Shown: piece after piece, positions 1 to 64,000 of the stretch
Position numbering within the stretch: position 1 is the first letter of the stretch
How the letters are laid out: each line of letters starts with the position of its first letter
The notes under the pieces: generated by a model
The model's database searches: none
Seen by the model: only the letters and a program-made list of their open reading frames with translations
Told to the model about the DNA's origin: nothing
From: Embleya scabrispora DSM 41855
Lineage (GTDB): Bacteria; Actinomycetota; Actinomycetes; Streptomycetales; Streptomycetaceae
NCBI RefSeq assembly: GCF_000372745.1
Contig: NZ_KB889664.1
Coordinates: 62,001-126,000 of the forward strand
Length of the DNA: 64,000 nt
Direction of reading: 5' to 3'
Position numbers and translations under genes: made by a program

Positions 1-1
1 G

Positions 2-1312
2 GGCGGACCGGGCAACTCCGGCGTCGACTTCGTCCGCGGCAACCACGCCGCGCTGCCCGCCGAACTGCGAGACCGATTCGACGTGTTCGGCTTCGACGCA
101 CGCGGGATCGCGCGCAGTGCGCCGTACGAGTGCTGGGACGACGCCCGCTACACCGCGGAGATCGCACAGTCGCCGGGACACCCGGGCCCCGACGGGTACC
201 AACGGGCGGTGTCCACCGCGCGCGACTTCGACGCCGCCTGCGCGGCCAAGGCCGGCGACGTGCTGCCCTTCATGGGCACCGACTACGTCGCCCGCGACCT
301 GGACCTGCTGCGCCAGGCATTGGGGGAGCGCCGGCTCTCCTTCTACGGACGCTCGTTCGGCAGCTTCGTCGGCACCGTCTACGCCGACCGCTATCCGGGA
401 CGAGTCCGTGCCATGGTGCTCGACGGCGCCTACGACCCGGTGCACTACGCAAGCCGCCCCTACGAATACGACCGGCCGCAGTACCTTGCCCTGGACGGCG
501 CGATGGGCCGCTTCCTCGACTGGTGCGGCACCGATCCGACCGGCTGTGGATTCGGCGGCGGCGACGCGCGTGGCGCGTTCGACCGCCTGATCGACGCACT
601 CGACGCCCATCCGGTCCCCACCCCCTCCGGAGCCCTCGCCAACGGCTACACCCTGGCCTATCGCCTGATGTTCAACATCAACGAGGGCAAGGCGGTGTGG
701 CCCGCGTTCGGGGCGGCGCTGCGCCAGGCGGAACTGCGCGACGGCACCGCGTTCCTGCTCCGGCCGCCGTCACCGGCGAGCTTCGACTTCCTCACCGCGA
801 ACATCGCCGTCGAGTGCGTCGACCGCGTCTACCCGAAGGACATGGCCCGGCTGGAGCGCAACGTGCGCGCCAATGTGCGCGACGCGCCGCTGCTCGGTCC
901 GGCCGTCGGATTCGGCCCGCCCACCTACGACCACAACCACGCCCCGGCCTGCGTGCAGTGGACCGGCGAGCGGGTCAGCCGGCACCAGGGCTCGTACCGG
1001 GCGTATGGTTCGGCGCCCATCCTGGTCCTGGGCACCACCGGTGATCCGGACACCCCGTATCGGGACGCGGTCGCGCTGGCCGAACGATTGGACAACGGTC
1101 GGCTGCTCACCTTTCGCGCCGAGGGGCACACCGCGTTCGGTCGCAGTGCCTGTGCCAAGGCGGCGGCGACGGCCTACCTGACCGACCTGAACCTGCCGCC
1201 GCGAGGCACGGTCTGCGCCGACGAGGCGGATCCGACCACCGCGCCGGCCGTGGCCCGCTCGGCGCGCGTCCCCGGCCCCGGCGCCGACGAAGGGTTCGAC
1301 CGGATCGGCTGA
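2..1312 (+). CDS. Secreted tripeptidyl-aminopeptidase-like alpha/beta hydrolase, 5' end outside window
   Basis: The reading frame is already open at base 2 (GGPGNSG oxyanion-region motif), so the N-terminus and any signal peptide lie outside the window; 436 residues are visible. The nucleophile elbow reads GRSFGS (serine near base 350), the acid is probably in GTTGDPDTPY, and the catalytic histidine is in EGHTAFGRSAC near the end. This order, with a cysteine-rich lid and a C-terminal TAP-like domain, is that of the Streptomyces SlpD/SlpE and tripeptidyl aminopeptidase family (peptidase S33), exported enzymes that remove short peptides from protein N-termini. The gene at 54071-55729 belongs to the same family. 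The exact substrate cannot be read from sequence. No strong terminator is seen before msrA. Confidence 0.88.
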   Translation, partial: GGPGNSGVDFVRGNHAALPAELRDRFDVFGFDARGIARSAPYECWDDARYTAEIAQSPGHPGPDGYQRAVSTARDFDAACAAKAGDVLPFMGTDYVARDLDLLRQALGERRLSFYGRSFGSFVGTVYADRYPGRVRAMVLDGAYDPVHYASRPYEYDRPQYLALDGAMGRFLDWCGTDPTGCGFGGGDARGAFDRLIDALDAHPVPTPSGALANGYTLAYRLMFNINEGKAVWPAFGAALRQAELRDGTAFLLRPPSPASFDFLTANIAVECVDRVYPKDMARLERNVRANVRDAPLLGPAVGFGPPTYDHNHAPACVQWTGERVSRHQGSYRAYGSAPILVLGTTGDPDTPYRDAVALAERLDNGRLLTFRAEGHTAFGRSACAKAAATAYLTDLNLPPRGTVCADEADPTTAPAVARSARVPGPGADEGFDRIG

Positions 1313-1502
1313 CCGGCCCGCCGACCGCCGGGGCGCGGGTGGCGCGCCGGGCCGCGCACCTCGGACCCGCGCCGGGTCGGCGGGTGCGGGCATCGACAGG
1401 GCGGCGGGACGCGAACCCCGGCTTCGCGGTCGGCGGGAACACCCGTGCCGCGCCGCTTGTTCTCTTGCCGGGTGAGCAGGCGAACCAGTCAGGAGTTGTG
1501 AC

Positions 1503-2015
1503 ATGAGTGCACAGGTGGAGAAGGCGGTTCTGGCCGGCGGATGTTTCTGGGGGATGCAGGACCTGATCCGCAAGCAACCGGGTGTCACGGCCACCAGGGT
1601 CGGCTACTCGGGTGGTGACGTGCCGAACGCGACGTACCGCAACCACGGCGACCATGCCGAGGCGATCGAGATCCTCTTCGATCCGTCGGTCACGACCTAC
1701 CGCGACGTCCTGGAGTTCTTCTTCCAGATCCACGACCCGACCACGCGGGACCGCCAAGGCAACGACATGGGCCGGAGCTACCGCTCGGCGATCTACTACG
1801 CCGACGAGCAGCAGCGCGCGACGGCCGTCGAGACCATCGCCGACGTGCGGGCCAGCGGCCTGTGGCCGGGCGACGTGGTGACCGAGTTGGAGCCGCTGGG
1901 CGACTTCTGGCAGGCCGAGCCCGAGCACCAGGACTACCTGGAGCGCTACCCGCACGGCTACACCTGCCACTTCCCACGCCCCGGCTGGAAGCTGCCGCGC
2001 CGCGCCGGCGCCTGA
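1503..2015 (+). CDS. msrA: Peptide-methionine (S)-S-oxide reductase
   Basis: The 170-residue product has the MsrA active-site motif GCFWG at residues 13-17, with the catalytic cysteine directly after an AGG segment, and the conserved ending of an [18 protein letters not shown]-type region. It reduces methionine-S-sulfoxide in oxidised proteins or as free amino acid, in the cytoplasm, using thioredoxin-type reductants. The ATG is preceded by AGGAG at a normal distance. The gene stands alone and ends at a strong hairpin (2028-2066). Length and motifs are ordinary for the family. Confidence 0.95.
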
Positions 2016-2027
2016 CCGCAACCCGCC

Positions 2028-2066
2028 GCGCCCCGCACCGGATCCCGCGGATCCGGTGCGGGGCGC
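2028..2066. terminator. Rho-independent-type hairpin after msrA
   Basis: There is a perfect inverted repeat with 18-bp arms (2028-2045 and 2049-2066) and a 3-nt loop, 13 bases after the msrA stop. No T tract follows, as is common for actinomycete terminators. It separates msrA from the two-component genes. Confidence 0.8.
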
Positions 2067-2181
2067 CGCCGGGTCCGGACCGGCCGGGTGGAACTGCGGG
2101 CCGTCCGGCCGCGTCCCCCACCGCGGATCGACGTAGAGTCTCCCCACCTCCGGGGGGCCGGCGAACGCGGGACGGCACACG

Positions 2182-2946
2182 ATGACCACGACTCCAGGAA
2201 TCGACGACGAGGGGCGGGGCCGGGACGCGGGCGAGCCGCCGCGCATTCTCGTCGTCGACGACGACCCCGCCATTCGCCGCGCCCTCGAACGCGGCCTGCG
2301 CCTGGCCGGCTATCGGGTGCTGCTCGCCTCCGACGGCGCCGCGGCCCTCGCCGTGATCGGCACCGCCGAGCACCCCACACCCCGCGCGCCGCACGTGATC
2401 GTCCTGGACGTGGCCATGCCCGGCTGCTCCGGCATCGAGGTCTGCGCCACGCTGCGCGCCCGAGGTATCGAGACGCCGGTCCTGATGTTGTCCGCCCGGG
2501 ACGAGACGGCCGACCGGATCACCGGCCTGGAATCGGGCGCTGACGACTACCTCGTCAAACCGTTCGACCTGCGCGAACTCGAACTCCGCCTGCGAGCCCT
2601 GCTGCGCCGCCGACCGCCGACCGCGCCGGGCGACGCCGTGCTCCGGGCGGGCCCGCTCGTCCTGGACGCCGCCGCGCACCTGGCCACCAACGACGGCGAG
2701 CCGGTGAACCTGACCAGGCGCGAGTTCGCCCTGCTGGACGTGTTCGTGCGCAACGCCGGCCAGGTGCTGACCCGCGATCAACTGCTGGCTCGGGTCTGGG
2801 GCTACGACTTCGAGGTCCGCACCGACGTGGTCGACACCTTCGTCAGCTACCTGCGCCGCAAGCTGGAGGCCGGCGGCCGACCGCGTCTCCTGCACACCGT
2901 GCGCGGGGTCGGCTTCGTCCTGCGGGTGCCGGACGGCCGTGGATGA
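2182..2946 (+). CDS. OmpR/PhoB-family response regulator
   Basis: The 254-residue protein has an N-terminal receiver domain (about residues 20-135) with the acidic pocket VVDDD, phospho-acceptor Asp76 in VLDVAMPG and the conserved Lys126 in LVKPF. A C-terminal winged-helix DNA-binding domain (about 150-250) follows, with the usual LTRREFALL and RTVDTFVSYLRRKL-like segments (here RTDVVDTFVSYLRRKL). It overlaps the histidine kinase start by four bases (ATGA), so the pair is translationally coupled. An array of 11-bp direct repeats at 5010-5039, two genes on, is a plausible binding site. The residue 1-20 extension is not conserved in the family. A weak ribosome site precedes the ATG; no better start is seen. 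Confidence 0.93.
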   Translation: MTTTPGIDDEGRGRDAGEPPRILVVDDDPAIRRALERGLRLAGYRVLLASDGAAALAVIGTAEHPTPRAPHVIVLDVAMPGCSGIEVCATLRARGIETPVLMLSARDETADRITGLESGADDYLVKPFDLRELELRLRALLRRRPPTAPGDAVLRAGPLVLDAAAHLATNDGEPVNLTRREFALLDVFVRNAGQVLTRDQLLARVWGYDFEVRTDVVDTFVSYLRRKLEAGGRPRLLHTVRGVGFVLRVPDGRG

Positions 2947-4463
2947 CCCTCTCCGAGGAGTGGTCGGCCACCGCGCGCCGCCGACCGACCATGCGGCTGT
3001 CCACCCGGATCGCGCTGGCCGTGGGTGTGCTCGTCCCGCTCCTGGTGATCGCCGCCGGAACCATGGTCGTGCGCTGGGTCACCGCCGACGTGACCCACCG
3101 TCAGGACGTGGCCCTGCGGCAGCGCGCCGACCACCTCGCACCCGACGGGCGGGCGCTGCTGCGCGCCGTGGAGAACGATCGGACGAACGCGGTCCGCGCC
3201 CGGGAGAACAAGCTGTTCGACGGCGCGCTCGATCTTGGCGTGCGGGTCGAACTGCCCGGCGGACCGGTGTCCGCGGGACCGCAACCGCCGCCGGACGTGC
3301 CGCTGCCGGACCCCCGGCACCGCGGTCCGGTCACGGTCCGCGCCGACGGCAAGGCATGGCGCGTGGTCACCCGCCCGCTCGGCGCCGCCCGCGGCGGCGC
3401 GGGCACCCTGCGGGTGTTCCAGCCGACCACCGAGACCGACGAGCGGACCGCGCTGCTGCGTCGGCGCGTGCTCGTCGTCGCCGCGTTCGCCGTACCGATC
3501 TCGGCGCTGGCCGGCCTCGCCGTCGGCGCCGGCGCGACCCGCTCGTTGCGCGCGCTGCGTCGGCGCGCGGCCGCGATCGAGCCGGACGACGACGCGCGCC
3601 CGGACGTACACCTGCCGTCCGCTGTGGCCGAGGTGGACGATCTCGGTCGCACGCTCGCGGCGGTGCTCGGTCGCTACGACGCGCAGACCGCCCGCACCCG
3701 CGAAGCACTGGAGACGGCACGCGCGTTCGCCGCGACGGTGGACCACGAACTGCGCGGGCCGCTCACCGGCATCCGCACCGACCTGGACGTGCTCGCGGCG
3801 TATCCCGACCTCGCGCCGGCGGAGCGCGCCGAGGTCCTCGGCGACCTCATGGCCGGGCAGGAGCGCATCCTTTCCCTGCTCGCGTCGCTGCGCGCGCTCG
3901 CCCAGGGGGACCTGGCCGACGGGCAGGGCTTCGAGCGGGTCGACTTGGGCGAGCTGGCGCACGAGGCGGCCCGTGACGCGCGGATGCGGCATCCGGGCGC
4001 GGACGTGGCGGTGTGCGCACCGCAGGAGATCCGGGTGGACGGCCTGCGGCCGGGGCTGCGGTTGCTCCTGGACAACCTGATCGGCAACGCCCTCGTGCAC
4101 GGACGCGGGCCGGACCGTGGGGCCTCGATCCGCATCGGTGTCGACGCCGACGCCGCCGGCGGGGCCCGGATCCGGGTGGACGACGACGGCCCGGGGATAC
4201 CCGTCGAGCGGCGTGAGCAGGTGTTCGAGCGCTTCCGCCGCGGCCCGGACAGCCCGGGGGCGGGCCTGGGCCTGACCCTGGTCGCCCAGCAGGTGGCGCT
4301 GCACCGGGGACAGGTCGCCATCGGCACCGCGCCGCCCGGACCCGGCACCCGCGTCGAGGTACTGCTGCCGATGCGGCACCCGGCCGAGCCGACGGACGGC
4401 CCCGGGGAAATCCGACACGACTGGCTGACCCGCGAACCGACGGAATCCGCCCCACCGGGTTGA
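2943..4463 (+). CDS. Membrane sensor histidine kinase
   Basis: This 506-residue protein is the partner of the overlapping regulator gene. Two membrane segments (about residues 21-45 and 172-195) flank an extracytoplasmic sensor region of ~125 residues. A HAMP-like linker, a phospho-acceptor region with HELRGPL, an N box (DNLIGNALVHG), a G1 box (DDDGPGIP) and a G2 box (GAGLGLTL) follow, so the ATPase core is complete. The last ~20 codons, after the expected end of the catalytic domain, are made from the first copy of a ~95-bp tandem repeat that continues downstream, so the C-terminal tail (from about GEIRHDW) looks like read-through into repeat DNA. The signal sensed is unknown. Confidence 0.93.
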   Translation: MTLSEEWSATARRRPTMRLSTRIALAVGVLVPLLVIAAGTMVVRWVTADVTHRQDVALRQRADHLAPDGRALLRAVENDRTNAVRARENKLFDGALDLGVRVELPGGPVSAGPQPPPDVPLPDPRHRGPVTVRADGKAWRVVTRPLGAARGGAGTLRVFQPTTETDERTALLRRRVLVVAAFAVPISALAGLAVGAGATRSLRALRRRAAAIEPDDDARPDVHLPSAVAEVDDLGRTLAAVLGRYDAQTARTREALETARAFAATVDHELRGPLTGIRTDLDVLAAYPDLAPAERAEVLGDLMAGQERILSLLASLRALAQGDLADGQGFERVDLGELAHEAARDARMRHPGADVAVCAPQEIRVDGLRPGLRLLLDNLIGNALVHGRGPDRGASIRIGVDADAAGGARIRVDDDGPGIPVERREQVFERFRRGPDSPGAGLGLTLVAQQVALHRGQVAIGTAPPGPGTRVEVLLPMRHPAEPTDGPGEIRHDWLTREPTESAPPG

Positions 4464-4730
4464 CCGGACGTGGGAGCGGCCGGGTAGGCGGGCGGGCCTG
4501 GGGGATCCGGTTGCGACTGGATGACCCGTGAATCGGCGGATTCCGCCTTACGGGGTTGATCGGGCGTGGGGCGGCCGAGTCGGCGTGCGGGCCAGGGGAA
4601 TCCCGTACGACCGGCTGACCGGCGAGCCGGCGGGATCCGCCCCGCAGGGGTGACCGGACGTGGGGGCGGCCGAGTCGGCGTGCCCGGGGGCGGAAACCGC
4701 CCGCAGGGGCGACCGGGCCTGGGCCGGCCG
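4404..4730. repeat. Tandem array of ~95-bp imperfect repeats
   Basis: Three near-full copies begin at about 4404, 4500 and 4594, and a shorter fourth copy begins near 4690. The landmark GACTGG/GACCGG lies at 4419, 4515 and 4609, giving periods of 96 and 94. Each copy has a GGGGAATCC-like start, the landmark, a GGATCCGCC-like block and then GACCGGACGTGGG-type and CGGCCGAGTCGGCG-type blocks. Copy 1 overlaps the 3' end of the histidine kinase gene. No protein-coding reason for the repeat is apparent. Confidence 0.8.
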
Positions 4731-5009
4731 AGCGGCCGACGCTGCGGCGGGCCCCGACGCGGCATTGTGCGGGTCCCGCCTCGGGCGCCGCCCCGCCTCG
4801 GTCTTCGCCCCACGTCCCGCCGACCCTCCGCCGGCTCCGTCCCGGCGCGACCCTCTTCGCCGGCTCTGTCCCGGCCCCGCCTCGACCCCCGGTCCCGCCT
4901 CGACCCCCGGCCCCGCCCGGGCCCAACCGACCCTCGCCGGCCCCGCCGGTCCCCGTCTCCGGTACCGGATCGGGTGCCTGCACCAGCCGCTGGGGTCGGG
5001 GTCACAAGA
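4731..5009. other. C-rich low-complexity intergenic stretch
   Basis: The plus strand is dominated by CCCCG, CCTCG and CCGG runs, including two close copies of a CCCGCCTCGACCCCCGG motif around 4880-4920. No convincing gene, ribosome site or promoter is seen. The long open frames here have no recognisable protein features and probably reflect base composition. Confidence 0.5.
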
Positions 5010-5056
5010 AGCCCACAGACAGCCCACAGGAAGCCCACATGACAGGGTCCTACCGT
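5010..5056 (+). promoter_or_regulatory. 11-bp direct-repeat operator with promoter for the exported-protein genes
   Basis: AGCCCACA occurs at 5010-5017, 5021-5028 and 5032-5039, a spacing of 11 bp, or one helical turn. A TACCGT -10-like element sits at 5051-5056, so the third repeat covers the expected -35 position. Direct repeats on one DNA face overlapping -35 are typical of activation by OmpR-family regulators. The adjacent OmpR-type regulator is therefore the natural candidate, which is inference. Confidence 0.5.
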
Positions 5057-5111
5057 CGCGGCACGCCACCCCGCAGTGGGGCGGTGAACCGTGAAACTCG
5101 GGAGAACCACC

Positions 5112-5519
5112 ATGTCTCGCCGTAGCACGACCGCACCCAAACGATTCGCGACGCTCGGCGCCCTCGCGGCCCTGACGACGATCGCGGCCCTGGCCGCGGC
5201 ACCCGCCGCGCAGGCCGGCGCCATGCCCGGCGCCGACAAGCACAAGCCGGCCATCTGCAAGCGCGTTCCCGCCATCGACACCCGACTGGGCAAGGCGATC
5301 GACCGGCTGAACGGCGGCGCCGCCGTGAAGGGGTCCATCGCCCACCTCCAGGAGCGGATCGCCACCGCGGACAAGCTGAACCGCCCGGCGGTGAAGACCT
5401 ACCTGAACGACAAGTTGACCACCCGGCAGCGTCTGCTGCCCGAACTCCAGAAGCGTCGGACCGACCTGGCGAACGTGAAGACCTGGTGCGACACGCAGCA
5501 GCCCGCCGCAGGCAAGTGA
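5112..5519 (+). CDS. Small secreted protein of unknown function
   Basis: The product has 135 residues. The ATG at 5112 is chosen over the GTG at 5091 because GGGAGA lies just upstream and because it gives a clean signal peptide: RR near the N-terminus, a hydrophobic stretch to residue 30, and an AQA-G cleavage site after residue 35. The mature part is basic, predicted helical, and has two cysteines (PAICKRVP and VKTWCDTQ) near its ends that could form a disulfide. It contains leucine-rich helical segments such as LNDKLTTRQRLLPELQKRR. I recognise no known domain. The next gene overlaps its stop. The position behind a two-component system and an 11-bp repeat suggests it is an output gene of that system. 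Confidence 0.75.
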   Translation: MSRRSTTAPKRFATLGALAALTTIAALAAAPAAQAGAMPGADKHKPAICKRVPAIDTRLGKAIDRLNGGAAVKGSIAHLQERIATADKLNRPAVKTYLNDKLTTRQRLLPELQKRRTDLANVKTWCDTQQPAAGK

Positions 5520-5755
5520 CCGGTACACGCCGCCGCCGGGCCGCCGCCGTCCTGGTCGCGGCCCTCGCCTTCGGCCCCGCGCTGACCGCATGCGACGGAT
5601 CGCACGACGACAACGGCGGTGGCCCGGCTCCGGCGGGCACCCGGGCGGCTCCCGGCGGCCTGCCGTCGGATCCGGCGTCGATCGTCGACGAGGCGGAGAA
5701 GGCAGCGGACCGAGCGGACCAGGACGCGGAGGCGCCCGAGACGCCGCCGGGCTGA
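5516..5755 (+). CDS. Small putative lipoprotein
   Basis: The GTG at 5516 overlaps the previous stop (GTGA), so the 79-residue product is probably co-translated with the secreted protein. It starts with a basic RRRR segment and a hydrophobic stretch ending in the lipobox LTAC, so Cys25 would be lipid-modified. The rest is low-complexity and acidic (Gly/Pro/Ala, then DEAEKAADRADQD), as in surface linkers. No enzymatic motif is seen. Function is unknown; because the lipobox fits and the overlap is exact, the gene itself is likely real. Confidence 0.6.
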   Translation: MTGTRRRRAAAVLVAALAFGPALTACDGSHDDNGGGPAPAGTRAAPGGLPSDPASIVDEAEKAADRADQDAEAPETPPG

Positions 5756-5761
5756 CCCGGA

Positions 5762-5796
5762 CCGGCGAGCCGCGCCCGCGGTGGGCGGCTCGCCGG
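5762..5796. terminator. Bidirectional terminator hairpin
   Basis: Perfect 11-bp arms (5762-5772 and 5786-5796) lie between the convergent ends of the lipoprotein gene and the GNAT gene, with a GC-rich loop that has partial pairing of its own. It can serve both directions. Confidence 0.7.
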
Positions 5797-5807
5797 CACC
5801 GCCTCGC

Positions 5808-6524
5808 CTACCCGGCGACCGCCGATTCGACGGGCTCACCGGCCGGGACCCGCACCGCCACGAACCACGGCGTGCGTCGCAGTCGAAAGCCCAGCGACTC
5901 GTACAGCCGGATCGCGGTCACGTTCTCGGCCGCCGCGTGCAGGAACGGCGTCTCGCCGCGGGCGGTGATGCCGGCCACCAACGCCAGGACCAGACGACTC
6001 GCCAAACCGTGCCCGCGCCACGCCGGATCGGTGCACACCGCGCTGATCTCGGTCCAGCCGGGCGGATGCAGTCGTTCCCCGGCCATCGCTATCAGCGCAC
6101 CGTCGCGGCGAACCCCGAGGTAGGTGCCCAGTTCGATGGTCCGGGGCAGGAACGGGCCCGGTCGGGTACGCGCGACCAGGTCGAGCATCTCGGGCACATC
6201 GGCGGCGGCGAGCCGAACCAGCGAGTCGTCCGGCCGCCCGGCGACCGCATCGCCCAGCATCTGCACCCCGCCGATGCGCATCACCACCTCCCACGGCGCG
6301 GGCGGGCGCAACGCGTCGCCGTCGGCGAGCGGCAGGACCGCGCCCGGACCCGCCAGCGCGGCCAGGTCCGCCCAGTCCGTTGGGCCGGGATCGTCCGGTA
6401 GGGCGGCGAACGGCGCCACATCGGGGAGGTAGCGCACGACCCGGCCCCTGTGTTCGGCCAGCCCCGCGTGTGGGCCGGTCAGGGACGAATAGGCTACGTT
6501 GTCCAGCACGCGCACGTCGTTCAT
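5808..6524 (-). CDS. GNAT-family N-acetyltransferase (FR47-like)
   Basis: The 238-residue protein has its acetyl-CoA-binding half at the C-terminus. ISAVCTDPAWRGHGLASRL contains the (R/Q)xxGxG/A signature of motif A, followed by LHAAAENVTAIRLYESLGF, the typical GNAT motif B with the YESLGF ending. The first ~110 residues are less conserved. The ATG at 6524 is chosen because upstream codons have no homology-like character; the frame stays open to 6755. The acetyl acceptor is unknown. A cysteine-type leader peptide (6768-6863) lies upstream on the same strand, so expression may respond to cysteine or sulfur supply, but that link is only positional. Confidence 0.82.
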   Translation of the reverse strand: MNDVRVLDNVAYSSLTGPHAGLAEHRGRVVRYLPDVAPFAALPDDPGPTDWADLAALAGPGAVLPLADGDALRPPAPWEVVMRIGGVQMLGDAVAGRPDDSLVRLAAADVPEMLDLVARTRPGPFLPRTIELGTYLGVRRDGALIAMAGERLHPPGWTEISAVCTDPAWRGHGLASRLVLALVAGITARGETPFLHAAAENVTAIRLYESLGFRLRRTPWFVAVRVPAGEPVESAVAG

Positions 6525-6767
6525 GCCGTGCCGGCCGTCACTCGGGATGGGGACATCGTCGATCCACTCCGCTCTGCTGTCGGCTGAAGGAGGGCGGCCG
6601 GACGAGTGCCGACGCGCCGAACTCGGCGGCGTCACACCGCGCTTCCCGCCCTGCCGAAAAAGGTCGCCGCGCACGCGGCCGGCCGAGCGAACCGATCGGG
6701 CCGGTCTCCTCGACCGGTTCCGGACGGCGCGATCGACGGCGCGGTCACCCGGCATCGGCCGGACGGC

Positions 6768-6863
6768 TCAGGACGAGCCGGGCAGCGCGGATAGACACGC
6801 GGCACTGCTCACCCGTAGCAGGTCGATGTGCCTGCGGGTCGCCAACCGGATCCGAGCCTGCAT
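6768..6863 (-). CDS. Putative cysteine-attenuation leader peptide (31 residues)
   Basis: A 31-codon ORF starting at ATG 6863 contains ATRRHIDLLRVSSAACL, a close match to the R-H-(I/V)-D-L-x-R-x-(A/S)-S-A-x-C signature of the short ORFs annotated as putative leader peptides upstream of sulfur-assimilation genes in Streptomyces. In the accepted model, ribosome stalling at the Cys codon near the end couples expression of the following gene to cysteinyl-tRNA level. The ribosome site is weak. The next gene on this strand is the GNAT at 6524, 243 bp on; no classic sulfur gene follows, so the leader may control the GNAT or may have lost its original target. Confidence 0.7.
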   Translation of the reverse strand: MQARIRLATRRHIDLLRVSSAACLSALPGSS

Positions 6864-7242
6864 GATCGGCAGGTTACGAGCTGGATCGCGCCCCGTCAAA
6901 GGGTGTCCACGGCTCGACGCATCCACACCACCCATCCGCCGGCCGGTCGGATCCGCCCCTTCGGGGCGCCGGTCACGGCGGCGGTAAAGCGCCTGTCCCG
7001 ACCGGCTGTTGCCGCCCCGCGGGTCGATGGACAAGAGCCCGCGGGCTGCGTTAGCGTCGCGACGTCGGCCGGGATCGGTCGTCGCAGCAGTACGTGTCAC
7101 GAGTGCCAACGTTCAGCCCCGGCTTGTTGGTCGGCAACCCTCCTCCGCGACGGGGTGCCCCGGGTGAGGACACGGCCGCGCGTCTTTCGCGTGGCAACGC
7201 GGGGCCCGCCTCGACGGGCCCAGGGGGCAAGGGGACGATGTC
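6864..7242. other. Divergent intergenic region between two leader-peptide ORFs
   Basis: The stretch separates the leftward leader (start 6863) from the rightward leader (start 7243) and must hold both promoters. A small hairpin with 7-bp arms (about 7202-7221, GGGCCCG/CGGGCCC) precedes the rightward leader. No convincing -35/-10 pair and no other gene were found. Confidence 0.4.
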
Positions 7243-7413
7243 ATGAGCAGGTGTGTGAACGCGGTGTGGCACCGCGCCGCCGCACCCGCCGTGCCGACCC
7301 GGGCCGCCCACCGGACGAACACCTCCGGACGGAACCCGAGTTCGCCCCGGACCCGACTGACCCGGCGGCTGTTCATCGACCTGCGTCGCTCCGCCGGCTC
7401 CCTGTGTCGCTGA
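7243..7413 (+). CDS. Putative cysteine-attenuation leader peptide upstream of LLM monooxygenases (56 residues)
   Basis: The ORF from ATG 7243 ends in LTRRLFIDLRRSAGSLCR just before its stop, matching the conserved tail of actinomycete sulfur-gene leader peptides (basic run, (H/F)IDL, R, S/A-rich, Cys as second-last codon). AAGGGG lies at 7229-7234, at a good distance from the ATG. Known members are usually 20-40 residues, so the first ~35 codons are either a divergent extension or the true start is internal (GTG at 7291). The downstream genes encode two LLM flavin monooxygenases, of the type used to release sulfur from organosulfur compounds, which fits the model. Confidence 0.65.
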   Translation: MSRCVNAVWHRAAAPAVPTRAAHRTNTSGRNPSSPRTRLTRRLFIDLRRSAGSLCR

Positions 7414-7829
7414 CCCACTAGCACCCACCACCCGGGCGAACCGCGGCCGAAGCACGGCACCGCGCGCCCGCGGTCGCGTCGTCATGCCGGTCCACCGGCG
7501 AGCCGCGCCCGGTGCGCGCTCCCGCGGCGATTTCGTCGCTCCGGTCGAACCGGTCCCGGGCTCCGCCGAGTTCACCGCCCCACGCAGCACCCGGGAACCG
7601 GCACCCGTCCGTCGCTCGCCCACCCCAATCGACACCCGACCGGCCCGGGCCGGCGGACGCCGGCTCGCATCCGACGACGAACGACGTCCGCCGTGCCGTG
7701 ACGCCCGCCCGTCTTGCCCGCGACCGAGCCTGCCCCACCGACCACACGCGCCTCACTCGTCGAACCCCGAACCCGCGACCCCGAACCCGCGACCTCGAAC
7801 CCGCGCCCCACCGAAAGCGAGACCCACCC
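7414..7829 (+). promoter_or_regulatory. Untranslated region between leader peptide and LLM genes
   Basis: The 416 bp between the leader stop and the first monooxygenase contains no supported gene. By position it is where a terminator/antiterminator switch would sit. I did not find one clear hairpin; several GC-rich inverted repeats are possible, so a folding calculation is needed. Confidence 0.35.
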
Positions 7830-9053
7830 ATGACCACCCCGAACACCCCCGACCCGTTGCACCTGGCCGTCGCGCTGGACGGCGCCGGCTGGCATCCGGC
7901 CGCCTGGCGCGAACCCGACGCCCGCCCGACCGAGCTGTTCACCGCCCGCTACTGGACCGACCTGGTCGCCGAGGCGGAAGCGGGCCTGCTCGACTTCGTC
8001 ACCATCGAGGACGCACTCGCGCTGCAATCCACCCGATTCGAGGGCACCGACACCCGCACCGACCAGGTCCGTGGTCGACTGGACGCGGTGCTGATCGCCT
8101 CGCGCGTCGCGCCGCTGACCGAACACATCGGACTGATCCCGACCGCCACCGTCACACACACCGAGCCGTTCCACGTCTCCAAGGCGATCGCCACGCTCGA
8201 CTTCGTCAGCCTCGGCCGTGCCGGGTGGCGCGCCCAGGTGTCCCGGCCGGCCGAGAACGCGCACTTCGGCCGCCGCGAGCACGTGCCGTTCACCGTCGAG
8301 GACCTCGACCGGCCCGACGTGGCGGCCGCGGTCGCGGAAAGCTTCGCCGAGGCACAGGACTTCGTCGAGGTGGTGCGCCGGTTGTGGGACAGCTGGGAGG
8401 ACGACGCGGAGATCCGCGACGCGGCCACCGACCGGTTCATCGACCGCGGCAAGCTGCACTACATCGACTTCGTCGGACCCAGGTTCCGGGTCCGTGGGCC
8501 CTCGATCGTGCCACGCCCGCCGCAGGGCCAGCCGCTGGTGACCGTACTGGCACACGCCACGCTGCCGTACCGGCTCGGCGCCCGCGCCGCCGACGTCGTG
8601 TACGTGACACCGCGCGACCACGACGACGCACGTGCCATCGTCACCGAGATCCGCGCCGAACAACGCGCCGCCGGGCGGGAGTCGGAGACCGTGCACGTCT
8701 TCGCCGACCTGGTCGTCCTCCTCGACGAGAGCACCGCCGCGGCCCGTGACCGCAAGGCCCGTCTGGACGCACTCGACGGCGCCGAATACGCCGGTGACGC
8801 ACTCGTGTTCACCGGCACGGCCGCAGACCTCGCCGACACCCTCCAGGACTGGCAACGTGCCGGGCTGACCGGATTCCGCCTGCGCCCGGCCGCGTTGCCG
8901 CACGACCTGCACGCCGTCACCCGCGACCTGGTGCCCGAACTGCAACGCCGCGGCGCCTTCCGCACCGGCTACGAAGCCGGCTCGCTGCGCGCCCGACTCG
9001 GCCTGCCGCGCCCCGACAGCCGCTACGCCACGCCCACGGCGGCAGCCTCGTGA
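7830..9053 (+). CDS. LLM-class flavin-dependent monooxygenase
   Basis: This 407-residue protein is a bacterial luciferase-like TIM-barrel oxidoreductase. Typical features are the N-terminal LAVALDGAGWHP strand, the barrel segments LLDFVTIEDAL and VAPLTEHIGLIPT, and the LDFVSLGRAGW motif in which the family usually has S-GR-GW. Such enzymes use reduced flavin supplied by a separate reductase to oxygenate organosulfur, amine or related substrates. The ATG at 7830 is chosen because the upstream open frame lacks family features. It is followed 61 bp later by a second, different LLM gene and preceded by a cysteine-type leader peptide, so sulfur-compound catabolism is the best inference. No flavin reductase or transporter gene is adjacent. 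Confidence 0.85.
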   Translation: MTTPNTPDPLHLAVALDGAGWHPAAWREPDARPTELFTARYWTDLVAEAEAGLLDFVTIEDALALQSTRFEGTDTRTDQVRGRLDAVLIASRVAPLTEHIGLIPTATVTHTEPFHVSKAIATLDFVSLGRAGWRAQVSRPAENAHFGRREHVPFTVEDLDRPDVAAAVAESFAEAQDFVEVVRRLWDSWEDDAEIRDAATDRFIDRGKLHYIDFVGPRFRVRGPSIVPRPPQGQPLVTVLAHATLPYRLGARAADVVYVTPRDHDDARAIVTEIRAEQRAAGRESETVHVFADLVVLLDESTAAARDRKARLDALDGAEYAGDALVFTGTAADLADTLQDWQRAGLTGFRLRPAALPHDLHAVTRDLVPELQRRGAFRTGYEAGSLRARLGLPRPDSRYATPTAAAS

Positions 9054-9114
9054 CCCGCACCGCCTCCACCCGCCTCACCGCCGTCTCGGCAACCATCCGA
9101 AGGGAACCGTCCCG

Positions 9115-10482
9115 ATGAGCACGTCGCGCAAGCAGATCATCCTCGGCGCCTACGTGGGAGGCGTGAACCACCACACCGTGTGGTCCGATCCCCAGGCCGG
9201 CAGCCAGATCGACTTCTCCACCTTCAAACACGTCGCGCAGACCGCCGAACGCGGCCGATTCGACTTCTTCTTCCTCGCCGAGGGCCTGGCCCTGCGCGAA
9301 CGCCTGGGCCTGATCTTCGACCAGGACGTGGTCGGACGCCCCGACACGCTGCCCGTGCTCAGCGCCCTGGCCGCCGTCACCGAACACCTGGGCCTGATCG
9401 GCACGGTCAACGCAACCTTCAACGAACCCTACGAACTGGCCCGCCAGTTGAGCACCCTCGACCACCTGTCCGGCGGCCGGGCCGGCTGGAACGTGGTCAC
9501 CTCCTTCGACGCGTTCACCGGCGCGAACTTCCGCCGCGGCGGCTTCCTGGACCGCAAGGACCGCTACACCCGGGCCGGCGAGTTCCTGGCCGCCGCCCGC
9601 GAACTGTGGGACTCCTGGGCGGTGGACGCGGTGGCCGCCGACCGGGACACGGGCGTCTTCCTACGCGATGCCAAGGCCGGTCGATTCGCTTTCACCGGCG
9701 AGCAGTTCGACATCTCCGGCCGATTCGCCACGCCGCGCAGCCCGCAGGGCCGGCCGGTGATCCTCCAGGCCGGCGTCTCGCCGCAGGGCCGCGACTTCGC
9801 CGCCGGCGGAGCCGACGCGATCTTCTCGCCCTACCACCGCCTCGACGAGGCGCAGGCGTTCTACCGCGACATCCAGGCCCGGGCCGACCGCCTGGGCAGG
9901 CCCTCCGGCTCGGTCAAACTGCTGCCGCACGCGTCCTTCGTCCTCGGCGACAGCGAAGCCGACGCCGCCGAGCGACACCGCGACATCACCCGGCGCCAGA
10001 TCGGCGGACGCACCGCGCAGATCCTGCTGGAGACGGTCTGGAACCGCGACCTGTCCGGCTACGACCCGGACGGCCCGCTGCCCGACGTGGATCCGGACCC
10101 CGACGGCCCGCCGCTGGCGCAGGGCCGGGCCCGGATCGCCGAGGACGCGCACCGCAGGGTCGCCGAGTGGCGGGCGCTGGCGGAGGCCGCCAAGTACTCG
10201 CTGCGCGATTTGGCCATCCACGTGTTCGGCCGCACCGAGTTCGTCGGCACCCCCGCCCACGTGGCCGAACGGATCGACACGTTCGTCCAGCAGGACGGCT
10301 CGGACGGCTTCATCGTGGGCTCCCACCTGACCCCCACCGGCCTCGACGAGTTCGTCGACAAGGTCGTCCCGCTGCTCCAGGAACGCGGCTCGCTGCGGGC
10401 CGAATACACCGGCGGCACACTGCGCGAGAACCTGGGCATCGCGCCGGTCGAGGAGGTGGGCGCCGACGCACGCGTGGCGTGA
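9115..10482 (+). CDS. NtaA/SnaA/DszA-family flavin monooxygenase
   Basis: The 455-residue product belongs to the longer LLM subfamily that includes nitrilotriacetate monooxygenase NtaA, SnaA and dibenzothiophene-sulfone monooxygenase DszA. Family marks are FDFFFLAEGLALRE, LSGGRAGWNVVTS, the long insert after it, and HVAQTAERG near residue 40. AAGGGA precedes the ATG. It probably forms one transcription unit with the preceding LLM gene and ends at a strong hairpin (10488-10520). Substrate is not determinable; with the upstream leader peptide, a C-S bond-cleaving role is plausible. A reduced-flavin supply from elsewhere would be required. Confidence 0.88.
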   Translation: MSTSRKQIILGAYVGGVNHHTVWSDPQAGSQIDFSTFKHVAQTAERGRFDFFFLAEGLALRERLGLIFDQDVVGRPDTLPVLSALAAVTEHLGLIGTVNATFNEPYELARQLSTLDHLSGGRAGWNVVTSFDAFTGANFRRGGFLDRKDRYTRAGEFLAAARELWDSWAVDAVAADRDTGVFLRDAKAGRFAFTGEQFDISGRFATPRSPQGRPVILQAGVSPQGRDFAAGGADAIFSPYHRLDEAQAFYRDIQARADRLGRPSGSVKLLPHASFVLGDSEADAAERHRDITRRQIGGRTAQILLETVWNRDLSGYDPDGPLPDVDPDPDGPPLAQGRARIAEDAHRRVAEWRALAEAAKYSLRDLAIHVFGRTEFVGTPAHVAERIDTFVQQDGSDGFIVGSHLTPTGLDEFVDKVVPLLQERGSLRAEYTGGTLRENLGIAPVEEVGADARVA

Positions 10483-10487
10483 TGCCG

Positions 10488-10520
10488 GTGCCGGGGACGG
10501 AGCGACTCCGTCCCCGGCAC
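10488..10520. terminator. Bidirectional terminator between the LLM genes and glpK
   Basis: Perfect 15-bp arms (10488-10502 and 10506-10520) with a 3-nt CGA loop occupy most of the 45-bp gap between convergent genes. It can stop transcription from both sides. Confidence 0.85.
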
Positions 10521-10527
10521 GACCGGG

Positions 10528-12042
10528 TCACCCGTTCGGTACCCAGTCCAACGTGCGCTGCACCGCCCGCTTCCAGTCGGCGTAGCCGCTCTCTCGGCGC
10601 TCGCGGTCCCACTCCGGTTCCCAGCGGGCGTCCTGATTCCAGTTGGCCCGCAACTCGTCGGTGTCCCGCCAGAAACCGACCGCGAGACCGGCGGCGTACG
10701 CCGCGCCCAGCGCGGTGGTCTCCGGGACCGTCGGCCGGATCACCGGCACCCCCAACACGTCGGCCTGGATCTGCATGCACAGGCTGTTGTCGGTGACACC
10801 GCCGTCCACCTTCAACACGCTCAGCTCCACACCGGAGTCCTTGGCCATCGCATCCACCACGTCTCGGCTCTGGTAACAGATCGCCTCCAGCGTGGCCCGG
10901 GCGACGTGGCCCACGTCGTGGTACCGGGCGAGCCCGACGATCGCGCCGCGCGCGTCACTGCGCCAATACGGCGCGAACAAGCCGGAGAAGGCCGGGACGA
11001 AGTACACCCCGGCGGTGTCCTCGACCTGCCGGGCCAAGGTCTCGCTGTCCGCGGCCTTCTTGATGATGTGCAACTGGTCGCGCAGCCACTGCACCGCCGA
11101 CCCGGTCACCGCGATCGACCCCTCCAGCGCGTACACCGGGTCCTGCCCCGCGAAGTGGTAGGCCACCGTGGTGAGCAGGCCGTGCTGGGAGCGCACGATC
11201 CGGTTGCCGGTGTTGAGGAGCATGAAGTTGCCGGTGCCGTAGGTGTTCTTCGCCTCGCCCTCGGCGAAGCACACCTGGCCCACCGTGGCCGCGTGCTGAT
11301 CGCCCAGCGTGCCGGTCAGCGGAATCCCCACCAGCGGACTCGTGTCGGGCGACTTGCCGTAGCCGTCCGGATAGCTCGACGGGCGGATGGTGGGCAACAT
11401 GGCGCGCGGAATGTCGAAGAACGACAACAGCTCGTCGTCCCAGTCCAGCGTGCGCAGATCCATCAACATCGTGCGCGAGGCGTTGGTGACGTCGGTGACG
11501 TGCACACCCCCGCGGGACCCGCCGGTCAGGTTCCACAACAACCAGGTGTCGATGGTGCCGAAGATCGCGTCGCCGCGCTCGGCGTCCCGGCGCGCCCCGT
11601 CGACGTTCTCCAGGATCCACTGCACCTTGCCCGCCGCGAAGTACGTCGACGGCGGCAGACCCGCCTTGGCCCGGATCACCTCGCCCCGATGGTCCTGATC
11701 CAACGCGCGGGCGATCCTGTCGGTGCGGGTGTCCTGCCAGACGATCGCGTTGTAGTACGGCCTTCCGTTGTGCCGATTCCACACCACCGTCGTCTCGCGC
11801 TGATTGGTGATGCCCAGCGCGGCGAAGTCGGCGGGTGTGAGGTTGTAGTGGTTGAGGCCACTGGCGATCACCGAACGGGTGCGCTCCCAGATCTCCACCG
11901 GGCTGTGCTCCACCCACCCCGCCCGCGGCATGATCTGCCCATGCTCCAACTGCTGGCGCCCGACCACGCTGCCGCTGTGATCGAAGACCATGAACCGGGT
12001 ACTGCTGGTGCCCTGATCGATTGCCGCGACGAAATCCGCCAT
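10528..12042 (-). CDS. glpK: Glycerol kinase
   Basis: The 504-residue FGGY-family kinase begins [18 protein letters not shown], the standard glycerol kinase phosphate-binding start. It also has [19 protein letters not shown], the FGGY signature region around [11 protein letters not shown], and the typical DQHAATVGQ segment. It converts glycerol to sn-glycerol 3-phosphate with ATP in the cytoplasm. It is the third gene of the minus-strand operon glpD-glpF-glpK, 61 bp after glpF, and ends at the hairpin at 10488-10520. Full length, with no sign of damage. Confidence 0.96.
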
Positions 12043-12103
12043 CTCGAACCCTTACTGTGGCGACGCCCGGACGTGGCGCCGAGTCGGATGTGCCGTACGG
12101 CGG

Positions 12104-12961
12104 TCAGTCGGCTTCGAGCACTCTGCCCGCCGGCTGCTCCGCCGTGGGCAGGAACGGCGCGATCAGCCACCGGTACAGGGCTGCCCCGATCACGCCGCCG
12201 ATGAACGGCCCGACGATCGGCACCCAGAAGTACAGATTCCCGTACTGATCGCGCCACGCCCCGTCGTAGCCGGTCAAAAAGCTGGCCAGCCGCGGCCCGA
12301 AGTCGCGGGCCGGGTTGATCGCGTAGCCGGCGTCGGCACCGAACGCCATCCCGATCGCGACCACCAACAGGCCGGTCAGCAACGCGCCGAGGTTGGCCTT
12401 GGGCGCCGTGTTGAGCACGTCCGTCAACGCCATGATCACCAGTAGCAGGATCGCGGTGCCGATGATCTGGTCGCGCAACGCCCCCCACTCGCTGACCGGG
12501 AATGTGCCGTTGCCCGGCAGCGTGGAGAAGACCACCTGCGTCTTGATCGTGTGCCCGGGATCGGCCTGAGCCAGGATCTCCGTGTAGTTCCAGCGCACCA
12601 GCAGTGCCGCGACGAAGGCTCCCGCGATCTGCGCGAGCGCGTACGGCGCCACCTTGTGCCAGGGGAAGCCGCGGAAGGTCGCGAGCGCCACCGTCACCGC
12701 CGGATTCAGATGCGCGCCCGAGGTGCGCGCGGCGATGTACACCCCGAACGTAACCCCCAGGCCCCAGGCCCACGCGATGCTGTCGTGATCGCCCAGCTTG
12801 CCCGCGACGACCTGCGCCACCACCCCGGTGCCGAACAGGATGAGCACCATCGTGCCGACGAACTCGGCGACCATCTCGCCGCCGATCTGCCACCGTTCGC
12901 TCCGTGCGGGGGCCGGGTCCGCCCGGCGTGCCCCGGTCTCCGGCGCCGCGCCCGCGCTCAT
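12104..12961 (-). CDS. glpF: Glycerol uptake facilitator (aquaglyceroporin)
   Basis: The 285-residue MIP-family channel has the two half-helix motifs, HLNPAVTV and the second as INPARDFGPR; an Asp after the second NPAR is typical of glycerol facilitators as opposed to water-only channels. Six membrane segments are visible from about residue 35 to 270. The ATG at 12961 overlaps the glpD stop (ATGA); the frame is open further upstream but that part is glpD antisense-free coding overlap without channel features. It lets glycerol diffuse through the membrane for phosphorylation by the next gene, glpK. Confidence 0.95.
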   Translation of the reverse strand: MSAGAAPETGARRADPAPARSERWQIGGEMVAEFVGTMVLILFGTGVVAQVVAGKLGDHDSIAWAWGLGVTFGVYIAARTSGAHLNPAVTVALATFRGFPWHKVAPYALAQIAGAFVAALLVRWNYTEILAQADPGHTIKTQVVFSTLPGNGTFPVSEWGALRDQIIGTAILLLVIMALTDVLNTAPKANLGALLTGLLVVAIGMAFGADAGYAINPARDFGPRLASFLTGYDGAWRDQYGNLYFWVPIVGPFIGGVIGAALYRWLIAPFLPTAEQPAGRVLEAD

Positions 12962-14673
12962 GGCGCCGGAACGATGTCGGGGGCGCCGAGACGGGCCGCG
13001 TCGGCGGTCAGGTCGTCCGGTTGTCGCTGGGCGTCTCGTTCGGCCTCGACCCGTTTTCCGTAGTGCGTGATCTCGTCGCGGATCTGCTGCTCGTCCCAGC
13101 CCAGCGGCTCGGCCATCAGCCGCGCCGCGATCTCGGCCGCCTCCACCCCGCGATCCCACGACTCGATCGAGGCCCGGGTGCGCCGGGTGAGCACGTCGTC
13201 CAGGTGGTGCGCGCCCTCGTGGGTGACCGCATACACCACCTCGGCCCGCAGGTAGTCGTCCGCGCCGGGCAAGGGCATGGCCAACTCCGGATCACGCTCG
13301 ATGAGTTCGAGCACCTCGCCGATCATCGAGCCGTACCGGGCGAGCAGATGCTCGATGCGCACCACATGCAGCCCGGACGTCCGGGCCAGGCTGTGTCGGC
13401 GATTGCGCAGCGCCTGGTATCCGTCGGCGCCCAGCAGCGGCACGTCGTGGGTCACCGACGGGCCCGGACGCGGGCCGTCGAGCGTGCGCACCGCCTCGTC
13501 CACGGCGTCCTTGGCCATCACCCGATACGTGGTGTACTTGCCGCCGGCGATCACCACCAGGCCCGGAACGGGATGGCCGACCAGGTGCTCCCGGGACAGC
13601 TTGCTGGTTTCGGCCGCGTCGCCCGCCAGCAGCGGTCGCAGGCCCGCGTACACGCCCTCCACGTCGTCCCGGGACAGCGGCGTGGCCAGCACCCGGTTGA
13701 CGTGCTCCAGCAGATAGTCGATGTCGCGCGAACTGGCCGCGGGGTGCTGCTTGTCCAGGTCCCACGGGGTGTCGGTGGTCCCGATCAGCCAGTGCCGGCC
13801 CCACGGGATCACGAACAGCACACTGGCCTCGGTGCGCAGGATCAACCCGGACCGCGAGTTCACCCGATCCCGAGGCACGAGCACGTGTACGCCCTTGGAA
13901 GCGCGCACATGGAACTGGCCCCGGGTGTCGGCCATCGCCTGGGTGTCGTCGGTCCACACGCCGGTCGCGTTGATCACCTGTTTGGCGTGCACCTCGAACA
14001 CGCGGCCCGACTCGACGTCCACGACCGTCGCGCCGGTGACCCGTTCGCCTTGTCGGAGGAAGCCGGTGACCCTGGTCCGGTTGGCCACGTGCGCGCCGTA
14101 CGCGGCCGCCGTGCGGGTGATGGTCATGGTGTGCCGGGCGTCGTCGACCTGCGCGTCCCAGTACTGCACCGCGCCGATCAGCGCGTCCGATTTGAGCGCG
14201 GGCACCTCGCGCAGCGCGCTGTGCCTGGTCAGATGCCGGTGATGCGGCAGACCCCGGGAATAGCCGGAGGTCATGCCCATCGTGTCGTACAGGAGCACCC
14301 CGGCGCCGACGTACAGCCGCTCCCATCCGCGATGGGTCAGCGGGTACAGGAACTTCACCGGGCGCACCAGGTGCGGGGCCAGTCGCTGGACCAGCAGACC
14401 ACGCTCGCGCAGCGCCTCCTGGACGAGCCGGAAGTCCAACATCTCCAGGTAGCGCAGCCCGCCGTGGATGAGCTTGCTGGAGCGACTGGAGGTGCCGCTG
14501 GCCCAGTCCCGGCCCTCGACCAGGCCCACGCTCAGGCCCCTGGTGACGGCGTCCAGCGCACACCCGGCACCGACGACACCTCCGCCGACGACCAGGATGT
14601 CCAGCTCTTGGCCGGATCCCATGGCGGTCAGGGCATCTTCGCGGGCCTTCGGCGACAGGGCGACGGGCTTCAC
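12958..14673 (-). CDS. glpD: Aerobic glycerol-3-phosphate dehydrogenase
   Basis: The 571-residue FAD enzyme has the dinucleotide-binding motif VVGGGVVGAGCALD near the N-terminus, followed by the GlpD-specific RSSKLIHGGLRYLE and, at about residue 290, the RDRVNSRSGLI region. It oxidises glycerol 3-phosphate to dihydroxyacetone phosphate, passing electrons to membrane quinone. The GTG at 14673 is preferred to the ATG at 14697 because GAGGAG lies 6 bases upstream of it. It is the first gene of the operon; in the gyl operon of S. coelicolor the dehydrogenase is last, so gene order differs. No IclR-type regulator gene is adjacent. Confidence 0.95.
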   Translation of the reverse strand: MKPVALSPKAREDALTAMGSGQELDILVVGGGVVGAGCALDAVTRGLSVGLVEGRDWASGTSSRSSKLIHGGLRYLEMLDFRLVQEALRERGLLVQRLAPHLVRPVKFLYPLTHRGWERLYVGAGVLLYDTMGMTSGYSRGLPHHRHLTRHSALREVPALKSDALIGAVQYWDAQVDDARHTMTITRTAAAYGAHVANRTRVTGFLRQGERVTGATVVDVESGRVFEVHAKQVINATGVWTDDTQAMADTRGQFHVRASKGVHVLVPRDRVNSRSGLILRTEASVLFVIPWGRHWLIGTTDTPWDLDKQHPAASSRDIDYLLEHVNRVLATPLSRDDVEGVYAGLRPLLAGDAAETSKLSREHLVGHPVPGLVVIAGGKYTTYRVMAKDAVDEAVRTLDGPRPGPSVTHDVPLLGADGYQALRNRRHSLARTSGLHVVRIEHLLARYGSMIGEVLELIERDPELAMPLPGADDYLRAEVVYAVTHEGAHHLDDVLTRRTRASIESWDRGVEAAEIAARLMAEPLGWDEQQIRDEITHYGKRVEAERDAQRQPDDLTADAARLGAPDIVPAP

Positions 14674-14784
14674 GTCGGACTCCTCGGCAGGGAACACTGG
14701 CCCCTACATTCGATGGCCTGCGCTCCCCACCTGCACGTCGAGCCACGTCCATTGTGGGCCGGGCGGAGTAATGCGAGAGGTCGA

Positions 14785-14827
14785 GGGATCACCGATCGGG
14801 GCGATCGAGTGGTCGATCGGTGATCCC
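14785..14827. promoter_or_regulatory. Perfect 14-bp inverted repeat upstream of glpD
   Basis: The arms GGGATCACCGATCG (14785-14798) and CGATCGGTGATCCC (14814-14827) are perfect with a 15-bp spacer, 112-154 bp upstream of the glpD start and just before the decayed kinase gene. By size and symmetry it could be an operator for either direction. A terminator is less likely, because no gene ends here. Confidence 0.5.
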
Positions 14828-14832
14828 GTACG

Positions 14833-15850
14833 GTGATGCGTGCGACGGATCGACGGGCGGGAGTCGGGGCAGAGGATCCGCAGTGGATCGGTTCATTCGC
14901 GGTGCTGGGCCGGCTGGGGGCGGGCGGCATGGGGCAGGTGTTCCCGGCCCGATCGCCCGGCGGGCGGCTGGTGGCGGTCAAGACCGTGCATGCCGAACTG
15001 GCCGCGGACCCGCACTTCCGGCGGCGCTTCGCGGGCGAGATCGCGGCGATGCGGCGGATCGGCGGCTTCCGGACGGCCGCGTTCGTCGACGCGGACGCCG
15101 ATGCCGAGACGCCGTGGCCGGCCACCGCGTACATCACCGGCCCCTCGCTGACCCAGGCCGTGACCGCGCACGGGCCGCTGCCCGAGTCGAGCGCGCGGCT
15201 GCCGGCCGCGGGGCCGGCCGAGTCGCCGGCGGCGATCCACGCGGTCGGCCTCGAGGAGCCTCGGCTGGACGCCGTGCCGATGGGGCTGCGGCCACTGGTC
15301 GCGGCCTGTCTGCACAAGGATCCGGCGGAGCGGCCGACGCCCGGCCGGCTGCTGGGGCTGCTCGGCGCGTCGGCTCGGCCGGCGGAGGCCGCGGTCACCG
15401 CGACGGCGTCGCCGGTCGGGCCCGTGCCGCCGCCGCCCAGGCCGGTGCGGCCGCCGGTTCCCGCGCGGTCGGCGGCTTCCGTGCCGTCGCCGGCTTCGCC
15501 GTTCGCGCCGCCCGCGAAGGGTTCCGGGATACCGCGCCGCCGGCTGTTGATCGGCGGCTCGGTGGTGGCCGCCGCGGCGGGTGGGAGCACATACCTGCTC
15601 ACTCGCGAGGATGGCGGGAACACCGGGGTGGCGGCGATCAAGCCCTCGGTGAGCGTGAGTTCGTCGGGGAAAGTGCCGGCGGGGGCTGCGTCGGGTGCGA
15701 ACGGCGCCCAGCCGCCGGTGGGTTCGGGCTCCGATGCCCCGCTCCGCTGTTGCATCTGCTCCCCGACAAGTACAAGAGCGGGAAGCCCATTGCCGTCGGG
15801 GTGGACGCCGTCTATCCGCCCAACGAGTTCATCGAGCCGACGACACGGTG
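14833..15850 (+). pseudogene. Decayed Ser/Thr kinase-solute-binding-protein fusion gene
   Basis: The frame from ATG 14833 encodes a protein-kinase N-lobe with glycine loop LGRLGAGGMGQVF and VAVKTVH, then jumps from AAIHAVGL directly to LRPLVAACLHKDPAERPT, the C-lobe end. The catalytic loop (HRD) and DFG are missing, so an in-frame deletion has removed the active site. A Pro-rich linker and a membrane segment (IPRRRLLIGGSVVAAAAGG) follow. Near 15740 the sense moves to another frame, where DKYKSGKPIAVGVDAVYPPNEF resembles the start of a family 3 solute-binding domain (here only a fragment), ending at about 15850. Intact kinase/binding-protein fusions occur in Streptomyces; this one cannot be active. 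Confidence 0.75.
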
Positions 15851-16446
15851 CGTGGGGTGCCGGCTCGGGTGACGCGTGTGGTGAGGGTGTGCCAGGGGCG
15901 GCAGGCGACGACGGGCAGGCCGTGCTGCTCGGCTTGGTCGGCGAGCCAGTGGGAGTAGCGCACACCGACCTCGGCCCGCTGCGTCTGGTGGCCGTGTTCC
16001 GGCTCGCGCTCGGCGTAGTTGGCGACGACCTGGGCGACGTCGTCTTCGTGCAGGAACACCGCCCGTATCCGGCGCCCGGCGGCGGCACCCGCGCGGATCG
16101 CCCGACCGGCGGCGGCCGGGGTGATGTAGTCGCCCTCCACGACGGCCGGTACGGGAACGGTCAGTCGGTTGCTCACTACGCCGACGACCGCGGGCTCCAG
16201 CGCGGTCGCGGTGGCGATCTGGAGTTCCAACTCGCGGTCGGGGCTCGGCGGGGTGGTGTCGGGACGATTGAAGTGGTGCAGATCGGGGTGGGTCCGCACA
16301 TCGGTGATGGCTTGGACCGCACCGACCACGTCGTCGAACTCCACCACGAACGCCCCCGCCTCCCGGGCCAGTTCGGCCGCCGCCCGACTCTTGCCCAGGC
16401 CCGAGGCGCCGCCGAGGAGAAGGATGTCCCACTGTGCGTCGATCAT
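15829..16446 (-). CDS. P-loop kinase-like protein
   Basis: The 205-residue protein starts with a beta strand and the Walker A motif GGASGLGKS at residues 12-20, followed by an acidic VVEFDDV segment and later VVEGDYITP, a layout like small P-loop kinases (2-phosphoglycerate kinase or uridine-kinase type). HEDD and YSHWL segments in the C-terminal half resemble lid and helical regions of such proteins. The phosphate acceptor is unknown. The last ~12 residues run antisense into the decayed kinase gene and look non-native, suggesting that the original stop was lost. NUDIX and azoreductase genes precede it on the same strand. Confidence 0.75.
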   Translation of the reverse strand: MIDAQWDILLLGGASGLGKSRAAAELAREAGAFVVEFDDVVGAVQAITDVRTHPDLHHFNRPDTTPPSPDRELELQIATATALEPAVVGVVSNRLTVPVPAVVEGDYITPAAAGRAIRAGAAAGRRIRAVFLHEDDVAQVVANYAEREPEHGHQTQRAEVGVRYSHWLADQAEQHGLPVVACRPWHTLTTRVTRAGTPRTVSSAR

Positions 16447-16518
16447 CGATCGACGGTATCGCAGCCCGTCGGGAGAGTAGGGCCCGCCCGCCGCGGGCCT
16501 GGTGGCGGGTGCGGATCG

Positions 16519-16962
16519 TCAGGCCGCGAGTGCGCCGGTGCGGCGCAGCAGGGGCAGGATGTGGTCGGTGACCGCCGGGGCGAGTCGCAGGTCGTCGTCC
16601 CGTCCGGACGTCCAGCGCAGGTCGGCCAGTTCGGCCGCCGGCACCGGCTCGCGGTCCAGTCGCGTGGCGAAGACCGTCAGCCGCATCGGCAGACCCTCCA
16701 GGACGGCCACGGAGTCGACGTCGGCGAGGAAGCGTGGTTCCACGAGCCGCGCACCCAGTTCCTCGTCGAGTTCGCGTCGCAGCGTCTCCAGCGGGCTCTC
16801 GCCCGGATCGGGTTTGCCGCCGGGCAGATAGAACAGGTCGGGCGCCGCCTTCTTGCTCACCACCATGAGGCGCCGCGCGTGCACGATTGCCGCCGCGACC
16901 ACGACCAGCGGAGCGTTCGCCTCGACATTCGGTATGGAATCCGTCAAATCCTGGTGCGTCAT
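16519..16962 (-). CDS. NUDIX hydrolase
   Basis: The Nudix box is perfect: GKPDPGE then SPLETLR, RELDEELGA, fitting G-x5-E-x7-R-E-U-x-E-E-x-G-U. The protein of 147 residues begins with a strand LVVVAAAIVHARRLMVV and ends in helices, as in MutT/ADP-ribose pyrophosphatase-like enzymes that hydrolyse nucleoside diphosphates linked to another group. The ATG at 16962 is used, but a GTG at 16986 overlapping the azoreductase stop is an equal alternative. The substrate is unknown. It is probably co-transcribed with the azoreductase. Confidence 0.88.
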   Translation of the reverse strand: MTHQDLTDSIPNVEANAPLVVVAAAIVHARRLMVVSKKAAPDLFYLPGGKPDPGESPLETLRRELDEELGARLVEPRFLADVDSVAVLEGLPMRLTVFATRLDREPVPAAELADLRWTSGRDDDLRLAPAVTDHILPLLRRTGALAA

Positions 16963-16975
16963 GTGCCGAATTCTG

Positions 16976-17617
16976 TCACCCGGCACGGGTGGCCAGCGCT
17001 TCGAGTGTGTCGTACGCCTGGTTCAGCGACTTCTCGGCCAGCGGCTTGAGAGCGGACATCGCCGGGACGGACGCGGCCAGGGTCAGTTCGGCATGGACGA
17101 ACTCCAGGTCGTCCGCGAGGCCGATCGAGCGCAGGACCGCGCGCAGGTACGGCTCCTGATGGTCCCAGCCCTCGCGCGGCGTGCCGGGAGCGTAGGACCC
17201 GCCCCGCGTGGTGACCACCACGACGGATGTGCCCGTCAACGCACCCGGGCCGCCGTCGGGCGTGACCATGTTGGCCGGGGTGACGACGCGGTCCAGCCAC
17301 GCCTTGACCGTGGACGGGATCGAGTAGTTGTACATCGGCACGCCCAGGACGATGGTGTCCGCCGCGCGCAGTTCGGCGTTCAGCGCCTCGGTCAGGGCTC
17401 GTTCGTGCGGCGGCTCGCCGTGTCCGCGGCTGGGGTCCAGCAGTGCTTCGCGGACCTCGTGGGTGATGTGCGGGACGGGTTCGGCGGCCAGGTCGCGATG
17501 GGTGTACCCGCCGTCGGGGTGGGTGTCGCGCCAGCGCGCGGCGAAGTGGGCGGACAGTTCCCGGGACACCGAGCCGCTGTGTCGGATGCTGGCGTCCAGG
17601 TGCAGGAGGGAGGGCAT
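16976..17617 (-). CDS. FMN-dependent NADH-azoreductase
   Basis: The 213-residue flavodoxin-fold protein has the AzoR marks: an N-terminal LLHLDASIRHSGSVSR phosphate-binding loop for FMN, PMYNYSIPSTVKAWLDRV in the middle, and TTRGGSY in the loop over the flavin. It transfers electrons from NAD(P)H to quinones or azo compounds, generally a detoxification role in the cytoplasm. The ATG at 17617 is chosen since the protein aligns from there and GAGG lies just before; the frame is open to 17716. The NUDIX gene follows with overlap or a few bases. Confidence 0.9.
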   Translation of the reverse strand: MPSLLHLDASIRHSGSVSRELSAHFAARWRDTHPDGGYTHRDLAAEPVPHITHEVREALLDPSRGHGEPPHERALTEALNAELRAADTIVLGVPMYNYSIPSTVKAWLDRVVTPANMVTPDGGPGALTGTSVVVVTTRGGSYAPGTPREGWDHQEPYLRAVLRSIGLADDLEFVHAELTLAASVPAMSALKPLAEKSLNQAYDTLEALATRAG

Positions 17618-17938
17618 GCACGACCTCGAATCGTGGGGTGTGGGGGATACGGATCGGTGCCGGTGGAGCCGTGGTCGGCCTCGGTCTCCGCACCGCGTGT
17701 GCACGACGGTAGACATTGACGCGGGAGTGAGGGCAAGGTCGGGCTCGGGAGGGGGTTCGCGGCCGGCGGGTCGTCGTCCTACCGCGGTCGGCGGAGATCG
17801 GGCCGGGCGCTACCGCGCAGGTTTACCCGCGATGTCCACCGGGCGCGGGACGACAGTCGGAGCCCGGCTCGGCCAGGGTTGCGCCAGGTCGGGCCCGCGT
17901 GGGGGCACATCGATACGGCGAAACCGTCGGGGGTATTC

Positions 17939-19162
17939 GTGGACGGCACAGGCAGAACGAACGGAACACGCGCACCGGGGCGAACCCGCCGACGCGCCCG
18001 TCGCGTCGCGACCGTGTTCGCGGTCGCGGCGGCGCTGGTGGCGGCCGTGATGGGCCTGCCGACGCAGGCGCAGGCATTTCCGCCGCCGCCGGCACCGCCG
18101 TTGCCCGCGGCGAACTCGCACGGCATCACGCTCACCCAGTGGACGAACTCGAACCTGCTCAGCGACCGCAAGATGTTCGACGCCACGATGACCACCTCGG
18201 CGATCATGCGGCCGCGCGGCGGTACGCCCTCGATCGACCCGGTCACGGTGCCGGTCAAGGTGCGGATCCGGCTGCCCGACGATTACGTGACCGACCCCGC
18301 GAAGGCGTATCCGGTGCTCTATCTGTTGCACGGCGGGTTCGGCGACTTCGAGCAGTGGTCCGAGTCCGACGCGGGCGACATCCTGAACACCATCGACCGG
18401 CGCACCTTCAAGGGCATCGTGGTCATGCCCGAGGGTGGCAAGGCGGGTTGGTACACGGACTGGGCGGGACACACCCAGGGCAACTTCGCGCCGCTGTGGG
18501 AGACCTTCCACACGCGGCAGTTGGTGCCCTGGATCGACGCCAACTTCAACACCGTCGACAACCGTTCGGGACGCGCGATCGCCGGTGTGTCGATGGGCGG
18601 ACTCGGCGCGCTGCGCTACGCCGCCGACCTCCGGGACCGGTTCTCGGCCGTGGGGGCCTTCTCCGGCGGCACCACGTTGGCCGACGACCGCGCCTTGAAC
18701 CGAGTGGCCGACTCGATGCTCGGCTACGGGGCGGCGACCTCCTGGAACGGTCTGGCCGATCCGAACTACCGGGTGTTCGGCAGCCCGTTGGAGCGCGCCG
18801 AAGCGGTCTACGGGCCACAGGCGGGCTGGCCGGAGATCACCCCGGTGGGCATGGCCGCGGCGGGCAAGTTCGCGGGCTACGCGCGCAAGTTCGCGATGTA
18901 CTCCGGCGGCGCCGACGGCCGGGGCGTGCCCAGCGGTCAGGGGGAGTCCGACATCAAGACATGGAACGACCAACTGCGCGCGGTCATCGGCACATCGTTC
19001 ACGCCGCGCTACTGCACGGGCCCTGGTGAACACAGCTGGGACTACTGGCGCAACGACCTGCGCGACTTCGTTCAGTATGTGTACGGCAGTACGCCGCCGG
19101 CCCACTGCACCGAGAACGGCCGCACGGGGAACACGGGGAGCGTCCCGTGGGTCGCCCGGTAG
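17939..19162 (+). CDS. Exported esterase of the alpha/beta hydrolase fold (antigen 85/esterase D-like)
   Basis: The product, 407 residues from GTG 17939, has a basic start (RTRRRARR), a hydrophobic signal stretch and an AQA-F cleavage site near residue 47. The fold marks are YPVLYLLHGGFGD (oxyanion region), the nucleophile elbow GVSMGGLGA and a catalytic histidine in GEHSWDYW. This arrangement is that of the esterase D/antigen 85 group, which cleave or transfer acyl esters outside the cell. The natural substrate is unknown. TTG 17879 is an alternative but unlikely start. The gene stands alone and ends at a hairpin. Confidence 0.85.
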   Translation: MDGTGRTNGTRAPGRTRRRARRVATVFAVAAALVAAVMGLPTQAQAFPPPPAPPLPAANSHGITLTQWTNSNLLSDRKMFDATMTTSAIMRPRGGTPSIDPVTVPVKVRIRLPDDYVTDPAKAYPVLYLLHGGFGDFEQWSESDAGDILNTIDRRTFKGIVVMPEGGKAGWYTDWAGHTQGNFAPLWETFHTRQLVPWIDANFNTVDNRSGRAIAGVSMGGLGALRYAADLRDRFSAVGAFSGGTTLADDRALNRVADSMLGYGAATSWNGLADPNYRVFGSPLERAEAVYGPQAGWPEITPVGMAAAGKFAGYARKFAMYSGGADGRGVPSGQGESDIKTWNDQLRAVIGTSFTPRYCTGPGEHSWDYWRNDLRDFVQYVYGSTPPAHCTENGRTGNTGSVPWVAR

Positions 19163-19219
19163 GCCGGCCCGCATCAGGCCCGACCGGCGCGCCCGCCCGC
19201 GACGGTCGGGCCCGGCCTA
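19160..19219 (+). terminator. Interrupted hairpin after the esterase gene
   Basis: Outer arms TAGGCCG/CGGCCTA (19160-19166, 19213-19219) and inner arms GGCCCGACC/GGTCGGGCC (19177-19185, 19204-19212) can stack with one bulge. It begins at the esterase stop codon. Confidence 0.55.
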
Positions 19220-19372
19220 TGTGGCAGTCAAGTCGGGCTCCGTGAAACGGAGTTGGGCGCTCCGAGGCCGATCCCCGTCGGCAGGATTGAGCGGGCCCTT
19301 GCCGGGCAGACGGCCGGGCACAGTGCCTGCGATCGGTGGGCGCGGGCCGAAGCCGAGGAAGGGTCGCGTGTG

Positions 19373-19870
19373 ATGTCTGATCCGAAGGACGTGACGAACA
19401 CGGTGGCGGTGCAACCGAACGCCGCCGGCGGAGCGCATCTCGTGCCGGGTGGGCCGGGACGCTCACCGCAACCGGTGTCGAGTGACGCGGGAACGCGCGG
19501 TCGCACCGCGATCGCCGATGGCGTGGTCGCGAAGATCACCGGTATGGCCGCCCGGGAGATCGAGGGTGTGTATGCGCTGGGCGGTTCGATGACACGGGCG
19601 TTGGACGCGGTGCGGCAGCGGGTTCCGGGTGGTCGGCCGAACGTGGCGCACGGCGTGAGCGTGGAGGTCGGGGAGCGGCAGTGTGCCCTCGATCTGAACC
19701 TGGTGGTGGAGTACGGCGTGCCGATCGCCGAACTGGGCCAGGCGGTACGAGCGCATGTCATCGACACCGTCGAGCGCATGACCGGGCTGGAGGTGGTCGA
19801 GGTGAACGTGGCCGTGGACGACATCCACCTGTCCGACGGCGACTCGCACGCGTCGGCCCGGGTCGAGTAG
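19373..19870 (+). CDS. Asp23/Gls24-family envelope stress protein
   Basis: The 165-residue protein has the Asp23 core: GRTAIADGVVAKITGMAAREIEGVY, then VSVEVGERQCALDLNLVVEYG and ending in MTGLEVVEVNVAVDDIHL. In Gram-positive bacteria these proteins form membrane-associated assemblies linked to cell-envelope stress; in Streptomyces the precise role is not known. GAGGAAGG lies upstream; ATG 19373 directly follows an in-frame GTG at 19370, so the start may be three bases earlier. The Pro/Gly-rich first 45 residues are variable. It is a single gene with no partner Asp23 paralogue nearby. Confidence 0.88.
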   Translation: MSDPKDVTNTVAVQPNAAGGAHLVPGGPGRSPQPVSSDAGTRGRTAIADGVVAKITGMAAREIEGVYALGGSMTRALDAVRQRVPGGRPNVAHGVSVEVGERQCALDLNLVVEYGVPIAELGQAVRAHVIDTVERMTGLEVVEVNVAVDDIHLSDGDSHASARVE

Positions 19871-20035
19871 GCACGCCCGTCGGGGCAACGGGTCGGTGAG
19901 CGCTCGTGGTTCGGGTACGGCGGGGTCGCGGGGTCGGATCGGCCGTGGTGCTCGCTTGCGCGGGATTCGGCGCCGACCCCGGCCGGGGTGGGGGCTCGGT
20001 GGAGGTGTACCGGCGAGCCCGACCCGGCCGTTCGT

Positions 20036-21190
20036 TCAGCCGTCGTGGTCGCTGCGCCGGCCGCGACGGTTTCGGTCGTTCGGGCTGCTCGGGCTGCTCG
20101 GGCTGCTCGGGCTCCTCGGGCTGCTCGGGTGGCGGAGTGCGTCGAGGTAGGCCGTGCATACGGCGTCGGTCACCGCGTCCGCGTTCGCGAGGCGGGTCAG
20201 GCGGTGCCGGCCGGCTCGGCCCAGGCGTCGGCGTTCGTGCGGGTGGGTCAGGAGGCGGTCGAGGGCGTGGGTCAGGGCGGCCACGTCGGCGGGTTCGACC
20301 AGGACGCCCGCGTGACCGTGCCCCAGTTGGTGGGGGATGGCGCCGACGGCGGTGGCGATCACCGGTACGCCGGCGGCCATCGCCTCCAGCACGACCAGCG
20401 GGGCACCCTCGGTCAGGGACGGGACGCACAGGATGTCCAGCGCGGCCACCGCCGCCGGGCCGTCCGTCCGCATCCCGCCGAACCGCACCCGGTCGCCGAG
20501 CCGCAAATGCCGTGCCAGTGAGTGCAGTTCCTCACGTAGTCGGCCGTCACCCACGACGGTGAAGTCCACCTCGGGATGGCGATCCGCGAGCCGAGCGGCG
20601 GCCCGCAGGAAGAATTCCACACCCTTCTCCGGCTCCAACCGGCCCACCACCCCCACCGCCGGCGGTGCGTCACGCGGGCCTGGGAGCGTCGCCGGCGGGG
20701 CGCCGAACACCGCGGTGCCCACCACCCGGACTCGCGCCGTGGGGACCCGGTCGACCCGACGCAGCCGGTCCGCGATCTGCTCGGAGACGGCCAGGACCAG
20801 TGCGCATCGGCGGTACAATGGGCGGCTGTACGCGCGGGCCAGGGGTCCACGCCAGGACGCCATGCTGTGCTCGGTCACCACCACCGGGACCCGGGCGAGG
20901 CGGCCGGCGAGGGCCGCGGCCATCGTGGCGGCATGCACGTGCGCATGGACCACATCGAATCGGCCCACCCGGACCAGACGTGCGATCCGCAGCGCCAACG
21001 TCGGGCTGACCAGGCGAGCCACCCGGCGCCTGCCCAGCACGACGACCGACACGCCCGCGGCGGCGAGTTCGGCTCCGGCCGGCCCGTCCTCGGTACACGC
21101 CAGCACCACCGTGTGCCCGCACGCGGCCAACGCGACCGCCAATCCCGCGACTTGCCGCTGCGCGCCGCCGATGCGCAGGTCGTCCACCAC
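20036..21190 (-). CDS. Family 4-type glycosyltransferase
   Basis: The frame encodes a GT-B fold enzyme: RIGGAQRQVAGLAVAL near the N-terminus (donor-side loop), DVVHAHVHAAT, VVTEHSMASW, VVGRLEPEKGVEFFLRAA at the start of the second domain, and the E-x7-E motif in TEGAPLVVLEAMAAG. It would transfer a sugar from a nucleotide sugar to a lipid, glycan or small molecule. The start is unresolved: homology begins a few codons before the GTG at 21190, with no ATG/GTG/TTG in frame; a good ATG at 21309 is in another frame, so a frameshift is possible. The C-terminus carries a Ser-Ser-Pro repeat. It lies downstream of the cyclodipeptide synthase on the same strand. Confidence 0.8.
   Translation of the reverse strand: MVDDLRIGGAQRQVAGLAVALAACGHTVVLACTEDGPAGAELAAAGVSVVVLGRRRVARLVSPTLALRIARLVRVGRFDVVHAHVHAATMAAALAGRLARVPVVVTEHSMASWRGPLARAYSRPLYRRCALVLAVSEQIADRLRRVDRVPTARVRVVGTAVFGAPPATLPGPRDAPPAVGVVGRLEPEKGVEFFLRAAARLADRHPEVDFTVVGDGRLREELHSLARHLRLGDRVRFGGMRTDGPAAVAALDILCVPSLTEGAPLVVLEAMAAGVPVIATAVGAIPHQLGHGHAGVLVEPADVAALTHALDRLLTHPHERRRLGRAGRHRLTRLANADAVTDAVCTAYLDALRHPSSPRSPSSPSSPSSPNDRNRRGRRSDHDG
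20081..20125. repeat. Five copies of a 9-bp tandem repeat
   Basis: CGGGCTGCT is repeated five times (fourth copy CGGGCTCCT). It lies inside the glycosyltransferase gene and encodes Ser-Ser-Pro units on the minus strand near the C-terminus. The length could vary by slippage without changing the frame. Confidence 0.85.
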
Positions 21191-21687
21191 GAGCAGTACC
21201 CGTAGTGGCCCACGCCGGTCCGCGCTCCCCTGCCCGCGCGGCGTCCCCCTGACCCCGATCGTCGCCCCCCTGGTGCACGGCCGCCGCCGCAGCGGCGCGC
21301 CCCCGTCATACGAGGATGTCCCTTCTCGGGCCTGGAGGGAGGCGAGAGCCGATTTCCGCCCGACGGCCCGAAGATTCGACCGGATCGTCCGCGGGGGCCG
21401 GAATCTATTGTTGACGCGCGTGGAAAACAAGGCCCGGACCACGGCGCGGGCCGGCTCTTCGGCGGCCGACCGGGAGGAACGGCCGGGCCCTGTCCGGGCC
21501 GGGCGTCGGTTCCGAGCCGTCGGCGATGCAAGGCCCGCCCCGGGCCGAGCCGTTGACGTCATGACATCGGAACGGGCGGAACGGGAGCAATGGTTCGACT
21601 CGAAGGCCGTCGGCCGGCCGGCGCGAGGGCGCCGGCGGGCCACGGAGGGTCGGCGACCGGTGCCGCGGCCGGTCGCCGACGCCCGGA
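21191..21687. other. Non-coding or decayed stretch upstream of the glycosyltransferase
   Basis: About 500 bp without a convincing complete gene. It probably contains the promoter and true 5' end of the glycosyltransferase; AGAAGGGA before ATG 21309 is a plausible ribosome site. Other open frames here show no protein features. Confidence 0.35.
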
Positions 21688-21855
21688 TCAGCGGTTCCTG
21701 GTGATGAACCAGTCGCTCTGCGGCGAGTTCGGAGCGATGTACTCCGTCTTGCGGCTGGTGGTTGAATCGGCAGCCGGAGGCCGAGCAGCGGGTGAAGGTC
21801 ACGCCGCCCTTCCACCGCCGGCCGCCGATGTGGTTGTGGTCCGACGGGCCCGGAG
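21688..21855 (-). pseudogene. C-terminal remnant of an unidentified protein
   Basis: The minus-strand frame just after the cyclodipeptide synthase stop reads DHNHIGGRRWKGGVTFTRC and SGCRFNHQP. Then, one frame over, it reads TEYIAPNSPQSDWFITRNR with a stop at 21688. The two pieces read as one protein end with a single-base frameshift around 21750. Rich in aromatic, Asn and Cys residues, it looks like the end of a secreted protein. The family was not recognised, and its front part is missing, replaced by the synthase gene. Confidence 0.35.
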
Positions 21856-22632
21856 TCAGAAACGGGGCAGCGGATCGGGGGTCGGCTCGGTGCGGCCGCT
21901 TGCCGGGGGCGTCGCCCGGCCCTCGGGCCACGGCTGGGAGAGTCCGGCCGGCGTGGCGTCCTGGTCGGGCGGCCGTACCACGGCGTAGCCCTGACCGGGG
22001 GCGGGACGAAGGTGTGCGGACTCGCCGTTGATGAACGGCGCCAGGAGATCCATCTCGCGGTGGTAGACGAACAACGACGAGGTCGTACCGAATATCGCCG
22101 GCCCGTCCAGAACCAGCGGCAGTTCGGCGAGGGCGTAGCCCACGGCCTGGTCGATCTGCTCCTCGCTCGGCTCCTGTCCGGCGACGCGTCGGACCGCTCC
22201 GCGCGCGGTACGGCGACAGGCGGCCCGCACCGCCTCGTCCGTGAGATAGGCGTGGCGCACGCGCTTCAGCGAGTGCTGGTACGCGGGGCGTTCGGACAAC
22301 TGTGTCCAGGTGTGCAGGTGGCGATCCGGGTCGGCCATACCGGCGTTGCGCAGGCCGCGCCGCGCGGGGCTGCGCAGCCGGCCGACGGCGTATCGGGCGC
22401 GGCGGACGGCCTCCGAGGGCTGGACGCCGGCAGCGGTCAGCGTATGCGCGGCCTCGTCTCCGGGGACGAAGACGTCGACCGCCACGAAGTTCGCGCACGC
22501 CCACCGCACCAATGCCTCGACCGTGCGCGGCTTGTAGTAGCTGTTCCAGGGGCTGAGCCCGATCAGCACGTGTTCCGCGTGATCGAGGACGCTTCGGCTA
22601 CCGAGCGTGCACGGCCAGACGATGAATCCCAT
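21856..22632 (-). CDS. tRNA-dependent cyclodipeptide synthase, NYH (AlbC-like) subfamily
   Basis: The 258-residue protein matches the CDPS family at all key points. HVLIGLSPWNSYY carries Gly25, nucleophile Ser27 and Asn30 (AlbC Gly35, Ser37, Asn40). YALAELPLVLDGPAIFG carries Tyr166 and Glu170 (AlbC Tyr178, Glu182), and VYH carries Tyr190-His191 (AlbC Tyr202-His203). Offsets are a constant -10 and then -12. CDPSs take two aminoacyl-tRNAs and form a diketopiperazine through an acyl-serine intermediate. AAGGAG lies 8 bases before the ATG. A ~55-residue Pro-rich tail after residue 205 is unusual. The preceding gene is a methyltransferase, a common CDPS partner type. The product's amino acids cannot be read reliably. 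Confidence 0.92.
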   Translation of the reverse strand: MGFIVWPCTLGSRSVLDHAEHVLIGLSPWNSYYKPRTVEALVRWACANFVAVDVFVPGDEAAHTLTAAGVQPSEAVRRARYAVGRLRSPARRGLRNAGMADPDRHLHTWTQLSERPAYQHSLKRVRHAYLTDEAVRAACRRTARGAVRRVAGQEPSEEQIDQAVGYALAELPLVLDGPAIFGTTSSLFVYHREMDLLAPFINGESAHLRPAPGQGYAVVRPPDQDATPAGLSQPWPEGRATPPASGRTEPTPDPLPRF

Positions 22633-22813
22633 GCGATCGACTCCTTGGCGTTCCCTTCATGATTCCATCGCCGGAACACTTCCGAACCGGTCCGTTTCAC
22701 ACCCGCTCGGTAGCACTCGGCGCGTCCCCGGTCCGGCCGGCCCGCCGTCGTCGTGCGGATGTGCTCGGACCCCGCGCCGGGCCGAGCTTCGATCGGAGCC
22801 GGCCGAGTTCGGT

Positions 22814-22835
22814 GCCGTCGGGCGGGGCCGACGGC
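22814..22835 (-). terminator. Hairpin between methyltransferase and cyclodipeptide synthase genes
   Basis: Arms GCCGTCGG and CCGACGGC (8 bp, 6-nt loop) lie 11 bases past the methyltransferase stop. It could reduce read-through, in which case the synthase would need its own promoter in the remaining 180 bp. Confidence 0.4.
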
Positions 22836-22845
22836 GGCGTGGGAG

Positions 22846-23628
22846 TCAGCGGATGCGGCCGATGCCGGCGAACATGTTGGTCTGCTCGATGCCGACCGGC
22901 TGCTCGCCCTCGGCCGGGCGCCAGTGCTGCATGGGGACCACGCCCGGGTCGACCAGGTCGCAGCGTTCGGCGAAGAGGGCCTCCAACTCGCCGCGCGAGC
23001 GCAGGTACATCGGTACGCCCCGGCGGGTGTACACCTCGGCCAGCGCGGTGGAGCCGACCGCCAGATCCGCCGTCGCCGCGGTTATCGCCAGGTAGCTGCC
23101 CGGCGCCAGGGGCGCGGTCAGCTTCTCGATCAGCCCGGCGGCGTCCTCGACGAACTGCAACATCGCGATCACCGTCACGCCCACCGGTTGGTCGAGGTCC
23201 AGGGTCTCGCGCAGTTCGGGGGTCGAGAACAACCGGTCCGGGTCGCGCATGTCGGCCTCGACATAGGCGGTACGGCCCTCCGGGGAACTGGAGAGCAGGG
23301 CGCGGGCGTGGACGAGCACGATGGGGTCGTTGTCCACGTACACCACGTGCGACTCGGGCGCGACGTCCTGGACGACCTCGTGCAGGTTCGGCGACGTGGG
23401 GATGCCGGTACCGATGTCGAGAAACCGGCGGATGCCGCCCTCGGTGACCAGCCAGTGCGCCATCCGCCGCATCACGGCCCGGTTGACCCGCATGCTCGTC
23501 CACAACTCGGGCCACACCTTCAGGGCTTCCTCGGCCGCTTCGCGGTCGGCGAGGTAGTTGTCCTTGCCGCCCAGGACGTAGTCGTACATCCGAGCCGAAT
23601 GCGGAACCGTCGTGTCCACCTGAACCAT
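22846..23628 (-). CDS. SAM-dependent methyltransferase, PF04672 (DUF574) type
   Basis: The 260-residue protein begins with the family's hallmark VDTTVPHSARMYDYVLGGKDNY, split here by VP, followed by the SAM-binding motif FLDIGTGIPTS, a VYVDNDPIVLVHAR strand-helix for the ribose, and ends with MFAGIGR. This family is abundant in actinomycetes; most members have no assigned substrate. AGGAG lies 9 bases before ATG 23628. A promoter TTGTCC-N17-TACGTT can be read on the minus strand near 23726-23698. It lies 213 bp upstream of the cyclodipeptide synthase on the same strand, so methylation of a diketopiperazine is a reasonable hypothesis, not proof. Confidence 0.88.
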   Translation of the reverse strand: MVQVDTTVPHSARMYDYVLGGKDNYLADREAAEEALKVWPELWTSMRVNRAVMRRMAHWLVTEGGIRRFLDIGTGIPTSPNLHEVVQDVAPESHVVYVDNDPIVLVHARALLSSSPEGRTAYVEADMRDPDRLFSTPELRETLDLDQPVGVTVIAMLQFVEDAAGLIEKLTAPLAPGSYLAITAATADLAVGSTALAEVYTRRGVPMYLRSRGELEALFAERCDLVDPGVVPMQHWRPAEGEQPVGIEQTNMFAGIGRIR

Positions 23629-23697
23629 CGTCGGCCACTCCTGCCTTCCAACTGGTGACGCGCTGGGATCAGTTCGCGTCCTGGCGTGCATCCATGG

Positions 23698-23726
23698 AAC
23701 GTATAAGCGGGTCGGAGATCGGACAA
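23698..23726 (-). promoter_or_regulatory. Candidate promoter of the methyltransferase gene
   Basis: Read on the minus strand, TTGTCC (23726-23721) and TACGTT are separated by 17 bp, with TATACG overlapping. It is 70-100 bp ahead of the start codon, and it is close to the housekeeping sigma consensus of streptomycetes. Confidence 0.45.
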
Positions 23727-23923
23727 CCGGGCCGGCGCATTCGTCCCCTTTGCATGCGGCATTCGATCGCCACCGCGATCGGAGACCCCGCGCGAGGCGC
23801 GGTCGCCTCGCCCCGTGGCTCGGCCGCCGGGACGGGTGCCGGCCCGGTCGCCGTCCGACGCGAGTGGGCGAACAGGGCGGAGCAGGCGCGGATTTCGGCC
23901 GACAAGGGGCGTGATTACGGGGC

Positions 23924-23952
23924 TTGTTCCGGCCCTGGGACCGCCCTACCGT
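23924..23952 (+). promoter_or_regulatory. Candidate promoter of the small secreted protein gene
   Basis: TTGTTC (23924-23929), a 17-bp spacer and TACCGT (23947-23952) lie about 100 bp before the GTG start at 24051. The region between 23629 and 24050 is otherwise a divergent intergenic stretch with no gene. Confidence 0.45.
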
Positions 23953-24050
23953 GACGGGCGGGTCGGTGTGGGGCCGGTCCGGGTCGGCCGCCCCAACGCG
24001 CGGGCGGCTCCGCTTTGTTCGTGTCCGTGACCGAAAGAAGCAGGTGACTC

Positions 24051-24323
24051 GTGCGCATTTCCCGTCGCATCGCCGCAACAATTGGCACACTGGCCCTGAC
24101 CCTGGGCGGTCTCGCCGCCGCCGCTCCGACCGCACACGCCACCCCGTCCGCCTGCGTGGCCTATCTCGCCGTGGAGGGGTACACCTCGATGATCACCGGC
24201 ACCGCCTGCCAGTACGGGGGCAACGGCCCGGCCGGCGGGTCGACCTGTCGAAGCCTGCTCACCGGGGTCGAGGGCGTTCCCGTCACGATCGCCCAACGGG
24301 CCTGCGCGTACGCCGCGGCGTAG
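24051..24323 (+). CDS. Small secreted four-cysteine protein with an internal duplication
   Basis: The 90-residue product starts at GTG 24051 with a signal peptide: RISRR, a hydrophobic Leu/Gly/Ala stretch and AHA-T cleavage near residue 30. The mature ~60 residues contain two similar halves, CVAYLAVEGYTSMITGTAC and CRSLLTGVEGVPVTIAQRAC. Each runs Cys-x3-Leu, Gly, Ile, then Ala-Cys, followed by QYG or AYA. Two disulfides are likely. No known domain was recognised; similar short proteins occur in Streptomyces. It is transcribed divergently from the methyltransferase upstream of the cyclodipeptide synthase. Possible roles (antimicrobial, inhibitor, surface) are speculation. Confidence 0.75.
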   Translation: MRISRRIAATIGTLALTLGGLAAAAPTAHATPSACVAYLAVEGYTSMITGTACQYGGNGPAGGSTCRSLLTGVEGVPVTIAQRACAYAAA

Positions 24324-24390
24324 CACGGCCCGGCAGGCCGGCTCAGCCGGCGCTCGGCGGAGCCGCCCGCCGTCGCACCCGTCCGCCGCC

Positions 24391-24436
24391 CGGGGCGTCG
24401 GCGACGCCCGCGCGTCACGCCGTCGCCGACGCCCCG
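24391..24436. terminator. Strong hairpin between convergent genes
   Basis: Perfect 16-bp arms (24391-24406 and 24421-24436) with a 14-nt loop lie between the small secreted protein gene and the universal stress protein gene, which converge here. Confidence 0.85.
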
Positions 24437-24467
24437 CGCGCGCGGTGACGTGCGCGTGTCCGTAGCG

Positions 24468-25448
24468 TCACCTGGTGTCCTCCCCCTGTCGAGGAACGAT
24501 CACCAGCGGCCCGGGTGCGTGGTGGATCAGGCCATGGGTGACCGAGCCGAGGAGCATGCCGCGGAAGCCGCCGACGCCCCGGGCGCCGACCACCAGGCAC
24601 AGGGCGTCCTGGGCGGCGTCGGCGAGTCCGCGGACCCGGTGGCCCAGGATCGTGATGCGCTCCACCGGTACGTCCGGGTACTTCTCGCTCCACCCGGCGA
24701 GCGTCTCGCCCAGGCGGATCAGCCCCTCCTCGACCTCGGACTCGCTGCCGAAGGCGGCGACCATGTTCGGCGTCGGCGGTCGGACCTGGACGGCGCGCAG
24801 CGAGGCGCCGCGCAGCGAGGCGGTCTGGAAGGCGTAGCCGACGGCGGGCTCCGAGCCGGCCGAGCCGTCGACGCCGACCACGACCGTCGGCGGCACGCCC
24901 GTGGCGGGCTCGGGTCCGCGCACCACCGCCACGGGGCACGGCGCATGCGCACTGACCGGGATCGCGATGCTGCCCGTGGTGAGCAGTTCCGTCAGGGCCG
25001 ACAAGCGGCGTGAGCCGAGCACGAGCATGGACGAGCCGGGTGCCTCACCGCGCAACACGTCCACCGGGCGACCCTCGACCGTGGCCACGCTCACTTCCAG
25101 TCCCGTCCTGCCGGTGGTCGCCACGGCCGCGGCCTTCTCCAACAGCGCGTCGTCGGCCGCGCGGCGACGTTCGGACCAACTCAGGCGGGGTACGGTGACG
25201 CGGGCCCCGGCCTCGTGATACGTGTCGGCCGCCCAGTCGAACGCGTGGGCGGTGTGCAACCGGCCGTCGTGCCGAGCGGCCCGGTACGCGGCCTCCGCCT
25301 CCGCCGGCTCGGCCGGCCATTCCGACGCGTGCACGAGCCGCAGCGGCAGTCTGTGTCGTACGGCCTCGTCCGCGGCCCAACCGACGGCGAGCAGGCCCGC
25401 CGCCGAATTCTCCACTCCGACCACCACGGGCCGACGTCCGGTTGTCAT
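24468..25448 (-). CDS. Tandem-domain universal stress protein
   Basis: The 326-residue protein has two UspA domains (about 8-150 and 165-320). The second keeps the ATP-binding pattern G-x2-G-x9-G-S in VGARGVGGFRGMLLGSVT followed by HHAPGPLVIV. The first has the related LGSRRLSALTELLTTGSI with less perfect spacing. These cytoplasmic proteins accumulate under starvation and stress and bind ATP or cAMP; tandem forms are common in actinomycetes. The start ATG 25448 is at the expected position (TTGRRPVVVGVENS). Single gene. Confidence 0.92.
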   Translation of the reverse strand: MTTGRRPVVVGVENSAAGLLAVGWAADEAVRHRLPLRLVHASEWPAEPAEAEAAYRAARHDGRLHTAHAFDWAADTYHEAGARVTVPRLSWSERRRAADDALLEKAAAVATTGRTGLEVSVATVEGRPVDVLRGEAPGSSMLVLGSRRLSALTELLTTGSIAIPVSAHAPCPVAVVRGPEPATGVPPTVVVGVDGSAGSEPAVGYAFQTASLRGASLRAVQVRPPTPNMVAAFGSESEVEEGLIRLGETLAGWSEKYPDVPVERITILGHRVRGLADAAQDALCLVVGARGVGGFRGMLLGSVTHGLIHHAPGPLVIVPRQGEDTR

Positions 25449-25766
25449 GACAGCTCCCGATCATCCTGGGGATCCCGCCTCGAACGCGGTGCTGCCTTCC
25501 ACTGTCTCTCCGCGAGCGCCTCCGTGCCGCGCCCGGCGGCCCCACGACGCCGCCGGGCGACGACGGGCGCGCCGCCGGCACCGGACCGCCGGTCACGCCG
25601 TTCGGAGACACGAGCACCATGGGCACCGCGGGCAGTCGCGGACACCGTGGGCGCATCGACCAAGCACGCGTCTCACCAGTCTCATGAGCATCGCGGGCCG
25701 TGCCCGCACCATGGGCACCGCCGGCACGGCGGGCACAACGCGGTGACCAGGACGGGTGCGCGGCGA
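25449..25766. other. Intergenic stretch with a 15-bp direct repeat
   Basis: The 318 bp between the Lrp-type gene and the stress protein gene contain no supported gene. A perfect 15-bp direct repeat CACCATGGGCACCGC occurs at 25615-25629 and 25707-25721, and GC-rich inverted repeats follow each copy. It probably contains the promoter of the stress protein and the terminator of the Lrp-type gene. Confidence 0.45.
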
Positions 25767-26252
25767 TCAGGACGGTGCGTCGAACTCGGCCGAGTCGGCG
25801 GACAGCAGCGGTCGTTCGAACACCGTGCGCAGCACGATCGTGGTGCCGGTGGCACGGATCACCGGGACCGCTCGGATGCGGTCGAGCGTGTCGGCCAGGT
25901 CGGCCGTGGACGCGACCCGGACCTTGATCCAGAAGCAGTCCTCGCCCGCGACCTCGTGTGCCTCCAGGACGGCCGGCTCGCGTCGGATCGCCGCCTCCAC
26001 CTGGTCACGGGCCGCCCTTCCGGCATCGAAGCGCAACGCGATGAACGCGGCGGTGCCAGCCTCGACCGCCGCAGGGGCGAAGGCCGCGTGGTAGCCGGTG
26101 ATCACCCCGTCGCGCTCCAGCCGCTGGAGGCGATCGCGGACCGCCGGTTCGGACAGTTCCACCGACTTGGCGAGCGCGCGTACGGTCCGCCGCCCGTCGT
26201 TGCTCAGCGCGCGAAGCAGCGCCCGGTCGATGTCGTCCAGCGGCCGCGTCAT
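25767..26252 (-). CDS. Lrp/AsnC-family transcriptional regulator
   Basis: The 161-residue protein has the AsnC helix-turn-helix at the N-terminus (DDIDRALLRALSNDGRR through LSEPAVRDRLQRLERDGVITGY) and a C-terminal RAM ligand-binding domain. AAGGGG lies 5 bases before ATG 26252. Such regulators sense amino acids and often control a divergent transporter; here a DMT exporter starts 79 bp away in the opposite direction, so it is the probable target. The effector is unknown. Confidence 0.92.
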   Translation of the reverse strand: MTRPLDDIDRALLRALSNDGRRTVRALAKSVELSEPAVRDRLQRLERDGVITGYHAAFAPAAVEAGTAAFIALRFDAGRAARDQVEAAIRREPAVLEAHEVAGEDCFWIKVRVASTADLADTLDRIRAVPVIRATGTTIVLRTVFERPLLSADSAEFDAPS

Positions 26253-26331
26253 CGAATCCCCTTGTTTCCGTGAATGAGGTGGACCTACTCTAAAAAAGGC
26301 TAGCAGCCAGTTCCGCTTTACTTACTGAGCT
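26253..26331. promoter_or_regulatory. Divergent control region of the Lrp-type regulator and DMT exporter
   Basis: The 79-bp gap is unusually AT-rich for this DNA. It contains an imperfect dyad, TAAAAAAGG with CCGCTTTA about 14 bp apart (around 26291-26321), a plausible binding site for the Lrp-type regulator. Confidence 0.4.
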
Positions 26332-27354
26332 ATGGGGATCATCTTGTCTCCTCTAATGAGGGATCGACTGTTGCCGTGGGTGGCGCTCGTGACCGTCTGG
26401 ATCCTGTGGGGTTCGACGTATCTGGGCATCCGGTACGCGATCGAGACGATCCCGCCGCTGCTCGCGGCCGGCGCCAGGTTCCTGATCGCGGGACTGTTGA
26501 TGTTCGCGGTCGTCGGGCCCCGGCACGCGCGCGGCGCGCAGCGCCCGACCTGGCCGCACCTGCGCTCGGCGGCGATCATCGGCGGTCTGCTCCTGGTCGG
26601 CGGCAACGGCCTGGTGAGTCTGGGCGAACAACACCTCGATTCGGGCTTCGCCGCGCTGATCGTGGCCACGGTGCCGGTGTGGATGGTGCTGATCAACGCG
26701 CTGGTGACCAGGACGCGCGTGTCGGGCCCGGTCCTGTTCGCCCTGCTCCTGGGCACCGTCGGCATCGGGGTCCTGGTCGGCGGGCCGGGCGGCGACGTGC
26801 ACGCGGGCGGCACGGTGATGGTCCTGATCGCGTGCGTGCTCTGGGCGGCCGGCTCGGTGTACGCGCGGACCGCGCCGTTGCCCAGGCATCCGCTCGTGGT
26901 CGCCTCGCTGGAAATGATCACCGCGGGCGTGGCCCTGCTCGTCCTGGCCGCGCTGCGCGGCGAGTTCGGCCGGCTGCACGTGGCCGACATCTCGACGGCC
27001 TCGTGGCTCGGCCTGACCTGGCTCGTGTTCGCGGGTTCGATCGTCGCGTTCAGCGCGTACCTGTACGTCAACAGCGTGCTGCCCAACGACACGGTGGCGA
27101 CCTACGCGTACGTCAACCCGGTCATCGCGGTGCTGCTCGGCGCCGCGATCGCGGGCGAGTCGGTCGGTCTGAACGTCTACCTCGGCGGCGCGGTCATCGT
27201 CGCCTCGGTGGCCCTGATCGTCGCCACCCGCTCCCGCGAGCCCCGCCCGACCACGCCGACCTCCCGGTCCACCGTCACCGAAGGGACCGGTACGGCGGCG
27301 GCCGATATCCCGAAGCCGGCCGAGGGGCCCGCGAAGGTGGAACCGGCCAGGTAG
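26332..27354 (+). CDS. EamA-family (DMT) exporter
   Basis: The 340-residue protein has ten predicted membrane segments in two EamA repeats; family marks are WGSTYLGIRYAIE in the first helix region and YLYVNSVLPNDTVATYAYVNPVIAVLLG in the second repeat, split around NDT. DMT proteins of this type export amino acids or metabolites. The C-terminal ~40 residues are a hydrophilic Pro/Thr-rich tail. ATG 26332 has no ribosome site and a second ATG at 26356 is also possible; the message could be leaderless. Divergent from the Lrp-type gene, hence likely induced by an amino acid. Confidence 0.9.
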   Translation: MGIILSPLMRDRLLPWVALVTVWILWGSTYLGIRYAIETIPPLLAAGARFLIAGLLMFAVVGPRHARGAQRPTWPHLRSAAIIGGLLLVGGNGLVSLGEQHLDSGFAALIVATVPVWMVLINALVTRTRVSGPVLFALLLGTVGIGVLVGGPGGDVHAGGTVMVLIACVLWAAGSVYARTAPLPRHPLVVASLEMITAGVALLVLAALRGEFGRLHVADISTASWLGLTWLVFAGSIVAFSAYLYVNSVLPNDTVATYAYVNPVIAVLLGAAIAGESVGLNVYLGGAVIVASVALIVATRSREPRPTTPTSRSTVTEGTGTAAADIPKPAEGPAKVEPAR

Positions 27355-27390
27355 GTCGGGCTCGGAGCCGGCCGGCCGGCGGTATATCGG

Positions 27391-27419
27391 TTGAGAGCCG
27401 TGAAACGGCCGATTAGCGT
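27391..27419 (+). promoter_or_regulatory. Candidate promoter of the methyltransferase at 27428
   Basis: TTGAGA (27391-27396), a 17-bp spacer and TAGCGT (27414-27419) end 8 bp before the ATG at 27428. The predicted transcript would start at or within a few bases of the start codon, so a leaderless message is likely. Confidence 0.45.
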
Positions 27420-27427
27420 GGCCGGTC

Positions 27428-28243
27428 ATGACGAAGATGCCTGCCTCGGCGGACTGGCGCGTGGTCAACCGGGCCAACTGGGACGAGCGTGTCCCGATCC
27501 ACACCGCGAGCGAGTTCTACGACGTCGCCGGCTTCGTGGCGGGCAAGGACGCACTGCGCGACTTCGAACTCGCCGAGGTGGGCGACGTCGCCGGCCGGAC
27601 ACTGCTCCACCTCCAGTGCCACTTCGGCCTGGACACCCTGTCGTGGGCCCGCCGCGGGGCCGTCGTCACCGGCCTGGACTTCTCCGAGCCGGCCGTGGCC
27701 GCCGCGACCGACCTCGCCGCGCGGATCGGGGTCGACACGGCCCGGTTCGTCACCTCCGACGTGTACGACGCGGTCGACACACTCGAGGGCCGGACCTTCG
27801 ACATCGTCTACACCGGACTGGGCGCGTTGTGCTGGCTCCCGGACGTCGACCGCTGGGCCCGTACGGTGGCGGACCTGGTCGCACCGGGCGGTTTCCTCTA
27901 CCTGGCCGAGTTCCACCCGTTCGCCGACGTCCTGGCCGAGGACGGCCGCACCGTCGAACTGGACTACTTCCGCCGCGACGCGCAGACGTGGGACGAGCCG
28001 GGCACCTATGCCGACATGGCCGCGCCGACCTCCGCGAACGTCACGATCGAGTGGCAACACGGCATCGGCGACGTGGTCAGCGCGCTGACGGCGGCCGGCC
28101 TGCGCCTGGAGTTCCTGCACGAGCACGACTTCTCACTCTTCGCCCGCTTCCCGATCCTGGAACGCAACGACGGCATCTACCGCTTTCCCGCGGACCACCG
28201 ACGTGTTCCGCTGATCTACTCCCTGCGGGCGACGAAGGCGTAG
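27428..28243 (+). CDS. Class I SAM-dependent methyltransferase
   Basis: The 271-residue protein has motif I as LLHLQCHFGLDTLSWAR, with HLQCHFG instead of the usual DLGCGxG, a known variant in a Streptomyces methyltransferase group. VTGLDFSEPAV follows as the acidic motif II and YTGLGALCWLPD as motif post-I/III. The substrate is unknown. The C-terminal half has the aromatic FPADHRRVPLIYSLRA ending seen in this group. It is monocistronic by appearance. The next gene downstream is a truncated methyltransferase of a different subfamily. Confidence 0.88.
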   Translation: MTKMPASADWRVVNRANWDERVPIHTASEFYDVAGFVAGKDALRDFELAEVGDVAGRTLLHLQCHFGLDTLSWARRGAVVTGLDFSEPAVAAATDLAARIGVDTARFVTSDVYDAVDTLEGRTFDIVYTGLGALCWLPDVDRWARTVADLVAPGGFLYLAEFHPFADVLAEDGRTVELDYFRRDAQTWDEPGTYADMAAPTSANVTIEWQHGIGDVVSALTAAGLRLEFLHEHDFSLFARFPILERNDGIYRFPADHRRVPLIYSLRATKA

Positions 28244-28328
28244 CCGACGCGGCCGGCGTGTTCGGTGCGTCGCCGGGAACACCTGGTCGCCCACCACCTC
28301 GACCCGCTCGCGAAAGACCACTCCTCGG

Positions 28329-29006
28329 GTGAACGACGGCGTGGATCCGGACGGCGGGATGATCGCCCGGGCCGGCCGCGATGCCGCCGAGCTCGCAATC
28401 GCCGGGAAGACCCGGTGGGTACGGGCGCGGTCCGAGGAACTGCCCGCCGGACTCGGCGTGTTCACCGTCGCGACCTTCGGTCAGTCCTTTCACTGGATGG
28501 ATCGTGACCGGGTGGCCGCCACGACCCGGGACATGCTCGTGCCCGACGGCGCGGTGGTGCACATCTCCGATCTGAAGACGGAACCGCGCACCGTCGAGGG
28601 CCTGTCGCACCCGGCGGTGCCCCATGCGGCGATGGACGAGCTGGTCAAGCACTACCTGGGACCGCTCCGACGGGCCGGCCGCGGGGTACTGCGGCAGGGA
28701 ACACCCGGCGGTGAGGCGGAGGTGTTCGCCCGCGCGGGCTTTGCCCGGTGTCGGCGCCTCGTCGTTCCCGGCGGACAGGCGCTCGAACGCACCTGCGACG
28801 ACGTGGTCGCCTGGGTATTCTCGATGTCGTCCTCGGCTCCGCACCTGTTCGGGGCGCGCCGTGGCGACTTCGAGGCGGACCTGCGTCGTCTTTTGCGGCA
28901 GGCGTCCGCGTCCGGCCGATTCTCCGAACGCCTGCCCGGCACCGAGGTCTTCGTCTGGTGGAAGGGCAAGGGCACCACGGATCCGGTGCCCGGGCCGGCC
29001 GGGTGA
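28329..29006 (+). pseudogene. Methyltransferase lacking its N-terminal SAM-binding part
   Basis: The frame begins abruptly at VDPDGGMIARAGRD, which is motif II of a class I methyltransferase, and continues through the normal middle (ATFGQSFHWMDRD, VVHISDLKTEPR) to a regular end (TEVFVWWKGKG). Motif I, with the glycine loop that holds SAM, and about 60 upstream residues are absent. The GTG at 28329 is simply the first start codon after the break. A functional protein is unlikely. The 80 bp before it look like unrelated DNA, so a deletion or rearrangement joined them. Confidence 0.7.
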
Positions 29007-29495
29007 TCCATCCGCCAAGGGCGCCGTCGGGCAGTCGGTGCCGGCTCGGGCGCGCCGGGTCCGGCTCGATCGGGCCGATCGGGGTGTCGGGAGCCGGGGT
29101 GGGGGAGTGTGCGTCGCATCGGCATGGTCGGGACGGGTGAAGCAGGGATCAGGCGCCGGCGGGCCTGGTGGGTCGTGGTCGCGATCATGGCCGTGATCGC
29201 GACGGACGGGTGGCGACGGCGGGGGAACCGCCCTTCAACGGCGAGGACTTCTCGGTTGTCCGACTGGCGTTGTGTGCCGATCGGGGGGCGCGGACACGGG
29301 GGTTGCGATGCGGGTGGTGACGGGGTACGCGATGAAGGGCGGGTTGTCCATTGCGATCGTGGTTGCCGTCGTGGCGCTGCCTGTCGCGTTGCCGGGTGGG
29401 GTCTTCGCGATCCGTGGCGCGGAACATGGCACAGCCGGCGCGGCGCGCCGTGTGCGATGCGGTCGTGATCGTCGATGCTCGGTCGTGGCGGGTGC
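29007..29495. other. Intergenic stretch with weak open frames only
   Basis: Nearly 490 bp between the truncated methyltransferase and the TetR-type gene. Two plus-strand frames contain short hydrophobic segments (RAWWVVVAIMAVIATDG near 29160; LSIAIVVAVVALPVALPGG near 29350), but both frames then run into non-protein-like sequence or the antisense of the regulator gene. They might be remnants of a membrane protein; I do not call a gene. Confidence 0.35.
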
Positions 29496-30143
29496 CTACC
29501 GCGCGCGGCGCACGAAGGCGTCGCGAGCGGGTGCGCCGGTCGTTCCCGGGGGTGCGTCGGTCAGCGCGCCGGCGATGACCGCGGTCACGACCTTGTGGAC
29601 GGTTGCCGCCTCGGGTGGGGTGCCCTTTCGGTCGGCGAAGAGCATGTGGCCGGCGCCGATCAGGGCGGGGGCGAGGGTGTCGACGTCGGTGTCGGCCCCG
29701 ATGCGGCCCAGGGCGCGTTCCGCGGTGAGGTAGGAGGCGATCGCGGCGGTGGCTTCCGTCAGGATCGGGATGCCGGTGGGTGTGCTTCGGCGGAGCCGGG
29801 TGCGCAGGTCGTCGCGGGAGATGACCAGGCCGACGATCGCCACGGCGACCGATCCGAACAGGTCCCGCAGGGTGTCGGTGAGGTTGTCGGCCACGGTGCC
29901 GGTACCGACCGCGTCGTGCAGGGTGGCGGCCCGGTGGTCGAGCCGGGTGATGCGGTCGCGCACGAGTTCGGCGAGGAAGTCGTCGAAGTCGGCGAAGTGC
30001 CGGTGCAGGACGCCTTTGGCGCAGCCCGCCTCGGTGGTGACCGCCCGGCTGGTCAGCGCGCTCGGTCCGTCCCGAAGCAGGACGCGCTCGGCGGCGTCGA
30101 ACAGTTGCTCGCGCGCGTCGCGGATGGCTACCCCTGTCGGCAC
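29496..30143 (-). CDS. TetR/AcrR-family regulator
   Basis: The 215-residue protein has a TetR helix-turn-helix (about residues 12-58: LFDAAERVLLRDGPSALTSR, then EAGCAKGVLHRHFADFDDFL). The C-terminal domain is not like any well-known subfamily. The start is GTG 30143 with GAGGG upstream. It is divergent from a methyltransferase gene, and the 74 bp between them contain three palindromes sharing GTGGGC/GCCCAC, so auto-regulation and control of the methyltransferase are very likely. The ligand is unknown. Confidence 0.9.
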   Translation of the reverse strand: MPTGVAIRDAREQLFDAAERVLLRDGPSALTSRAVTTEAGCAKGVLHRHFADFDDFLAELVRDRITRLDHRAATLHDAVGTGTVADNLTDTLRDLFGSVAVAIVGLVISRDDLRTRLRRSTPTGIPILTEATAAIASYLTAERALGRIGADTDVDTLAPALIGAGHMLFADRKGTPPEAATVHKVVTAVIAGALTDAPPGTTGAPARDAFVRRAR

Positions 30144-30167
30144 CGTGCATCCCTCGTTCGTTCCATC

Positions 30168-30229
30168 GTGGGCCCACTCGGTTGACGAGTGGGCGATCGC
30201 CCACTCATAGTGGGCGCATGCCCACTATA
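30168..30229. promoter_or_regulatory. Triple GTGGGC palindrome operator and overlapping promoter
   Basis: Three dyads occur: GTGGGCCCAC (30168-30177, perfect), GAGTGGGCGATCGCCCACTC (30187-30206, perfect 20 bp) and 9-bp arms ATAGTGGGC/GCCCACTAT (30207-30228). A rightward promoter TTGACG (30182-30187) with CATAGT (30206-30211) is embedded in them. The -10 lies 6 bp before the ATG at 30218, so the message would be leaderless and the third dyad covers the start codon. Confidence 0.65.
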
Positions 30230-31057
30230 CCGCCGGGTCGAGCCCCGCTCCCCGGATCCGAGTCGCCTGGACGCCACCGGGTCGCACGGTCGTTCGGCGC
30301 GGACGCCGAACGCTACGACCGGGCCAGGCCCCGCTATCCAGACGCCCTGGTGCAGCGGATCGTCGCCGCCGCCCCCGGCCCCGACGTCCTCGATGTGGGC
30401 TGCGGCACCGGAATCGCCGCCCGACAGTTCCAGGCGCTCGGCTGCCGAGTGCTCGGCGTCGAGCCCGACGCCCGGATGGCCGACCTCGCGCGGCGACTCG
30501 GCGGCGAGATCGACGTGGCCACGTTCGAGGACTGGGACCCGGGCGGCCGGGAGTTCGACGCGGTCGTCGCCGGCCAGGCATGGCACTGGATCGACCCGGT
30601 CGCGGGGGCGGCCAAGGCCGCCCGAGTGCTGCGCCCGGGAGGCGTGTTGGCGCTGTTCTGGAACGTGTTCGGGTTCCCGCCCGACGTGGCCGATGCCGTC
30701 GTGGACGTCTGTCGGCGGGTGATGCCCGACGCGCCGTTCGACATCGAGGCGATGACGAAGGAACCCCTCGACGCATACCGGGTGATGTCCGGCAAGGTTG
30801 CCGACGGAATCCGCGCGGGGGACGGGTTCGGCGAACCGGAGCAGTGGCGATACGACTGGGAGTGGACCTACAGCCGGGACATGTGGCTGGACCAGATGCC
30901 CACTCTGGGCGCCTTCACCCAACTCCCGCCGGACACGATGGCGAAGGTGTCGGAGGGCGTCGGCGCCGCCATCGACGTACTGGGCGGCAGCTTCCCGATG
31001 CGCTACACGACGATGGCCGTCACCACCACGCGACCCGCTGCGCGCCCCGGCATGTGA
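30218..31057 (+). CDS. Class I SAM-dependent methyltransferase under TetR control
   Basis: The 279-residue protein has a standard motif I, VLDVGCGTGIAARQF, motif II VLGVEPDARMADLAR, then FDAVVAGQAWHWIDP and VLRPGGVLALFWN, the UbiE/trans-aconitate methyltransferase-like layout (WHW is typical of this group). The ATG at 30218 is chosen; the frame is open from 30182 but the upstream codons are operator DNA. Because it sits behind palindromes next to a TetR-type gene, it probably methylates the regulator's ligand or a related toxic compound; this is inference. Confidence 0.9.
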   Translation: MPTIPPGRAPLPGSESPGRHRVARSFGADAERYDRARPRYPDALVQRIVAAAPGPDVLDVGCGTGIAARQFQALGCRVLGVEPDARMADLARRLGGEIDVATFEDWDPGGREFDAVVAGQAWHWIDPVAGAAKAARVLRPGGVLALFWNVFGFPPDVADAVVDVCRRVMPDAPFDIEAMTKEPLDAYRVMSGKVADGIRAGDGFGEPEQWRYDWEWTYSRDMWLDQMPTLGAFTQLPPDTMAKVSEGVGAAIDVLGGSFPMRYTTMAVTTTRPAARPGM

Positions 31058-31146
31058 CGCACCATCACCACCGTCGGCGGCCCGGCGCCGTAGCCGCTGG
31101 GACAGAACGCGCACCCGGGTACCGGCTTCGAATAGTCGGCGACGGC

Positions 31147-31913
31147 TCAGAGACCGGACAGGCGTACCCGTACCAGCAGTTCGTGGAGCTCATCGTGCCC
31201 CTCGGGGCGGTTCGGCAGCGGAGACGACTCCTGCGCGGCGTCGAGTACCGCACGCAGGCGTTCGACATCCGCCCGCACCGCCTCGATCGCGACCAGCGCT
31301 CCCAGAGACCGGTGTTCGGCCTCGCGCTTCGCGGCCACCAAGTCGCCGAGATACGCGGGGGCGGCATCCGGGCACAGGTCGGCCAGTTCACCAAGATGGG
31401 CGACCACCTGTCCCGACCGCATCAGGTGAATACCCGTCAGGAGCACCCGGAACGTGTAGAGCAGCGGCTTGAGTTCACCGGTCCGCTGGAACAGCCGTGA
31501 CTGGTGCGGGCGAACCCGGCGTAGTGATGCGCGTGATGCCGAGTTGTCAACTTGGGGGCGAGCGCCACCAATTCGGCGTGCGCGGTGGTGGTGTGCACGA
31601 CCAGCGGCGAGAGCAGTTGCTCCAGGACATAGCCATTGCGGCGCAACAACAACCGCACGAACTTGCCGACATCGTGCGTGACGAGGTCGTTCTCCACCCC
31701 GTCGGCCATCCAGATCCGCCCGCGGGTCTGCTCGCCCTCGCGCAACCCGACCACCTCGGCCGGCGGCAACACGTGCGCGCCACGCAGATCGACGTCGGAA
31801 TCCCGGGACGGAAACCCGTACAAGTGCGCGCCGGACACGGTGGCGAACACGAGCGGATCCGGCTGCTCGGCCACGATCCCCGAGAGCTGACCGAAATCGA
31901 TGTCCAACGGCAC
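31147..31913 (-). pseudogene. Predicted nucleotidyltransferase interrupted by a frameshift
   Basis: From GTG 31913 (with GGAAGG upstream) the product shows the nucleotidyltransferase pattern: VSGAHLYGFPSRDSDVDLRG, containing GS/GAH-x-YG and D-x-D metal ligands. It continues through LRRNGYVLEQLLSPLVV to HHYAGFART. Near 31502 the frame breaks, and in the next frame the sequence resumes as RLFQRTGELKPLLYTFRVLL and runs to a stop at 31147. Adding one base restores a ~255-residue protein of the COG3541 type. It may be a true mutation or a base-calling error. The function of intact relatives is not established. Confidence 0.75.
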
Positions 31914-32295
31914 GACGAGCCTTCCGAGACGGCGCCTTCTTCCACCGGGACCCGACAATTCCAAGCCCTGTTCCGCAACCGCCCGAACCCGCACACCGAT
32001 CACCGGATCGAGCCGTCGGTGGCCGCTGCGAAGCATACGCGGTGTACATCAAGGGATACGAGCACGGCCCGCTGGTGGCGGGGGAGTCGCTCCCGGCTTG
32101 TCCGGGATTCCGGGCGAACCACGGTCGGTGCCTGCGCCGACACGCTTCAGTGCCGTCCTGGCCACGCCGGGAGACCCACAGGACACCGCCCCGCGCACGG
32201 CGGAGTACCTGCTCACTCACCTGGCCACGGGGCGGTGAGCCCCCGGCCGGGTGCCGCTCGTCGGTGTGGGAGCGGTGGGGGAGGACAATGGGGGC
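31914..32295. other. Intergenic stretch with a possible gene end
   Basis: About 380 bp without a supported full gene. One plus-strand frame ends in RTAEYLLTHLATGR at 32238, which reads like a protein C-terminus, but nothing recognisable precedes it. It may be a remnant. Confidence 0.3.
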
Positions 32296-32829
32296 ATGCC
32301 TGAGCCCCTGACATACCCCGAGGTCGGTGCGACGTTGCGTGTTGCCGCGCCGATGCCGCGCGGATACCACCACGTCGAACGTCGTGTTCGGGTCGGCGTG
32401 GGGTCGGAGGTGTTCCGGCGGGTCGCGGACGGTGTGCTGGGGTGGGAAGTGTTGCGCGGGGCGGGGTTGGAAGTGCGAGCCGACGCGGACCGCGTCGTGG
32501 AAGGCGCCGAGGTGACGTCGACGCTTCGGCTGGGCCCGGTTCGCTTCGGCGCGCCGTGTCGGGTGGTCGGCGTGGTCGACGAACCGGATCGGGCCGGCTT
32601 CGCGTACGGGACGCTGCGGGGGCATCCCGAGTCGGGCGAGGAGGCGTTCGTGGTCGACCGCGACCCGGACGACGTCGTGTGGTTCACCGTCCGCGCCTTC
32701 AGCCGCCCCGGCACGTGGTGGTCGTACCTGGGCAGCCCCGCCGCCCGAGCGATCCAGCACCGCGTGACCACCCGCTACCTTGCCGCAGGCCGCCGACTGG
32801 CCGACACGACGCGACCGCGAGGCGGCTGA
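32296..32829 (+). CDS. DUF1990 family protein
   Basis: The 177-residue product fits DUF1990: LTYPEVGATL at the start, YHHVERRVRVG, then FAYGTLRGHPESGEEAF and a final WSYLGSPAARAIQHRVTTRYL. These are the conserved blocks of the family, including the glycine-rich GTLxGHPE(S/R)GEE. The biochemical role is unknown. The ATG at 32296 is used because the family start LTYPEV follows directly. Monocistronic. Confidence 0.9.
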   Translation: MPEPLTYPEVGATLRVAAPMPRGYHHVERRVRVGVGSEVFRRVADGVLGWEVLRGAGLEVRADADRVVEGAEVTSTLRLGPVRFGAPCRVVGVVDEPDRAGFAYGTLRGHPESGEEAFVVDRDPDDVVWFTVRAFSRPGTWWSYLGSPAARAIQHRVTTRYLAAGRRLADTTRPRGG

Positions 32830-33021
32830 CGGCTGCCGACGCGCGGGCCTCGCGGCGGTGGCCCACCCATCCGCACCGGGGCCGCACGGTGGCGCGCGCA
32901 TGCGTCTGCGTGCCACCGATGAGTTCCGGGCGTCGGGGGTGTCCAATTCGGTGACGGGGTTCACTCACCGCGGGCACCCACCGCCGGGAGCACCCACTGT
33001 GACATCGATCTGGAGAGTGTC

Positions 33022-33636
33022 ATGAGGAAGATCACCGCCGGCCTGTTCATTTCCCTCGACGGGGTCGTGGAGGCGCCCGACCAGTGGCACTTCCCGTACT
33101 TCGACGACGAGATGGGCGCAGCCGTCGGCGCGATGTTCGACACGGCCGACACCGTCCTGCTCGGCCGCAAGACCTACGACAGCTTCGCTGGGGCGTGGCC
33201 GGAGCGTGAGGCGGCCGGCGGCGAGGACGCGGGCTTCGCCAAGGCACTCGGCGATGTACGCAAGATCGTTGTGTCGCGGCGGCAACTCGCGTTCACGTGG
33301 CGCAACTCCGAGCAACTCGACGGCGACCTCGTGGCGGCCGTCACCGCCCTGAAGAGCGGGCCGGGCGCGGACATCACGGTGAGCGGCTCGATCTCGGTCG
33401 TCCGCCGCCTGCTGGCCGCCGGCCTCCTGGACGAGCTGCATCTGCTGGTTCACCCGATCGCCGTGCGCACGGGCATGCGCCTGTTCGACGAGGGCGAGAC
33501 CTCGATCCCGCTGCGGCTGATCTCGTCCGAGGCGTTCCGGACCGGCGTGCTCCACCTCGTCTACGCGCCGACCGAGTCGCCCGCCGACGCCACCTACGCC
33601 GACGCCAAGGCGCACATCGCCCGCCCCGAGCAGTAG
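33022..33636 (+). CDS. Dihydrofolate-reductase-like (RibD C-terminal) family protein
   Basis: The 204-residue protein begins RKITAGLFISLDGVVEAPDQWHF and continues with DTVLLGRKTYDSFAGAWP, and then VVSRRQL and the ITVSGSISVVRRLLAAGLLDELHLLVHP region. All of these are standard for the single-domain YyaP/YwjB-like reductases related to RibD and DHFR. They bind NADPH; their substrates are mostly unknown. A good AGTGTC-type upstream region lacks a clear ribosome site. It ends before a very long hairpin. Confidence 0.9.
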   Translation: MRKITAGLFISLDGVVEAPDQWHFPYFDDEMGAAVGAMFDTADTVLLGRKTYDSFAGAWPEREAAGGEDAGFAKALGDVRKIVVSRRQLAFTWRNSEQLDGDLVAAVTALKSGPGADITVSGSISVVRRLLAAGLLDELHLLVHPIAVRTGMRLFDEGETSIPLRLISSEAFRTGVLHLVYAPTESPADATYADAKAHIARPEQ

Positions 33637-33712
33637 CACACCCGGGCAGCCCGCGCCGCGAGCGGGGCACGGACGATGGGGCGCCGAGCGGGGCGCGGGG
33701 TCGTCGTCGCGC

Positions 33713-33758
33713 CCGGCGAACTCGCGGACCCGGCGGCGCGGGTCCGCGAGTTCGCCGG
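33713..33758. terminator. 20-bp perfect hairpin between convergent genes
   Basis: Arms of 20 bp (33713-33732 and 33739-33758) with a 6-nt loop lie between the DHFR-like gene and the FAD monooxygenase gene, which converge. Confidence 0.9.
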
Positions 33759-33768
33759 CCCGGCCCGG

Positions 33769-34980
33769 TCACGCGTTCGTGCCGCCCGGTGCCGGTGCCG
33801 GTGCCGGTGTCCTTGTCGGTCGGGATCGGGGCGGGGTGGGGCGGTCGGAGAGGTAGGCGCTGACCTGGCGCAGCCAGCGGGTGTAGTAGCGGCTGATCAG
33901 TGGGTCGGGCATCAGGCGGAACAGGGTCGGCAGGTATTTGTTCGTGGTTTCCGGTCCGGCCCGTCGGGCGGTGAGGGCTGCGCGGGGGGAGCGGGAGCGT
34001 TCGTACTCGGCCAGGGCCCGGGGTATCGCGAGGGCCGGATCGCGGTCGGCCGTACGGCGTAGCGCCCGGGCCAGGACCCAGGCGTCGTCCAGGGCCTGGT
34101 TGGCGCCCTGAGCCATGGTCGGCGGCATCGTGTGGGCGGCGTCGCCCAGTACCGTCGCCCGGCCGCGACCCCACGTGCGAGGGACCTTGTGGCGGTAGTG
34201 CGCGAAGAACTCCACCTCCCCCTCCGCCACGGCGGCGAGCGTGTCGGGTACGGGGGAGGCCCAGTGCGCGAAGGTGTCGCGGAGCGCGGCGAGCGGGTCG
34301 GTGACCGGGGCCGCATCCGGCCTCCGGCGTACGTCGAACCACCATTGGAGCAGCCCTTCGCCCGCGGGCATCAGGCCGCACATGCCCTCGGGGCCGACGA
34401 TCATCAGGCCCCGGCGCGAGGAGGCGACGTCGATGTCGACCCGGCTCAGCCCCTGCCAGGTGACCCATCCGCTCGGCCTGGTCGGGTCCGCGCCCCACAG
34501 GTGGTCGCGCACCACCGAGCGATGGCCGTCCGCGCCGACGAGCAGGTCGCCGGTCGCGGTGGTGCCGTCGGCGAAGTCGACCCGTACGCCGTCCGCGTGC
34601 TGCGCGACCCGCACGCACGCCTTGTCGAACAGCACCGTCCCGGTCGGCAATTCGTCGGCGAGGCGCTCGATCAGGCGGCGACGGGGCAGCGCGATGTGCG
34701 GGAGGCCGTAGGCGTCGGCGGCGCGAGAGACGTCGATGCGCATCAGCACCCGCCCGTCCCAGCCGCGCTGTTCGAGCAGGTCGATCGGTGCGCCGACGCC
34801 GGCCAGGGACACACCCAGGTCGGCGAGTACGCCGGTGCCGTTGCTCCACAGGGTCAGTGCGGCGCCGGAGACTCGCAGGGCGGGAGCGCGTTCGAAGACC
34901 GTGACGTCGTGGTCGTCCGCGAGCAGTGCCCGGGCGAGCGCGAGTCCGCCGATGCCGGCCCCGATCACCAATACCTTCAC
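33769..34980 (-). CDS. FAD-dependent aromatic-type monooxygenase
   Basis: The 403-residue enzyme has the three flavoprotein hydroxylase signatures: GxGxxG in VIGAGIGGLALARALL at the N-terminus, the DG motif in LLVGADGHRSVVR, and GD in VLGDAAHTMPPTMAQGANQALDDA. It would use NAD(P)H and oxygen to hydroxylate an aromatic or polyketide-like compound, including antibiotics in related enzymes such as TetX-like proteins. The C-terminus ends in a short Pro/Thr repeat tail. It is divergent from a TetR-type gene (68-bp gap with palindromes), so it is probably ligand-induced. Confidence 0.92.
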   Translation of the reverse strand: MKVLVIGAGIGGLALARALLADDHDVTVFERAPALRVSGAALTLWSNGTGVLADLGVSLAGVGAPIDLLEQRGWDGRVLMRIDVSRAADAYGLPHIALPRRRLIERLADELPTGTVLFDKACVRVAQHADGVRVDFADGTTATGDLLVGADGHRSVVRDHLWGADPTRPSGWVTWQGLSRVDIDVASSRRGLMIVGPEGMCGLMPAGEGLLQWWFDVRRRPDAAPVTDPLAALRDTFAHWASPVPDTLAAVAEGEVEFFAHYRHKVPRTWGRGRATVLGDAAHTMPPTMAQGANQALDDAWVLARALRRTADRDPALAIPRALAEYERSRSPRAALTARRAGPETTNKYLPTLFRLMPDPLISRYYTRWLRQVSAYLSDRPTPPRSRPTRTPAPAPAPGGTNA

Positions 34981-34989
34981 GTGTGCCTC

Positions 34990-35025
34990 CTCGTAAACGA
35001 GTTATCACTACGTGAATAGTACTAT
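34990..35025. promoter_or_regulatory. Palindromic control region between monooxygenase and TetR genes
   Basis: CTCGT-AA-ACGAG (34990-35001), an imperfect dyad TCAC-TAC-GTGA and the perfect ATAGTACTAT (35016-35025) crowd the 68-bp divergent gap. AT content is high for this DNA. One or more are likely TetR-type operators. Confidence 0.5.
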
Positions 35026-35048
35026 CAGAGCCTTGGTAAGCTGCCCGC

Positions 35049-35636
35049 ATGGCACCCCCACCCAACCTCGAACGACGGCGTGCGATCGCCGACGGTGCGA
35101 TCGAGGTTCTGGCCGGCTCCGGAGTGCACGGCCTCAGCCACCGCGCCGTCGACGAGGCCGTCGGACTGCCGGCGGGTACCACCTCGAACTACTTCCGCAG
35201 CCGCGACGCGCTCCTGACCGCCGCCGCCGAGCGCGTCGTGGAACTGCATCAGGCGGACATGGCCGCCGCGCACGGGCTCGTTCTCGGGCCGATCGACCGG
35301 GACGGCCTCGTCGCACTGATCGGGGCGTCGCTGGAGTTCTCGGCCACCGCCCACCGCGCGCGCTACCTCGCGGTGTACGAACTCACCCTGGAGGCGACCC
35401 GCCGCCCGGCCCTGCAACAGGCACTGGACGGCATCAAGGCCGGAGCCGTCGACTTCACGCTGGACCAACACCGCGCGCTCGGCCTGCACACGACACGTGA
35501 GGACGTCGCCACGCTGATCACGCTGTTCGGCGGTGCGCTGTACACCCTGGTCACCGGTCAGGCGGGCGCGGTGAACGCGGCGACGACCCGGGCGTTGGCG
35601 CAGACCATGGTCGCCGGCGTGGCGTCGGCGCGCTGA
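35049..35636 (+). CDS. TetR-family regulator
   Basis: The 195-residue protein has an N-terminal TetR DNA-binding domain (ERRRAIADGAIEVLAGSG, GLSHRAVDEAVGLPAGTTSNYFRSRDALL) and an all-helical ligand domain. LPAGTTSNYF is the recognition helix of a subfamily common in actinomycetes. It lies head-to-head with the FAD monooxygenase gene and probably represses it. The ligand is unknown. Confidence 0.92.
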   Translation: MAPPPNLERRRAIADGAIEVLAGSGVHGLSHRAVDEAVGLPAGTTSNYFRSRDALLTAAAERVVELHQADMAAAHGLVLGPIDRDGLVALIGASLEFSATAHRARYLAVYELTLEATRRPALQQALDGIKAGAVDFTLDQHRALGLHTTREDVATLITLFGGALYTLVTGQAGAVNAATTRALAQTMVAGVASAR

Positions 35637-35801
35637 CGTCTTCGGCTTCGATTCGGCGCGTCGTGTGGTCGGGCGTCGATATGCGATCGACTACCTTCGG
35701 GTCGACGGGATTTCGTGAGCCCAGGCGATCGATCGTGTGCGCTTCGTGCTGCCTCGGCCGCGTCGTGGCGCGCTCGGCGGGCGTCGAAGTCCCGGCCGTG
35801 A

Positions 35802-37079
<1,278 letters not shown>

Positions 37080-37176
37080 CCGGCCGACCAGGCGCCCCCG
37101 AGGCCGGCGGCAATCCATCGACGGACGAGGACGGCGGGAACCGCGAAGCGGAACGGGGAAGCGGTCCCGCCGGGTG

Positions 37177-37686
37177 TCATTCGCGGGCGACCGCGACGAC
37201 GATGACGACGACCACGGCCAGGACCGCGAGCAACAACAGGGCGTAGACGACGAGCACGGCCGGCGCGCCACCGGCCTTGGCCGCGGCCTGCCGACCGGTC
37301 GGGGACAGGCCGACGAACCGGCGTTCGGCATCGACGAGTTCGTCGTCGTGATCGCCGGACCGTGCCCACGCCGGTTCGGATGCGGTGGGATCGACGTGGG
37401 CCGGGGCCGGTGGCGCCGGTTCGGATGTGGCGGGGTCGACCCGAGTCGGCGCCGGTTGAGCCGGCGAGGTCGGCAGCGGGGGTGGCGCGACGACCGTTGG
37501 CTGTGCGAAGCGCCGGTCGTGCGAGACCAGTTCGAGGCCCTCCCGCTCGTACGCGTCGATCAGTACGCGCCAGCCGTCGGGAATCCGCAGGCCGCTCGCG
37601 TCCAGCCGATGCGGCGATCGTGCCGGCTCGGTGAACTCGCCCGACAGATCGGCCGCACGCGGCCCGGGCCTCCGGTTCGAAGGTCA
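37177..37686 (-). pseudogene. 3' fragment of a small membrane-anchored protein gene
   Basis: On the minus strand a frame without any ATG, GTG or TTG start encodes GWRVLIDAYEREGLELVSHD and a Pro-rich linker with two VDP(A/T)(T/A)SEPA repeats. ERRFVGLSPTGRQAAAKAGG follows, and then a single membrane helix (VVYALLLLAVLAVVVVIVV) just before the stop at 37177. It is open only to 37686, next to the MarR fragment on the other strand. It looks like the C-terminal part of a protein whose 5' end was deleted. The family was not recognised. Confidence 0.45.
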
Positions 37687-37689
37687 GGC

Positions 37690-37912
37690 AGGGCATGATC
37701 TGATTCTGGGCCGGGCCGGTGCGCCGGGTATGTCGATGCGGGACCTGGCCCAGGAACGCGTGCTCACCACCGGCAGGGCGACCCGGCTGGTGGACCGGAT
37801 GGAGGCGATGGGCCTGGTGGCCCGCGAGGACAACCCGGAGGACCGCCGGGGACGGCTGCTCCGGCTGACGCCGCCGGGGGAGGAGACTGCGGTACGGGCC
37901 GCCCGGGGCGTC
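37690..37912 (+). pseudogene. Fragment of a MarR-family regulator gene
   Basis: LGRAGAPGMSMRDLAQERVL, TTGRATRLVDRMEAMGLVARE and DRRGRLLRLTPPGEE are the recognition-helix and wing parts of a MarR protein. The first ~45 residues and the C-terminal dimerisation helices are missing, and the frame ends in unrelated sequence. A complete MarR gene lies at 39415-39873, so this may be debris from a rearrangement. Confidence 0.65.
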
Positions 37913-37933
37913 GAAGTCGGACGGCTTCGATCC

Positions 37934-39418
37934 TCAGCTTCCGGTTCGACTCGACCGGCCCGGGCCCGGCACACCGACTGGGGCCGTGATCGGATTGGTC
38001 TCGGGTGAGCGTCGGAGGGCGAGGGCGAGGCCGGCCATCGTCGTGATCGCCATCGCGGCGACGCCGACCAGCGCCGCGGTCGTGTAGGCGTCGTCGTTCG
38101 GGAAGAGGCGGCCCGTGGCGGTGCCGGTGGCCAGGACCAGACCGCCGATGGCGCTGCCCAGGGAGTACCCGACGCTGCGGACGACGTAGTTGAAGCTCAT
38201 CGCGCTCGACGTCTCGCTCTTGGGGGTGACGGCCAGGATGACGCCGGGCATGGCGGCCGAGAAGCTGCCGACGCCGAAGCCCAGCACGCCCATGGCCGCG
38301 AGCAGTTCGGCCAGGTTGGACCGGGCGGTGGCGAACAGGACGAACCCGCCGCCGACGATGGCGGCGCTGCCGGCCAGGAGCAGGGGGCCGTCGATCCGTT
38401 CGCGGACCCGCGGCGTGAGCTTGCCGGCGACGAACCCCAGCACGGAGAACGGGATGAGGACCAGCCCCGCCACGAAGGTGGTCAGTCCGAAGCCGTAGCC
38501 GGCGCTGCGCGGCGTCTGCGCGTAGCGGGTGATGAGCGTGAGCAGGAGGTACATGCCGCTCCCGCCGACGAACATGGCGATGTTCGCCCCGGCGACCGCC
38601 GGGTGCCGTACCGCCCGGACGTCGACCAGGGGCGTCTTGGTTCGCAGTTCGGAAACGGTCCAGACGCAGAGCAGGACTACGGCGGCGACGGCAAGGGTCA
38701 CCGCCACGGCGAGGTGTCGGCTCCACAGGCTCCTCTCGCCGGCCAGGAACAGGACGAGGAGCAGTCCACCCGCCAGGACGAGCGCACCGGCCACGTTCAC
38801 GTGCGCGGAGCGGCCTTCGGGAGCTGCGGGCATGGAGCGCCACGCGGTCACGAAGGCGATGGCGGTGACGAGCAGGCCGAGGCCGTAGGCGGCCCGCAGT
38901 CCGCCGAACTCGGCGAGCAGCGCGGCCAGCGGGTAGCCGACGCCGGCTCCGATGATGGAGACCACTGAGATCAGGGCGATCGTGGCCGCGCTGCGCTCCT
39001 CGGGAAGATGGTCGCGAGCCACGCCCATCAACAGCGCCGTGAGACCGAGTCCGACGCCTTGGGCCGCTCTGCCCACGAGCAGCCAGGCGAACGGCAGCGG
39101 CAGCACGGTGAGCGCGCTGCCGACGACGACGATCGCCAGCGTGGCGAGAATCGTGGCCCGCCGGTGCGGACCGGCTCCGAGCCGGCCGAGGACGGGTGTG
39201 GCGACGGCGCCGCTGAGCAGGGCTATGGTCAGCGTCCACTGCGCGCTGTCGAGGGAGACGTGGAACGTGGTCGCCACGCTGGTGATGAGCGGCGTCCCGA
39301 GGCTGGCGACGGCTGCCACGACCAGGGCGATGAACATCAGGGCGGGGACCAGCAGACGTGCCTCGGAACGTATCGGGGCAGTGCTCATGGGCTGGTCATG
39401 AGCCTGGGCCGCGGTCAC
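37934..39418 (-). CDS. MFS multidrug-type exporter (DHA2 family)
   Basis: The 494-residue protein has ~14 predicted membrane segments. Family marks are LLSGAVATPVLGRLGAGPHRR in the loop 2-3 region, VGRAAQGVGLGLTALLMG, the drug:H+ antiporter motif C-like VSIIGAGVGYPLAALL and AMSFNYVVRSVGYSLGSAIGG. It is expected to export drugs or metabolites using the proton gradient. The GTG start overlaps the MarR stop (GTGA), so the regulator gene and exporter form one operon with the regulator first. Substrate unknown. Confidence 0.92.
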   Translation of the reverse strand: MTAAQAHDQPMSTAPIRSEARLLVPALMFIALVVAAVASLGTPLITSVATTFHVSLDSAQWTLTIALLSGAVATPVLGRLGAGPHRRATILATLAIVVVGSALTVLPLPFAWLLVGRAAQGVGLGLTALLMGVARDHLPEERSAATIALISVVSIIGAGVGYPLAALLAEFGGLRAAYGLGLLVTAIAFVTAWRSMPAAPEGRSAHVNVAGALVLAGGLLLVLFLAGERSLWSRHLAVAVTLAVAAVVLLCVWTVSELRTKTPLVDVRAVRHPAVAGANIAMFVGGSGMYLLLTLITRYAQTPRSAGYGFGLTTFVAGLVLIPFSVLGFVAGKLTPRVRERIDGPLLLAGSAAIVGGGFVLFATARSNLAELLAAMGVLGFGVGSFSAAMPGVILAVTPKSETSSAMSFNYVVRSVGYSLGSAIGGLVLATGTATGRLFPNDDAYTTAALVGVAAMAITTMAGLALALRRSPETNPITAPVGVPGPGRSSRTGS

Positions 39419-39873
39419 CGGTCCGACTCCCCTCGGGCGTGGCTTTCGAGCTCCGCCAGATGCAGCAGCGCCGGAAGGGCTGCTGCCAAGGTCTCGACCT
39501 CGTCACCGGTGAGTTCGTCGATCAACCGCGCGTACGCGTCGACGCCCGCCTGGCGTCGCGTCCGGACGTACGACGCGCCGGCCTCGGTCAGGCACACCAG
39601 CGTGACCCGCTTGTCGGACGGATCGCCCTTCCGCTCGACCAGCCCGGATTCCTCCATCACCCGGACCAGGACGGTCATCGCGGGCTGGGTGACGCCCTCG
39701 GCCACCGCCAGATCGGTGATCCGTCGCGGGCCGGTCTTGTCCAGGGTGGCCAAGGTGGCGGCGGACGTCAGGCTCATGTCGCGGGGAAGGCGTCTCACGG
39801 CCCTCGTGGCCAGACCGTAGAGGGCTGACCCGATGGCATCGGAAGCGTCGTGCGCGGCGTCTCGGCGACTCAT
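39415..39873 (-). CDS. MarR-family regulator
   Basis: The 152-residue protein has the MarR winged helix: ITDLAVAEGVTQPAMTVLVR as recognition part and SGLVERKGDPSDKRVTLVCL as the wing with the DxR motif. It is co-translated with the overlapping MFS exporter and is probably its repressor. A palindrome-like AT-rich site lies directly upstream (39889-39902). The ligand is likely a phenolic or drug-like compound exported by the MFS protein, which is inference. Confidence 0.92.
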   Translation of the reverse strand: MSRRDAAHDASDAIGSALYGLATRAVRRLPRDMSLTSAATLATLDKTGPRRITDLAVAEGVTQPAMTVLVRVMEESGLVERKGDPSDKRVTLVCLTEAGASYVRTRRQAGVDAYARLIDELTGDEVETLAAALPALLHLAELESHARGESDR

Positions 39874-39888
39874 GGCTGAAACATAGCA

Positions 39889-39902
39889 GATTTATATGAA
39901 TC
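39889..39902. promoter_or_regulatory. Candidate MarR operator
   Basis: GATTTATATGAATC is a 14-bp dyad with one mismatched pair, in an AT-rich island 16 bp upstream of the MarR start, where the regulator's own promoter must be. This position suits auto-repression of the MarR-MFS operon. Confidence 0.5.
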
Positions 39903-40141
39903 CTTTATGCATCTAGATCAGGGTTCGGCGAGTGTCGTCGGCGCCGACCTCGACGCCGACCACCTCCACCCCGACCAGGCCGAACAGCCGCGTCGTATCG
40001 TTGGACAAGCCCGTGGCCCGACCTGCGTCACGATCGTCGGGACGATTCGGAGCCAAGCTGTCTCACTCCACCAGACGCACCCCGGCTCGGGCGCGAGCGG
40101 CTACGTCAGCCTTGTCGAGACAGGACAATTACACTGCCCGC

Positions 40142-40708
40142 ATGGTCGCGGTGAGGGCACCCCGAGGGCCCGTGGTGTTTCGCAGTTCCCGGTTGTACGC
40201 AAGGCAGTTCGAGGAAGGCGACGCCCCGGCGGCATTCGCGATGTGGGCCGACCCCGCGGTGACGCGCTTCACCGGGGACGAGTCGCCCGCCGACCTCGCG
40301 GTCATCGCGCAGGACATCCCCGGCTGGCGTGCGGTGAGCGGGCACGGTGTCGGCTGCGGCTTCTGGGCGGTCCTCGCCGCGGACGGCGCATCCGGGTCCG
40401 AGACCTTCGTCGGCGACGTGTTCGTACGGCCGTTCCGTGATCGGGACGACGAGTACGAGATCGGCTGGCATCTCGCGGCGGCGCATTGGGGCAAGGGCTA
40501 CGCGACGGAGATCGCCAAGGCCGCGATCTCCCATGCGCGTGCCCACCGCCTGCCGCGGTTGGTCGCGCTGATCGACCCCGCCAACGTCGCGTCGTCGCGG
40601 GTCGCCGAGAAGGCGGGATTGCGCTTCGAGGGACTGTCCGACCGCTATGACCCGGAGGACGGCGAGCTCGCGGTGTACGTCGGCGAGGGCCCCGGCGGCG
40701 GTTGCTGA
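40142..40708 (+). CDS. GNAT acetyltransferase (RimJ/RimL-like)
   Basis: The 188-residue protein fits the acetyltransferase_3 group: VVFRSSRLYARQFEEGDAPA at the start, EIGWHLAAAHWGKGYATEIAKA as the acetyl-CoA motif (xxWGKGYATE), and NVASSRVAEKAGLRFEG near the end. It transfers an acetyl group to an amine of a protein N-terminus or small molecule; the acceptor is unknown. ATG 40142 is chosen because the family start follows; the frame is open upstream. It converges with the membrane protein gene. Confidence 0.9.
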   Translation: MVAVRAPRGPVVFRSSRLYARQFEEGDAPAAFAMWADPAVTRFTGDESPADLAVIAQDIPGWRAVSGHGVGCGFWAVLAADGASGSETFVGDVFVRPFRDRDDEYEIGWHLAAAHWGKGYATEIAKAAISHARAHRLPRLVALIDPANVASSRVAEKAGLRFEGLSDRYDPEDGELAVYVGEGPGGGC

Positions 40709-40729
40709 GCAGCTCCGCGCCGGGCGCGT

Positions 40730-41848
40730 TCACGCCGAGACATTCGCGGTGGCGCACACGGGACGGGTTCGGGCGGCATAGGAGCGGGCAGCCGTCAGGA
40801 GGCCGAGGCCCAGGCCGCCGAAGGCCAGGCCACCGAAGGCGACCAACCACAGGGTGTCGGACCGGCTGGCGCCCAGATCCGCGTCGGGTTCGGGAGCCGG
40901 CACCACGCCGAGCGCGGCGAGCGGAGCGTAGACGGTCAGGAAGACCCCGTACACCGACAGGCCGAGGCCGGTCGACCAAGCGGGCAGCAGGGGCAGCAAC
41001 CGCGGCACCCGACGCCCGCGCAGAACCGGTATCCAGCGCGGAAACACCTGACCCCAGGGGTACAGCAGCCCGGTCAGCAGGAAGACGCCGGCACCCGCCG
41101 CCAACACGGTGACGTCGATGCCCACCGCGGCGAGCGCCTCCACCACCTTCGATCCGTCGGAGTCGGACTGCCTCCACTCCTCCGCCGTGATGCCGAACGC
41201 GTCGCCGCCCAGTGTCCAGACGGTCTTGGTCACGGCCCACGGCAACAGCCCGCACATCAGCAGGTAAACCGCCCTCCTGGTGCGCCGGGCGGCGGTCGAG
41301 GCACCGGGACGCACGAGCGCGACGTCGTACCCGCCGGAGTGCCGCAGCCCGCAGCGCGCACACGCGCCGGCCGACCGCCGGCGATGGGCCAGGCCGACGA
41401 GCACCAGGAGGGCGGTCAGGGCCGCACCGAGCAACTCGTGGGCCAGGCCGGTGGCGCTCTCCAGGCCCGAGCCCGCCACCAGGGTGACGAAGTACGCGGG
41501 CAGGCCGAGCATGCCCACCGCGAGCACCGGCGTCGCCACGACCAACACACCGCCCACCACCCGTCGGCCGCGCCCCCGCAGGGGCCGCCGGGTGGCCTGG
41601 GCGGCGGCGCCGGCGATGACGGCCAGGCCGGCCAGAAGCCATTGGGCGAGCGGTGCGTACGCGGTGTGCCGGGTCCACGGCACGGTCGTTCCGGTCACGG
41701 CCCACGTCGCCTGCACGGCGGCGTACACCACGCTCCCCGTCGCCGCCGCGCCGGGCGCCCAGCCGGGCCATCGCCGCGACCACCCGGACCGGGCCGGCCT
41801 CGGCGACGCCTTCCTGCGATCCGTTCGTGCTGTTGCGGGGACGGCCAC
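40730..41848 (-). CDS. Multi-pass membrane protein of unknown function
   Basis: The 372-residue protein has about eight hydrophobic segments, after a basic N-terminus (RTDRRKASPRPARSGWSRR). A CARCGLRHSGG stretch in a cytoplasmic loop resembles half of a zinc ribbon; only one C-x2-C is seen. VTKTVWTLGGDAFGI and YPWGQVFPRWIP are characteristic of a group of actinomycete membrane proteins without known role. Single gene, no partner. Not a recognised transporter. Confidence 0.75.
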   Translation of the reverse strand: MAVPATARTDRRKASPRPARSGWSRRWPGWAPGAAATGSVVYAAVQATWAVTGTTVPWTRHTAYAPLAQWLLAGLAVIAGAAAQATRRPLRGRGRRVVGGVLVVATPVLAVGMLGLPAYFVTLVAGSGLESATGLAHELLGAALTALLVLVGLAHRRRSAGACARCGLRHSGGYDVALVRPGASTAARRTRRAVYLLMCGLLPWAVTKTVWTLGGDAFGITAEEWRQSDSDGSKVVEALAAVGIDVTVLAAGAGVFLLTGLLYPWGQVFPRWIPVLRGRRVPRLLPLLPAWSTGLGLSVYGVFLTVYAPLAALGVVPAPEPDADLGASRSDTLWLVAFGGLAFGGLGLGLLTAARSYAARTRPVCATANVSA

Positions 41849-42332
41849 GGCGACCTCCGGGTCCGGAAACGAGACGACTCATGCTCCAGCGGCCCGCCGG
41901 TCGACCACATCAGCCTCCGCGGCCGGGCCGATCCCCCGGGCGGGGGACCGACGTGGTCCGCAGGATCGACCCGATGGACGAGCGGCCGGGGTACCCCGGC
42001 GCGGCCGAAGCACGGATCCCACGGCCGGTTCCGGAGCACCTGGTCGAACTGCTCCGTGGCGGCCGGTCACAGCAGGCGCCGACCGGAAGCGTCACCGGCT
42101 TCGCCCCGTGCGTCGTCACCCGAAGTGCCCTCGGAGTCGGACTCCTTGCCGCCGCCGCCCACGCTTGATGCCCCGCGCGCGCCCCACCTGTGGCAGTACG
42201 CCGCCGCCAACCACGACCGGCTCACGCATCACCAGGCCCTACGCCGAGGACCGGTGAGCACTTTCGGCCGCCGCGCCGGGCGGCCTCGCGCTTTCCTGAT
42301 CGTGTCGGGCCGGCGCACGGCCGAGTGGGCGC
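41849..42332. other. Intergenic stretch, no confident gene
   Basis: About 480 bp. A plus-strand frame ending at 42168 contains MDERPGYPGAAEARIPRPVP and could be a short protein, but no ribosome site or known motif supports it. The following 160 bp have no protein character. It holds the promoter of the membrane protein gene. Confidence 0.3.
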
Positions 42333-42941
42333 TCAATCCGAGCGGGGTCTGAGCAGGTCCTCGACGAGGGTGTCCACCAGACCGCGGGGGATGCTCGCAC
42401 CCGTCAGGGCGCGATAGACGATCGGGCCGACGAGGGCGTCGATCGTGGCATCGGGGCCGAGGCCGGGCGAGACCTCGCCGGCCTCGATGGCGCGCGCGAG
42501 CATGTCGCGCTCCTGCTGCCGGCGTGGATCGAGATAGCGCTTGTGCAAGCTCTTCGCCGTTTCGGGGTCGTGCTGTGCCTCGGCGATGAGCGCGAGCAGG
42601 ACCTTGCCGGCAGGGTCGCGGGTGAGGAATCGCGCGAAGCGGCGCAGGTAGCCGCGGATGCTCTCCGCCGTGGGCTTGTCCGTCGGGACGGGGAGGCTTT
42701 TGGTGCTGTCTTCGATGAGCGTGTCGAGGAGGATCTCGACCTTCGAGGGCCACCACCGGTAGATCGTCTGCTTGGCGACGCCGGCACGGCGTGCGATCGC
42801 CTCGACGGTCAGTGCGCCGAAGCCGTGTTCGGCGAGCAGATCGTCCGCGGCATGAAGCACGGCCAGACGTGCGGCCTCGTCGCGCCGGCTGCCGGAGTGC
42901 GGCCGGCGGGGCTGAGAACTCGTGACGGACATGGGAAACAC
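42333..42941 (-). CDS. TetR/AcrR-family regulator
   Basis: The 202-residue protein has a TetR helix-turn-helix (AVLHAADDLLAEHGFGALTVEAIARRAGVAKQTIYRWWPSK, broken here at LTV). The C-terminal domain, which includes DPAGKVLLALIAEAQHD and DALVGPIVYRALTG, places it in the TetR_C_16/AcrR-like group that often regulates oxidoreductases. It is divergent from an SDR gene with a strong paired-box operator between them. Confidence 0.92.
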   Translation of the reverse strand: MFPMSVTSSQPRRPHSGSRRDEAARLAVLHAADDLLAEHGFGALTVEAIARRAGVAKQTIYRWWPSKVEILLDTLIEDSTKSLPVPTDKPTAESIRGYLRRFARFLTRDPAGKVLLALIAEAQHDPETAKSLHKRYLDPRRQQERDMLARAIEAGEVSPGLGPDATIDALVGPIVYRALTGASIPRGLVDTLVEDLLRPRSD

Positions 42942-42968
42942 GATACCCGCCGCCGCCCCTCATGCTTT

Positions 42969-42996
42969 AGTCTAGACGCAACGACTCGTCTAGACT
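42969..42996. promoter_or_regulatory. Paired GTCTAGAC operator between TetR and SDR genes
   Basis: Perfect 10-bp arms AGTCTAGACG (42969-42978) and CGTCTAGACT (42987-42996) with an 8-bp spacer. Each arm contains the 8-bp palindrome GTCTAGAC, with centres 18 bp apart. Two adjacent boxes on the same helix face suit binding of two TetR dimers. It lies 28 bp from both starts. Confidence 0.7.
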
Positions 42997-43023
42997 GAGT
43001 CCCCCCACCACGAAGGAGTTCCC

Positions 43024-43719
43024 GTGTCCGTCACGTCCGACCGCCAAGCCCTGGTCATCGGAGCCTCTCAAGGATTGGGGCTCGTCCTCGTCGACGAACT
43101 CGCCCGACGCGGTTGGCAGGTCATCGCCACGACGCGCCGAGGCGGCGGCGAGTTGCAGGCGAGTGCCGATACCTGGAACGGACGGCTGGAGATCGAGTCG
43201 TTGGAGATGACGAGCCCCGCGGAGCTGTCCGCTCTGCGCGAGCGCCTGGACGGCCGTCGACTCGACCTGCTCTTCGTCAACGCCGCGATCGACCGAGGCA
43301 ATCTGCCCATCGGGCAGGTCCCGACCGACATGTTCACCGAGGTGATGATCACCAACGCGCTGAGCCCGCTGCGTGCCGTCGAGGCCCTTCGCGGACTCGT
43401 CGCGCCCGGCGGGACCGTCGCGGTCATGTCGTCCGACCAGGGCAGCATCTCGCGCAACACCGAGGACGGCTACGAGCTCTACAAGGCCAGCAAGGCGGCG
43501 CTCAACCAGCTGATGCGCAGTTACACCACCCGCCATGCCGACGACGGACACACCAAGCTGCTGATCGACCCCGGCCACAACCGGACTCGGCTCGGCGGAT
43601 TCGACGCGCCACTGATCCCCCAGGAGAGCATCCCGGCGGTCGTCGACGTCCTCGAAGCGCAGATCGGCGCCCCCGGTTTGCAGTTCCTGGACCGCCACGG
43701 CGAGACCGTCCCGTGGTAG
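43024..43719 (+). CDS. Short-chain dehydrogenase/reductase
   Basis: The 231-residue SDR has the cofactor motif GASQGLGLVLVDELARRG, an NAA-type LFVNAAI strand, catalytic Ser in VMSSDQGS and the Y-x3-K pair in ELYKASKAALN. It oxidises or reduces a carbonyl with NAD(P)(H). AAGGAG precedes the GTG start at 43024. Divergent from and probably controlled by the TetR-type gene. The substrate is unknown. Confidence 0.92.
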   Translation: MSVTSDRQALVIGASQGLGLVLVDELARRGWQVIATTRRGGGELQASADTWNGRLEIESLEMTSPAELSALRERLDGRRLDLLFVNAAIDRGNLPIGQVPTDMFTEVMITNALSPLRAVEALRGLVAPGGTVAVMSSDQGSISRNTEDGYELYKASKAALNQLMRSYTTRHADDGHTKLLIDPGHNRTRLGGFDAPLIPQESIPAVVDVLEAQIGAPGLQFLDRHGETVPW

Positions 43720-43833
43720 ACCTCGGGCTCTGAGCCCCGCCGCGCCCGCCCGCACCGCTCCTTCGCCGCCGGGCCGCTCGAACGCGAGGGTCGAGGATTC
43801 CGCAACCACTCGTCTCGGCAGCCGCGTTGGGTG

Positions 43834-44685
43834 TCAGCCCTGATCGGCCGGCCGGTCGCCGATGGTGGCGGCCGTCGCGGTGGCGGTGCGGATGAGGGCG
43901 GCGGTCGCGGTGGAGCGGGACTGCCGGGGCCAGGCGATGGCGAGGATCGCGGGAGGAGCGTCCGCGACCGGGCGGTAGACGACGCCCGAGCGCGGGTAGC
44001 GGGTGGCGACGGAGGCGGGGAGCAGGGGAGCCACGCGGCCCAGGCCGACCAGGGCGAGGAGTTGGGCCAGGTCACGCGTCTCCCGGCGGATCTCGTCGAG
44101 GAAGCGGTGCAGCTCGCCGGCGTGCAGGCCGAGGTCGGCGAGGGAGAGGTGGTCGCGGTCGGCGAGTGGGTGGCCGGCGGCGAGGGCGACCACGCGCGGT
44201 TCGGCGGTCAGCGTCTCGGCGTCCAGGCCGGTGCGGTCGAACGGCTCGTGGACCAGGGCCACATCGGCCTCGCCGCAGCGCAGGAGCCGCGGTTGTTCGT
44301 GCCACCCGCACAGCCGGACGGCGAGCGGTACGGCGCCGGGCTCGCGGGCGTAGCGGTCCAGGATCGGCTCGAGAAGGCCCGCGTCGCCGTCGGCCTTGAC
44401 GGCCAGGACCAGTTTCGGCTCCGGATCGGCGGCGCGCTGGGCCCGGCGCCCGGCGGCCAGGAGGGCGTCCAGGGCGATCCGCGCCTCGGCGAGAAGCACG
44501 GTGCCGGCCGGGGTCAGCGTCACGTTGTGGGTGGTTCGCTCGAAGAGGGTGACGCCCAGTTCGCTCTCCAGGCGGCGGATCGCGCGGGACAACGGCGGTG
44601 CGGAGATGCCCAGTCGCTGGGCGGCGCGCGCGAAGTTGAGTTCCTCGGCGACGGCGACGAAGTAGCGCAGCGGGCGGGATTCCAT
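43834..44685 (-). CDS. LysR-family transcriptional regulator
   Basis: The 283-residue protein has the LysR winged helix (LRYFVAVAEELNFARAAQRL, SAPPLSRAIRRLESELGVTLF) and a C-terminal inducer-binding domain. It lies divergent from an NmrA-like gene 297 bp away. A T-N11-A palindrome (44829-44843) sits between the two genes. LysR proteins usually activate the divergent gene in response to a small metabolite. Confidence 0.93.
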   Translation of the reverse strand: MESRPLRYFVAVAEELNFARAAQRLGISAPPLSRAIRRLESELGVTLFERTTHNVTLTPAGTVLLAEARIALDALLAAGRRAQRAADPEPKLVLAVKADGDAGLLEPILDRYAREPGAVPLAVRLCGWHEQPRLLRCGEADVALVHEPFDRTGLDAETLTAEPRVVALAAGHPLADRDHLSLADLGLHAGELHRFLDEIRRETRDLAQLLALVGLGRVAPLLPASVATRYPRSGVVYRPVADAPPAILAIAWPRQSRSTATAALIRTATATAATIGDRPADQG

Positions 44686-44828
44686 GCTCGGGACCGTCCG
44701 TTCGGTGGTCGTCGGGGGCGTGGCGTGTTCGTCGGAGTGTCGGTCGGTGTCGTGGGGTGTCCGCGAATGGTGTGGATGGCCGCGAGTGTTCGTCGGGCGC
44801 CGGGGCTTTGCCCGTACCGCCCACGGTA

Positions 44829-44843
44829 TTGCCCTGAGGGTAA
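44829..44843. promoter_or_regulatory. LysR-type binding site
   Basis: TTGCCCTGAGGGTAA has 7-bp arms with one mismatch around a single central base, and matches the T-N11-A LysR box. It lies in the divergent gap between the LysR gene and the NmrA-like gene. Confidence 0.5.
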
Positions 44844-44981
44844 CAAGCGGGAGCGGGACGATCCTTCAGTTCCGGCGCCGCACGCGGCAGGCTCGAAGTC
44901 ATCCCGCGAGGCTTCCACTTCCTTCGAAGCAGCCCGCGCAGCATGCCGTTTCCCTTCCCCTCTCCCTCCTCGGAGTTGTTC

Positions 44982-45875
44982 ATGATCGTCGTCACCACCC
45001 CGACCGGACAGATCGGCCGACAGGTCCTCGACCGGCTCCTCGACGCCCCCGACCGCACCCCTGCGGGGATCCGGGTGATCGTTCGCGACCCCGCCCGCCT
45101 GTCCCCGCGAGTGCGCGCACACGTGGAGGTCGTCCAGGGATCGCACGCCGACCCCGCCGTGCTGACCAAGGCGTGTGCGGACGCGGACAGCGTGTTCTGG
45201 CTGGTGCCCCCGACCCCGGGGGCCGACAGCGTGGAGGGCCACTTCCGCGCCTTCACCGCGCCGCTGTGCGAGGAGATCGGGCGCGGGCGCATCCGGCGGG
45301 TCGTCGCCGTCTCCACCCTGGGCCGCGGCGTGGCCGAGAACGCCGGGCAGATATCGGCATCGCTCGCCGCGGACGAGGCGATCGCGGCCACCGGCGTGCA
45401 CTACCGGGCGTTGTGCGCACCGTTCCTGATGGAGAACCTGCTGGGCCAGGTCGCATCGATCCGCGATGCGGGCATGTTCCACCTGGCCCTGACCCGGGAC
45501 CGCGTCCTGCGCACCTGCACCACCGGCGACATCGCCGCCACCGCGGCCGGGTTGTTGCTCGACGACACCTGGACCGGCCAGGAGGACGTCCCGGTGGTCG
45601 GACCCGACGACCTCTCCCCGGAGGGCATGGCGCAGGTGGCCTCCGAGGTGCTGGAGCGGACGATCCGCGTCCAACAGACCGGCACCGCGGACTACAAGGC
45701 GATGGCGATGCGATACGGCGCGAGCGAGGCGTGGGCCCAGGGACTCGCCGACATGGTGCAGGCCCTCAACGAGCAGGGCTGCTACGGCATCGACGCGCCC
45801 AGTACCCCGGAATCCGCACCCACCGACTTCCGCCGCTGGTGCCACGACGTCCTCGTGCCGGCCGTCCGGGCATAA
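44982..45875 (+). CDS. NAD(P)-binding NmrA/HSCARG-like protein
   Basis: The 297-residue protein has a Rossmann start, VTTPTGQIGRQVLDRLL (GxxGxxG variant TPTGQIG), and then RVIVRDPARL and an ADSVFWLVPPTP strand; these are typical of the NmrA-like atypical SDR group, including quinone oxidoreductase 2-like proteins. There is no clear Tyr-x3-Lys. ATG 44982 is chosen because GGAG lies 7 bases upstream. It is a probable target of the divergent LysR gene and ends at a strong hairpin. Confidence 0.9.
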   Translation: MIVVTTPTGQIGRQVLDRLLDAPDRTPAGIRVIVRDPARLSPRVRAHVEVVQGSHADPAVLTKACADADSVFWLVPPTPGADSVEGHFRAFTAPLCEEIGRGRIRRVVAVSTLGRGVAENAGQISASLAADEAIAATGVHYRALCAPFLMENLLGQVASIRDAGMFHLALTRDRVLRTCTTGDIAATAAGLLLDDTWTGQEDVPVVGPDDLSPEGMAQVASEVLERTIRVQQTGTADYKAMAMRYGASEAWAQGLADMVQALNEQGCYGIDAPSTPESAPTDFRRWCHDVLVPAVRA

Positions 45876-45886
45876 CCGACGAGTAC

Positions 45887-45921
45887 GTGCCGGCGAAGCG
45901 GTTCGACCGCTTCGCCGGCAC
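45887..45921 (+). terminator. 15-bp perfect hairpin after the NmrA-like gene
   Basis: Arms 45887-45901 and 45907-45921 with a 5-nt TTCGA loop start 12 bases after the stop codon. Strong, without a T tract. Confidence 0.88.
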
Positions 45922-46367
45922 CGCCGTTCCCGCGCCCGGTACGTCGCTCCCTCCCGAGCAGGCCCACATCCTCGTCGCCCCCGTGTCCGAACACCTCCCC
46001 GCCTCCGGCCGCGAGGTTGGCCCGGCCCGCTCCCGTGGGCGGCCTGTGGCCCAGGCTCCGGTACTGGTACTCCGGTACCGCCTCCGCGCGGAATTCTCGT
46101 CCCGTCGCACGACGGCCGGCCCCGAATGCCCTGGCAGAGTTGTGATCACAAGGCACGGGGGCGGTTCGGAGCACCGATCGAGTCTCCGAATCCAGCTTCG
46201 GTCGCGCCACTTCGGCGCCGCCGGACCCACGACGAGCCACCGGCGCCCCGCGCTGCCGGAACGCGGGATCGCCCCGCACCCGGGTCGGCACGGACATCCG
46301 TCGCACAGACCCCGAGGCGTCGTGGTCGCCGAATTTCTCGACGGTCGAAACATCTACGGGAGGCACC
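45922..46367 (+). promoter_or_regulatory. Upstream region of the ABC exporter operon with a 12-bp palindrome
   Basis: The 446 bp hold no supported gene. A perfect 12-bp palindrome TTGTGATCACAA lies at 46140-46151, ~215 bp before the ATPase start, and could be an operator. A GGTACTGGTACTCCGGTACC repeat-like element lies near 46058. GGGAGG just before 46368 is the ribosome site. Confidence 0.4.
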
Positions 46368-47393
46368 ATGTTCGGGCGAGGCAAACGAGGCGACCGACGG
46401 GCGAATACGGGGCCCGCCGCCTCCCCGCGCCCGGACCGACCCGGACCGCACCACCTCCCACCGCACCCCGGCGAGCCCGCCGCCTTCCCGTACGCGGCCG
46501 CACCCGCCGCCGGTGCACACCACGGCCACCCCCAGGGCGGCCCGGACTACTCCGCGCACCCGGGACACCCGACCTACGCCGACCACCCCGCGCATGCCGT
46601 GCACCCCGTGCAGCCGACCCGCCCGGCGCCCGCGGCCGGCGGCGCGCCCGCCGTACGGCTCGAAGGGGTCGTGAAGACCTACGGGAGCGGCGCGGAGACG
46701 GTACACGCCCTGCGCGGCGTCGATCTGCAGATCCCCAAGGGCACCTTCACCGCCGTCATGGGCCCCTCCGGCTCCGGCAAGAGCACCTTCCTGCACTGCG
46801 CCGCCGGACTCGACAAGCCCGGCTCGGGCCGCGTGCTGCTCGGCGACGACGACCTCACCGCGATGAACGAGAACCAACTCACCCGGTTGCGCCGAACCCG
46901 GCTGGGCTTCGTCTTCCAGGCGTTCAACCTGCTGCCCTCGCTCACCGTGGAGAAGAACGTGCTGCTCCCGCTGCGCCTGGCCGGCGAACGCGCCGACCGC
47001 CGCCGCGCCGCGGAGGTACTGGCGATGGTCGGCCTGCACGAGCACGCCAACCGCCGCCCCGCCCAGCTCTCCGGCGGCCAGCAACAACGTGTCGCGATCG
47101 CCCGCGCCCTGGTCACCCGCCCCGACGTGCTGTTCGCCGACGAGCCCACCGGGGCGCTGGACACCACCACCGCCGGCGACGTGCTCTCGCTGCTGCGCCG
47201 GTCCGTCGACGAGAGCGGCGCCACCATCGTCATGGTCACCCACGACCCGGTCGCCGCCTCCTACGCCGACCGCGTCGTCTTCCTCGCCGCCGGCCACCTC
47301 GCCGGCCACCTGCACGCGCCCACTCCCGAAGCGGTCGCCGCCCGCATGGTCGCCCTGTCGCAGCCGGCCCGAGCGCAGGGGCGGGCCGCCTGA
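46368..47393 (+). CDS. ABC exporter ATPase with histidine-rich N-terminal extension
   Basis: The 341-residue protein has a LolD/MacB-type ATPase domain from about residue 95: Walker [10 protein letters not shown] (132-140), Q loop in [11 protein letters not shown], signature [15 protein letters not shown] and Walker [13 protein letters not shown]. Before it, residues 20-90 form a Pro/Ala-rich region with 11 histidines between residues 28 and 79 ([19 protein letters not shown] patterns). This extension is absent from typical family members and could bind metal ions. The stop overlaps the start of the permease gene (TGATG). Together they form an MacB/FtsX-type exporter of peptides, lipids or antibiotics. 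Confidence 0.93.
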
Positions 47394-49936
47394 TGCCGCG
47401 CACCAACGGGCTGGCGCGCACCTCCGTGCGGTTTCGGCCCGCCTCCTTCGCCGGCTCCTTCATCGCGCTGCTGTTCGCCGCCACGTTGGTGACGATGTGC
47501 GGGATCTTCCTCGAAAGCGGCCTGCGCGCCCACGTGCCGCCGGGCCGCTACGCGGACACGCCGATCGTGGTCGCGGGTCAGAACAGCGTGCACAAGACCT
47601 TCGGCAGCGGAGAGGACAAGGAGGAGGTCTCCATCGCGCTGCCCGAGCGCTCGCGCATCGACGCCGGGCTCGCCTCGCGCATCGCCGCCGTACCCGGGGT
47701 GGCCACCGTCCTGCCCGATCTCACCTTCCCCGCACAGACCCCCACCGCCGTCCTCGAAGCCCATCCCTGGTCCGCCGCCCGCCTGGCCGGCACCCCCCAG
47801 GGCGGCACGGCCCCACGGGCCGGCGAGGCGGTTCTGACCACCGACGCCGCCGCCCGCGCCGGCAACGGCATCGCCCCCGGGGGCACGCTGCGCGTGACCA
47901 CCCCCTCGGGGGAGACAACCCTCAAGGTCGCGGCGGTGGTCCCGGGCCGGGGAGCCCACCTGTACGTCGCCGACGCCGAGGCGGGCAAACTCGCCGGCAA
48001 CCCCGGCAAGGTGACCGCATTCGGCGTACTCCTCGCCGACGGCGCCTCCACCGGCAAGGTCGCCGGCGACCTGCGCAAGGTTCTCAAAGACGCCGACGTC
48101 AAGGTCCGCACCGGCGACGGGCGTGGCGAGGTCGACCACCCCGGCCTGGGCGATACCAAGGTCATGCTCACCGCGGTCGGCGGATCCTTCGGCGGCGTCG
48201 TCGCGATGGTCTCCATCTTCGTCGTCGCCGGCGCCACCTCGCTGTCCGTGGCGCAGCGCCGCCGCGACTTCGCCCTCCTGCGCGCCGTGGGCGCCACGCC
48301 CTGGCAGATCCGCCGGATGATCGCCACCGAGGCCGGATGTGTGGCCCTGGTCGCCGGTCTGATCGGACTGCTGCCCGGGACACTGCTCGCCCGGGTGTGG
48401 TTCGACCAGATGATCGACCGCGGCATGGTCGAGAACGGCGTGACCCTCTCGATCGGCCCGATCCCGATGCTCGCCGCAGTCGGCGCCGGCATCCTCTCCG
48501 CAGTCCTTGCCGGACTCCTGGCCGCCCGAGCCAGTGCTCGCACCAAGCCCACCGAGGCACTGGGCGAAGCCGGCATCGAACGGGCCCGTGTGGGCTGGTT
48601 CCGCCTCGTCCTGGGCATCGTCGCCGTTGCCGGCGCCGGCGTTCTCTCCGGCGTCGCGATGAAGGTCAGCGGTGACCAGGCGGTCGCGGCGGCCAGCGGC
48701 GTGATCATGCTCTTCATGCTGGGCATCGGACTGCTCGGCCCACTCGTCGCGCACCTGTTCGTCCAGCTCACCGGGGTCGTCCTGCGGCTGTTCGGCGCCC
48801 CCGGGCAACTCGCTTTCGACAACGCCCGCACCAATTCGCGCCGACTCGCCTCCGCGATCACCCCGATCACCCTCACCGTCGCCTTCGCGACCACGCTGAT
48901 GTTCATGTTCGCCGCCCAGGACCACTACAGCGAAAAGCAGTCCAAGGCCGCCCTGACCGCCGACCGCGTGGTCACCGGCCCCGGATTCCCCGCCCGCGCC
49001 GCCGGCGACGTCGCCCGCATCCCCGGGGTCGACGCGGTCACCTCGATCCTGACCACCAGCGTGGTCATGGCCACCTCCGACGCGCTCGAGAAGTACCCCA
49101 CCCAGGCCGTCGGCGGCACCGACAGCGACCTCGCCAAGGTCCTCGACCTCGGCATCCGCAAGGGCGGCATCGAAGCCCTGCGCCCCGGCGCGGCGCAGCC
49201 CCCCGGCGGCGCGGTCGCCATGGACCGGCTCACCGCCGACGCGGTCAAGGCACGCGTCGGCAAGCCCATCGAGATGCGCCTCGGCGACGGCACCAGGATC
49301 AAGCCGATGCTCGTGGCCACCTACGACCGCGGCCTGGGCACCGCCGCGGTCACCCTCCCGCGCGCCACCGTGGAACACCACGTCGACGCCGCCATGGACG
49401 GCCGCCTGCTCGTGCGCTTCGCCGACGGGGCCGACCCCGCCGCCGTGGACACCGCGCTCGCCGAGGTCACCGGGCAACACCCCGCCGCCACGGTCTCCGA
49501 TCGCGCCGGATACGCCGCCGAACGCGACCAGGCCCGGGAAACCAACAAGTGGACCAACCAGGTGATGCTCGTCATCCTGGCCGGCTTCGCCACCATCGCC
49601 GCGGTCAACACCATGATCGTGTCCACCGTCGCCCGACGCCGCGAACTCGGCCTCATGCGCATGATCGGCAGCACCCACGCCCAGGTGCGCGGCGTGATGC
49701 GCGGCGAGGCCGTCCTGGTCGGCGTCATCGGCCTCGTCCTCGGCCTGACCATCGCGATGATCACCCTCGTCCCGTTCGGCAAGGGCGCCTTCGGCGAGAG
49801 CACCCCGTACATCCCGATCCCGCTGCTCCTCGAAATCAGCGCCGCCGCCCTGCTCCTGGCCCCCCTCTCGGTCGCCCCGGTCACCCGACGCCTCCTGCGC
49901 GTGGAACCGATCGACGCGGTCGGAGCCAAGGAATAG
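47393..49936 (+). CDS. FtsX-type ABC exporter permease
   Basis: The 847-residue membrane protein has an N-terminal helix (FAGSFIALLFAATLVTMCG), a large extracytoplasmic domain, and two FtsX modules. The first holds VAMVSIFVVAGATSLSVAQRRRDFALLRAVGATPWQIRRM, split by RRRD; the second, near the C-terminus, holds VARRRELGLMRMIGSTHAQV. It couples to the ATPase encoded just upstream with an overlapping start. It is likely a single polypeptide permease forming the full channel with two ATPases. Its substrate is unknown; no peptide precursor or two-component gene adjoins. The operon ends at a strong hairpin. Confidence 0.93.
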   Translation: MPRTNGLARTSVRFRPASFAGSFIALLFAATLVTMCGIFLESGLRAHVPPGRYADTPIVVAGQNSVHKTFGSGEDKEEVSIALPERSRIDAGLASRIAAVPGVATVLPDLTFPAQTPTAVLEAHPWSAARLAGTPQGGTAPRAGEAVLTTDAAARAGNGIAPGGTLRVTTPSGETTLKVAAVVPGRGAHLYVADAEAGKLAGNPGKVTAFGVLLADGASTGKVAGDLRKVLKDADVKVRTGDGRGEVDHPGLGDTKVMLTAVGGSFGGVVAMVSIFVVAGATSLSVAQRRRDFALLRAVGATPWQIRRMIATEAGCVALVAGLIGLLPGTLLARVWFDQMIDRGMVENGVTLSIGPIPMLAAVGAGILSAVLAGLLAARASARTKPTEALGEAGIERARVGWFRLVLGIVAVAGAGVLSGVAMKVSGDQAVAAASGVIMLFMLGIGLLGPLVAHLFVQLTGVVLRLFGAPGQLAFDNARTNSRRLASAITPITLTVAFATTLMFMFAAQDHYSEKQSKAALTADRVVTGPGFPARAAGDVARIPGVDAVTSILTTSVVMATSDALEKYPTQAVGGTDSDLAKVLDLGIRKGGIEALRPGAAQPPGGAVAMDRLTADAVKARVGKPIEMRLGDGTRIKPMLVATYDRGLGTAAVTLPRATVEHHVDAAMDGRLLVRFADGADPAAVDTALAEVTGQHPAATVSDRAGYAAERDQARETNKWTNQVMLVILAGFATIAAVNTMIVSTVARRRELGLMRMIGSTHAQVRGVMRGEAVLVGVIGLVLGLTIAMITLVPFGKGAFGESTPYIPIPLLLEISAAALLLAPLSVAPVTRRLLRVEPIDAVGAKE

Positions 49937-49962
49937 CCCACACCGTCCACCAGGCCCGGCCG

Positions 49963-50004
49963 GCCGCCGCCCCTGCCGTCCCCCGGGATGGCAGGGGCGG
50001 CGGC
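49963..50004 (+). terminator. 15-bp perfect hairpin after the ABC exporter operon
   Basis: Arms 49963-49977 and 49990-50004 with a 12-nt loop start 26 bases after the permease stop. It also lies after the convergent DUF2252 gene end (50096), so it may serve both. Confidence 0.85.
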
Positions 50005-50095
50005 GTCTCGGCTCGCGAACCGACCAGGGTGTCCCGGTGCCGGCCGACGCCCCCGGCAGACCCACCGTGCCGGGCCCGCGACCGGAGCGTGGCCG

Positions 50096-51517
50096 TTACG
50101 CGTCCTGGGCGGCCACCCGGCCCGACTTCACCGCGTCCAGCAGGGCCGCGTGGTCGTGTTCGTTCTGGTCGGCGTATGCCTCCGCGAAGCTCGTCAGTGC
50201 CCGGTCGAACGCATCACCTCGGCCCAGGTAGGCCGCGATCGCGATCCGATCCCCGGACCTGGCGTGCGCGCGGGCCAGCGTCACGCCGCACAACTCGCCG
50301 AACAGGCGCATGCCTCGCGGAACCATCAGCGAAGGCTCCGCGACGCCCTTCCCGTCGCGCAACTGGCGTACGTAGAAGTCGCGTTCCCGGCCGTCGATGC
50401 CATCCTGGCGTACCCAGCCCAGAAGCATGTCGCCCGCGGCCTGCATCAGGCGCTGACCCGCGACCACCCGCTCTCCCTGCGTCGGGTACTCGCTCGCGCC
50501 CGCGTGCGCCGCCAACACCGACGCGTCGGCCTCCTTGGCCTGGAGGAACAGCGGGTCCCCGCCGTCCCGTCCCAGCAGCAGCACGATCCAACAACGGGTT
50601 CCGACGCTGCCGACGCCGACCACCTTGCGGGCCATGTCCACCACGGTGTACTCACCGAGCAGATGACGACGATCCGTTCGCAACGTGCTCCGATACCGAT
50701 CGATCAGCTTGTCGAGCCGCTTCTGCAACTCGCTGTGCCGCCCGTCGGGGAACAGCTCGGACAGCGGAGTGATCAGCGGCGGCGACGAGACGATCCGCGG
50801 CCGGCCGTCGATTTCGCGGGTGAGCTTGCCGAACGCCTGAAGGCTGTCCCGCTTACGCGCCTTGGCCAGCGCCCGGGATACCTGCCTGCGCCCACGCTTG
50901 TGCAACTGCCCCGATGCCAACGCCTGGAGCAGGTCCGCATCGGCCTTGGCGTACCACACGTCCAGGTTGCCCATCCCGGCGAACCGGCGCATCCCCTCCC
51001 GATAAGAGCGCACGGTCGCGCGCACCACGTCCGCTCGCTCCCGAGTGGAGAAGCCGTTCTCCCTCCCCGCGATGACCAGGCTCGTGGCCAACCGCTTCAC
51101 ATCCCACTCCCACGGGCCGGGCAAGGTCTCGTCGAAGTCGTTCAGATCGAAGAGCAGGAGCCGCTCGGGCGAGGCCAACAGCCGGAAATTCAACATGTGC
51201 GCGTCACCGCACAACTGCGTCCGAAGTCCCGAGGCCGGCGTATTCGCGAGATCGCCGGCCATGATCGCGGCGGCACCCCGATAGAACCGAAACGGCGACT
51301 CCGACATGCGCCCATAGCGAATCGGCACCAACTCCGGTACCCGCGCCGCCGACTGCGCCTCGATCACATCCACCGGATCCGGCCGCCGCCGATCCGGCGC
51401 GTACTCGCCATGACTGGACCGAGGGGTCTTCGCCCGCGCGGCCCTCCCGCGATCGGCTCGCTCCCGCGGCGACGGCCACGACGTATCGCGCGCGGTGGTA
51501 CCCACCTTCGACGTCAT
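50096..51517 (-). CDS. DUF2252 family protein
   Basis: The 473-residue product matches DUF2252 throughout: RMSESPFRFYRGAAAIMAGD, CGDAHMLNFRLLASPERLLLFDLNDFDET (split at LLA), WEWDVKRLATSLVIAGR and VVGVGSVGTRCWIVLL. The HMLNF and FDLNDFDE segments resemble the catalytic and metal loops of aminoglycoside-phosphotransferase-like kinases, but the substrate is unknown. ATG 51517 with GGAGG upstream is chosen. It is divergent from a NUDIX gene. Confidence 0.92.
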   Translation of the reverse strand: MTSKVGTTARDTSWPSPRERADRGRAARAKTPRSSHGEYAPDRRRPDPVDVIEAQSAARVPELVPIRYGRMSESPFRFYRGAAAIMAGDLANTPASGLRTQLCGDAHMLNFRLLASPERLLLFDLNDFDETLPGPWEWDVKRLATSLVIAGRENGFSTRERADVVRATVRSYREGMRRFAGMGNLDVWYAKADADLLQALASGQLHKRGRRQVSRALAKARKRDSLQAFGKLTREIDGRPRIVSSPPLITPLSELFPDGRHSELQKRLDKLIDRYRSTLRTDRRHLLGEYTVVDMARKVVGVGSVGTRCWIVLLLGRDGGDPLFLQAKEADASVLAAHAGASEYPTQGERVVAGQRLMQAAGDMLLGWVRQDGIDGRERDFYVRQLRDGKGVAEPSLMVPRGMRLFGELCGVTLARAHARSGDRIAIAAYLGRGDAFDRALTSFAEAYADQNEHDHAALLDAVKSGRVAAQDA

Positions 51518-51952
51518 CACATGCCCTCCGGACCCGCATCGACACACACCCACCGGCCGGCCGGACCGCCGCTGCGTCCCGACCCGGTACCCACGGCGGC
51601 GGCACGGCCTCCGGCCGCATCGACCCGGGCATGGGACCCGGCACCCGGACCGGAACCGAGGACGGCATACCGTCCACCCCTCAGGAGACCCGAGCCCACC
51701 GCCTCCGGCGAGCCGGGTGCCTCCAACGAGTGACGCCCACCCGCCCCCGACGCGCCCAGGCGGGTACGCGCCGCCGAATCGCACCTTCGCGCGGCCCGGG
51801 CCTGCCGGCAAAGACCGCGCACGGGAATTCGCGTTCGCGAGACCGGCCGGGTTTCGCGAGCGACCATGGTGCTGCGCTGCGCTGCGCTGCGCTGCGCCGG
51901 CCCCGGCCCCGGCCCCGGCAGGTGCGGAATCGGTTTCGATCCTGGGAGAGCT
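51518..51952. other. Divergent intergenic stretch with short tandem repeats
   Basis: No supported gene in 435 bp. The GCTGC unit is repeated five times at 51871-51895 and GGCCCC-type units follow at 51897-51919, close to the NUDIX start. The rest presumably holds promoters for both divergent genes. Confidence 0.45.
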
Positions 51953-52447
51953 GTGGGCTATATCGGCTCGTATGTATGGGTAATCCGGCAAAAGCTCGGA
52001 TCCCGACTGCTGCTGGTTCCCGGGGCCCAGGTCATGGTGCTGAACGAGCGGGGGGAGTGTCTCTTCCAACGCCGGCGGGACACCGGCGCCTGGGAGTTTC
52101 CGGCCGGCGCCTGCGAGGAGGGAAGCACCTTCGCGGGCACCGCGATCGAGGAGCTCAAGGAGGAAACCGGGCTCTCCGTGCAGCCGGAGGATTTGATCCC
52201 GTTCGGTTCGCTTTCCGACCCGGCCGTGCACATCGTGAGATATCCCAACGGCGACCTGACCCATTGCTTTGCCATGTGTTTCGCCACCCATCGATGGACC
52301 GGTGAAGTGCGGCCGGAGGAAGAGGAGGTGGTCGAGGCGGCGTTTTTTCCACGGGATCGGCCGCCGCAGCCCCTGCATCCTCCGACTCGGGTCGTGTTGG
52401 ACATGTACCGCGAATTCGTTGCGACCGGCCGATTCCAGGCCCGATGA
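51953..52447 (+). CDS. NUDIX-family protein with an altered Nudix box
   Basis: The 164-residue protein, from GTG 51953 with GGGAGAG upstream, has a NUDIX fold: VPGAQVMVLNERGECLFQRRRD, then WEFPAGACEEGSTFAG and ELKEETGL. Against G-x5-E-x7-R-E-U-x-E-E-x-G-U, the first Glu is Ser and the Arg is Glu, while the metal-binding E-x2-E-E part (EELKEE) is kept. Activity is therefore uncertain but possible. The ACFATHRWTGEV-like second half is usual for MutT/YvcI-type members (here CFATHRWTGEV). The substrate is unknown. Confidence 0.82.
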   Translation: MGYIGSYVWVIRQKLGSRLLLVPGAQVMVLNERGECLFQRRRDTGAWEFPAGACEEGSTFAGTAIEELKEETGLSVQPEDLIPFGSLSDPAVHIVRYPNGDLTHCFAMCFATHRWTGEVRPEEEEVVEAAFFPRDRPPQPLHPPTRVVLDMYREFVATGRFQAR

Positions 52448-52486
52448 GGCGGGAGCGGCCGGGGGCACGATTCATGGCCGGCGGGG

Positions 52487-53833
52487 CTACGGGTGTACGA
52501 GGGTGACCAGGGCTTCGGTGTGTGCGGCGCCGCTGTCGGCGATGACCTCGTCGATCGTCTGGGCCGTGCGGACGAGGGCGAAGGTGACGGCGCCGGTGGG
52601 GGTGCCGCGGTAGCCGTAGACGGCCGGGCGGGGGAGGGAGTTGTAGGAGAAGTGGGTGGACAGCGAGTAGGCGCCCGTGTCGTACAGGGCCAGGATGTCG
52701 CCCGGCTCCAGGACGGGTAGGTCGCGGTCGACCGCGGTCATGTCGCCGGCGAAGCAGAGCGGGCCCGCGACGTTGTGCGGCTCGGTCGGCCCGGACCTGG
52801 GGCGACCCTTGGCGTCGAAGGCGCCGATGCGGATCGGCCATGCCTGCGGCATCGACATCGCGCGGGTGAGGATCTGGCCGCCCGCGTGCGTGACGGCGAT
52901 GCGGCGGCCGCCCATGGTCTTGGTGTACTCGACGACCGTCGCGATGGTGCCGTTCTTGGCGAAGATCGAGCGGCCGAACTCGGTGACCAGGCTGTAGCGG
53001 CCGTCGAAGAGGTTCGGTACGGCTCGGCGCAGTTCGCCGGCGTAGTCGGTGAAGGTCGGTGTGTCGTCGTCGGCGGCGAAGTCGACCGGGAGGCCGCCGC
53101 CGATGTCCAGGCTGGTGGCTTGGCGCCGGCCCAGCGTGGTGTTGATGTGCTCCGCGAGGGCGTAGGCGGCCGCGACCCCTTCGGCCATCAGGGGCAACGG
53201 GCAACCCAGCGAACCGACATGCACGTGCACGCGGGTCAGCCACGGGTGGCGGGCGAACGCCGCGACGACCGCGTCGGTCGCCCCCGCGTCGCGCAACGGT
53301 ACGCCGAACTTCGACGTCGCGGTGGCGGTGCTCGTGCCGTCGACGAAACCGGCGCCGACCTGTGGGTTCACCCGGATCCCGATCGGGGCGGCGGCCGGCC
53401 GCCCGCCGAGCAGGGCGTCGACGCGGGCGAGTTCCTGGAAATTGTCCACGTTGAGGGCGACGCCGTGGTCGAGGGCCGATTCGAGATCCGCCACGGTCTT
53501 GACGGGGCCGTCGTACACGATCCGGTCGGGCGTGAAGCCGGCCGCCAGCGCGAGCCTCAGTTCGCCGGGCGAGGCGACTTCACAGCCCATTCCGGCCTGT
53601 GCCATGAGCCGCATGACCGGGACGAGCGAGCACGCCTTGGCGGCGAACGTGTGCTCTGCCGGGGCGTGTTCGAAGGCCGCGTGCAGGTCGGCGACGGAGC
53701 CGAGCATCCCGTCCACGTCCAGGAGGCCGACCAGCGGAGCCGTCGCACCGAGCAGCCCTTCGCGTACGGCTGCCGCCACCGCCGCGTCCCGAGCCACCCG
53801 CCGTTGCCGAGCCGTACCGGAAGTCACGTGCAC
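52487..53833 (-). CDS. PLP-dependent decarboxylase (Orn/Lys/DAP/Arg group 2)
   Basis: The 448-residue enzyme has a TIM barrel with the PLP lysine Lys66 in HTFAAKACSLVP, the phosphate-binding glycines in LDIGGGLPVDF and EFGRSIFAKNG, and the dimer-active-site LYDTGAYS (family usual: CDTxDxxxxxDTGAY). It resembles diaminopimelate and related D- or L-amino-acid decarboxylases, but the sub-specificity cannot be assigned. The start is taken as GTG 53833 with GAGAGG upstream (GTG 53827 is the alternative). Not beside lysine-pathway genes, so a secondary-metabolism or salvage role is possible. Confidence 0.88.
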   Translation of the reverse strand: MHVTSGTARQRRVARDAAVAAAVREGLLGATAPLVGLLDVDGMLGSVADLHAAFEHAPAEHTFAAKACSLVPVMRLMAQAGMGCEVASPGELRLALAAGFTPDRIVYDGPVKTVADLESALDHGVALNVDNFQELARVDALLGGRPAAAPIGIRVNPQVGAGFVDGTSTATATSKFGVPLRDAGATDAVVAAFARHPWLTRVHVHVGSLGCPLPLMAEGVAAAYALAEHINTTLGRRQATSLDIGGGLPVDFAADDDTPTFTDYAGELRRAVPNLFDGRYSLVTEFGRSIFAKNGTIATVVEYTKTMGGRRIAVTHAGGQILTRAMSMPQAWPIRIGAFDAKGRPRSGPTEPHNVAGPLCFAGDMTAVDRDLPVLEPGDILALYDTGAYSLSTHFSYNSLPRPAVYGYRGTPTGAVTFALVRTAQTIDEVIADSGAAHTEALVTLVHP

Positions 53834-54070
53834 CAGATCCTCTCGTCGTTCGGTCGTCACCACGCTCGCACCACAGGGACAGCTTTGCCCGGCTCGGCGC
53901 GCGGGTCTTTGTCGTGACGGACGAAGGGGGCAACCGATCTCGGTGCCGGGGACGCTGGACCGGGGTCCGGACCCGGGCCGAACCCGGACTCCGACCCGGA
54001 CCTTCACCCCATCTTGATGGTGGGGATATCGGTGTGCGACGCCGAATCCGCGAGTGGTATTCCTTGGCGC

Positions 54071-55729
54071 GTGATCACTCCCTTCCAGGCGGCGTCCTTC
54101 CGCCGTTCCATACCTGCGGCGATGGCCCTGCTGTTGGCCGCCGGGTGTACCGGGGGCTCCGGCGGTCGAGCGTCCAATGCCGCCGATGCCAAGCCGGTTC
54201 CCACGCACGTGACGACCGCACCGGCCGTGGTCACCCCGCCGCCCGCAGCGCCGAAGCCCAAGGGGGCGGCGGACCCCGGGCTGCGTTCGTTCTACGAACA
54301 GAAGATTTCGTGGAAAGCGTGCCAAGACGACCCGAAGACGAAAAAGAAGGATGAAAGCGAATTCCGGTGCGGGACCTTCAAGGTACCCCTGGATTACACC
54401 GCTCCCGATGGCAAATCGCTGGACATCGCCGTCATGCAACACCCCGCTGCCAAGCCCGATCAGCGCATCGGCTCGCTCGTGCTGAACCCGGGCGGACCCG
54501 GCGGCTCCGGCCAGGAGTTCGTCAAGTACGGGTTCGAGGAGTTCGACGGCCCCCTGCACGACCGCTACGACATCCTCGGCTTCGACCCGCGTGGTGTGGC
54601 CGACAGCGCGCCCGTGCGCTGCTTCGACGACAAGGCCCGCGACGAGCGCAACGCGCGGGACTCGCCGCGCGATCCGGTCGAGCGCAAGGCGTACGGCGAG
54701 CGGAGCGGCAAGGAGTTCTCCGCCGCGTGTCAGGAGAAGTCCGGCGACCTGTTGCCCTTCGTGGGCACCCGCAACGCGGCTCGGGACATGGACGTCCTGC
54801 GCGGCGCGGTAGGAGACGACAAGCTCAACTACCTCGGTATCTCCTACGGAACCTACCTCGGGTCGTTGTACGCGGAGGAGTTCCCCGACCGTGCGGGCCG
54901 GCTCGTCCTGGACGCGGTGGTGGACCCGGCCGCCGACAAGCTCGACGCGAGCATCGACCAGACCATAGGTTTCGAGCGTTCGTTCCGGGCGTTCGCGGCC
55001 GACTGCGCGGCCCGGGCGGGCTGTCCGCTGGGCGGCGATCCGGGCAAGGCCGCCGAGATCGGCACGGACTTCCTCGACAAGTTGCAGGACAAGCCGCTGC
55101 GTACTGCCTACGACGGCCGCAAGTTGACCTCCGCCCTGGGCTGGTCGGGCGCCAACAGCCTGCTGTACGGCGACAAGGAAACCGCGTGGAAGTACCTGCG
55201 CGAGGCACTCGCGCGGGCCATGAACAACAAGGACGGCAGCGCCCTGTTGTTCTACGCCGACAACTACATGGGCCGGGACGAGAAGGGGCACTACGACAAC
55301 AGCGGGGACTCGCGCTCGGCGATTCGCTGTGCCGACGGTGCCGCTCCCGCGCCCTCTCCGGAGCGGATCGAGCAGGTCCTGGCGAAGCTCAAGGCGGAAG
55401 CTCCGCTGTTCTCGAAGGACACCGTCGCATCCGATATCGAGGGCCCCGGCTGCGAGTTCTGGCCGTACAAGACTCCCGAGAAGCCGCACGTGATCCGGGC
55501 CGAGGGGGCCGCACCCATCCTGGTGGTGGGCACGACCGGTGACCCGGCCACGCCGTACGCAGCGTCCGAGAAGCTGGCCAAGGACCTCGCGCACGCGAGC
55601 CTGTTGACCCTCAAGGGGGAAGGCCACGGCGGGTTCGGCCGCAGCAAGTGCGTCGACGCGGCGGTGGCCGCCTACATCATCGAGGGCAAACTGCCGGCCG
55701 CCGGCACGCAGTGCACCGACGGCAAGTAG
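54071..55729 (+). CDS. Lipoprotein alpha/beta hydrolase (SlpD/SlpE-like tripeptidyl aminopeptidase family)
   Basis: The 552-residue product from GTG 54071 has a lipoprotein signal (FRRSIPAAMALLLAAGC; Cys at the end of the hydrophobic run), then a Pro-rich linker. The hydrolase has oxyanion LNPGGPGGSG, DILGFDPRG, nucleophile GISYGTYLGS, the acid region GTTGDPATPY and catalytic His in EGHGGFGRSKC. The C-terminal TAP-like domain is complete. It is a relative of the truncated first gene of the window (same EGH-x-GFGRS/AFGRS ending). It would be anchored on the membrane outside and release short peptides. ATG 54014 is an alternative start with poor support. Confidence 0.9.
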   Translation: MITPFQAASFRRSIPAAMALLLAAGCTGGSGGRASNAADAKPVPTHVTTAPAVVTPPPAAPKPKGAADPGLRSFYEQKISWKACQDDPKTKKKDESEFRCGTFKVPLDYTAPDGKSLDIAVMQHPAAKPDQRIGSLVLNPGGPGGSGQEFVKYGFEEFDGPLHDRYDILGFDPRGVADSAPVRCFDDKARDERNARDSPRDPVERKAYGERSGKEFSAACQEKSGDLLPFVGTRNAARDMDVLRGAVGDDKLNYLGISYGTYLGSLYAEEFPDRAGRLVLDAVVDPAADKLDASIDQTIGFERSFRAFAADCAARAGCPLGGDPGKAAEIGTDFLDKLQDKPLRTAYDGRKLTSALGWSGANSLLYGDKETAWKYLREALARAMNNKDGSALLFYADNYMGRDEKGHYDNSGDSRSAIRCADGAAPAPSPERIEQVLAKLKAEAPLFSKDTVASDIEGPGCEFWPYKTPEKPHVIRAEGAAPILVVGTTGDPATPYAASEKLAKDLAHASLLTLKGEGHGGFGRSKCVDAAVAAYIIEGKLPAAGTQCTDGK

Positions 55730-55750
55730 CCACCGAACCCGCCCACTCCA

Positions 55751-55796
55751 GCCGCACCGGCCGTGACCATGCGCCTTTGGTCACGGCCGGTGCGGC
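55751..55796 (+). terminator. 19-bp perfect hairpin after the lipoprotein peptidase gene
   Basis: Arms 55751-55769 and 55778-55796 with an 8-nt loop begin 21 bases after the stop codon. Confidence 0.9.
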
Positions 55797-55858
55797 GTCA
55801 CCGGCCCCGGCAGTCCGGCTCGGCCATCGCGTGGGCGCCGGGCCGGGATAATCGCGCC

Positions 55859-56458
55859 ATGGATGCGAAGACTCTCGCGGCCGCGGCTGCTACCTGCCGG
55901 GCGGCCCTCGAAGCCCACGTCGAGCGGGATTGGACCCGGCCGATTCCCGAGATGACGTGGACGGTTGCCCGGACGGTCGCGCACGTCGGTGACACCTTCC
56001 TGTGGTACGCCACGGATCTGGCCGGCGGGACCCGGGAACTGAGCACCATGGACCTCGGGGTCCGCCCGGACACGCCCCCCGCCGAACTGGCGCGCACCCT
56101 GGGCACCTTCGCGACCGTGCTGGGTCGCGTGATCGACGGCGCCGCCGCCGATGCGCGGGGCTTTCACCCCTACGGCTCGGCCGACGCGTCGGGGTTCGCC
56201 GCGATGGCCTGTGACGAGGTGCTGGTCCATACGTACGACGCGCTGCGCGGCTTGGACGTGGAGTTCACGCCACCCGCCGACCTCGCGCGGGCCGCGGTGC
56301 GACGCCTTTTCCCCTGGGCCCCGACGCACACCGCCCCCTGGGAGACGCTGCTGTGGGCGAACGGCCGCCTGGACCTGCCCGGTCGTGCCCGGCAGACGAG
56401 TTGGCGATGGCACTGCGCGCCGCTGGAGGAGTGGGACGGCACGATCCCGTCGGCGTGA
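55859..56458 (+). CDS. DinB/maleylpyruvate-isomerase-like protein
   Basis: The 199-residue protein has the mycothiol-dependent MPI/DinB-like N-terminal layout: TWTVARTVAHVGDTFLWYA with the first metal-type histidine, and CDEVLVHTYDALRGL with a later Asp/His pair. Proteins of this group bind a divalent metal through three His/Asp residues and often act with mycothiol as S-transferases or isomerases; the reaction here is unknown. GATAAT at 55846-55851 lies 8 bp before ATG 55859, so a leaderless message is likely and no ribosome site is present. Confidence 0.82.
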   Translation: MDAKTLAAAAATCRAALEAHVERDWTRPIPEMTWTVARTVAHVGDTFLWYATDLAGGTRELSTMDLGVRPDTPPAELARTLGTFATVLGRVIDGAAADARGFHPYGSADASGFAAMACDEVLVHTYDALRGLDVEFTPPADLARAAVRRLFPWAPTHTAPWETLLWANGRLDLPGRARQTSWRWHCAPLEEWDGTIPSA

Positions 56459-56538
56459 CGTCGTAACGCGGATGTGCGATGGCCGTGGGCTCGGCCCCGC
56501 CTGACCGTGAGCCTGCCCGAGCAGCGCTGCCTCCGGGA

Positions 56539-57891
56539 ATGTGCGGCGTGTCTCGACTGCGGCCGAGCGACGTCGCGCTGCCGAGCATCGGCGCGGATCT
56601 GGACCTCGGTCGGGAATCCCTGACCTGGGTGGTCACCGCCTACGCGCTCGCGTTCGGCGGCCTGATGATCCTGGGCGGGCGGATCGCGGACACGCTGGGC
56701 CGGCGGACCGGATTCCTGCTCGGCCTGGCCGTCTTCACCGCCGCGTCGTTGGCCGCGGGGTTCGCCCCGAACGGCGCGGTACTGCTCGCCGCCCGCGTTG
56801 CGCAGGGCGCTGCGGCAGCGCTGTTGTCACCGGCCGCGCTCGCGCTCGTCACGGTCACCTTCCACGGCCCCGAGCGCAACCGGGCACTCGGCGTGTGGGC
56901 GGCGATCGGCGGCACCGGGGCAGCAGCCGGCGTCCTGGTCGGCGGACTGCTGACCGCCGGGCCGGGCTGGGCATGGATCTTCTTCGCCAACGTGCCCATC
57001 GGCGTGGTCGTACTGGTGGTGGCCGCATCGGTGATCCCGAGCGAGCCGCGTACCGCCTCGCCCGCTCGCCCGGACCTGCCCGGAGCACTCGCGGCCACGG
57101 CGGGCACCGCGGCGCTGATTCTGGGGGTGACCCGGGCGGGCGACGTCGGCTGGGCGTCGCCCTGGACGTTCTCCTCGACGGCCTGCGCCGTGCTCTGCTA
57201 CGCGCTCTTCGTACTCGTCGAGCGCAGGGCGGGCGATCCCCTGGTGCCCCTGGCCCTGTTGACTCGCAGGCCGGTGATTTCCGGCGCGTTCGTGATGCTG
57301 GTGGCGAGCGGACTGCTGATCCCGCTGTTCTTCCTCGGCTCGCTGTACATGCAACACACCCTGGGCTTCGGCTCGTTGCGGACCGGGTTGGCCTTCCTCC
57401 CGGTCGCCGTCGCGGTGACCGTCGGGGCGCATGTCGGGGGCCTGCTGGTCGGCCGCCTCGGCACCCGGGCGGTGGGCGCGGGCGGCCTGGTGATCGCCGC
57501 GGCGGGCGCGTTGTGGTTGAGCCGGCTGCCCGGGGACGGCGGCGGCATGTCCGACGTGGTGCCCGGACTGGCCCTCGGCGCGGCGGGCCTGGGCCCGGCC
57601 TTCGTCGCGGCGACCACCACGGCCATGTCCCATGTGCGGCACGACGAGGCGGGCATCACCTCGGGCGTGGTGAACACCTTCCATGAACTCGGCGGCGCGC
57701 TCGGCGTCGCCCTGGTGTCGGCGATCGCGGCGGCCGGCCTCGCGGGCGGGGTCGACGGCGGCGGAGTCGGCGGATATACCGACGCGTTCCTCGCCTGCGC
57801 GGGCACGGCCGTGGTCGCGGCACTCGTGACGTCCGTACTCGTGCCGGCGGGCAGGCCGCCGGCGTCCGACGGACCGCGGCACGTGCACTGA
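56539..57891 (+). CDS. MFS transporter (DHA2-like) with a damaged N-terminus
   Basis: The ~450-residue frame shows a 14-helix drug-exporter protein from the middle of helix 1: DVALPSIGADLDL, GGLMILGGRIADTLGRRTGF (loop 2-3 motif) and ARVAQGAAAALLSPAALALV are normal. But family members begin with a full hydrophobic helix ending in a SIVNVALPSI-type sequence, and here the codons before DVALPSIG are hydrophilic (SRLRPS). The first helix has been lost or replaced, so function is doubtful. ATG 56539 is the nearest start; ATG 56479 is an upstream choice. No regulator overlaps; a TetR gene follows. Confidence 0.75.
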   Translation: MCGVSRLRPSDVALPSIGADLDLGRESLTWVVTAYALAFGGLMILGGRIADTLGRRTGFLLGLAVFTAASLAAGFAPNGAVLLAARVAQGAAAALLSPAALALVTVTFHGPERNRALGVWAAIGGTGAAAGVLVGGLLTAGPGWAWIFFANVPIGVVVLVVAASVIPSEPRTASPARPDLPGALAATAGTAALILGVTRAGDVGWASPWTFSSTACAVLCYALFVLVERRAGDPLVPLALLTRRPVISGAFVMLVASGLLIPLFFLGSLYMQHTLGFGSLRTGLAFLPVAVAVTVGAHVGGLLVGRLGTRAVGAGGLVIAAAGALWLSRLPGDGGGMSDVVPGLALGAAGLGPAFVAATTTAMSHVRHDEAGITSGVVNTFHELGGALGVALVSAIAAAGLAGGVDGGGVGGYTDAFLACAGTAVVAALVTSVLVPAGRPPASDGPRHVH

Positions 57892-57913
57892 GCACCGCCA
57901 CCTCGACGATCGG

Positions 57914-57960
57914 CGCGGCCGGCCCGTCCAACGTGCCTCCACGGCCGGGCCGGCGCGCCT
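57914..57960 (+). terminator. Imperfect GC-rich hairpin after the MFS gene
   Basis: GGCGCGGCCGGCCCG and CCGGGCCGGCGCGCC can pair with one bulge, about 20 bp after the stop codon. Confidence 0.4.
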
Positions 57961-58018
57961 CAGTCATCGCCACGCCTCCACGACCGGCGCGGCGATTCCG
58001 ACAGTAGGGTTGACCACC

Positions 58019-58609
58019 ATGGGTGCGACATCACCACCGGGCGTACGGCGACGGGCCGACGCCGAACGCAACATCGCCGCCATCCTCGCCGCCGCGCTCG
58101 GCGCCTTCGCGCGCGATCCCGAGGCCACGATGACCGACATCGCGCGGGCGGCCGGGGTGGGACGGGTGACCCTGTACGGGCACTTCGGCTCCCGGGACGT
58201 GCTCCTGGCGGCCGCGATCGGGCAGGTCCTGGGCGAAGTGGACCTGCTCCTCGACGACGCCGAGGTCACCGTCGGACCGGCCGACGAGGCGCTGGTCCGA
58301 CTCGCCCGCGAGGGATGGCAGGTGCTGGACCGCACCCGCGGCCTGCGCAGGGCCGCCCTGAAGGCGCTGGGCGAGGCGAGCCTGCGTCGACACCACGCCC
58401 GGGTCCTGACCAGGGTGGACGAACTCGTCGCGCGCGGCCGGAGCGAGGGTGTGATCCGTACCGACCTCCCGGCCACGTGGCTGGCCGCGACCTACTACGG
58501 CGTGATCCACACCGCGGCGGACGAGGTCGACGCCGGCAGGCTCGACCGCGCCGCGGCCGGCGACACCATCGCCGCGACCCTGCGCTCGGCCCTCGCCGCG
58601 CCCCGGTGA
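58019..58609 (+). CDS. TetR-family regulator
   Basis: The 196-residue protein begins with a TetR DNA-binding domain: RRRADAERNIAAILAAALGAF, TMTDIARAAGVGRVTLYGHFGSRDVLL (split at GVG). The C-terminal domain (LRRAALKALGEASLRRHHAR) is of the SbtR/TetR_C_26-like type. ATG 58019 is used; a TTG at 58010 is in frame. It follows the damaged MFS gene on the same strand and may once have controlled it. It converges with the amidase gene. Confidence 0.9.
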   Translation: MGATSPPGVRRRADAERNIAAILAAALGAFARDPEATMTDIARAAGVGRVTLYGHFGSRDVLLAAAIGQVLGEVDLLLDDAEVTVGPADEALVRLAREGWQVLDRTRGLRRAALKALGEASLRRHHARVLTRVDELVARGRSEGVIRTDLPATWLAATYYGVIHTAADEVDAGRLDRAAAGDTIAATLRSALAAPR

Positions 58610-58634
58610 GGACGCCCACCGGGGCGGCGGCGGT

Positions 58635-60083
58635 TCAGCAGGGCGGGCGGTGGTCCGCTGTGTAGGACCAGGGGAGGACCGCTTCGAGGGCCGCGCCGAT
58701 ACGGAAGACCATCTCGTCGTCGTAGGTCTTGCCGACGATCTGCACACCGGTCGGCACGCCGTTGGAGGCGAAGCCCGACGGCACCGCCAGGACCGGTACC
58801 CGGCTGCAGATGTTGAACGGCGGGGTGAGCGCGGCGTCCAGATAGAAGTCCAGTTCCTTGCCGTCCACGACGACCTTGGTCTCGGTGTAGTCGTCGTCGG
58901 CCAGGAACGCCGGGATGGCCGTGGTGGGGCAGATCAACGCGTCGTACCGGTCCAGCAGTTCGCCCAGTTCGGCGTAGATGGCGCCTTCCAGGGCGAGTCC
59001 CTCGGCGAACGAGGTCCGGGTGGCCGCCGCCTTCTCGTGGAAGACCCGCAGGTACGGGTTGACCAGGTCCGGCGCGGCGTTGATCGCCTCGCCCGCCTCG
59101 GCCCCCATGATCGCGGCGAAATGGGCCATCAGGGCCCGGTTGACCATTTCCCGGGTCCAGCCGAGTTCGACCTCCTCGACCACCGCTCCCGCGGTGCGCA
59201 GGGCCTCGGCGGCGGCCCGCGTGTTGGCCGCCACCTCGGGGTCGATCGGGTGGTCGCCGAGTGTGACACTGAGCGCGATGCGCAAGCCCTCCGCGCCGCG
59301 GGCGCCGGCGTACTGCTCGGGCAGTACCAACTTCGGGCGCAGCGACACCACGTCGCCCTTCCACGGCCCTGCGATGATGTTCTCCAGGAGCGCGCAGTCG
59401 GCGACCGTGCGTGCCATCGGACCGTCGTGGCAGTACTGGTCGAGGCTGTACGGCGGCATTGCCGGGACCCGGCCGAACGGCGGCTTGAATCCCACGACGC
59501 CGTTGAACGAGGCGGGGATGCGGATCGAGCCGCCGATGTCGGATCCGGTGGCCAGCGGCGCGTATCCGGCGGCCAGCGCGGCCCCCGAGCCGCCGGACGA
59601 ACCGCCGCACGAGTACTCGGGGTTCCACGGATTGCGGGTCACGCCCCACAGCTTCGATCGGGTGAACGCGGCGGCGCAGAACTCCGGTGTGCTGGTGCGG
59701 ATGTGAATGACGCCGCCCGCGTCGGCGATCCGCTGGAGCACCGGGTGCGTTTCCGTGGCGACCTCGTCCGCGAGCAACAACGATCCCTGCTGGAGCGGGT
59801 GTCCCTCGATGGGGTGCTCCTCCTTGGCCGCGACCGGGACGCCCTCGAGTGGCCGGATCTCGCCGCGGCCCTTGCCGAGGTAGCGCTGTTCGGCCTCGCG
59901 GGCCGCCGCGAACGCCTGGTCGTGAAGGGATTCCACGACCGCGTTGACAACGGGTTCGGCGGCGGTTGCCCGGTCCAGGACGGCGGTGAGCAGTTCGACG
60001 GGTGACAGTTCACGGCTGCGGAAGGCGGCGAGTGCCTCGGTTGCCGTGAGATAGGCGAGGTCGGTGGATGTACCTGCGGACAC
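58635..60083 (-). CDS. Amidase-signature enzyme
   Basis: The 482-residue enzyme has the Ser-cisSer-Lys triad with exact spacing: Lys87 in VPVAAKEEHP, cis-Ser162 in the GGSSGG loop and nucleophile Ser186 in GSDIGGSIRIP. It hydrolyses an amide, releasing ammonia or an amine. GGGAG precedes the GTG at 60083. It lies 104 bp after the last gene of a peptide-type ABC transporter on the same strand, so it may act on the imported compound. Subtype (peptide amidase, aryl-acylamidase) unresolved. Confidence 0.93.
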   Translation of the reverse strand: MSAGTSTDLAYLTATEALAAFRSRELSPVELLTAVLDRATAAEPVVNAVVESLHDQAFAAAREAEQRYLGKGRGEIRPLEGVPVAAKEEHPIEGHPLQQGSLLLADEVATETHPVLQRIADAGGVIHIRTSTPEFCAAAFTRSKLWGVTRNPWNPEYSCGGSSGGSGAALAAGYAPLATGSDIGGSIRIPASFNGVVGFKPPFGRVPAMPPYSLDQYCHDGPMARTVADCALLENIIAGPWKGDVVSLRPKLVLPEQYAGARGAEGLRIALSVTLGDHPIDPEVAANTRAAAEALRTAGAVVEEVELGWTREMVNRALMAHFAAIMGAEAGEAINAAPDLVNPYLRVFHEKAAATRTSFAEGLALEGAIYAELGELLDRYDALICPTTAIPAFLADDDYTETKVVVDGKELDFYLDAALTPPFNICSRVPVLAVPSGFASNGVPTGVQIVGKTYDDEMVFRIGAALEAVLPWSYTADHRPPC

Positions 60084-60187
60084 GGTGACTCCCAAGCAGG
60101 ATCGGTGGATGGTCGCGATGGAGCGGCGGCCCGGGCGGATCGGGCGGGCTCGGCAGGTCCGTGGGATCTGCCGGACCCGCCCGACTG

Positions 60188-61027
60188 TCACGCTTCCGGT
60201 GCGGCGAGGGCCCTTCTGTTTTCGGCGATGCGTTCCGGGTCCCAGCCCACGCCCGGCACCGAGTCGATCAGCAGCCGGGTGTAGGGGTGTTGCGGTGCGG
60301 ACAGTACGTCCGCGGTGCGGCCCGACTCGACGATCCGGCCGTTGCGCAACACGACGACGTCGTCGGTGATGTGCCGCACGACCGCCAGGTCGTGGCTGAC
60401 GAAGAGGTAGCCGATGCCCTGCTCCCGACGGATGCGGGCCAGCAGATCCAGGATCTGCGCCTGGATGGACACGTCGAGTGCGGCGACCGCCTCGTCCAGG
60501 ATCAGCACTCGGGGCGAGGCCGCCAACGCGCGGGCGATGGCCACGCGTTGGCGCTGGCCGCCGGAGAGTCGACGCGGCAGGGCGCCGGCCTCGCGGGTGC
60601 CCAGGCCGACCTGGTCGAGAAGCTCGGCCAAGCGCGCGGCGCGCCCGGGCCGGTCGGCCTCGGGTGCGTGCAGGCGCAGGACCTCGTCGATGCTGTCGTG
60701 GACGGTGATGCGCGGGTCCAGGGAGAGGTAGGGGTCCTGGAAGACCATCTGGATCTCCCGTGCCCGGGCCAGGCGTTCCGCGCGGGTGCGTGGCCGGTGG
60801 GCGCGTTCGTGGCCGTCGACCGTGATGCTGCCGGCGTCCGGGGTCTCCAGGCCGACGAGCATACGGGCGGTGGTGGTCTTGCCCGATCCGGATTCGCCGA
60901 CGATACCCAGCGAGCCGCCCGGCGGCAGTGTGAAGCCGACGTCGTCGACCGCTTTGTGGTCGCCGAACGTGCGGCACAGGCCGCGGACTTCCAGGGCGAC
61001 CGGGGTCGGTTCGGTGGACGTGCTCAC
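60188..61027 (-). CDS. Peptide/nickel-type ABC transporter ATPase (DppF-like)
   Basis: The 279-residue ATPase has Walker A GESGSGKTTTARML, Q loop in VFQDPYLSLDP, signature [15 protein letters not shown] and Walker B VLILDEAVAALD (usual: DEPVSALD; Pro is replaced by Ala). RLLIDSVPG is the OppF/DppF ending. GTG 61027 overlaps the preceding ATPase stop (GTGA). It powers uptake of oligopeptides or related compounds with the permeases upstream. Confidence 0.93.
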   Translation of the reverse strand: MSTSTEPTPVALEVRGLCRTFGDHKAVDDVGFTLPPGGSLGIVGESGSGKTTTARMLVGLETPDAGSITVDGHERAHRPRTRAERLARAREIQMVFQDPYLSLDPRITVHDSIDEVLRLHAPEADRPGRAARLAELLDQVGLGTREAGALPRRLSGGQRQRVAIARALAASPRVLILDEAVAALDVSIQAQILDLLARIRREQGIGYLFVSHDLAVVRHITDDVVVLRNGRIVESGRTADVLSAPQHPYTRLLIDSVPGVGWDPERIAENRRALAAPEA

Positions 61028-62073
61028 TGCAGGATCCCTTCGTCCGCGCGCAGGCACGCCACGGCCGCCGGGCCGTCGGATACCAGTGCGGGGGCCTCGC
61101 TTCGGCACCGCTCGATCGCGAACGCGCAACGGGCCGCGAAGGCGCAGCCGGGGGGCGCCTCCGCGAGTGACACGGGCCGTCCCGGAATCGGTTGCGGCGC
61201 CGCGGCGTCCGCCTCCAGACGCGGCGTCGAGGCCAGCAGCGCGGCCGTGTAGGGGTGCCGGGGGCGGGCGAACAGGTCGGCGACGGGCTGGGATTCGACG
61301 ATGCGTCCGGCGTACATCACGTAGATGCGGTCGCAGATCGCCGCCGCGAGTTCCAGGTCGTGGGTCACGAACAACATGCCGGTCCCGTGCCGGTGTTGCA
61401 GGCGCCGCAGGATGCCGACGACCTCCGCCTGTGTGGTGACGTCGAGGGCGGTGGTGGGTTCGTCGGCGAGCAGCAGCGCGGGGTCGCCGGACAGCGCGGC
61501 GGCGATCACCACACGCTGAAGCATGCCGCCGGAGAACTGGTGGGGGAAGCGGCGAAGCGCGCCGTGCGGGTCGCGGATGCCGACCTCGGTCAGCAACTCC
61601 TGTGCCCGGGCCAGCGCCTGCTCCTTGGGCACGCCGCGCACCCGCAGCCCCTCGGTGAGGAAGTCCCCGACCCGGCGCATCGGGTTGACCGACGCGCGCG
61701 GGTCCTGGAACACCATCGCGACCTTGTTCCGGCGCACATCGCGCAGTCCGGCCGCGCCCATGGCGAGCACGTCGGTGCCCTCGACGCGGACGGTGCCCTC
61801 GGCGCGCGCTCCCTTGGGCAGCAGGCCCAGGACAGTGCGGCAGGCCACCGATTTGCCCGAGCCGGACTCGCCGACCAGACCCACGGTCTCGCCGCGGTCG
61901 ACCCGCAGGTCGACCCCGTCCAGGATCGGCCGCGCGGCGGCGTGGTCGGGCAGGCGCAGGGTCAGGCCGGCGATGTCGAGCAGCGGTACGTCGCGCCCGG
62001 CGGTGTCGGTCCCGGATGTGGCCGGCCGGGCTTCCGTGTCACCGGCCGTCGTCTTGTCGAACACGGCGGTCAC
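61024..62073 (-). CDS. Peptide/nickel-type ABC transporter ATPase (DppD-like)
   Basis: The 349-residue ATPase has Walker A GESGSGKSVACRT, Q loop VFQDPRASVNPMR, signature FSGGMLQRVVIAAAL and Walker B LLLADEPTTALDV. The C-terminal oligopeptide-binding cysteine cluster is visible: GCAFAARCAFAIERC. GTG 62073 overlaps the permease stop. The DppD and DppF types usually form a heterodimer. Confidence 0.93.
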   Translation of the reverse strand: MTAVFDKTTAGDTEARPATSGTDTAGRDVPLLDIAGLTLRLPDHAAARPILDGVDLRVDRGETVGLVGESGSGKSVACRTVLGLLPKGARAEGTVRVEGTDVLAMGAAGLRDVRRNKVAMVFQDPRASVNPMRRVGDFLTEGLRVRGVPKEQALARAQELLTEVGIRDPHGALRRFPHQFSGGMLQRVVIAAALSGDPALLLADEPTTALDVTTQAEVVGILRRLQHRHGTGMLFVTHDLELAAAICDRIYVMYAGRIVESQPVADLFARPRHPYTAALLASTPRLEADAAAPQPIPGRPVSLAEAPPGCAFAARCAFAIERCRSEAPALVSDGPAAVACLRADEGILQ

Positions 62074-62969
62074 CTCTCCCGCTTGGAGACACGGTCGGCG
62101 AGGCCCTCGCCGACGATTCCGAATGCGACGACCGCGATGACGATGGCGGTCGCGGGGGCGAGGGCGGGCAGCATGACGTCCTTGAGGAGCGGGTTCTGGC
62201 CTTCGCTGACCATGACGCCCCAGTCGGCGGTGGGTGCCTGGACGCCGAAGCCGAGGTAGGACAGGCCGGCGAGTTCCATCAGGGCGTAGCCGAAGTTGAT
62301 CGCGGACTGGGCCAGTACGGTCGGGGTGATGTTGGGGATCAGGTGCCGCGTGCAGATCGACCAGCCGGACCAGCCCTGGACCCGGTAGGACTCGATGTAG
62401 GGCCGGGTCTGTTCCTGGCGGGCGATGGAGCGCACCAGGCGGCCGACGTAGGGCGTGTAGGCGATCATCATGGCGATGACGGGCGCGGTCAGTCCCGCGC
62501 CGAACACCGCGACGCACAGGATCGCCAGGAGCATCGCCGGGAACGCGAACAGCAGGTCCATCGAGCGGGACAGCAGGGAGTCGACCCAGCCGCCGCGCCA
62601 TGCGGCCACCACGCCCATGGCGATCCCGAGCACTGTGGACACGCCGACCACGGCGAGCGGCCCCAGCAGCCCGGTGCGGGCTCCGTACAGCATTCGGCTG
62701 AGGATGTCGCGGCCGGACTGGTCGGTGCCCAACCAGTGGTCGGGGCCGGTGCCGGCCAGCGAGTTCTTCAGGTCGATGGCGTCGGGTTCGTAGGGTGCGA
62801 GCAGCGGTGCGCACACCGCGAGCAGCACGAGCAGCACCAGGACCAGCACGGCTGCGGTGAACAGCGGTCCCTGGGCGGCGAGTTTGCGGATCCGGGCCGG
62901 TGCGCCGCGCCGGAGGGGCGGCGTCGGTGTGCTCGCGTCCTTGACGGACGCGGGGGCGGAGGCACTCAC
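62070..62969 (-). CDS. Peptide-type ABC transporter permease (DppC-like)
   Basis: The 299-residue protein has six membrane segments and the EAA-type cytoplasmic loop YIESYRVQGWSGWSICTRHLIPN (split at GW), contacting the ATPases. The N-terminal cytoplasmic tail of ~35 residues precedes helix 1. LGTDQSGRDILSRMLYGAR is the DppC signature. GTG 62969 overlaps the DppB-like stop. Confidence 0.94.
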   Translation of the reverse strand: MSASAPASVKDASTPTPPLRRGAPARIRKLAAQGPLFTAAVLVLVLLVLLAVCAPLLAPYEPDAIDLKNSLAGTGPDHWLGTDQSGRDILSRMLYGARTGLLGPLAVVGVSTVLGIAMGVVAAWRGGWVDSLLSRSMDLLFAFPAMLLAILCVAVFGAGLTAPVIAMMIAYTPYVGRLVRSIARQEQTRPYIESYRVQGWSGWSICTRHLIPNITPTVLAQSAINFGYALMELAGLSYLGFGVQAPTADWGVMVSEGQNPLLKDVMLPALAPATAIVIAVVAFGIVGEGLADRVSKRER

Positions 62970-63925
62970 TTCGGGTCACCTCCCAGCGCGACGCGCGGGT
63001 CGATCAGTGGTTGGAGCAGGTCGACGATCAGGTTCGCGATCAGGAACGCGGCGACCACCAGCAGGGTCAGCGCCTGGACCACGGGGAAGTCCTTGACCGT
63101 GACCGAGTTGATGAGCAGGGAGCCGACTCCCTTGACGCTGAACGCGGTCTCCACGATCGAGGTGGCCACCAGCATGCTCGCGACCATGGTGCCGACGACG
63201 GTGACGATCGGACCGAGGGCGTTGCGCAGGACGTGTTTGCGGATGACCTGGCTCTCGGGTACGCCGCGTGAGCGGGCCACCTCGACGTGTTCGCGGGAGA
63301 GTTCGTCGAGCATCGCGGAGCGGGTGACCCGGGCCAGCAGGCCCGCGAAGGTCAGTGCCAGGGCGATGGCCGGAAGCGTCAGGTGCCACAACTGATCGGT
63401 GAAGCCCTCGCCCGCGCCGTAGAGCGGGAACCAGCCCAGTTTGACGGCGAAGACCGAGGTGAGCACGGTCGCGGCGATGTAGGACGGGATGGCGATCGAG
63501 GTGCCGGTCCAGGCCAGCACGAGCTTGTCCACCAGGCCGGGCCGCAGCGCCGAGACGATGCCCAGGATCAGCCCTACGACGGTGACCAGCACCATCGCGT
63601 ACACGACCAGGAAGACGGTGGTCGGCAGCTTCTGGGAGATCAACTCGCCGACGTCCTGGCGGAATTGCACCGAGCGGCCGAAGTCGCCACCGAGCACGTC
63701 GCCGAGCCACAGCAGGTACTGCCTGGCGAATGGTTCGTCCAGGTGGTACTGGGCGGTCAGCGCGGCGCGGGCCTGTGGGGTGACCGGGCGGCCGCGCATC
63801 AGGAAGGACACCGGGTCCCCCGGGGCCAGGTGCACGGCGCTGAAGACCACGAACGAGGTCGCCAGCAGCACGAGCACCAGGCCCACGAGGCGGCCCAGGA
63901 GGAAGCGGAGCAGAGGACGGTTCAT
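62966..63925 (-). CDS. Peptide-type ABC transporter permease (DppB-like)
   Basis: The 319-residue protein starts LLRFLLGRLVGLVLVLLATS, continues with the DppB feature FVVFSAVHLAPGDPV and ends in DPRVALGG. The EAA loop is in EVARSRGVPESQVIRKHVLRNAL, split at PES. Six membrane segments. ATG 63925 overlaps the end of the binding-protein gene by one base (TGATG). It forms the channel with the DppC-like protein. Confidence 0.94.
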   Translation of the reverse strand: MNRPLLRFLLGRLVGLVLVLLATSFVVFSAVHLAPGDPVSFLMRGRPVTPQARAALTAQYHLDEPFARQYLLWLGDVLGGDFGRSVQFRQDVGELISQKLPTTVFLVVYAMVLVTVVGLILGIVSALRPGLVDKLVLAWTGTSIAIPSYIAATVLTSVFAVKLGWFPLYGAGEGFTDQLWHLTLPAIALALTFAGLLARVTRSAMLDELSREHVEVARSRGVPESQVIRKHVLRNALGPIVTVVGTMVASMLVATSIVETAFSVKGVGSLLINSVTVKDFPVVQALTLLVVAAFLIANLIVDLLQPLIDPRVALGGDPK

Positions 63926-64000
63926 CAGTTCGCGGCACCCAGGGTCGCGGCCCAGGGGAAGGAGAGCTGGGTGATGTTCGGGGTGGCGCCGGTGACGCGC
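63925..64000 (-). CDS. C-terminal end of the ABC transporter solute-binding protein (cut by window edge)
   Basis: The last ~25 codons (ATPNITQLSFPWAATLGAAN and stop) lie directly before the permease genes with a TGATG overlap, the position of the binding-protein gene in dpp-type operons. The ending ITQLSFPWAATLG resembles the final helix of family 5 binding proteins. The remainder lies beyond the window. Confidence 0.7.
   Translation of the reverse strand, partial: RVTGATPNITQLSFPWAATLGAAN

Follow-up and report, generated by a model that had tools for sequence, protein, structure and literature searches.

We lean slightly towards reading the plus arm of the locus described here, in which a predicted SAM-IV riboswitch is followed by a short cysteine-containing leader ORF and then by two flavin monooxygenase genes, as a serial two-input switch that would turn ON only at low levels of both SAM and cysteine. 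The locus lies in a 64-kb window (the whole stretch of DNA analysed) and carries two divergent leaders that are not equivalent, the plus leader being riboswitch-led and the minus leader looking leaderless. An earlier note on this DNA had placed both leader ORFs where we find them, at 6863-6768 on the minus strand and at 7243-7413 on the plus strand; it did not contain the SAM-IV aptamer at 7095-7205(+), which is located between them.

The aptamer and the two leaders of the window

The element at 7095-7205(+) is a predicted SAM-sensing aptamer. In a covariance-model search it matched RF00634 completely (model positions 1-116) with 90 bits against a gathering threshold of 38 (E 1.7e-16), and it is the sole Rfam match at gathering level across the 64 kb. 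A promoter-like element lies ahead of it at 7028-7057(+), with TGGACA at 7028, an 18-nt spacer and TAGCGT at 7052; a consensus promoter scan did not pick this element up. From the aptamer end to the ATG of the plus leader at 7243 there are 38 nt, with the purine-rich AAGGGG at 7229-7234 ahead of the start, and the Shine-Dalgarno (SD) sequence of this leader is weaker than those of its relatives. The plus ORF of the earlier note exists, but the fragment given for it was too short: it runs for 56 aa from ATG 7243 to the stop at 7413, with the C-terminal end RRLFIDLRRSAGSLCR. Two genus-mates retain both the plus promoter region, in which the promoter-like element is conserved, and the plus leader, in which the segment RRLFIDLRRSAGSLC is conserved; the SAM-IV element and the minus leader are both absent there.

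The minus leader (MQARIRLATRRHIDLLRVSSAACLSALPGSS; ATG 6863, stop 6768) scored 30.1 bits and the plus leader 27.6 bits against NF042934, 'putative leader peptide' (cut-off 27), in keeping with the leader-peptide signature previously claimed for the two ORFs; when the minus frame was taken from a distant TTG at 7109 the score was 26.1 bits, slightly under the cut-off. In both leaders a conserved Cys codon of the kind found in cysteine-responsive attenuators stands near the leader stop, TGT at 6797-6795(-) and TGT at 7405-7407(+). The minus leader (RRHIDLLRVSSAAC and its tail) resembles the leaders on the transporter arms of relatives. The promoter-like element of this arm at 6871-6899(-) consists of TTGACG (6899-6894), a 17-nt spacer and TAACCT (6876-6871), and is conserved in two genus-mates. 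Its TAACCT box stands 7 nt ahead of the minus leader ATG; in the mycobacterial type of leaderless leader ORF a -10 element likewise precedes the start by 6-7 nt. Judged by this spacing the minus leader looks leaderless and the plus leader does not appear to be of the leaderless type. No riboswitch was found on the minus arm.

In the whole 11.4-Mb genome there are 10 NF042934 matches, two of them in the window, and the leaders that we examined precede apparent cysteine synthase, sulfite reductase, transport and monooxygenase genes (assigned by eye, no family search). The shared sulfur regulon that had been suggested for the two leaders is supported by these neighbours and also by the synteny and downstream genes of relatives.

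Recurrence of the riboswitch-leader order

At 21 of the 29 LLM1 loci of relatives a regex search found a leader no more than 1.5 kb away on the strand of the LLM genes, with an opposite-strand leader too in L051, L053, L055, L057 and L060. A back-to-back leader pair is also present in L090, and this recurrence does not support the earlier view that such a pair is unusual. SAM-IV elements lay on the LLM arm at 10 of the 29 loci, and on both arms in five. The regex gave at least one false match (minus strand of L063) and missed leaders that were later found by an HMM.

A SAM-IV search gave 142 matches in 81 family genomes, and the composite was counted in a sample of 100 sites with downstream DNA, with the two copies of this genome and 40 others outside the sample. 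By eye, 79 of the 100 sites were picked as unlike the single SAM-IV copy common to nearly all genomes, and 21 were like it. An HMM trained on the eight leaders located elsewhere in this genome found a leader downstream of SAM-IV at 56 of the 100 sites (56/79 and 0/21). The downstream gene could be called at 97 sites, and a leader was present ahead of LLM1 in 10/10 cases, of a transporter permease cluster in 18/19 and of GST-like genes in 8/8; it was present at 0/35 sites that led to an aminotransferase class V gene and at 0/3 that led directly to GNAT. When the 17 aminotransferase-V and three GNAT sites are set aside from the 79 picked by eye, 59 remain, and 56 of these have an HMM leader; the HMM missed L137 and L160, where a leader was recognised by eye, and L111, where a degraded one was. 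At least one composite was found by HMM in 35 of the 81 family genomes, to which this genome is additional. Among 58 peptides (the 56 SAM-IV leaders and the two window leaders) 51 matched NF042934 at E 0.001. At 80 LLM1 loci from named strains the HMM found a plus-strand leader in 21 and SAM-IV occurred in four; neither genus-mate locus among them had SAM-IV.

In a phylum sample of SAM-IV sites outside the family no HMM leader was found downstream. At L308 of Ornithinimicrobium cavernae, a poly-Cys ORF (WGCRCCCSPCCL, in the region 3700-3840) begins at +14 after SAM-IV (3586-3700), and LLM1 comes next; the ORF is unrelated in sequence and lacks the HIDL motif. This is apparently a separate case, and the presence of a poly-Cys ORF behind SAM-IV supports cysteine as the second input. 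The opposite SAM-IV of L308 stands directly before another gene start. At L223, also outside the family, SAM-IV is followed by an ORF of 15-16 codons (MCIHQAHSRRFVCRR), possibly another leader type.

Constraint on the leader codons

Neither D nor L varies in any of the 56 full motif rows, and their codons change silently (for D, GAC in 32 and GAT in 24); Arg 8 is present in 54. Single-base codon differences within the motif were synonymous at a share of 0.70 versus 0.30 expected; the 14 codons preceding the motif gave 0.28 versus 0.25 expected, and the two shifted frames 0.19 and 0.09. High-GC DNA is rich in short ORFs, and it could be argued that the leaders are chance frames or untranslated RNA motifs, but the synonymous bias is confined to the leader frame and the leader HMM had no matches in its controls (0/100 on the antisense strand, 0/500 dinucleotide shuffles at 10 bits or more), so that we give this explanation almost no credence.

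The motif-final Cys is present in 50 of the 56 rows, and its codon is TGT in 50/50, against a background of 43 TGT among 258 Cys codons in called genes; since the rows are related to one another, a binomial value for this contrast does not amount to a true probability. Most other silent motif positions vary. Codon 10 also has a fixed third base, C, and TGC encodes each of the seven Cys residues that occur there. Riboswitch-less, poly-Cys and named-strain leaders, as judged by inspection, use TGT for the motif-final Cys as well. UGC is the usual Cys codon, yet the motif-final Cys is UGU in every leader that has Cys there; wobble decoding by a single tRNA-Cys would be our guess at the origin of this preference.

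Two of the 58 leaders, L161 and L170, both GST-linked, have no Cys codon from the motif to the stop, which hints at sensing through the nascent chain. These leaders, ahead of GST-like genes, end RLHIDLLRVSSAY. The leader could be an arrest peptide, in which the nascent RRxHxDLxRVxSA stalls the ribosome on a metabolite and the supply for the Cys codon is secondary, an explanation that is compatible with riboswitch gating. It would account for the D-L pair kept in all 56 rows through silent codon changes, for the near-constant Arg 8 and for the Cys-less leaders, and classical attenuators are not known to conserve more than the regulatory codons. Neither the final Cys, frequent and always UGU, nor the motif-less poly-Cys leaders found in the same place, such as that of L308, are expected from an arrest peptide, and we regard it as a tentative alternative.

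Start geometry and the RNA behind the leader

An SD 5 nt or longer precedes 46 of the 56 SAM-IV-linked leaders, whose starts lie +12 to +51 after the aptamer. Beyond the family, 15 SAM-IV sites were compared, and there too the majority of SD-led starts fall within 60 nt; since the genes there start at similar distances the leader seems to occupy the slot of the gene that the riboswitch would regulate directly. Riboswitch-less leaders have a TAnnnT box 6-7 nt before the start codon in 12 of 21 cases and an SD in 2 of 21, and the box stands at 18 of 3470 ATG/GTG overall in the same loci. The minus leader of the window fits this riboswitch-less type, and the plus leader fits the SD type, with its weaker SD. 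A duplex search over the 46 leaders found no common aptamer partner that would sequester the SD; the anti-SD partners were scattered, with stretches around the aptamer-core CCCUCC common.

These geometries bear on the possibility that the two devices are independent. SAM-IV would then affect transcription or the stability of the mRNA, the leader would be a separate cysteine attenuator, and a shared promoter would be the only reason for their adjacency. The modules do separate cleanly, since the genus-mates keep the leader without SAM-IV and the aminotransferase-V sites have SAM-IV without a leader. However, the leader start seems to be adapted to the riboswitch, being of the SD type behind an aptamer and mostly of the leaderless type elsewhere, and we therefore consider independence unlikely.

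In contrast to a classical attenuator with an intrinsic terminator, no hairpin with a U run was found from leader to gene on the plus arm or in the relatives (0/56). On the minus arm the one weak candidate, a terminator-like hairpin with a T run at 6666-6679(-) between the leader and GNAT, is not significant because 0.5 such hairpins are expected by chance against the one found, and it was not recovered by a stricter terminator test. Alternative hairpins had been anticipated in 6525-6767(-) and 7414-7829(+), but both inter-regions fold no better than shuffles (z +1.0, +0.7, -0.85), and we rejected stable attenuator folds as evidence. The stretch from the plus leader to LLM1 (7414-7829, plus strand) is C-rich and G-poor (C 0.486, G 0.279) and is a candidate Rho loading region; the minus-arm inter-region has C 0.365 and G 0.377. 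In the 80 nt past the leader stop C is 0.475 and G 0.289, compared with 0.403 and 0.313 at leader-free riboswitch sites, so that the C enrichment after leaders is modest.

The length of this stretch also matters for translational coupling, in which ribosomes that finish the leader would reinitiate at LLM1. A relay of this type exists at uPPE2, the B12-riboswitch uORF of M. tuberculosis, which according to the account in PMC11260477 overlaps its gene. The plus leader stop is separated from LLM1 by 416 nt, and in many relatives the gap is tens to hundreds of nt (by rough gene starts), which makes coupling most improbable.

A probable salvage locus

LLM1 (7830-9053, plus strand) is an NtaA/DmoA-type FMN monooxygenase with 271.7 bits against TIGR03860, 8 bits under the cut-off of 279.7, and YtnJ, MoxC and DszA are among its best PDB matches. 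LLM2 (9115-10482, plus strand) belongs to the NtaA/DmoA family with 406.6 bits against the same cut-off. The plus leader, upstream of these genes, has the sulfur-gene context described for NF042934; the minus leader has it only through the linkage of GNAT to the monooxygenases. The GNAT N-acetyltransferase (5808-6524, minus strand; 238 aa; Pfam FR47/Acetyltransf_1) is not a stray gene, as it neighbours the monooxygenases in many family genomes. In 200 such genomes GNAT had matches in 126 and LLM1 in 127 at the thresholds used, often no more than a few kb apart. LLM2 adjoins LLM1 in 19 of 20 fetched regions of relatives (rough gene caller; none was called in L086), and several of the 20 have divergent-arm genes that end in GNAT. 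By Pfam, at the loci tested, the divergent-arm genes are SBP_bac_3, BPD_transp_1 and ABC_tran, and a third LLM follows LLM2.

Among the GNAT loci of relatives none (0/29) had a leader on the strand of that gene in the 1.5 kb ahead of it; this speaks against conservation, and the position of the minus leader in front of GNAT thus sets this genome apart. In L090 the arm that points away from the monooxygenases reads leader, ABC transporter, GNAT. The only homologue of the transporter solute-binding protein in this genome is 35% identical and located elsewhere, three genus-mates have no match at the threshold used, and neither a transporter nor a deacetylase was seen beside the window genes. From the synteny of relatives and the missing orthologue we infer that a transporter was lost, and the lost gene suggested in the earlier note is thereby supported in part.

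An N-acetyltransferase together with YtnJ/DszA-type FMN monooxygenases is the content of a salvage locus for S-modified cysteine, and by their gene families GNAT and the two monooxygenases look like one, with such a compound as the probable substrate. In L108, L133 and L143, GNAT orthologues stand directly after SAM-IV with no leader found, and GNAT thus seems to be a member of the SAM-IV regulon by itself in some relatives. Elsewhere in the window a further sulfur gene, that of the methionine sulfoxide reductase MsrA, lies at 1503-2015, some 4 kb away from GNAT, and glycerol kinase-, facilitator- and glycerol-3-phosphate dehydrogenase-like genes were recognised by eye at 10528-14697(-).

A proposed serial gate

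In the serial gate that we favour, the SAM-IV riboswitch would govern translation initiation at the cysteine leader ORF, and stalling or its absence at the leader UGU Cys codon would decide transcription or translation into LLM1-LLM2. When SAM is high the leader would stay untranslated and the operon OFF. When SAM is low and cysteine high, the ribosome would complete the leader and expose the C-rich RNA to Rho, again OFF; when both are low, a ribosome stalled near the leader stop would shield the C-rich RNA and the operon would be ON. The minus arm would have just the half that responds to cysteine, carried by a leaderless mRNA ahead of the GNAT of the same putative S-modified-cysteine salvage locus. 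The parts of this scheme (predicted aptamer, putative leaders, recurrent order, codon constraint and SD/start geometry) are those read from the DNA, and we infer its OFF polarity, the UGU stalling, the role of Rho, the leaderless transcription and the salvage substrate. Against the scheme stand the genus-mates' leader without SAM-IV, the two Cys-less leaders, the weaker SD of the window, the failure of the duplex search to find a common SD-sequestering partner, the unremarkable folds of both inter-regions, the modest size of the C enrichment and the lack of HMM leaders behind SAM-IV in the phylum sample outside the family.

Such an arrangement may restrict sulfur scavenging to a joint shortage of methionine-type and cysteine-type sulfur. 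A broader claim, which in our judgement is evenly balanced, is that a riboswitch-gated attenuator forms a SAM/cysteine NOR gate in which a single aptamer is combined with a stalling ribosome and a UGU-only sensor, has spread over the sulfur-scavenging operons of the family and apparently arose again in Ornithinimicrobium with an unrelated poly-Cys peptide. The invariant UGU would allow codon-specific sensing of an amino acid to be tested cleanly, and the composite would tie an uncharacterised GNAT/LLM cluster of soil actinomycetes to cysteine salvage.

Comparison with known systems

In the literature searched, with most subscription papers outside its coverage, we found no report of the composite of SAM-IV and cysteine leader. 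The window aptamer is full-length, as in the known SAM-IV class, but unlike the usual case its next start codon is that of a leader ORF and not of a sulfur gene. The SAM-IV of S. lividans is listed ahead of a cysteine desulfurase in PMC8079986, which agrees with the leader-free SAM-IV group found here. The polycysteine leader ORFs of mycobacteria (Canestrari 2020, as cited in PMC9094748 and PMC13236596) are similar in that a Cys-containing leader ORF stands ahead of sulfur genes, and the minus leader looks leaderless as they are. Compared with what these sources describe, the SAM-IV set differs in having a single conserved Cys, strictly UGU, and the plus leader differs in being of the SD type behind a riboswitch. 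The uORF that precedes cysS in Rhodobacterales has tandem Cys codons, mostly UGC according to PMC8632094, as against UGU in the leaders described here. A role for Rho at actinobacterial cys leaders was proposed earlier, as put forward in PMC1262725.

The salvage of S-alkylated cysteine described in PMC10863075 proceeds by acetylation, flavoenzyme oxidation and cleavage by CmoJ. Like that CmoO/CmoJ system the window has an N-acetyltransferase and predicted flavin C-S monooxygenases, and the loci of relatives include a third LLM and an ABC transporter besides; the window differs in that no adjacent transporter or deacetylase was seen.

Riboswitches and leader-peptide attenuators are usually regarded as separate devices, and a riboswitch that targets an attenuator peptide would, if the serial gate is true, merge metabolite and translation-supply signals on one RNA. 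Among tandem riboswitches, the SAM/B12 pair is an example of NOR logic. Tandem riboswitches of that kind, as presented in PMC9481103, resemble the window in that a single 5′ UTR takes input from two metabolites, but the second sensor of the window would be a translating ribosome and not a second aptamer. The B12 riboswitch-uORF relay at ppe2 of M. tuberculosis shares with the window the path from a riboswitch through a translated short ORF to control of a gene; as set out in PMC11260477 it differs in its ligand, in having no known amino-acid-sensing codon and in working by overlap and reinitiation.
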